In this document: positions 1-20,010 of the stretch, one piece after another | Layout of the letters: each line of letters begins with the position of its first letter | Position numbering within the stretch: position 1 is the stretch's first letter | Origin: a virus | DNA: 20,010 bases | IMG/VR virus record: IMGVR_UViG_3300005264_000112 | Span: 1 to 20,010 of that record | Reading direction: 5' to 3' (one strand) | Position numbers and translations under genes: made by a program | Notes under the pieces: model-generated | Told to the model about the DNA's origin: nothing | Database searches by the model: none | What the model saw: only the letters and a program-made list of their open reading frames with translations

Positions 1-86
1 ACCCCAAATATGAGCAGGTATTTTATCCAGTTCTACCTGCTCTTCAGATTAAAGAGTGTTCATATTTGGGGTTTGACTTATCAAAC
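1..86. repeat. Cluster of three inverted repeats before the replication gene
   Basis: ACCCCAAATATGA (1-13) is the exact reverse complement of TCATATTTGGGGT (60-72). Nested inside, GAGCAGGTA (12-20) pairs with TACCTGCTC (34-42). Just after, GTTTGA (71-76) pairs with TCAAAC (81-86) around a 4-base loop. The outer and inner arms share bases 12-13 and the outer and third arms share 71-72. No U-run follows, so a simple intrinsic terminator is unlikely. A structured leader or protein-binding site is possible. Confidence 0.6.
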
Positions 87-95
87 TGGAGATAA
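1..95 (+). CDS. C-terminal end of an unidentified upstream gene (partial)
   Basis: A frame open from the left edge ends with TAA at 93-95, three bases before the ATG of the next gene, which fits the tight packing seen elsewhere. The visible 30 residues (ending SYLGFDLSNWR) match no family I recognise. The stretch is short enough to be open by chance and it contains strong inverted repeats, so coding status is uncertain. Confidence 0.4.
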   Translation, partial: PKYEQVFYPVLPALQIKECSYLGFDLSNWR

Positions 96-97
96 AA

Positions 98-1039
98 ATG
101 AGTGAAACACAAAAAGAACAACCTAACTACTATGCTATATTAACAGCTGATGTAAGATATTCAAAAGAGTTAAATTTCTTTGAAAAAGTCTTATATGCTG
201 ATATAACAGCACTTACTAATAAAAATGGCTATTGTACTGCTTCAAATGGCTATTTTGCTGAAGTATTTGGCAAAGCAAAAGAAACAATATCACGAGCTAT
301 ATCAAAATTTGAAAAACTTGGCTTTTTAAAAGTCGTAATTACACGAGATAATGCAACAAAACAAATCATAGATAGAAAACTTTACCTATTGACAAAAATA
401 TCAATACCTATTAACGAAAACATCAATACCCCTATTGATGAAAATGTCAATACCCCTATTGATGAAAACATCAATACCCCTATTGATGAAAACATCAAAG
501 AGAATAATATAAATATTAATACTACAAGTAATAATAAAAAAAATAAACAAAAAAAATCACAAACTGAAATTTTACCACCTGAATTAAATATTGAAGCTTT
601 TGAAATGTGGATTGAGTACAAAGGTAAAAGCTATTCAAAACAAGGTAGAACACTAACTATAAATAAACTTATCAAATACCCTAAAGATGTTCAGCTACAG
701 ATGGTTGAAAATAGCATTATGAATAATTACAAAGGATTATTTGAAATAAAGCCACAAGGTAATCAAGTAGCACAATACCAGCAACAAAAACAAACTATAA
801 ACCCTTTTGAACTATATACAAACTATAGAAATAAAGGAATGGATAAAGAAGTAGCAACTGTAAGGGTTATTACTGAAACTGGTATGAAATACCCAGCTAC
901 AGATGACTTTAAAAAAGCTATTAATAATGCTGAATTTGCTTTGTATATGCAGCAAAGAGAACAACAACAAACACAATCACCAGCAAGTGATGAATATTAT
1001 CAAGAAAAATTACTAAAGGAACTTTACGATGAAAACTAG
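98..1039 (+). CDS. Phage replication initiator / replisome organizer (lambda O-like, HTH)
   Basis: This 313-residue protein probably binds the phage origin and recruits the helicase loader. Residues about 10-100 form a winged helix-turn-helix of the HTH_36 type found in phage replication proteins (recognition-helix region near FGKAKETISRAISKFEKLGF). Residues about 101-132 are four 8-residue repeats of the form INTPIDEN, followed by an Asn/Lys-rich linker. The C-terminal part (WIEYKGKSYS ... NNYKGLFE) resembles the second domain of DnaD/replisome-organizer proteins. The start is supported by GGAG at 88-91, six bases before the ATG. Its end overlaps the next gene by 11 bases. The coding repeats are also a DNA repeat array with dyad symmetry, as in lambda O. 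The family is reasonably sure; the exact subfamily is not. Confidence 0.8.
   Translation: MSETQKEQPNYYAILTADVRYSKELNFFEKVLYADITALTNKNGYCTASNGYFAEVFGKAKETISRAISKFEKLGFLKVVITRDNATKQIIDRKLYLLTKISIPINENINTPIDENVNTPIDENINTPIDENIKENNININTTSNNKKNKQKKSQTEILPPELNIEAFEMWIEYKGKSYSKQGRTLTINKLIKYPKDVQLQMVENSIMNNYKGLFEIKPQGNQVAQYQQQKQTINPFELYTNYRNKGMDKEVATVRVITETGMKYPATDDFKKAINNAEFALYMQQREQQQTQSPASDEYYQEKLLKELYDEN
398..493. repeat. Four 24-bp intragenic iterons with dyad symmetry: candidate replication origin
   Basis: Four in-frame 24-bp units run from 398 to 493; the first is degenerate. The last three carry the dyad ATCAATA-CCCC-TATTGAT, or a one-arm variant of it, at about 421-440, 445-464 and 469-488. 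An A/T-rich stretch follows at about 494-570. Dyad iterons inside an initiator gene, next to an A/T-rich segment, is the arrangement of lambda ori within gene O. Origin function is inferred. Confidence 0.6.
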
Positions 1040-1709
1040 AAGAAATGATTTTATACAAGCTATAGCTGATTTTTTAAAAATCAATTTAGAAAATAGTATC
1101 ACAAAAGAATACCTAGAAGTAGAAACTGGCTTTATAGCTGATGAATGGTATCTTGATTTTATAAATCATCTTGGAAATACTAAAGCTGATTATAAAAGAC
1201 CACTAGACCTATTTACAAGTGCAATCAATAGCTATAAAACGATTAAATTTCAAAAGTTATATGCAACAGTAGGTGAACAATCAAAAAAGCTTTTAGACAA
1301 ACTACAAGCAACTTTTAGAATATTTGATAATGGAGCTGTACCACCTGAATATTTAACTTATCAACATTTTACAGATAAAGACCCTGATACTGGTGAAAAA
1401 AAACCAACTTTTACAAAAAAACAAATAGAAGTTTTAAAAGATGTTGGAGATTGGCACTATGTTTATGGTCGTAGAAATGATATTTATAGTTTAACTGGAA
1501 TGATAGAACGAGCTTTTAAAAAAAGTGTAGAACAAAAGATAAAAGATACGAGCTTTGCACTTGGAAATGCACCACAAATAGGACACCAAGCAACAAAACT
1601 AATAAAAATGGTTGGTGATGAGCCAAAAGAGATACAGCAACATACAATTCACCCTAATATGGCTGCAATGATGGGAAATCTAACTAAAAAAGTGCGAGTG
1701 GGTGCATAG
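1029..1709 (+). CDS. Hypothetical phage protein in the position of a helicase loader
   Basis: This 226-residue soluble protein is not recognised. It is rich in Lys, Asp and aromatic residues and has no Walker A motif, signal peptide or membrane segment. Its ATG overlaps the end of the replication initiator gene by 11 bases, implying coupled translation. The position directly after an O-like initiator is that of lambda P (DnaB helicase loader), so a replication role is plausible, but no motif shows it. The stop overlaps a GTG start (TAGTG) of the methyltransferase reading frame. Confidence 0.6.
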   Translation: MKTRRNDFIQAIADFLKINLENSITKEYLEVETGFIADEWYLDFINHLGNTKADYKRPLDLFTSAINSYKTIKFQKLYATVGEQSKKLLDKLQATFRIFDNGAVPPEYLTYQHFTDKDPDTGEKKPTFTKKQIEVLKDVGDWHYVYGRRNDIYSLTGMIERAFKKSVEQKIKDTSFALGNAPQIGHQATKLIKMVGDEPKEIQQHTIHPNMAAMMGNLTKKVRVGA

Positions 1710-1816
1710 TGTTTAGTTTTGATTGGTCATTTGATGATTTGAAAAAAGTAGAACCAACTGGGCTTAAAGTGTTCAGCTGTTTTAGTTGTGGGGGGGGGGA
1801 GTTCTATGGGCTATAA
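1709..1816 (+). pseudogene. N-terminal part of the C5 methyltransferase, separated by the G10 tract
   Basis: A GTG at 1709-1711 overlaps the previous stop (TAGTG) and opens a frame encoding the missing methyltransferase N-terminus, including LKVFSCFSCGGG, the first half of motif I (SAM-binding FxGxGG type). The frame enters the G10 tract at 1790-1799 and reaches TAA at 1814-1816. With nine Gs it would fuse to the downstream frame, giving a protein of about 330 residues. As sequenced, only a peptide of 35 residues results. Confidence 0.7.
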
Positions 1817-2702
1817 ATTAGCTAGGTTTGATGTTGTTGGTAATGTTGAAATAGACCCACGAGTAAATAGCTGTTATATTGAAAATTTAAACCCAAAATT
1901 TAATTATTGTATGGATATTAGGGAGTTTAGAGAGTTTGAAGAGTTACCGGCTGAACTATATGAACTTGATATTTTAGATGGTAGCCCACCTTGTAGTTTG
2001 TTTAGTGGTGCAAATATGGTAGCTGATGAAAAAAAAGGTAAAGAAGTAAAATTTAGAGAGGGTCAAACTACCCAAGTGTTAGATGATTTGTTTTTTGAAT
2101 TTATCGCACTAGCTAAAAGACTTCAACCAAAAGTAGTAGTAGCTGAAAATGTAAAATTAGATGGTAGCAATATGGGAGTACCACAAAAAAGAAGAAGAGT
2201 ATTTTTTATGGCAATAAGAAAAGATTTACAGTTTGATACTGTTGATTTGTTTGGTGCTGAACCTAGGATTGATTTAGATTTTAAAGATGAAAAAATACCT
2301 TTTAAAAAAGTTTATACACAAAGTGGAAATAACTATTTTTTAAGTGATTTTTATAAGGATATTTGGAGTCATAGGTTACAAGGTGATAAAGATTTTAGCT
2401 GTACAAATGCTAGATATAGAAACAAACCTAATACTGGTTTTGGTCAAAACTATGTGTATATGAATGGGGTTTGTAATACTTTAACTGCTAAAAAAGATGT
2501 GATTGTATTGTTTGATGAGCCAAGATACCTAAATGATGATGAAAGAGTTAAGATTGGTACATTTCCAAAAGATTATAACTTTTTAGACCAACCACCACAC
2601 TATCTTATCGGTATGAGTGTACCACCTTTGATGACTTATAAAATAGCTATGGAAATTAAAAAGCAATGGCTAGATAAAAATAAAAATAGATTGGCTGCTT
2701 AA
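1788..2702 (+). CDS. DNA (cytosine-5) methyltransferase, main part, out of frame with its N-terminus
   Basis: C5-cytosine methyltransferases transfer a methyl group from SAM to cytosine in a target sequence. Residues numbered from the GTG at 1788: the end of motif I (GGGSSMGYKLA, then VEIDP), motif IV DGSPPCS with catalytic Cys69, motif VI ENV (120-122), motif VIII GVPQKRRR, motif IX CNTLTA and motif X IGMSVPP near the C-terminus. The GTG at 1788 would drop the first strand of motif I, so it is unlikely to be the true start; the real start is probably GTG 1709, joined through a slipping G tract. Only about eight residues separate ENV from GVPQ, against roughly 35-40 in M.HhaI, so the motif VII region seems lost. 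In a prophage it could protect against restriction or alter host methylation. The family call is secure; activity is doubtful. Confidence 0.88.
   Translation: MGGGSSMGYKLARFDVVGNVEIDPRVNSCYIENLNPKFNYCMDIREFREFEELPAELYELDILDGSPPCSLFSGANMVADEKKGKEVKFREGQTTQVLDDLFFEFIALAKRLQPKVVVAENVKLDGSNMGVPQKRRRVFFMAIRKDLQFDTVDLFGAEPRIDLDFKDEKIPFKKVYTQSGNNYFLSDFYKDIWSHRLQGDKDFSCTNARYRNKPNTGFGQNYVYMNGVCNTLTAKKDVIVLFDEPRYLNDDERVKIGTFPKDYNFLDQPPHYLIGMSVPPLMTYKIAMEIKKQWLDKNKNRLAA
1790..1799 (+). repeat. Poly-G tract (G10), candidate phase-variation switch
   Basis: Ten consecutive Gs in an otherwise AT-rich gene lie exactly where the methyltransferase frame breaks. Nine Gs (or 12) would restore motif I as SCGGGSSMG. 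Slipped-strand change of poly-G tracts is a known on/off mechanism in Campylobacterota. A sequencing error in the homopolymer cannot be excluded. Confidence 0.75.
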
Positions 2703-3025
2703 TGGGTGTACGAGTAAAACCTATTAAAGAAAAATTTGATGTATGTATTGATATTGAAGATAGTGAAAATGGTAAGAGATACTACATCTACAAAGAAGTG
2801 AATGGTATGAAATTGTGGGTAACAAAATACAAAAAAGCTAGACAGATGGCACGGGGCAAAGGCTTATGTAACGAGCTGAGAAAATGCAACAAAGATAGTA
2901 AGTCAAATTTTCGCGGGCGAAATAAAATAAAAATAGTAAGTAAAGCTATAGATAGAAATGTTGAATGTACTATCTTTGGATTTGTTTATGACACAAGAAA
3001 AATAAAAAAGGAGTGGTTGAGATGA
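2702..3025 (+). CDS. Hypothetical phage protein
   Basis: This 107-residue, strongly basic protein has many Lys and Arg residues (for example KKARQMARGK) and no recognised domain. A nucleic-acid-binding role would fit its charge but is not shown. It starts at TAATG, overlapping the methyltransferase stop, and ends in an ATGA overlap with the next small gene. Codons near residue 70 (SNFRGR) contain the GC-rich palindrome TTTCGCGGGCGAAA, which also occurs in two other genes here. Confidence 0.6.
   Translation: MGVRVKPIKEKFDVCIDIEDSENGKRYYIYKEVNGMKLWVTKYKKARQMARGKGLCNELRKCNKDSKSNFRGRNKIKIVSKAIDRNVECTIFGFVYDTRKIKKEWLR
2909..2922. repeat. GC-rich 14-bp palindrome, copy 1 of 3 (TTTCGC-GG-GCGAAA)
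   Basis: Perfect 6-bp arms flank a GG centre, within a coding sequence. The same element occurs at 5583-5596 (inverted, CC centre) and 8383-8396. It stands out strongly against the AT-rich background. Confidence 0.75.
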
Positions 3026-3150
3026 TAGGTAGAGTATGGGATTGGATAGATAAGCCAAGGATAGTATATACAAATAATCTAAGCTACTTAGTCGGTGAGC
3101 TTTGCTTTTGGTATGTGGTCGTTGATATTGTTAGATTGGTGTGGTTTTGA
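3022..3150 (+). CDS. Small protein of 42 residues with a hydrophobic C-terminal half
   Basis: The ATG at 3022 overlaps the previous stop (ATGA), and its own TGA overlaps the next ATG at 3150 (TGATG). It is therefore bracketed by coupled junctions like its neighbours, which supports real coding. Residues about 20-42 (LSYLVGELCFWYVVVD followed by IVRLVWF) are rich in hydrophobic and aromatic residues and could be a single membrane-associated helix. No family is recognised. Confidence 0.5.
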   Translation: MIGRVWDWIDKPRIVYTNNLSYLVGELCFWYVVVDIVRLVWF

Positions 3151-3377
3151 TGGTAACTTTAACAAAAGAGCAAGTGATAAATAAAATATTTGATATTTCA
3201 AATATGCGATTAGATGAACTTGAGGAATACGGAGTAAAAGTATCTATGAGTGATATAGATGCTAAAGCAAAACATTTTATTTATAAAGCTATTGATTGTA
3301 AAAAGCTAGAGCTAAAAGAGGTGCAAAAAGATGCCTTTGCAACAAATGGGGATATTGATGATATGGAGTTTAACTAA
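3150..3377 (+). CDS. Hypothetical small phage protein
   Basis: This 75-residue acidic protein begins MVTLTKEQVINKIFD. A GTG at 3141 in the same frame is possible, but the ATG at 3150 forms a TGATG junction with the small gene before it and is preferred. Its TAA overlaps the integrase ATG (TAATG). It looks helical. The position next to the integrase could suit an excisionase or regulator, but no HTH is evident and this is only positional. Confidence 0.55.
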   Translation: MVTLTKEQVINKIFDISNMRLDELEEYGVKVSMSDIDAKAKHFIYKAIDCKKLELKEVQKDAFATNGDIDDMEFN

Positions 3378-4441
3378 TGGTAAGTTCTAAAAGATATGGC
3401 TATAAAGTTCAGCTTAATCATCTTAAAAATGGTGATATAACCTATTACATCAGATACGATAATGAATGTAAGAAAGTGGGTCGTAAAAGTGAGGGTATAA
3501 CTGAAAAAAAGTGTATAGAACTTAGAAATCAGATACTAAGCGAACAAAGACACGGTATTGATTTGAGCCAAAAGAGTTTTAAACATCTTACTTTTAATAA
3601 ACTAGCTGAACGATATTTTGCTAGTTTGGAGGTATCAAGCCAAAAGAGATACCAACAAATGTATCAAAACCATATAGCCCCAAGCTTTGGTGATGTAGTA
3701 ATAGCAAAACTAAATGATAGTTTGATTGATGAGCTTAGAGCCTTAAAGCTTAGTGATGGGTATAGTGTGGCAACTGTAAAACAGTTTGTAAGTCTAGTAC
3801 AAAGGATAGCAAACTTTGGAATAAAAAGAGGGATAATATCATACAGCCCTTTTAGGGATATAAAGCCTTTTAAAATCAATAATACTAGACTTAGATATTT
3901 AAGTAAAGATGAAATATCTACACTTTTTGAAGATGTAAAAGATGATGTAGTTTTAAATCTATTTGTAAAGATAGCACTAGGAACTGGTGCGAGAGCTAGA
4001 AGTATATTATCACTTCAAAAAAAAGATATAAACCTTGAAAATAGAAGTATCACACTAAAGGATTTTAAACGAAATAATACTTATATAGGGTATTTAGATG
4101 ATAATACTTTTGAATTGGTGGCTGAACATATAAAGCCATTTGGTGCAAATGGTTATGTAGTTTCACTTAGTGGAGTTACTGCAAAATACCAAAATATCTA
4201 TCTATCACTAACACAAATATTTAAACAATTTAACAAAGACTTAAGCCCTGATGATAGAGCCAATAGAGTTGTAATCCATACACTAAGACACACTTTTGCA
4301 AGTCATTTAGCAATCAATGGCGTGTCAATCCAAGAGATACAAAAACTAATGAACCACAAAGATATTAAGCAAACTATGAAGTATGCAAAACTAATGCCTG
4401 ATAGTGGTAGAAAATTTATAACAGATTTATATAAGGGGTAA
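3377..4441 (+). CDS. int: Tyrosine site-specific recombinase (phage integrase)
   Basis: Integrates and excises the phage by strand exchange between attP and attB through a covalent phosphotyrosine. At 354 residues it has the usual integrase length. An N-terminal arm-binding-like region (1-60) precedes a SAM-like core-binding domain (about 65-165) and the catalytic domain (about 175-350). The conserved residues are all present: Arg206 in GTGARARS, His301 and Arg304 in HTLRHTF, His327 in LMNHKD and nucleophile Tyr336 in TMKYAKL. It starts at TAATG, coupled to the gene before. It lies inside the single-direction operon, between early genes and the packaging block, rather than at an obvious prophage end. 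No att core could be identified. Confidence 0.95.
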   Translation: MVSSKRYGYKVQLNHLKNGDITYYIRYDNECKKVGRKSEGITEKKCIELRNQILSEQRHGIDLSQKSFKHLTFNKLAERYFASLEVSSQKRYQQMYQNHIAPSFGDVVIAKLNDSLIDELRALKLSDGYSVATVKQFVSLVQRIANFGIKRGIISYSPFRDIKPFKINNTRLRYLSKDEISTLFEDVKDDVVLNLFVKIALGTGARARSILSLQKKDINLENRSITLKDFKRNNTYIGYLDDNTFELVAEHIKPFGANGYVVSLSGVTAKYQNIYLSLTQIFKQFNKDLSPDDRANRVVIHTLRHTFASHLAINGVSIQEIQKLMNHKDIKQTMKYAKLMPDSGRKFITDLYKG

Positions 4442-4444
4442 ATT

Positions 4445-4966
4445 ATGGAAATAGAAATAACTGGTTTAGATGAAGTTTTAAAAGTGCTACACCCACGAGT
4501 ATATCAAAAAGCATTAAATAGAACTGTAAATGATATTGGTGGGAAAATGAAAACCCAAACAACTAAAGAAGTGCGAAAAACATACAATGTAAAAGCTAAA
4601 GATATTAAATCTTTTATGCAAATAAAAAGGTCTAGGTATTCAGATATGAAGTACCAAATGTATATAAGAAGTAGCCCTTTAAATGCTATGAGATTTGGGG
4701 CTAAGGTTTTAAAACAAAGGGGTAAAGTAAGTGTAAGAATTAAAAAAGATAGTGGTAGAAAAGTTTTAAATAGAGCCTTTTTATCTAAGAGTGGTAAGGC
4801 TGTACTGCAAAGAGAAAAAGGAACACAAAAGATAAAGGCTGTTTCTACTGTATCAATACCCCAAATGTTTAACGATAAGATACTTAAAAAAGCTGATGAG
4901 ATGGCTAAAAAAGAGTTTGGTAAAAAGTTACAAGATAACTTTGATTTTTATATAAGAAAGGTCTAA
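4445..4966 (+). CDS. Minor tail protein Z-like (lambda gpZ family)
   Basis: This 173-residue basic protein resembles the prophage minor tail protein Z family: N-terminal GLDEVLKVLHPRVYQKALNR, then TTKEVRKTYNVKAKDI and the late FGKKLQDNFDFYIRKV. In lambda, gpZ acts at the head-proximal end of the tail during assembly. Here the gene starts three bases after the integrase stop and lies upstream of the terminase genes, away from its usual place among tail-completion genes (it would be expected near 12200). The family call is from recognised sequence character, not a search. Confidence 0.7.
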   Translation: MEIEITGLDEVLKVLHPRVYQKALNRTVNDIGGKMKTQTTKEVRKTYNVKAKDIKSFMQIKRSRYSDMKYQMYIRSSPLNAMRFGAKVLKQRGKVSVRIKKDSGRKVLNRAFLSKSGKAVLQREKGTQKIKAVSTVSIPQMFNDKILKKADEMAKKEFGKKLQDNFDFYIRKV

Positions 4967-4970
4967 AAGT

Positions 4971-5345
4971 ATGTATTTATTTATGTATAAAAATACTATA
5001 AAAAAAATAGCAACACTTAACAAAGCCTTACTACAAGGGAAGTATTTTATATGGGGAGTTTTAAGCTGGTTAAAAGTGTGGTTAAAAAAATGTAACTATA
5101 GAGAATATTTATTAGTGTTTTATATAAAGGAGTTACATTTAAAGAAAACATCACAAAGCCCTAAAATAAGGGATTTAAAAGGTACTATCTGGGGAGTTAC
5201 ATTTAAGGGTACTGGCGAGTGCGAAAAAAAACTAGACACAAACTTTTTTAACTTGGTTAAAAGTCTATTGGTTAGTAAACCACCTTTAAAGCCTTATGTG
5301 GTAGGAGCTAGAAGCACTTTTTTAACTAGGTTAAAACTTGGTTAA
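4971..5345 (+). CDS. Doubtful open frame across the repeat region
   Basis: A 124-codon frame starting at ATG 4971 would encode a protein rich in Lys, Leu and Phe with no recognised domain. It coincides almost exactly with the dyad and direct-repeat array, and its repeated peptide pieces (such as GVTFKGT) follow from those DNA repeats. No convincing ribosome binding site precedes it. It is more likely an accidental frame in regulatory DNA than a gene, and is listed only because the frame is long. Confidence 0.2.
   Translation: MYLFMYKNTIKKIATLNKALLQGKYFIWGVLSWLKVWLKKCNYREYLLVFYIKELHLKKTSQSPKIRDLKGTIWGVTFKGTGECEKKLDTNFFNLVKSLLVSKPPLKPYVVGARSTFLTRLKLG
5059..5075. repeat. 17-bp dyad, copy 1
   Basis: TTTTAAGCTGGTTAAAA is an imperfect palindrome with one arm mismatch, matching the two copies at 5246-5262 and 5320-5336. 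Confidence 0.6.
5129..5206 (+). repeat. 14-bp direct repeat pair GGAGTTACATTTAA
   Basis: Identical copies lie at 5129-5142 and 5193-5206, 64 bp apart, between the first and second 17-bp dyads. The function is unknown; a protein-binding site within the same control or packaging region is plausible. Confidence 0.55.
5243..5262. repeat. 17-bp dyad, copy 2, within a 20-bp direct repeat
   Basis: TTTTAACTTGGTTAAAA (5246-5262) has perfect 7-bp arms around TTG. With the bases before it, it forms a 20-bp repeat identical at 19 positions to 5317-5336. Confidence 0.65.
5317..5336. repeat. 17-bp dyad, copy 3, within a 20-bp direct repeat
   Basis: TTTTAACTAGGTTAAAA (5320-5336) has perfect 7-bp arms around TAG. 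It ends 41 bp before the small terminase ATG and is followed at once by ACTTGGTTAAA (5336-5346), which repeats 5251-5261. Confidence 0.65.
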
Positions 5346-5377
5346 ATTTAAGCAATATTCAAGTTTAGAGGTTAAAA

Positions 5378-6070
5378 ATGGATAGTAAATATATAACAAA
5401 ATCAGAATTAGCACGAGCAAATGGAGTAAGTCCAGCCTACATATCAAAATTGTTTAAAGCTGGTCATTTTACTAAATGTATGGATGGTAAAAAAATAAAA
5501 AGAGATTGTGCATTAAAAACTTATTTAGAAATCAAAGACCCAACACGAGATAGTCAAAGAGAAGCTAATCGTAGTGCTAAAATTTCGCCCGCGAAAAAAA
5601 GTAAAAAAAAAGATGAGGTAAAAAAAGAAGATAAACCAAAAGTAGCGAATAGCGGTTGCGAAGCAAACTTTTCTGGAAAACCAACTATAAAAGAGATTGA
5701 ACAAGTTACAAACAAAAATATAAAAGAAGATGATGAACTTTATAATCAAGATAATTTAGCTGAACTTGAACTACTACTTGTAAGTGCAACAACAGGAAAC
5801 CAAAAAGTGCAAATCATAAAAGATTTTTGGACTGGTAAAATTAATCAGCAAAAATATTTAGAGGGTGAAAAACTTTTAATACCAAAAGACCAAATTATAA
5901 AAGATGTTCAAAGAATACTAAAAGCTTTTAGAGATAAAGCCCTAGCCCTACCAACTAAAATAAGTGGTGATTTAGTTGGCTTGAGAGATAAAAAAGATGT
6001 AGCTGTTGTAGTTGAAAGTTATATGTATGAGCTTTTAGAAGAGCTTAGTAGTTTGGATGATGTAGAATGA
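5378..6070 (+). CDS. Terminase small subunit-like DNA-packaging protein
   Basis: Recognises phage DNA for packaging and delivers it to the large subunit. Residues about 5-30 form an N-terminal HTH (ITKSELARANGVSPAYISKL), as in the winged-HTH small subunits of the Nu1 type. A charged, disordered linker (about 60-110, Lys/Ser/Glu-rich) leads to a helical C-terminal half, likely for oligomerisation and large-subunit contact. The length of 230 residues is somewhat longer than lambda Nu1. GAGG lies upstream of the ATG. The gene ends in an ATGA overlap with the GpA-type large terminase, which supports the call. The linker contains the second copy of the GC-rich palindrome, encoding ISPAKK. Confidence 0.8.
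   Translation: MDSKYITKSELARANGVSPAYISKLFKAGHFTKCMDGKKIKRDCALKTYLEIKDPTRDSQREANRSAKISPAKKSKKKDEVKKEDKPKVANSGCEANFSGKPTIKEIEQVTNKNIKEDDELYNQDNLAELELLLVSATTGNQKVQIIKDFWTGKINQQKYLEGEKLLIPKDQIIKDVQRILKAFRDKALALPTKISGDLVGLRDKKDVAVVVESYMYELLEELSSLDDVE
5583..5596. repeat. GC-rich 14-bp palindrome, copy 2 of 3 (TTTCGC-CC-GCGAAA)
   Basis: This is the inverted orientation of the element at 2909-2922 and 8383-8396. It lies in the linker of the small terminase and is read as ISPAKK, almost the same peptide as copy 3 (ISRAKK). Confidence 0.75.
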
Positions 6071-7857
6071 TAATCGCTGAATGTGTAAAAGTTGTTAAGC
6101 CACCTAAAAAGCTAACTGTATCACAATGGGCTGATGAATACAGACAGCTTAGTAGTGAAGCTTCAGCTGAAAGTGGTAAGTGGCGAACAAGTAGAGCCGA
6201 GTACCAAAGGGGGTTAATGGAAGCATTTAGCGACCCTGATATAGATACTGTAGTTTGGATGAGTTCAGCACAAGTAGGTAAAACCGAAGTATTGCTAAAT
6301 ATCATTGGTTATTTTATAGACCAAGACCCTAGCCCTATGCTATTACTACAACCTACTTTAGATATGGCACAAGCTTTTTCTAAAGATAGAGTGGCACCAA
6401 TGGTAAGAGATACAAAAGTTTTAACACACAAAGTAAAAGATAGTAAAGCTAAAGATAGTGGTAATACTATTTTACATAAAACTTTTCCCGGTGGTCATAT
6501 TACTATGGCTGGTGCAAATAGTCCAAGTAGTCTAGCTTCAAGACCAGTAAGGGTAGTTTTGTGTGATGAAGTTGATAGATACCCACCTAGTGCTGGTACA
6601 GAGGGCGACCCAGTAAATCTAGCTTTTAAAAGAACTACTACTTTTTGGAATAAAAAAAGAATGCTTACATCTACACCAACTATAAAAGATGTTAGTAGAA
6701 TTGAAGCAGCTTATGAAGAGAGCGATAAGCGAAAATTTTATGTACCTTGTCCTGAATGTTCAAAAAAACAAGTGCTTAAATGGTCTAATGTAAGTTGGGA
6801 TGATGGCAAACCTGAAACAGCTAAATATTTTTGTGAACATTGTGGGAGTGCTTGGGATGATAGCACTAGATGGAATGCAGTTAAAAAAGGTGAATGGATA
6901 GCCCAAAAGCCATCAATGGGAATAGCTGGGTTTTGGTTAAATGAGATTTACAGCCCTTGGGTGAAATTATCAGATATGGCTAAAAACTTTTTAGAAGCAA
7001 AAAAGAGCCAACACACTTTAAAAACTTTTGTAAATACTTCTTTGGGTGAAACTTGGGAAGATGACCAAGGTGAACAAATAGAAGATAATGTACTTATGCA
7101 AAGAAGAGAAGATTATACACTATTGCCTAAAGAAGCTGTTGTTCTTACTTGTGGTGTAGATACACAAGATGATAGATTAGAGGGTGAAGTAAAAGCTTGG
7201 GGTGATGGTAATGAAAGTTGGGGTGTGATGTCTTTTAGGATAGAGGGTAAACCAAGTCAAAAGCAAGTATGGGAAGATTTAGACAATATCATAAATGCTA
7301 CATATAAAAGGGTTGATGGAGTTTTGCTTAGAGTATCTTGTACTTGTATAGATAGTGGTGGGCATTTCACCGATGAAGTATATAAGTATTGTAAAAAAAG
7401 AGAAGTAAAAAGAGTATTTGCAGTTAAAGGTAGTTCTATAGCTGGTAAGCCAATAGTATCACGACCTACTACATCAAACAAATTAAAAGTAAAACTTTTT
7501 ACTGTTGGAACAGATACAGCAAAAGAGCTTATTTTTAGTAGGTTACAACTTGAAGAGTTTGGAGAGGGTTATATGCACTTCAACAAAAGCTATGATGAAG
7601 AGTATTTTAAAATGCTTACAAGTGAAAAGCTAGTAACTACTTTTAAAAAAGGGCGACCAGTTAGAGAGTGGAAACCAATAAGAGCTAGAAACGAAGCACT
7701 AGATTATACTGTTTATAATTTAGCAGCACTAGCAATACTAAATCCGAATTACAGAAAAATAAGCGAAAATATACAACCAGTAAAAAAAGAGATGGAAGTA
7801 AAAACAAAAAAATTACCTATACATAAAAAGAAAGGATGGGTAAATAAATGGAAATAA
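6067..7857 (+). CDS. Terminase large subunit, GpA family
   Basis: ATP-driven motor and endonuclease that cuts concatemeric DNA and packages it through the portal. At 596 residues it fits the lambda gpA / PF05876 family. Visible features: SQWADEYRQLS near the N-terminus, Walker A SSAQVGKTE (66-74), Walker B VVLCDEVDR (163-171), a Zn-binding pair of CxxC motifs (Cys228/231 and Cys256/259) typical of GpA terminases, and a nuclease domain starting at CGVDTQDDR with acidic residues Asp365 and Asp368/369. It overlaps the small subunit by 4 bases and the following small gene by 10. Within this family cos-type packaging is known for lambda, which bears on the repeats upstream of terS. Confidence 0.96.
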   Translation: MIIAECVKVVKPPKKLTVSQWADEYRQLSSEASAESGKWRTSRAEYQRGLMEAFSDPDIDTVVWMSSAQVGKTEVLLNIIGYFIDQDPSPMLLLQPTLDMAQAFSKDRVAPMVRDTKVLTHKVKDSKAKDSGNTILHKTFPGGHITMAGANSPSSLASRPVRVVLCDEVDRYPPSAGTEGDPVNLAFKRTTTFWNKKRMLTSTPTIKDVSRIEAAYEESDKRKFYVPCPECSKKQVLKWSNVSWDDGKPETAKYFCEHCGSAWDDSTRWNAVKKGEWIAQKPSMGIAGFWLNEIYSPWVKLSDMAKNFLEAKKSQHTLKTFVNTSLGETWEDDQGEQIEDNVLMQRREDYTLLPKEAVVLTCGVDTQDDRLEGEVKAWGDGNESWGVMSFRIEGKPSQKQVWEDLDNIINATYKRVDGVLLRVSCTCIDSGGHFTDEVYKYCKKREVKRVFAVKGSSIAGKPIVSRPTTSNKLKVKLFTVGTDTAKELIFSRLQLEEFGEGYMHFNKSYDEEYFKMLTSEKLVTTFKKGRPVREWKPIRARNEALDYTVYNLAALAILNPNYRKISENIQPVKKEMEVKTKKLPIHKKKGWVNKWK

Positions 7858-8045
7858 AAGAAAAAAGAAATGTTGGGCGACCAAAAAGCAACAATCCGAA
7901 AATTAAATTTGATTTGAGATTAAAAACTTCTACCATTGTAGATATAGAACTTATCTGTGAAGAGCTAGAAATGACACCTAGTCTTTTTGTGCAAACTGTT
8001 TTAGAAAATGAACTGGAAAAATACAAAAAACTTTTCAAAATATAA
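7848..8045 (+). CDS. Small ribbon-helix-helix-like protein
   Basis: This 65-residue protein has a basic N-terminus (RNVGRPKSNNPK), then a strand-like KFDLRLKTS and two helices (TIVDIELICEELEM and PSLFVQTVLENELEKY). This is the order of a ribbon-helix-helix DNA-binding fold of the Arc/CopG type. It starts inside the end of the large terminase gene (10-base overlap). It could be a local transcription regulator or a packaging accessory. The fold assignment is by eye and moderate. Confidence 0.6.
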   Translation: MEIKEKRNVGRPKSNNPKIKFDLRLKTSTIVDIELICEELEMTPSLFVQTVLENELEKYKKLFKI

Positions 8046-8118
8046 TTTTTGTCCCTTTTTAATTAGCCCCCTTTTTTGAAATAATACAGCCAAGATAAAA
8101 AAAATCTAGGAGTATATT

Positions 8119-8361
8119 TTGGCTGAACCTACTTTTGCTGCACAAATGTTAGGAAAAATTGAAGCTATGCTACTTGGCAAAGCTGATAATGATGTGGCTG
8201 AATATGAAATTGCTGATAGGCAATTAAAAAAATACTCTTTTGGTGAGCTTGAAAACCTAAGAAGAAAATATAAAGCTGAAGTACAAGCTGAAAAAATCCA
8301 AGAAGATTTAGCTAATGGACTTGGCAATCCTAAAAGAAAAGTTTTAACTAGGTTTGTATGA
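8119..8361 (+). CDS. Head-tail joining protein gpW-like
   Basis: In lambda, gpW is a small head-completion protein placed between the large terminase and portal genes, and this 80-residue protein has that place and size. Its C-terminal part (ELENLRRKYKAEVQAE) resembles the gpW helix with Arg-rich end; the N-terminal half is longer and more acidic. The TTG start at 8119 is supported by AGGAG at 8108-8112, six bases upstream; the frame otherwise lacks an early ATG. The stop overlaps the portal ATG (ATGA). The 73 bases before it hold no gene; they carry T-runs and short C-runs but no clear hairpin terminator. Confidence 0.75.
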   Translation: MAEPTFAAQMLGKIEAMLLGKADNDVAEYEIADRQLKKYSFGELENLRRKYKAEVQAEKIQEDLANGLGNPKRKVLTRFV

Positions 8362-9830
8362 TGAAAATTTTAGGCTTTGAAATTTCGCGGGCGAAAAAAC
8401 CACAACAAAAAAAATCTTTTAATGCTGCAACTACAAATAATTTATATGCTAGTTGGATACCATCAAATACTACAGCTGATATAGATATAAAAAAAGATTT
8501 AAAAAGCATAAGAGTTAGAAGTCGTGAGTTAATGCGAAATGATGACTATGCCAAAAAATTTAAAAGAATGATTAAAACTAATGTAGTTGGTAACAATGGT
8601 ATCAAATTACAAAACAAAGCTAAAGATAACAATGGAACTTTAGATAAAAAAGCAAATGAAACTATAGAAACAGCTTTTACTAAGTGGGGTAAAAAAGGCA
8701 ATTGTGATGTTACTGGTAGATACTCTTTTGTAGATATACAAAAAATGGCTATTGGTACATTAGCTGAAGATGGTGAAGTGCTGATTAGAAAAGTAAAAGG
8801 TTTTAATAATGAATTTGGTTTTGCACTACAACTACTTGAAGCTGACCACCTAGACGAACAATACAACGATAGAGATAAAAACATTTTAATGGGTATTGAG
8901 TATGACCAATGGAACCGCCCTATAGCATACCATCTACACAAAAGTCACCCTGGTAATCTAGGAATTGGAAACTATGATACTACAAGAGAACGAATACCAG
9001 CAAATGAGATAATTCATTTGTTTATTCCACTTAGAATAAGTGCTACAAGAGGCATACCATGGATGCATACTGCTATGACTAGAATGAAAATGATAAATGG
9101 GTATGAAGAAGCTGAACTAGTTGGAGCTAGACTTGGTGCCAGTAAAGCTGGTTTTTATATCCAAAAAGAAGCAGATGAATATAAAGGTGATACCATAATA
9201 GATGGCACTCCAGTAAATGAAGTAACTCCAGGTGAATTTGAAGTGTTGCCGCAAGGGTGGGATTTTAAATCTTATGACCCACAACACCCTTCCACAGCAT
9301 TTAAAGATTTTATGAAAGTAGTTTTAAGGGGTATTTCTAGTGGTCTTGATGTAAGTTACAACACTTTAGCAAATGATTTAGAAGGTGTAAATTATTCAAG
9401 TATAAGAACTGGTGTTTTAGAAGAGAGGGAAGTGTGGAAAGATTTACAAAAATGGCTAGGTGAACATCTACTTGATGATGTTTTTAGTAGCTGGTTAGAA
9501 ATGGCACTACTTACAAAAGCTGTACCACTACCATTTTTTAAGTTTGATAAATTCAATAACCCTACTTGGCTATATCGCGGCTTTAGTTGGGTTGACCCTT
9601 TAAAAGATATGCAATCAAATATCTTAGCAGTTAAAGAGGGTCTAAAAACCCATACACAAATAGCTAGTGAAATGGGGCTTGATTTAGAAGAACAATATCA
9701 ACAACTAGCAAAAGAAAAAGAGCTTAGAGCTAAGTATGGTATCACAACTATTAGTGAAGCTGAACTTTTAAAAGTGATGGCTGAAACAATGAAAATAGAA
9801 CAAGAAGAGGATAAACAAAATGAAGCTTAA
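8358..9830 (+). CDS. Portal protein, lambda gpB family
   Basis: Forms the dodecameric ring at one capsid vertex through which DNA enters and to which the tail attaches. At 490 residues it fits the lambda-type portal family (PF05136). Recognisable features are RVRSRELMRNDDYAKKFKRM and NVVGNNGIKLQNK near the N-terminus, the FVDIQKMAIGTLAEDGEVLI segment and the LLEADHLDEQYND core. Later come GIPWMHTAMTRMKMINGYEE and the GVNYSSIRTGVLEEREVWK segment. Two adjacent ATGs (8358, 8361) are possible starts. The end overlaps the protease-capsid gene by 11 bases. Near residue 9 the code ISRAKK comes from the third copy of the GC-rich palindrome. Confidence 0.95.
   Translation: MMKILGFEISRAKKPQQKKSFNAATTNNLYASWIPSNTTADIDIKKDLKSIRVRSRELMRNDDYAKKFKRMIKTNVVGNNGIKLQNKAKDNNGTLDKKANETIETAFTKWGKKGNCDVTGRYSFVDIQKMAIGTLAEDGEVLIRKVKGFNNEFGFALQLLEADHLDEQYNDRDKNILMGIEYDQWNRPIAYHLHKSHPGNLGIGNYDTTRERIPANEIIHLFIPLRISATRGIPWMHTAMTRMKMINGYEEAELVGARLGASKAGFYIQKEADEYKGDTIIDGTPVNEVTPGEFEVLPQGWDFKSYDPQHPSTAFKDFMKVVLRGISSGLDVSYNTLANDLEGVNYSSIRTGVLEEREVWKDLQKWLGEHLLDDVFSSWLEMALLTKAVPLPFFKFDKFNNPTWLYRGFSWVDPLKDMQSNILAVKEGLKTHTQIASEMGLDLEEQYQQLAKEKELRAKYGITTISEAELLKVMAETMKIEQEEDKQNEA
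8383..8396. repeat. GC-rich 14-bp palindrome, copy 3 of 3 (TTTCGC-GG-GCGAAA)
   Basis: Identical to 2909-2922 and the reverse complement of 5583-5596. It lies at codons about 9-13 of the portal gene, in a terminal stretch likely to tolerate extra residues. Confidence 0.75.
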
Positions 9831-11580
9831 ACCACAATTTAGAAATATGGAGTTTAAAAGTTTTGATGAAGAAAAAAGAACAGTAGAACTTAGTTTTAGT
9901 AGTGAAGAACCTTATGAAAGGTACTGGGGTGTAGAAATACTAGACCATTCAACTACATCAGTAAATATGGAGCGACTTAACAATTCAGCACCACTTTTAT
10001 TTAACCATGACCGCGATACTGTTATAGGCGTTGTAGAGTATGCAAAAGTGGAAGATAGAAAAGGTATTGCACTTGTTAGATTTGGCAATAGTGTAAAAGC
10101 TAAAGAGGTATTTAGTGATGTGGTTGATGGGATAATGAAAAATGTATCTGTGGGATACCAGATAGATGAAATGAAGCTTGAAAGTGAAAGTGATGGTGTG
10201 GAAACCTACCGAGTAACAAGATGGCAACCTTTTGAAATATCAATAGTCTCAATTCCAGCAGATAATACTGTTGGTATAGGTCGTGGTTCTGATGACTTGA
10301 AAGAGTTAGAAGTAAAAATTTTAAATTCAAAAAAAAGAGAGGAAAAAACAATGCCTGAAGAACAAAATGAAAATGTAGATGTAAAAACAGTTCAAGCTGA
10401 AGCTAGAGCCGCTGAAAGAACAAGGGTAAGAGAGCTTGCAGCTATTGGTAGTAAGTTTAATCAAGATAGTTTAGCACAAAAAGCTATAGAAGATGGTACA
10501 AGTGTAGATAGCTTTAGAGCTATGGTACTTGAAAAAATTGGTCAAGCAAAGCCAGTAGATACTAAAGCTGCTGATATTGGTATGAGTGATAACGAGATAA
10601 AAGAATACTCATTTAGTAGAGCTTTAACAGCTGCTATAACTGGCGATTGGTCAAAAGCTGGACTTGAAAGAGAAGCAAGTAATCAAGTGGCAAAAATGCT
10701 AGGTAAAGATAGTAGAGGTTTTTATGTTCCGCACCAAGTTTTACAAAGAGATATATCAACTACTACAAATGGAGCTGGAAGTATTATACAAACTACTACT
10801 GGTGGTGCGAGTTTTATTGAAATACTTAGAAATAAACTTGTTATATCAAAACTTGGTGGTCAAGTTTTAAGTGGTCTGCAAGGAAATATCGCAATTCCAA
10901 AACAAATAGGAACTGCAACTGCATACTGGATTGAAGAGGGAGCAAATACAACTGCTAGTGATTTATCTCTTGGGCTTATTCAATTAACTCCAAAAACAGT
11001 AAGTGCAAAAAGTGGATATACAAGACAAATGTTGCTTCAAGGTAACCCTGATATAGAAAGATTGGTTATGAATGATTTAGCTTCAAATATCGCACTTGCA
11101 ATAGATAAAGCCGCTATTAGTGGCACTGGTGCAAATGGTCAACCATTAGGGATTTTGAACACTACTGGTATTGGTGCGGTAGATTGTAGTGGTGGACTTA
11201 GTTGGGAAAAAGTTGTTGAGTTTCAAACAAAAATGGATATAGAAAATATTGAAACAAACAATCTTCACTATATAGCAGGTGCCGAAGTAGCAGGAAAACT
11301 TAAAACTACACAAAAAGAAAGTGGCACAGGTAGATACTTGCTTGAAGATAATAGAGTAAATGGGTTTAATTTCCATACAACTAATCAAGTTGGGGCAAAT
11401 ACTATGCTACTTGGAGATTTTAGTCAGCTTATTACTGGTCTATGGGGTGGATTAGACATTATGGTTGACCCTTATGAAAAAGCAGATAGTGGTGGGATTG
11501 TAATTCGTGCATTCCAAAGTGTAGATGTTGGTGTTAGATATGCACAATCTTTTTCAGCTACTACAAACATTGACCAATAA
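9820..11580 (+). CDS. Prohead protease fused to HK97-fold major capsid protein
   Basis: One 586-residue frame joins a capsid maturation protease to the shell protein. Residues about 1-160 match the HK97-type prohead serine protease (PF04586): LLFNHDRDTVIG with the catalytic His, and MKNVSVGYQI with the catalytic Ser. Residues about 178-260 are helical and charged, like the scaffolding delta domain removed in HK97. Residues about 260-586 are the major capsid protein (PF05065): RGFYVPHQVLQRD, AISGTGANGQPLGIL and the late RYAQSFSA. A separate in-frame ATG at 10351 has a strong ribosome binding site, so free capsid could be made without protease, as with lambda C/Nu3 nesting. The gene overlaps the portal gene by 11 bases. 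Fusions of this kind are known in phages. Confidence 0.93.
   Translation: MKLKPQFRNMEFKSFDEEKRTVELSFSSEEPYERYWGVEILDHSTTSVNMERLNNSAPLLFNHDRDTVIGVVEYAKVEDRKGIALVRFGNSVKAKEVFSDVVDGIMKNVSVGYQIDEMKLESESDGVETYRVTRWQPFEISIVSIPADNTVGIGRGSDDLKELEVKILNSKKREEKTMPEEQNENVDVKTVQAEARAAERTRVRELAAIGSKFNQDSLAQKAIEDGTSVDSFRAMVLEKIGQAKPVDTKAADIGMSDNEIKEYSFSRALTAAITGDWSKAGLEREASNQVAKMLGKDSRGFYVPHQVLQRDISTTTNGAGSIIQTTTGGASFIEILRNKLVISKLGGQVLSGLQGNIAIPKQIGTATAYWIEEGANTTASDLSLGLIQLTPKTVSAKSGYTRQMLLQGNPDIERLVMNDLASNIALAIDKAAISGTGANGQPLGILNTTGIGAVDCSGGLSWEKVVEFQTKMDIENIETNNLHYIAGAEVAGKLKTTQKESGTGRYLLEDNRVNGFNFHTTNQVGANTMLLGDFSQLITGLWGGLDIMVDPYEKADSGGIVIRAFQSVDVGVRYAQSFSATTNIDQ
10336..10353 (+). promoter_or_regulatory. 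Internal ribosome binding site and ATG for the capsid part of the fusion
   Basis: AGAGAGG (10336-10342) lies eight bases before an in-frame ATG at 10351, codon 178 of the fusion, exactly between protease and delta/capsid regions. Initiation here would give a product of 409 residues, supplying many capsid subunits per protease. Confidence 0.6.
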
Positions 11581-11587
11581 GGGGTAA

Positions 11588-11893
11588 ATGATGTCTAAAA
11601 AAGTAACTGTAATTATGCTTACATCTCTATTTGTTAGGGGTGTGATGTATGCAAAGGGTGATGAAGTAGAAGTAAATGAAAGAGAAGCACAAGAGCTTAT
11701 CAATCGTGGAGCTGCTACAGATGAAGCAAATGTTGATGTAACTGAAGATACTACTGTAGCTATTGAAGATATGAAAAAAAATGACTTAGTAGAGTATGCA
11801 ACTGAACTAGGTATTGATGTACCTAGTTCTGCAACAAAAGCTGAAATCATTGAACTTATCAATGCACTTGATGATGAAGAGGATGAAGAGTAA
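11588..11893 (+). CDS. Head-module protein (FI-position) with C-terminal SAP/Rho-N-like helices
   Basis: This 101-residue acidic protein lies between the capsid gene and the FII-like gene, the place of lambda FI. The N-terminal half (VIMLTSLFVRGVMYAKGDEVEVNEREAQELINRGAA, residues about 8-43) is a small beta module common in phage head operons. A Thr/Asp/Glu linker leads to a helix-extended-helix resembling SAP/Rho N-terminal domains (MKKNDLVEYATELGID, then TKAEIIELINAL) and an acidic tail. GGGGT upstream of the paired ATGs could act as the ribosome binding site. A role in packaging or head completion is inferred from position. Confidence 0.65.
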   Translation: MMSKKVTVIMLTSLFVRGVMYAKGDEVEVNEREAQELINRGAATDEANVDVTEDTTVAIEDMKKNDLVEYATELGIDVPSSATKAEIIELINALDDEEDEE

Positions 11894-11896
11894 GCA

Positions 11897-12220
11897 ATGA
11901 ATTTAGAAGCTATGATTGATAAAGACTTAGAAGCTAGTTTTAACTTAGATGAATTTGCTGTTGAAGCTACACACTATTTTGGTGATGTAGATGAAGTGCT
12001 AAATGTAATCTTTGATGAAACTACTGATGTGATACTTGATAAGGGTGAATACAATGGTGTAGAAGCTACTGTACCATCTTTACAACTAGCAACATCAAAA
12101 GCTACTAATATCGGTCATAAGTCTATATTTGTTGTAGATGGTAAAACATTTGGTGTAATTGAAATACATAAGCAAAACGATAGCACTACTAAAGTGTATT
12201 TGGATAATCAAGATGGTTAG
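11897..12220 (+). CDS. Head-tail attachment protein, lambda gpFII-like
   Basis: This 107-residue protein resembles the phage head-tail attachment family (PF05354, lambda gpFII), a small beta-rich protein that caps the connector for tail docking. Visible are a Phe/acidic N-terminus (SFNLDEFAVEATH), the central LNVIFDETTDVILDKGEYNG and SIFVVDGKTFGVIEIHKQND near the C-terminus. It starts four bases after the previous stop, and its own stop lies inside the start of the next gene. Size and gene order both agree with the call. Confidence 0.75.
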   Translation: MNLEAMIDKDLEASFNLDEFAVEATHYFGDVDEVLNVIFDETTDVILDKGEYNGVEATVPSLQLATSKATNIGHKSIFVVDGKTFGVIEIHKQNDSTTKVYLDNQDG

Positions 12221-12635
12221 ACAAAGTATCGTAGATAGCATTGTGCAACATTTGCAAAAAATAAGTAGTGCAAATGGCTTTTATAGCGAAGCTGGGGCGA
12301 ATGTTTACGAGTGGATGAATAAGCCATTAGAAAAAGGACAATACCCAGCAATTATAGTAAGGGATGTATCAGATGAAACCAATGATAGCCAACAATTACA
12401 ACATATCTTAAAAGTTGAAATTGATATTGCTGTCAGCAGCAAAAGTAATACAACTTGGGATATGCGAGAAGTTACAAGTGATGTACTAAAAGCTTTTGGT
12501 GAGCTTGAAAAGGTTTTAAATTACCAATGCAAGTATCTAGGTAGTGATTTTTTAGTTGAACATAAAGATAGTGTTTATGGTGGTGTTAGATGTGAGTTTA
12601 ATATCACTTATTTTACTTTAAGATGGGAACAGTAG
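12213..12635 (+). CDS. Tail completion / terminator-type protein
   Basis: This 140-residue protein resembles small tail-completion proteins of the lambda gpU / HK97 gp10 kind that cap the tail and meet the head connector. Features are an N-terminal helix (VRQSIVDSIVQHLQKIS), a strand-rich middle (QYPAIIVRDVSDE) and late CEFNITYFTLRWEQ. An upstream in-frame ATG at 12159 exists, but it would overlap the FII-like gene by 62 bases. The ATG at 12213 gives the short overlap normal here and a better N-terminus. Its position after FII supports the role; the exact family is uncertain. Confidence 0.65.
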   Translation: MVRQSIVDSIVQHLQKISSANGFYSEAGANVYEWMNKPLEKGQYPAIIVRDVSDETNDSQQLQHILKVEIDIAVSSKSNTTWDMREVTSDVLKAFGELEKVLNYQCKYLGSDFLVEHKDSVYGGVRCEFNITYFTLRWEQ

Positions 12636-12638
12636 AAG

Positions 12639-13094
12639 ATGTTAGCTGAACTACAAAGGTTGATTAACAATATAGTAACTTTTGGGACTATATCACAAAC
12701 TAAAGTAGCTGATGGTAAAGCATTGGCAAGGGTTAAGGTTATGGATAGGGAAACTGATTTTTTACCAGTAGTATCTATTTCTAACAGCTTTAAAAAGCAC
12801 TTTATACCTATAAGAGTTGGTGAGCAAGTTGTAATGATTAGCCCATTTGGTGAAGCTAGTGGTGGTCTTATCATAAGAAGTATTTTTAACAAAAGTGCAA
12901 AAGAGCCAAGTTTGGCAAATGAGCATACTGAAGTTATGGAATATGAAGATGGAACTGTAATTACCTATGATACAAAAGCAAAACTTTTAAATATATCGTG
13001 TGTTGGTGATGTTGTTTTTAAAGCTGGTGGAAATATAAAAATTGAAGCTGGTGGAAATATTGATATTGATGGTGCAAGGGTGGATATAAACTAA
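12639..13094 (+). CDS. Baseplate assembly protein V (tail spike hub)
   Basis: In P2- and Mu-like phages gpV forms the trimeric central spike that pierces the outer membrane during contraction. This 151-residue protein has the N-terminal helix and OB-fold region (VRVGEQVVMISPFGEASGG is the recognisable family core, with R in place of the first V here as PIRVGEQVV). Its C-terminus is a beta-helical repeat (GGNIKIEAGGNIDIDG). No lysozyme domain is present. It starts three bases after the preceding stop and overlaps the PAAR gene at TAATG. It establishes that this is a contractile-tail (myovirus-type) phage despite the lambda-like head genes. Confidence 0.9.
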   Translation: MLAELQRLINNIVTFGTISQTKVADGKALARVKVMDRETDFLPVVSISNSFKKHFIPIRVGEQVVMISPFGEASGGLIIRSIFNKSAKEPSLANEHTEVMEYEDGTVITYDTKAKLLNISCVGDVVFKAGGNIKIEAGGNIDIDGARVDIN

Positions 13095-13384
13095 TGGGTA
13101 GTGCAGTAGTAAGGCTTGGTGATATATGTACTGGACACGGTTGTTATCCAGCACGAGCAAATATAAGTGCAAGTAGTGATGTATTTGTAAATGGTTTAGG
13201 TGTTCATAGGGTTGGTGATAGCTGGTCGGCTCATTCTTGCCCTGATACACCACCACACGGAAGCACACAAGCAAGTGGAAGCGGAAGTGTATTTGTAAAT
13301 GGGAAAGCTGTTGCAAGGGTTGGTGATAGTATAGCTTGTGGAAGTAGCAATGCAACTGGAAGTAGCAATGTATTTATTGGGTAA
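13094..13384 (+). CDS. PAAR-motif spike tip protein
   Basis: PAAR proteins form a sharp metal-binding cone on the end of the gpV-type spike. This 96-residue protein has three related turns: VVRLGDICTGHGC, VHRVGDSWSAHSCPDTPPHG and VARVGDSIACGSS. Each is preceded by a short strand such as DVFVNG or SVFVNG. Cys and His residues (CTGHGCYP, AHSC, PPHG) are suitable metal ligands. It has no C-terminal effector extension, so it is a plain tip. It starts at TAATG within the gpV stop, as expected for the partner protein. Confidence 0.93.
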   Translation: MGSAVVRLGDICTGHGCYPARANISASSDVFVNGLGVHRVGDSWSAHSCPDTPPHGSTQASGSGSVFVNGKAVARVGDSIACGSSNATGSSNVFIG

Positions 13385-13387
13385 ATT

Positions 13388-13675
13388 ATGTATCAAGTAA
13401 GCATAACAAGTAGCATAAATAGGATTTTAAAAACACCTCTTACAAGTAGAGTACAGCGACCTGAATTTGGAAGTATGCTTTACACTCTTAGAGATAGAGA
13501 GTTTAACGAAGAATATAAGCTACTAGCTAAAAAATACACCTATGAAGCTATAAGTAAGTATGAACCAAGGGTAAGAGTTGAAAATGTGGATTTTAAGATA
13601 AAGCCAGTAAGCGGTGTTGTGATGCTTGTTATCACACTAGCAAATGGTGAAGTGATAGAGGTAGAAAATGATTAA
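13388..13675 (+). CDS. Baseplate wedge protein, gp25/gpW family
   Basis: Member of the T4 gp25 / P2 gpW family (PF04965), a wedge component that joins the baseplate to the first sheath ring. The 95 residues include the typical INRILKTPLTSRVQRPEFGSMLY segment (residues about 11-33), the NEEYKLLAKKYTYEAISKYEPRV helix and the C-terminal strands VENVDFKI and GVVMLVITLANGE. It starts three bases after the PAAR stop and overlaps the gpJ gene by 8 bases. Order V-PAAR-W-J-I is that of P2-like baseplates. Confidence 0.93.
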   Translation: MYQVSITSSINRILKTPLTSRVQRPEFGSMLYTLRDREFNEEYKLLAKKYTYEAISKYEPRVRVENVDFKIKPVSGVVMLVITLANGEVIEVEND

Positions 13676-14762
13676 TATAGAAAACTTACCAAAACCTGAT
13701 GTAATGCAAGTTTTAGACTATGAAGCGATTTTAAATCAAAACATAGATAATTTTAAAATTTTAGTACCTGATTGGCAACCACTTGAAAGTGATGAATTTA
13801 GTTTGATACTTCAAGCATTTGCATATAGGGAACTTCATCTAAGAGCCGAGTTTAACAACTTAGCTAGTGCTTTTTTCTTATCTACTTCTACTGGTGCAAA
13901 TCTTGATAATTACTCTGTATTTTATGGAGTTGAAAGGCTACAAGGAAGTAAACCTTATGTTACTTATGAATTTGCTTTAAGTGAAGTGCTTGATAGTGAT
14001 GTAACAATTCCTGCAAATCTAATATTAACAGATGAGACAAGCACTTATGAAGCAAGACTTCTAAGCGATGTTGTTATAGCTGCTGGAGAGGATAAAGCAA
14101 CTGGTACAGTAGAGCTTCAACTTGAAATCCAAACAAGTGAGGTTAAAACTGAAATCATAACTACACCTATGCCATTTGTAGTAAGTGCAAAAGCAACTGA
14201 TATATTTGCTAATGGTTCAAATCCTGAAAGTGATGATGAGCTAAGAGCTAGAATACTTTTGTCTATGGCTGATAAATCAACGGCTGGGAGTGAAGAAACT
14301 TATAAAAGCTTTACTTTTAATGCTGATGAGAGAATAGAAGATGTAGCAGTTCTTAATGGTGGTGCTGGTGTTGTAAATGTGTTTTACTATAGCCAAAATG
14401 CAGATAGTTTAATGCAGGATAGAATAGTAACAATGCTAAATAAAAAAGAGGTGCGACCACTTACAGATAATGTAGTAGTAGCACCAGCGACACAAGTAGA
14501 TTTTAGTGTAAAAGCTGAACTAAAGATACTACCAAATCAAGAAACAGCCACAGTGTATAGCAATGCCATAGCTTCACTTGAAAGTGGTTTAAATAGTTTA
14601 AAACAAATAGGTACAGATATAACACTTAGCGAGATAAACGAGTTTTTAAAAGTTCAAGGTGTTAAAGAGGTAGTTATTACAAGTCCATCATCAAATGTAG
14701 TAATAGCTGATAATGAGATAGGAGTAAATAGTGGCAACACAATCACTTATACCATCATTTGA
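13668..14762 (+). CDS. Baseplate protein J
   Basis: Baseplate J family protein (P2 gpJ, Mu gp47, T4 gp6; PF04865), building the outer wedge ring from which fibres hang. The 364 residues show the N-terminal QAFAYRELHLRAEFNNLA, then STGANLDNYSVFYGVERL. These are followed by the domain marker NGSNPESDDELRARILL, the TAGSEETYKSF segment and the C-terminal DITLSEINEFLKVQGV. It overlaps the gp25-like gene by 8 bases and the gpI gene by 32 bases. Confidence 0.94.
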   Translation: MINIENLPKPDVMQVLDYEAILNQNIDNFKILVPDWQPLESDEFSLILQAFAYRELHLRAEFNNLASAFFLSTSTGANLDNYSVFYGVERLQGSKPYVTYEFALSEVLDSDVTIPANLILTDETSTYEARLLSDVVIAAGEDKATGTVELQLEIQTSEVKTEIITTPMPFVVSAKATDIFANGSNPESDDELRARILLSMADKSTAGSEETYKSFTFNADERIEDVAVLNGGAGVVNVFYYSQNADSLMQDRIVTMLNKKEVRPLTDNVVVAPATQVDFSVKAELKILPNQETATVYSNAIASLESGLNSLKQIGTDITLSEINEFLKVQGVKEVVITSPSSNVVIADNEIGVNSGNTITYTII

Positions 14763-15489
14763 GGATATAAAACTACATAGTGCTGATATTGTAGCTAGTG
14801 ATGTGCTTGATACATTACAAAGCGAGATAAAAGCCTTTGAAGCCTTGGCTAATCCTGATATTTGTGATGAGAAGTACCTACCGTTTTTGGCTTATGCTTT
14901 TAAAGTTGATTTTTGGGACAACAACCTAAATGTAGAAGATAAAAGAAGATTGATAAAATCATCTCTTTTACTTCATCAAAGAAAAGGTACTGTTTGGGCG
15001 ATAGAGCGAGTTTTTGAAGCTTTGGATATGGAAGCGGAGCTTATAGAATGGTTTGATTATGAAGCAGACCCATATCATTTTAAAGTAGAGATAACTGTAT
15101 CTGATATGCAAAGAAGAATAAGTGCTGAACTCTTTGAAGATTTAAAAAACTACATAGAGCTTTACAAAAATGTTCGTAGTGTATTAAATGAGTTTAGCAT
15201 AAAACTTGACAGTGCAGATGGAAAAGTTGAAGTAGCTGGAGCTGGAACATTAGGGGCAAAACTTGCAAATGAACTAAGCCTTGATTATAACTCATTTGGT
15301 GCTATTGATGTTGCTGGTGCAAATGCCATAAACATAAAGCTAAAAAGTGATTTTAAACAAGATGATAAACAAATCGCATTAAATCTAACTGGTGGGGGTG
15401 TTATGGATGTGAAGATAAGTAAGATGATAGAGGTTGTCTATCCTCAAACAGATATAAATATACAAGGAGTAGGTATATGGACAATTTAA
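14731..15489 (+). CDS. Tail protein I (baseplate)
   Basis: Phage tail protein I family (PF09684, P2 gpI), which links the J wedge to the tail fibre. Residues about 25-130 carry the family core: LPFLAYAFKVDFWD, EDKRRLIKSSLLLHQRKGTVWAIERVF and WFDYEADPYHFKVEI. Residues after about 165 form a second, Gly/Ala-rich part with repeated AGAGTLG/AGANAI and IALNLTGGG pieces. The GTG start is supported by GGAG at 14721-14724, six bases upstream. The end overlaps the next gene by 13 bases. Confidence 0.92.
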   Translation: MATQSLIPSFEDIKLHSADIVASDVLDTLQSEIKAFEALANPDICDEKYLPFLAYAFKVDFWDNNLNVEDKRRLIKSSLLLHQRKGTVWAIERVFEALDMEAELIEWFDYEADPYHFKVEITVSDMQRRISAELFEDLKNYIELYKNVRSVLNEFSIKLDSADGKVEVAGAGTLGAKLANELSLDYNSFGAIDVAGANAINIKLKSDFKQDDKQIALNLTGGGVMDVKISKMIEVVYPQTDINIQGVGIWTI

Positions 15490-15947
15490 CAGCAACCCCA
15501 AACGAAGAGGGGTTACAGATACTAAGAGATGAACTTTTTGACAGAATACAAAAGTTTAGTCTTATTGATGAAAATGATGTTGCATACTTTAGCGATAGTG
15601 TACATAGTACCTATTTTGATGAAAATGGAGTATTGACAGTAGTTGTAATCGTTCCTAAAGATGAACATTTTACAAATTGGAATAAAGCTGTAAGGGTGCT
15701 AAGTGATGATGACAAAATTATTGCTGATGTTTCTACTCCTGCAATTCAATTTGTACATGGTGTCGGCGGTGAGCAGATTATAAAAATAACAGTAAGTGGT
15801 AAAGCTGGAACAATCGCTTTTAAAGCAGATGAATACATAACACCAACGGAAGCAAAGGAGTTGTTTTTAACTCCACTTGTGGCAAATACAAATCTAAATA
15901 TCGTATTGCAAAATAAACTGATAGAAAAAGGAGTTATTGATGGCTGA
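15477..15947 (+). CDS. Hypothetical protein between gpI and the diversified tail protein
   Basis: This 156-residue protein is not assigned to a family. It has an N-terminal helix (EEGLQILRDELFDRI), a central beta-rich portion (VLTVVVIVPKDEHF, QIIKITVSGKAGTIAF) and a helical end (PTEAKELFLTPLV). Its place, coupled to gpI before and to the DGR target after by short overlaps, is where P2-like phages keep fibre genes. A role as fibre base or adaptor is plausible but only inferred. It has no signal peptide or membrane segment. Confidence 0.6.
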   Translation: MDNLTATPNEEGLQILRDELFDRIQKFSLIDENDVAYFSDSVHSTYFDENGVLTVVVIVPKDEHFTNWNKAVRVLSDDDKIIADVSTPAIQFVHGVGGEQIIKITVSGKAGTIAFKADEYITPTEAKELFLTPLVANTNLNIVLQNKLIEKGVIDG

Positions 15948-17826
15948 TTTAGCTACTGAAGTTGCAAATCTAAACATAAATGCCGCTGAACTGTTGGCAA
16001 AATATGATAGTGCTTTTGCAGCACTTGGTGAGGCTGGTGATGCTATAAAAGCAGAACTTGAAGCAATTATTGCTACAGAAAATATAAAGTCTATTGTTGT
16101 ATCTACTACAGCAATAACTGGTAATGACATTGTAGTAAATAGCTACTCAACAGATTTTACTTTAAATGCAATAGCATATCTTGATGGTGTAGATATTGCA
16201 TACTTTGAGGTTGATTGGGGCGATGATACAGCATTACAAACAGTAAATGCTACAAACAATCAAGCAATAGCTAGTCATGTGTTTGCAGATGGTGCTATTG
16301 GTGATATATATACTTTTAAAGTAACAGCAGTTGATACTTTGGGTAACAAAGGTTCACAAACTACTAAAAGTGTAACAGTAGCAGACAATCATGCACCTAC
16401 TGCACCAACAGTATCATCTGTAGCTGAAATATCTAAACTAAATACATTTGATATTGCGATGAGTGGTTCAACTGATACAGATGGTGATAGTATAATTTAC
16501 AGTTTATCTTCAAGTGTATTTACATTTAGTAAATCTACAGGCATTGCTGAAAATGAAGTTGTAACCGTAACAGCACCTGATGTAACAGATGATACTGCTT
16601 ATACATTTGAAGCTGTAGCGGTTGATAGTAAAGGTATGCAATCAACAGTTACAACTACAACAGTAACAGTCCTTGCTATTACTCATGGTGATATTGGTGT
16701 GGCTGGTGAGCGAGGTTTTGGTGTTGGTATTGCACCAACATTGCCGACTGGATTTAGTGAAATGACTGGAACTACAGATGTAAACTCTCCAAACTATGGT
16801 AATTATACAGATAGTAGTGGTTCTGTAATGGTTTATATACCAAAATGTTACTACAAGATAGATGGAAATAACATCTACTATTCATCTACACCGCAAGATG
16901 GATATCAACTTGAGAGAGCTTTTATTGATGGTGGTGTTGAGAGAGATGGTATATTTGTTGATAAATACCATTGTGGTAATGAAAATGGAGTGTTTGTATC
17001 TAAACAAGGGATTGACCCAGTATCTACAAGCTCGTCACACAATCCAATATCCGCCATAAATGGATGTACTGCTGATACTTATGAGCAAGTATTTAATGCT
17101 GTTAAATCAAGAGGCGCAGATTATGGTGTAACGCCTATATTTGTATATACAATGTTGGCAAGAATGTCAATAGCACATCAACAAGCTTCAACTGGTACTA
17201 CAAACTGTGCATGGAATGATATAGCACCGTATGCACCAAAAGGATGTAATAACAATGCTTTGGCTGATGTAAATGATACAGACCTTATTTTTACTGGTAG
17301 TGGTTATAGTAACTGTGCTTTAACTGGTAGTGCTTTGGTTCTTGCAAAAACTACTCACAATGGTCAAGACTGTGGTATAGCAGACCTAAACGGAAATATG
17401 TACGATATTCCATCTTGTTTTACAAGAAACGATGCAGATGGTTTCCTCGTTTTAAAAGAGACAGCTTCATTTAAAGATATAGATTTAACAAACTATTCTG
17501 ATAATACAATCTATGATGTGATTGATATAAGTGATGTTGTTGCTGGTAATGATGGCTGGACTTACTTTGGGAATGGAACAAATGCAGTATTTGATATGAG
17601 TGCAAGAACCAACATAGGTATTCCGTTAGCTGGTGGTGTATCTGGTACTGGAACTAGCCAGTTTGGTAATGATGGTCTATATAGATACTTAAGAGATGGT
17701 TTGGTTCCGCTTGTCGGCGGTTACTGGGGTAATGCCGCTAATGCTGGTGTGTTCTACTTGCATTTGAACACTGTTCGTTCGAGCTCGGGCACTTTTGTTG
17801 GTGGTCGTGCCTCTGTGATTTTGTAG
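15940..17826 (+). CDS. DGR-diversified tail fibre/adhesin with Ig-like domains and C-type-lectin-like C-terminus
   Basis: This 628-residue protein is the target of the retroelement and probably binds the host surface. Residues 1-55 are helical (ELLAKYDSAFAALGEAGDAI) and may trimerise or attach to the baseplate. About 60-150 resemble a PKD domain (YFEVDWGDDTALQTV, GNKGSQTTKSVTV). About 155-245 form a second cadherin/Ig-like domain (SGSTDTDGDSIIYSLSSS). About 250-628 look like the FGE/C-type-lectin fold of DGR variable proteins, with ADLNGNMYDIPSCF and a C-terminal NAANAGVFYL block. The last 41 residues are encoded by the variable repeat; changed sites are L588 (silent), Y595, G597, H608, T611, S615, G617, F619 and A624. 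The ATG at 15940 is chosen because AAAGGAG lies at 15927-15933; a TTG one codon earlier is also in frame. Confidence 0.88.
   Translation: MADLATEVANLNINAAELLAKYDSAFAALGEAGDAIKAELEAIIATENIKSIVVSTTAITGNDIVVNSYSTDFTLNAIAYLDGVDIAYFEVDWGDDTALQTVNATNNQAIASHVFADGAIGDIYTFKVTAVDTLGNKGSQTTKSVTVADNHAPTAPTVSSVAEISKLNTFDIAMSGSTDTDGDSIIYSLSSSVFTFSKSTGIAENEVVTVTAPDVTDDTAYTFEAVAVDSKGMQSTVTTTTVTVLAITHGDIGVAGERGFGVGIAPTLPTGFSEMTGTTDVNSPNYGNYTDSSGSVMVYIPKCYYKIDGNNIYYSSTPQDGYQLERAFIDGGVERDGIFVDKYHCGNENGVFVSKQGIDPVSTSSSHNPISAINGCTADTYEQVFNAVKSRGADYGVTPIFVYTMLARMSIAHQQASTGTTNCAWNDIAPYAPKGCNNNALADVNDTDLIFTGSGYSNCALTGSALVLAKTTHNGQDCGIADLNGNMYDIPSCFTRNDADGFLVLKETASFKDIDLTNYSDNTIYDVIDISDVVAGNDGWTYFGNGTNAVFDMSARTNIGIPLAGGVSGTGTSQFGNDGLYRYLRDGLVPLVGGYWGNAANAGVFYLHLNTVRSSSGTFVGGRASVIL
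17699..17812 (+). repeat. DGR variable repeat (VR)
   Basis: This stretch aligns without gaps to the template repeat at 18258-18371 (offset 559). Of 114 positions, 103 are identical and 11 differ: 17703, 17722, 17728, 17761, 17771, 17783, 17788, 17789, 17794, 17795 and 17810. All 11 are A in TR (five changed to G, three to T, three to C). The VR covers the last codons of the target gene up to residue 625. TGTTGGTGGTCGTG (17796-17809) is an A-free identical block near the 3' end and could be part of the initiation-of-mutagenic-homing site. Confidence 0.96.
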
Positions 17827-17841
17827 AGTGAGCGATAGCGA

Positions 17842-18231
17842 ATGACTAATAAAGGTGAAGTGGTACTTTATAGGAAGTATTTTGAGATGATAAAACTGTT
17901 AAATATATATCTTAATCATTTTCCAAAGCACGAGAAATATGCTTTAGCTAACAGAATAAGAGATAATGCTTATGAAGTCTATGATTTGATAGTTGAATGT
18001 CAAAAGAGGTACTACAAAAAGACCACATTAACCCAGTTAGATATTTCGCATGAAAAGCTTAGAATGCAGTTGTATCTTGCAAATGAATTAGACTACTTTA
18101 ACTATAAAGATGGTCGAAAAGGCAAGATAAACCAAAACAGATATTTAGCTATTTCACGACTTATTGATGAAATAGGCAAACTAATAGGTGCTTGGATAGC
18201 CAAGCTAAAACAAGATGGTAACTTTAAGTAA
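17842..18231 (+). CDS. avd: DGR accessory variability determinant (Avd-like four-helix protein)
   Basis: Avd proteins form a small helical pentamer that binds the DGR reverse transcriptase and its RNA and is required for mutagenic cDNA synthesis. This 129-residue, Lys-rich, Tyr-rich protein is predicted all-helical, with segments LYRKYFEMIKLLNIYLNHF, KYALANRIRDNAYEVYDLIV, LRMQLYLANELDYF and YLAISRLIDEIGKLIGAWI. These are typical of the Avd/four-helix-bundle family. It lies between the target gene (16 bases after its stop) and the TR (26 bases downstream), which is the usual DGR order. Sequence alone would leave room for a generic four-helix protein; the context makes Avd likely. Confidence 0.88.
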   Translation: MTNKGEVVLYRKYFEMIKLLNIYLNHFPKHEKYALANRIRDNAYEVYDLIVECQKRYYKKTTLTQLDISHEKLRMQLYLANELDYFNYKDGRKGKINQNRYLAISRLIDEIGKLIGAWIAKLKQDGNFK

Positions 18232-18257
18232 TCATTTGAGGGGCATTGTATTGATAT

Positions 18258-18371
18258 GTTTAGTTCCGCTTGTCGGCGGTAACTGGAGTAATGCCGCTAA
18301 TGCTGGTGTGTTCTACTTGAATTTGAACAATGTTCGTTCGAACTCGAACACTAATGTTGGTGGTCGTGACT
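18258..18371 (+). repeat. DGR template repeat (TR)
   Basis: Non-coding template copied with A-specific errors into the VR. It lies between avd and the RT gene, 90 bases before the RT start. It holds 23 adenines. Nine codon-aligned AAC/AAT triplets are present; these can mutate widely without creating stops, which is a DGR hallmark. An open frame of 84 codons (18215-18469) runs across it and mimics the target C-terminus, but this reflects descent from a target gene end, not a separate protein. Confidence 0.95.
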
Positions 18372-18450
18372 GTTGCTTCAACCTGATACTTCAAAATGAA
18401 GAAACTGGAGCAAGAGGGATACAAGTTCCTGCGGTAAGCGAAATCTATAG

Positions 18451-18464
18451 AGGAGGATTATTTG
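18451..18464 (+). promoter_or_regulatory. Strong ribosome binding site deciding the RT start
   Basis: AGGAGG (18451-18456) is five bases before a TTG at 18462 and fourteen before an ATG at 18471. The spacing favours TTG as the RT start, adding three residues. Confidence 0.6.
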
Positions 18465-19502
18465 AGTAGTATGAAAAGTGTTAGCTTTGGTATCGAAAAT
18501 CTAAACTCCTCGAAAAGAATTGGGCATTTATTTGAGAAAGCATTTACAAAAGATAATCTGTATATTGCTTATCTTGACACTATAAAAGGCAAAAGAAAAA
18601 AAGTGAAAACATTTAGATTTGAAAAAAATCTCGGTACTAATTTAGACACTCTACACAAAGAGCTACATGATGGAAGTTATGAGTTATCACCATATAACGA
18701 ATTTACTGTTTATGAGCCAAAAGAGAGAGTTATAAGAGCACCGCATTTTAGAGATTTAATTGTTCAACATGCCATTTATAGAACTATATATACCATCTTT
18801 AACAAAACCTTTGTTGATACTAGCTTTGCTTGTAGAAAAGGTGGCGGAACTCATAAGGCTAGTGTGTATATGCAGCAAGAAATGAGAAAATATGATGGTG
18901 ATATGTACTATGCAAAACTTGATATTAAAAAGTTCTTTTATTCGATAGATAGAGAGATTTTAAGAACTCTGTTTGAAAAAAAGATAAAAGATAAAAGGTT
19001 TGTTGATTTGATGATTAGATTTGCAAATATGGATGGCGACAAGGGTATCCCAATAGGAAACCTCCTGAGCCAACTATATGCACTAATTTATCTAAATGAG
19101 CTTGACCACTTTATAAAAAGAGATTTAAAAATTAAATCTTATGTGAGATATGTTGATGATTTTGTTGCCATAGGCTTAACACTTCAAGAGGCTAAGGACT
19201 TCAAAGAGAAATGTGAGAAATTCGTGCGAAATAAATTAAATCTTGAATTGAGCCATTGGACTATAGGAAAGATTAAGCGAAGCATTAACTTTGTTGGGTA
19301 TCGAACATGGCGAAGTGTAAAGTTTGTTAGAAAGCATAGTATGTATAAGTTTAGAAAAGCACTTGTTAGTGCAGATATACCATCTCTTGGTTCATGTGTC
19401 GGTCATGCAGTAGGAACTGCAACGATGAAATACTATAGAGATATGGTGCAAATGCAAAAAATTAATTTACCAAAAGGAGTAGTTAGATGTTTAAATATGT
19501 AG
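18462..19502 (+). CDS. DGR reverse transcriptase
   Basis: Copies the TR RNA into error-prone cDNA that replaces the VR. The 346 residues carry the retroelement RT order: KERVIRAPHFRDLIVQHAIY (about 87-106), RKGGGTHKA (125-133), LDIKKFFYSID (153-163) with the first catalytic Asp154, GIPIGNLLSQ (195-204) and YVDD (230-233) with the other two catalytic Asp. The IGxxxSQ form in place of the group II intron QGxxxSP is the DGR-type signature linked to misincorporation opposite adenine. It ends after a short thumb without a maturase or endonuclease domain, as expected. All catalytic residues are present, so the enzyme looks intact. The 3' end overlaps the next gene by 16 bases. Confidence 0.96.
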   Translation: MSSMKSVSFGIENLNSSKRIGHLFEKAFTKDNLYIAYLDTIKGKRKKVKTFRFEKNLGTNLDTLHKELHDGSYELSPYNEFTVYEPKERVIRAPHFRDLIVQHAIYRTIYTIFNKTFVDTSFACRKGGGTHKASVYMQQEMRKYDGDMYYAKLDIKKFFYSIDREILRTLFEKKIKDKRFVDLMIRFANMDGDKGIPIGNLLSQLYALIYLNELDHFIKRDLKIKSYVRYVDDFVAIGLTLQEAKDFKEKCEKFVRNKLNLELSHWTIGKIKRSINFVGYRTWRSVKFVRKHSMYKFRKALVSADIPSLGSCVGHAVGTATMKYYRDMVQMQKINLPKGVVRCLNM

Positions 19503-20010
19503 CATTTAGAAAAGTACCTACAGAACATACAGTATTGGGTTTTGTTGGTGCAACTGATGAAAATAAAGGCATTACAGTAAATCGCTTTGATGTTGATGTT
19601 GTTTCTATTGAAAGTGATGATGTAGCAGTTATTGATGATTTGATAGCAAGTCAGCCAAGTGAAATAGGTTGTGTGGAGATAACACTAGATGAGTTTAAAA
19701 CAGCTGTTGAAAATTCAGCACAAGTAAAACGAATATATGATGTTGCGGCACAAAAGTTATCAGAGCTTTTAAAAGCCGTTAAAAAAAAGTACCCCCTTGA
19801 AGAGAGAGAAACCTGGGCAATTCAGAGAGAGGAGGCTTTGAAGTATCAAGCTAGTTCAGATGAGGCTAATGCACCATTTCTGAAAACATTAGCAGATGCA
19901 GAGGGCGATACAGTAGCAAACTTTGCAACAGCTGTTCTTGAAAAAAATGCACTCTTTGTAGAAGCTAGTGCTTTTGCATTGAGAGAGAAACGAAGAGTGC
20001 AAACAGAGCT
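19487..20010 (+). CDS. Tail-fibre-assembly-like protein with DUF4376-type C-terminus (partial, runs off the window)
   Basis: An ATG at 19487, inside the last codons of the RT gene, opens a frame that continues to the right edge without a stop (174 complete codons). The start MFKYVAFRKVPTEHTVLGFV is followed by an acidic middle part. Residues from about 110 onward include EERETWAIQREEALKYQ, APFLKTLADAEGD and TAVLEKNALFVEAS. This pattern of Trp-containing repeat helices is typical of DUF4376 / tail fibre assembly-type phage proteins. It probably helps fold or attach the fibre. AAAGGAG lies at 19473-19479. The call is by pattern and moderate. Confidence 0.7.
   Translation, partial: MFKYVAFRKVPTEHTVLGFVGATDENKGITVNRFDVDVVSIESDDVAVIDDLIASQPSEIGCVEITLDEFKTAVENSAQVKRIYDVAAQKLSELLKAVKKKYPLEERETWAIQREEALKYQASSDEANAPFLKTLADAEGDTVANFATAVLEKNALFVEASAFALREKRRVQTE

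Follow-up and report, generated by a model that had tools for sequence, protein, structure and literature searches.

A phage HTH_36 replication initiator gene that probably contains its own origin of replication

A gene for an HTH_36 replication initiator in a viral genome fragment was found to carry an array of dyad iterons followed directly by an A/T-rich element, and we read this phage gene as containing its own origin (probability about 0.88), with binding, opening, helicase delivery, and the start of replication as steps that we infer. The window, by which we mean the whole stretch of DNA analyzed, comprises 20,010 nucleotides (positions 1 to 20,010 of IMG/VR record IMGVR_UViG_3300005264_000112). 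Judged from sequence comparisons, the array and the A/T-rich element very probably form a genuine, functional replication origin; the record is a 20-kb fragment, and therefore another origin may lie elsewhere. A preliminary description of this DNA had proposed a lambda-like origin inside the initiator gene, a proposal that is well supported by the protein family, the conserved position, the synonymous constraint, the co-variation, and the adjoining A/T-rich minimum. The features are as follows, in window coordinates.

98-1039, plus strand: replication initiator gene, 313 amino acids (PF13730; PHROG 19658, 678, and 270; AF2 model)
146-388, plus strand: predicted winged-helix DNA-binding domain, residues 17 to 97 (AF2 pLDDT, winged-helix fold matches)
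278-319, plus strand: predicted recognition helix, residues 61 to 74 (AF2 helix 61-74; mutual information for E62 and R66)
387-406, unstranded: iteron 1, TATTGACAAAAATATCAATA, in a frame different from that of iterons 2 to 5
409-428, unstranded: iteron 2, TATTAACGAAAACATCAATA
433-452, unstranded: iteron 3, TATTGATGAAAATGTCAATA
457-476, unstranded: iteron 4, TATTGATGAAAACATCAATA
481-500, unstranded: iteron 5, TATTGATGAAAACATCAAAG
407-480, unstranded: inter-iteron linkers (CC at 407-408; CCCC at 429-432, 453-456, and 477-480)
494-573, unstranded: A/T-rich putative unwinding element, the lowest-GC 80-bp stretch of the whole window
505-537, plus strand: triplet element, eleven (T/A)AN triplets in a row, in a register conserved in the family
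590-1033, plus strand: predicted helical C-domain, residues 165 to 312 (AF2, low to moderate confidence; exchangeable)
1029-1709, plus strand: next gene, 226-amino-acid protein, its start overlapping the end of the initiator gene (assigned by position only)

The five dyad iterons begin at positions 387, 409, 433, 457, and 481, with spacings of 22, 24, 24, and 24 bp, and the conserved unit is a 20-bp dyad inside each repeat, TATTGAY-N6-RTCAATA. Four 24-bp iterons had been described previously; tandem dyad repeats of nearly 24 bp do lie inside the open reading frame at 98-1039, but their number is five, iteron 1 (387-406), which lies upstream of the interval then given, having been missed. Since iteron 1 is only 22 bp from iteron 2, it is in another reading frame. 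The three ATCAATA-CCCC-TATTGAT dyads of the same description are present in part, with the exact form ATCAATACCCCTATTGAT at 422 and 470 and GTCAATACCCCTATTGAT at 446, and the choice of this inter-iteron dyad as the repeat unit has to be given up, as relatives keep the dyad within the repeat while the CCCC linker varies. In nearly all relatives the linkers are all-C or all-G (CC, CCC, CCCC, GG, GGG, or GGGG). Throughout the 20-kb window, TTGAY-N6-RTCAA occurs only at 389, 435, 459, and 483, and TACCCCTA is likewise limited to 427, 451, and 475. An A/T-rich stretch had correctly been placed directly after the repeats, the 60 bp with the lowest GC content of the window being 497-556 (10% GC). The INTPIDEN repeat that the iterons were said to encode is present in the translation; since it lies within a linker predicted to be disordered, it is best explained as a mere consequence of repetition in the DNA.

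In the AF2 model, the initiator consists of an HTH_36 N-domain, a disordered linker encoded by the origin (residues 102 to 161), and a helical C-domain, with block-mean pLDDT values of about 90 to 98 for residues 21 to 100 and 86 for residues 11 to 20. PF13730 (HTH_36) was matched at the N terminus (residues 29 to 77; E = 3.6e-7; 30.3 bits versus a cut-off of 25), and PF06970 (RepA_N) was absent from the Pfam matches at E values up to 1. The top PHROGs are the replication-initiation families 19658, 678, and 270, and the HTH_36 phage initiators as a class correspond to PHROG 19658, 270, and 428; PHROG 19658 matched the initiator with an E value of 3.7e-23 and the N-domain by itself with 3.9e-20. 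A fold search with the model returned mostly generic winged helices (CRP, LexA, riboflavin kinase), which carry no family claim. The "initiator" or Rep entries 4pql, 4pt7, 5kbj, and 4pta, which we take to be RepA_N structures, were matched at Z scores of 8.3 to 9.8 and a root mean square deviation of 5 to 6 Å, level with CRP and LexA.

Dyad iterons were found at the same gene position in 126 of 130 distinct relatives, scored as positive when at least two dyad sites were joined by C- or G-only linkers, and the typical iteron spacing among relatives is 22/24/24. The relatives are mainly Firmicutes phages, with some from Campylobacterota and others. As a lone query, the window protein matched nothing among viral contigs, and an alignment query was needed; 80 viral and 80 genomic loci were taken from the alignment-based search. 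A tblastn search against phages returned 98 records, chiefly from Staphylococcus and Lactobacillus, none of which covers 80% of the query, and homology in these matches ends after the iterons. In the same results, the initiator match of PQ554527.1 (Acinetobacter phage D2SVT) equals that of an Enterococcus phage record in coverage, identity, and score, and the host of PQ554527.1 may be mislabelled or the record contaminated. Relatives were also found in Sulfurimonas and Sulfuricurvum metagenome-assembled genomes (MAGs; L096 and L156) and on a Campylobacter jejuni plasmid (L272), for which reason a Campylobacterota host is suspected for the window phage. The 42-kb C. jejuni plasmid carries the same kind of initiator and iterons at 1153-1640 of its locus and is probably a phage-plasmid.

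Origins inside initiator genes are textbook knowledge for lambda and have been thinly tested elsewhere. The lambda-type layout, dyad iterons and an adjoining A/T-rich element within the initiator gene, is present in the window: as in lambda, the origin lies in the middle of the initiator gene, and lambda likewise has dyad iterons of the same general build, around an A-tract (CCCTCAAAACGAGGG) and at spacings of 20/24/23, and an A/T-rich element downstream. The lambda origin differs in having four iterons rather than five, other arm sequences, and no C-only linker. The suggestion that the two are unrelated, so that the shared layout would be convergent or highly diverged, was too strong, as the window protein is a typical representative of a widespread family of phage initiators whose genes carry the same built-in origin. 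Pure convergence of an unrelated protein on the lambda layout, which concerns ancestry and not function, would fit the lack of a PF04492 match to the window protein at E values up to 1 (lambda O itself scores 123 bits) and the failure of hhalign to align the family with the single lambda O sequence; lambda O relatives in viral contigs are near-identical and of no use for a profile. It is nevertheless rather unlikely, as PHROG 678, 345, and 270 match the N-domains of both the window protein and lambda O at collinear positions and the initiator model matches, over 83 columns, the fold of a protein annotated as replication protein O (E = 5e-5). Common descent of the two DNA-binding domains, although remote, is likely on these comparisons, which make a bridge of weak to moderate strength. 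The initiator probably works like lambda O and stands outside the lambda O family as defined.

The closest known type of initiator is that of Staphylococcus phage 77 ORF016 (HTH_36 plus Phg_2220_C), with relatives in Fusobacterium, Lactobacillus, Leuconostoc, and Enterococcus phages. Its N-domain is homologous to that of the window protein (54% identity over 99 residues), and iterons in the same place, 22/24/24 spacing, C linkers, and the triplet element are shared, whereas in the window the C-domain is unrelated, there are five iterons with TTGAY arms, and the hosts are others. The literature places an origin inside a phage initiator gene in lambda and SPP1 and suspects one in 80alpha, whose ORF20 is essential for initiation (PMC5499656). 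SPP1 G38P and 80alpha gp20 resemble the window protein as phage replisome organizers with the origin within their gene (PMC5499656), and a putative origin is annotated within gp20 in the 80alpha record; 80alpha gp20 differs in having another HTH and another repeat. Among plasmids, the RepA_N protein of pSK41 binds four Rep boxes located centrally in rep through its winged-helix N-domain, and its ori-encoded linker is dispensable (PMC5703833); that N-domain belongs to another family (PF06970), without a match in the window protein. In pPR9, an HTH_36 N-domain and origin are joined to a pSK41 C-domain, and the rep region replicates autonomously (PMC5703833). In the hybrid Rep of pPR9 (and of pUSA03), a plasmid case likened here by description, the HTH_36 N-domain forms a single exchangeable unit with the origin, as in the window. 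An origin inside an initiator gene is therefore already known (lambda O, SPP1 G38P, pSK41 Rep, pPR9); added here are a readable specificity code, the movement of the DNA-binding domain and origin as a single module, and a (T/A)AN triplet element in the predicted unwinding region.

The triplets at 505-537 read TAA TAT AAA TAT TAA TAC TAC AAG TAA TAA TAA, and among 119 aligned sequences the common sequence 3' of the last iteron was AGAGAA-TAA-TAC-AAG-TAT-TAA-TAA-TAC-AAG. Codon entropy in the A/T-rich element, calculated from 50 nonredundant sequences, was highest at position 2 (1.38 bits, versus 0.73 and 0.91 at positions 1 and 3), whereas the pattern was reversed in the winged-helix domain (0.72 at position 2 and 1.54 at position 3). 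The mean longest run of (T/A)AN was 7.8 in this register versus 2.7 and 1.8 in the others, and asparagine codons were AAT rather than AAC at 211:8 in the A/T-rich element versus 728:284 elsewhere. From the entropy pattern, the (T/A)AN runs, and the codon bias together, base identity and not only A/T content is under selection in the element. A strand-assigned TnnT element of the DnaD type was also considered and was rejected (4.9 on the top versus 11.2 on the bottom strand per 36 nucleotides). In Staphylococcus phage initiator genes, a short inverted repeat of the TGTCGGGCAACCCGACA type, which the window does not have, occurs soon after the A/T-rich element (L003 at about 2890-2910, L005, L007, L008, and L177 at about 4885-4902; also 80alpha).

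Repeated 3-nucleotide single-stranded DNA signals beside binding boxes have been described in oriC as the DnaA-trios and the DnaD TnnT element (PMC8287927, PMC10201434). A tentative and rather improbable reading is that the A/T-rich element is more than readily melting DNA and consists of sequence-specific (T/A)AN triplets, in a fixed register from the last iteron and conserved in phages from several phyla, that may be read as single-stranded DNA by the initiator or by a DnaD- or DnaA-like host primosome protein. That host DnaA or DnaD, and not the phage protein, reads the element as a mimic of a DnaA-trio or DnaD recognition element is a still less probable reading; it concerns a single step and does not conflict with the role that we propose for the iterons. 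The oriC signals serve as its analogue (PMC8287927, PMC10201434), and the triplets do keep to one register, but their strand polarity relative to the boxes is opposite to that of DnaA-trios, the TnnT motif is not confined to one strand, and no DnaA box was seen by eye beside the element in the window.

Evidence on what reads the iterons came from the mutual information between each N-domain residue and the iteron arm letters in 57 representatives with less than 80% identity. Of all residues in the domain, residue 62 gave the highest value for each of arm positions 4, 5, and 6 and residue 66 that for position 7, and none of 300 shuffles reached these values; at a 65% cut (35 representatives), residue 62 was first for positions 4 and 6, residue 66 for position 7, and T40 for position 5. 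Both residues 62 and 66 lie within the predicted recognition helix (61 to 74). E62 occurred with arm letters TG in 17 of 17 cases, V62 with TA in 5 of 6, and R62 with AG in 4 of 7, while C accompanied R66 in 33 of 42 and A accompanied K66 in 5 of 6. We also compared pairs that are at least 75% identical outside the helix: the arms differed in 352 of the 367 pairs that differ at residue 62 and agreed in 278 of the 299 pairs that agree there; the pair and co-variation counts are phylogenetically dependent and the percentages descriptive. As a cross-phylum anecdote, the helix RPIPTISKW is found both in a Liquorilactobacillus prophage (L133) and on the C. jejuni plasmid, and both arrays have TTMACG/CGTTAA-type half-sites. 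Because the arms co-vary with helix residues 62 and 66, it is very probable that the iterons are bound by the winged-helix N-domain.

From co-variation one learns at most that the protein reads the sites, not what the complex does, and iteron arrays often regulate their own gene too; the iterons could thus be an autoregulatory operator or a partition or incompatibility site of the HTH protein, with replication starting elsewhere. We consider this quite improbable, as the iterons are situated inside the coding sequence, some 300 bp past the start codon, no par-type gene was recognized adjacent to them, synonymous constraint runs on through the A/T-rich element (synonymous difference of 0.05 at residues 121 to 135), and pPR9 and 80alpha offer precedents for an origin.

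The array scored 27.0, a value reached by none of 2,000 base shuffles (maximum, 7.0) and none of 2,000 protein-preserving synonymous shuffles (maximum, 23.5), on a score that was devised in the present analysis after the pattern had been seen; weight is therefore put on the independent tests of synonymous constraint and reading frame. The synonymous-shuffle mean was 14.4 of 27, so the encoded repeat supplies part of the score. Among 34 genes closely related to that of phage 77, the synonymous difference over ori-coding residues 95 to 135 was 0.087, compared with 0.452 expected from matched amino acids elsewhere. It ranged from 0.3 to 0.5 for most of the gene and from 0.05 to 0.2 at residues 91 to 135, the roughly five-fold drop being confined to exactly the iterons and the A/T-rich element. 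The reading frame of the first iteron differs from that of the last in 108 of 126 genes, and where the linker flips from CCCC to GGGG in relatives, the encoded TPI becomes RGI while dyads and linkers are kept. Over the iterons and A/T-rich element, selection evidently acts on the DNA and not on the protein. That the repeats are mainly a protein feature, an INTPIDEN linker expanded by tandem duplication with the DNA repetition and dyads incidental, would agree with the contribution of the encoded repeat to the shuffled scores but can scarcely be credited, given that no synonymous shuffle reaches the score, iteron 1 is in another frame, dyads outlast amino acid changes in relatives, and a segment predicted to be disordered is under five-fold synonymous constraint.

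The DNA-binding domain and origin are inherited and exchanged as one module, because the site falls where the protein is a disordered linker. The closest relative, the metagenomic virus L016, is 85% identical over 86 N-domain residues and has identical iteron arms, while the C-domains are unrelated. Phages 77 and JK1 share the N-domain (98%) and differ in the C-domain, and phages 77 and 80alpha share the C-domain (94%) and differ in the N-domain. As a separate query, the C-domain of the window protein found no viral relative and one weak C-domain match, L261, in a genome from the order of the Sulfurimonas MAG.

In the mechanism that we propose for this built-in origin, dimers of the winged-helix N-domain would bind the five dyad iterons (387-500), about two helical turns apart, and the loaded array would strain the adjoining A/T-rich element (about 497-573) and open it. 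Delivery of the replicative helicase to the opened strand would then fall to the C-domain, acting by itself or together with the protein encoded by the next gene; recruitment of a helicase or loader by the C-domain is presumed, the next gene matching no family and the confidence of the C-domain model being low to moderate. In relatives, the slot of the next gene holds helicase loader or helicase genes. Its 226-amino-acid product had no Pfam match in the window, and because it has no similarity to the positional counterpart in the Sulfurimonas MAG, a role like that of lambda P is only a guess.

Just upstream of the initiator gene, at 1-72, a 16-bp inverted repeat (ACCCCAAATATGAGCA/TGTTCATATTTGGGGT) surrounds a second hairpin-like sequence; it may be an operator or leader structure and had no Rfam match, and Rfam and tRNA searches likewise gave no match and no tRNA for the window. 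A C-5 cytosine methyltransferase is encoded at 1709-2702, with a run of ten G residues (1790-1799) in its first conserved motif. In the sequence as given, the upstream start at 1709 does not share a frame with the remainder of the gene, which suggests slippage-driven phase variation or else a sequencing error in the homopolymer. A tyrosine integrase gene (3377-4441) lies on the same strand between the replication and head genes. Farther downstream is a complete-looking diversity-generating retroelement (17699-17812, 18258-18371, 17842-18231, and 18462-19502) that also encodes a bAvd-like accessory protein and a reverse transcriptase. Its variable repeat is at the 3' end of a gene for a 629-amino-acid protein (15937-17826) and differs from the 114-bp template repeat by 11 mismatches, all at template adenines (A to G in five, T in three, and C in three).

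For the initiator family, no paper was found in the open-access literature on the helix-iteron code or the triplet element. Nature supplies about a hundred initiator-origin pairs in this family, with a readable code (residue 62 for arm positions 4 to 6 and residue 66 for position 7), from which origin specificity, replicon compatibility, and module exchange would be predictable from sequence and testable by single substitutions. What is read in the A/T-rich element can be put to a direct test as well, owing to the strong synonymous constraint there. If our tentative reading of the triplets is true, the triplet element would be the phage counterpart of the basal unwinding system of chromosomes, concealed within a coding sequence.

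What the first reader, a model, noticed from the sequence alone, without database searches (positions are those of the whole stretch)
1709..2702. Poly-G tract splits a phage C5 methyltransferase: candidate phase-variable epigenetic switch
Motif I is divided between two frames exactly at G10. G9 joins GTG 1709 to the rest, giving about 330 residues with motif I restored as FSCGGGSSMG. This points to slipped-strand ON/OFF switching of a prophage methyltransferase, which could toggle restriction evasion or host gene expression.
Basis: partly seen in the sequence, partly recalled or inferred. Interest (0 to 1): 0.8.

Follow-up and report, generated by a model that had tools for sequence, protein, structure and literature searches.

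The report
Phage DNA-methylase gene with poly-G switch
A bacterial virus carries a DNA-marking gene whose run of ten Gs puts it out of frame (OFF); many related viruses carry the same kind of run at 8 to 11 Gs in ON and OFF versions, so it looks like a real genetic on/off switch, although this copy has also lost a piece and may not work even when switched on.

Summary
G10 (1790-1799) is the only G run of 8 or more on either strand; it splits motif I of a C5 cytosine methyltransferase, and G9 would join the frames (330 aa). I treated it as a family question. The same glycine triplet is a G8-G14 run in 45 of 190 distinct relatives, 29 ON and 16 OFF; none of 145 members without a run is frame-broken there. 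Near-identical phage contigs from different metagenomes differ only at the tract (G10/G9/G8 over 6-9 kb; G11/G10 over 6 kb). Unrelated methyltransferases in sister phages also carry G8-G10 runs. LoVEphage and its relatives carry an independent poly-C switch in the same gene (C8 OFF, C9 ON, C10 OFF). So slipped-strand phase variation of phage-encoded methyltransferases is well supported and recurrent.

G9 would therefore probably not restore a normal enzyme here. Reversible switching, methylation and phenotype are untested. I found no earlier description in the papers searched. Verdict: new variant of a known kind (SSR phase variation, here carried by phages), with a side association to diversity-generating retroelements.

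The parts
1790..1799 (+). G10 tract in the three glycine codons of motif I (ON length 9; here OFF)
   Evidence: relatives G8-G14 at the same codons
1709..1816 (+). Upstream fragment: GTG start overlapping the previous stop; 35 codons, stop just after the tract
   Evidence: in L089 the same gene starts ATG and is full length (359 aa)
1788..2702 (+). Downstream fragment: C5 cytosine methyltransferase body (PF00145, phrog_116), 304 codons
   Evidence: dN/dS 0.21 against L089
1772..1811 (+). Motif I region, FSCFSC-GGG-SSMG, split between frames by the tract
1986..1994 (+). Motif IV, PPC (catalytic cysteine)
   Evidence: invariant in alignment A2
2145..2153 (+). Motif VI, ENV
   Evidence: invariant
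2156..2157 (+). Junction of an 87-bp in-frame deletion (29 residues, between motifs VI and VIII)
   Evidence: AlphaFold2 models
2172..2207 (+). Motif VIII region, MGVPQKRRRVFF
2610..2627 (+). C-terminal conserved motif GMSVPP
1029..1709 (+). 226-aa gene of unknown function just upstream; marks one side of the cargo slot
   Evidence: conserved in L089
2702..3025 (+). 107-aa gene just downstream; with the integrase (3377-4441) marks the other side of the slot

Best explanation
The gene is an orphan C5 cytosine DNA methyltransferase of a temperate tailed phage, probably of Sulfurimonas or a near relative. The three glycine codons of its SAM-binding motif I have become one G run, and replication slippage at that run switches the enzyme ON (G9) and OFF (any length that is not 9 + 3n), so that a phage population holds both states. 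OFF truncates the protein inside motif I, so the enzyme is fully absent. The most likely use is bet-hedging of phage (and lysogen) DNA methylation: ON protects against restriction enzymes that cut unmethylated sites, and OFF avoids modification-dependent restriction or the cost of methylation. In this record the switch is OFF, and the copy also carries a 29-residue deletion that probably cripples the enzyme whatever the tract length. Shown: the tract, its frame effect, ON and OFF alleles in relatives, and length differences between near-identical phages. Inferred: the slippage mechanism, reversibility, and the benefit.
For: (1) Tract and frames. (2) The nearest relative, L089 (Sulfurimonas MAG, 78% local identity, same gene order), has G9 and an intact 359-aa ORF. 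(3) Survey: 45 of 190 distinct family members have a run of 8 or more, 29 ON and 16 OFF; 0 of 145 without a run are broken at motif I. On the set found by patterns downstream of the tract: 6/14 OFF against 0/151, Fisher 1e-7; 14 runs seen against 4.5 expected from GGG codon use. (4) Length polymorphism: L183 G10 / L208 G8, 9456 bp, 6 mismatches, tract the only indel; L183 / L194 G9, 6334 bp, 5 mismatches; L201 G11 / L227 G10, 6024 bp, 1 mismatch; A/T runs of 7-8 in the same stretches are unchanged. (5) The tract state changes at least 12-16 times on the tree. (6) Convergence: LoVEphage-type phages use poly-C just after the start codon of the same gene: C8 OFF, C9 ON (364 aa), C10 OFF. (7) Other phage methyltransferases carry such runs: N6/N4 type in L227, L203, L093, L260; C5-like in L243; L199/L203 differ only there (G8/G9, 7847 bp, no mismatch). 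(8) dN/dS 0.21 against L089.
Against: No raw reads: the window's G10 is one assembled consensus. Slippage is inferred from length differences, not watched. The 29-residue deletion means the window copy may be a decaying gene in which tract length no longer matters. The tract lengths of relatives are assembly consensuses as well. G runs in places without an obvious switch role also vary (L190 G11 / L214 G12 near the end of a small gene), so variability alone does not prove selection. The excess of tracts over codon-usage expectation is about threefold and the members are related. Methylation and phenotype are untested.
Confidence: 0.8

Rival explanations
1. The window copy is simply a pseudogene: it took an 87-bp deletion, lost function, and the G tract then drifted out of frame without consequence.
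For: A unique 29-residue deletion between motifs VI and VIII, seen in no other measured member; the junction has low model confidence.
Against: The tract is present and in frame in the intact sister L089 and in many lineages, so it did not arise through decay. There is no other stop or frameshift in 304 codons, and dN/dS is 0.21, so decay, if any, is very recent.
Confidence: 0.4
2. G10 is a sequencing or assembly error, and the true phage has G9.
For: Homopolymers are the commonest place for such errors; the sister has G9.
Against: OFF lengths recur in independent records, including bacterial isolate genomes (L157, L158 at 20x and 143x by their record titles) and GenBank phage genomes (C8 and C10). 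Whole-contig comparisons show no other indel.
Confidence: 0.12
3. The run is not a DNA-level switch but a programmed slippage site: polymerase or ribosome slippage on the G run makes a fixed fraction of full-length enzyme from either length.
For: Long G runs could in principle slip at transcription; the downstream frame of the window stays open and conserved.
Against: DNA lengths differ between near-identical phages, and many members are ON at the DNA level. A fixed programmed site would keep one length.
Confidence: 0.08
4. The tract is a neutral by-product: three adjacent glycine codons occasionally drift to GGG GGG GGG, and the run is unstable but not selected.
For: Motif I needs three glycines in nearly every member, so runs can arise by synonymous change; other non-switch G runs in these phages vary too.
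Against: Runs exceed codon-usage expectation, recur in non-homologous methyltransferases at non-motif-I positions, and a separate poly-C run sits at the start of the same gene in LoVEphage.
Confidence: 0.2

Closest known systems
SSR phase-variable methyltransferases of bacteria (Type III mod genes; Helicobacter G-tract Type III; Campylobacter Cj0031 Type IIG)
   Same: A simple-sequence tract inside the methyltransferase reading frame gives ON/OFF expression (PMC12003011, PMC13076061, PMC4889913).
   Different: Those are host-encoded restriction-modification genes. Here the gene is phage-borne, C5-type, apparently orphan, and the tract is motif I itself.
Phage orphan C5 methyltransferases (phrog_116; Cellulophaga phi18:3 gp32, Flavobacterium phage tooticki, LoVEphage)
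   Same: Same protein family, 46-59% identity, same motifs.
   Different: Most members have mixed glycine codons and no tract; the window copy alone lacks 29 residues.
Prophage methyltransferases of the Bacteroides fragilis group ('roving methyltransferases', PMC10333322)
   Same: Phage-carried methyltransferase cargo that swaps between phages and diversifies methylomes.
   Different: A term search of that paper found no homopolymer or poly-G switching.
Phage diversity-generating retroelements (tropism switching)
   Same: Another phage-encoded way to vary a host-interaction trait; present in this same phage, and a reverse transcriptase next to the tail fibre gene is reported for LoVEphage (PMC8525569).
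   Different: A DGR mutates a tail protein by reverse transcription; it does not switch a gene ON/OFF by tract length.

Membership tests
C5 cytosine DNA methyltransferase (PF00145) | Profile match over the curated cut-off | tested here: met
   99.6 bits against cut-off 22
C5 cytosine DNA methyltransferase (PF00145) | Motifs I, IV (PPC), VI (ENV), VIII (QxRxR) and C-terminal motif all present in one reading frame | tested here: not met
   All are present, but motif I is split between frames at G10; met in the sister L089
C5 cytosine DNA methyltransferase (PF00145) | Complete fold between motifs VI and VIII (helix and strand) | tested here: not met
   29 residues missing; L089 model helix 154-169 and strand 172-180 have no counterpart in the window model
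SSR phase-variable (contingency) locus | Homopolymer whose length decides the reading frame | tested here: met
SSR phase-variable (contingency) locus | Both ON and OFF lengths in nature, in otherwise near-identical DNA | tested here: met
   Met for relatives; the window phage itself has only one record
SSR phase-variable (contingency) locus | High-frequency, reversible switching in culture | not testable with these tools
   needs clones and reads
Phasevarion (methylation-dependent regulon) | Host gene expression differs between ON and OFF | not testable with these tools
   needs RNA-seq of ON and OFF lysogens
Type II restriction-modification system | Cognate restriction endonuclease next to the methyltransferase | tested here: not met
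   The neighbouring genes scanned have no endonuclease match; small neighbours without any match cannot be fully excluded

The most novel reading that the evidence does not exclude
Phages, not only bacteria, run their own multi-gene phase-variable methylomes. Several unrelated methyltransferases per phage are under independent homopolymer switches, evolved repeatedly and often together with a diversity-generating retroelement, so that a phage population bet-hedges receptor choice and restriction/anti-restriction state at once.
Probability: 0.5. Interest if true: 0.85.

Novelty: new variant of a known kind. Interest (0 to 1): 0.7.

Why it matters
Phase-variable methyltransferases are known as bacterial traits. 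Finding the switch in phages, in several methyltransferase classes and by two different tracts in one gene, suggests that phages hedge their own modification state. It makes a testable prediction: ON and OFF phage stocks should plate differently on hosts with conventional versus modification-dependent restriction. LoVEphage, a common and inducible gut prophage (PMC12629997), has natural C8, C9 and C10 genomes and is a ready test case. It also warns that automatic annotation starts such genes at the wrong codon (LoVEphage OFF records are annotated from MGYK) and that consensus assemblies hide the switch.

Tried and rejected
Single-protein search of IMG/VR with the window protein found nothing; an alignment was needed. 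The class-wide search of 397 genomes around the Sulfurimonas MAG found only that MAG and one contig in a bin labelled Helicobacteraceae that aligns best with a Muribaculaceae contig. The Bacteroidales pattern search gave 1 of 393 genomes, so the trait is rare per genome and prophage-borne. The 226-aa neighbour gave no IMG/VR relatives. The idea that the whole family lacks residues between motifs VI and VIII was rejected. The idea that G10 is only an assembly error was set low because OFF alleles recur in isolate genomes and GenBank phages. A whole-locus comparison of L215 with L197 was uninformative (the two are only distantly alike). Literature searches for phage-encoded homopolymer-switched methyltransferases found none; the library holds open-licence papers only, so 'not described' is not proven.

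Full report
OBSERVATION. The window is a virus record of a tailed temperate phage: tyrosine integrase, GpA-type terminase, lambda-type portal, HK97-type capsid. G10 occupies 1790-1799 and is the only G run of 8 or more on either strand (0.05 expected). The frame from GTG 1709 ends at 1814-1816; the methyltransferase body is open from 1788 to 2702. A tract one base shorter joins them into 330 aa with motif I FSCGGGSSMG.

Aligned to its relatives, the protein lacks 29 residues between motif VI (ENVK) and motif VIII (MGVPQ). Every other measured translation has 36-38 residues in that stretch (172 with 36, 3 with 38); the window has 7 (the three rows with 7 are the window itself and two sub-loci of it). 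In AlphaFold2 models of the sister protein L089 the missing part is a helix (154-169) and a strand (172-180); the window model lacks both and has pLDDT below 50 at residues 148-150, at motif VI. A model cannot prove loss of function, but in a family with this constant length the deletion most likely cripples the enzyme. The lesion is 87 bp and in frame; the rest is intact with dN/dS 0.21 against L089, so the damage looks recent.

FAMILY SURVEY. Relatives were found with patterns downstream of the tract, so the search did not prefer any tract state. Most members spell the three glycines with mixed codons. Fourteen of 165 have a run of 8 or more against 4.5 expected from each locus's own GGG codon use (members are related, so its p-value is only indicative). 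Six of the 14 are out of frame at exactly that place, against 0 of 151 without a run (Fisher 1e-7). A DNA pattern for C-F-x-C followed by G8 then gave 59 IMG/VR contigs, most of them this gene, with lengths G8 to G14. Pooled and de-duplicated: 29 ON and 16 OFF with a run, 145 ON and 0 OFF without (this concerns the motif-I frame only). On a tree of the part downstream of the tract the label changes at least 16 times, 12 forced by well-supported branches, so tracts come and go repeatedly.

LENGTH POLYMORPHISM IN NEAR-IDENTICAL PHAGES. This is the strongest evidence. L183 (G10, OFF) and L208 (G8, OFF) share 9456 bp with 6 mismatches, and the tract is the only indel. L183 and L194 (G9, ON) share 6334 bp with 5 mismatches, tract the only indel. 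L201 (G11) and L227 (G10), both OFF, share 6024 bp with 1 mismatch, tract the only indel. Each contig comes from a different metagenome record. A and T runs of 7-8 in the same stretches are unchanged, though those are shorter than the G runs.

OTHER SWITCHES. The N6/N4 methyltransferase just upstream of the C5 gene in L227/L201 has its own G9 run. L199 (G8, frame broken) and L203 (G9, open) are identical over 7847 bp except for a run in another N6/N4 methyltransferase. L093 has both its C5 and its N6/N4 genes broken at G runs. Among the nearest phages by terminase, L241 and L242 have no methyltransferase between the replication genes and the integrase; L260 has a different C5 enzyme plus an N6/N4 enzyme with G8; L243 has a third, C5-like enzyme with G9. 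LoVEphage-type Bacteroides phages have no motif-I run but a poly-C run right after the start codon of the same C5 gene: C8 in MW660583, PQ571265 and OY731433 (18-20 codons, OFF), C9 in OY725593 and OY731444 (364 codons, ON), C10 in PQ571302 (OFF); OFF and ON stretches differ by this one indel plus point changes. A different tract evolved in the same gene, which argues that the switch itself is favoured.

NEIGHBOURING DGR. The window holds an Avd gene, a reverse transcriptase and a 114-nt template/variable repeat pair. The RT family was found in 10 of 31 tract-bearing viral contigs of 20 kb or more against 0 of 25 without a motif-I tract, and linked within about 41 kb in 8 of 9 tract-bearing prophages against 5 of 30 others; two of those five are LoVEphage-type and carry the poly-C switch. 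Host lineage (gut Bacteroidales) is a confounder, so this is an association only.

MECHANISM AND LIMITS. Shown: the tract, the frame effect, ON and OFF alleles, and natural length differences. Inferred: slipped-strand mispairing during replication (established for G/C runs in bacteria), reversibility, and bet-hedging of modification state. Not shown: reads, methylation, phenotype. For the window copy, G9 would restore the frame but probably not the enzyme.

NOVELTY. Homopolymer-switched methyltransferases are known in bacteria. In the papers searched I found no report of the switch in phage-encoded methyltransferases; the library is incomplete. I rate it a new variant of a known kind.

Noticed in passing
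window 17699-19502: A complete-looking diversity-generating retroelement: variable repeat 17699-17812 at the end of a tail-type gene, Avd 17842-18231, template repeat 18258-18371 (90% identical), reverse transcriptase 18462-19502. The RT is over-represented in phages with the tract-bearing methyltransferase.
   Followed up: partly
L005:2911-2920, L036:3526-3533, L094:4913-4920, L098:4905-4914, L320-L324: LoVEphage-type phages carry a poly-C run just after the start codon of the same C5 methyltransferase; C9 is ON, C8 and C10 are OFF, and OFF records are annotated from an internal methionine.
   Followed up: yes
L227:540-548, L203:10724-11428, L093:6769-7526, L260:4036-4719, L243:99-692: Non-homologous phage methyltransferases (N6/N4 and C5-like) with their own G8-G10 runs; L199 and L203 are identical over 7.8 kb except for one such run.
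   Followed up: partly
L190, L212, L214, L195 (for example L214:6475-6486): A G11-G13 run near the end of a small unrelated gene also varies between otherwise identical contigs; its effect, if any, is unclear.
   Followed up: no
window 385-498: About five tandem copies of a 24-nt unit inside the replication-initiation gene, possibly origin iterons as in lambda O.
   Followed up: no
window 1710-2701 against L241, L242, L260: The interval between the replication genes and the integrase is a cargo slot: empty, one methyltransferase, or two different ones in close sister phages.
   Followed up: partly
L096: The contig in a bin labelled Helicobacteraceae aligns best with a Muribaculaceae prophage contig (L092); probably a mis-binned contig.
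   Followed up: no
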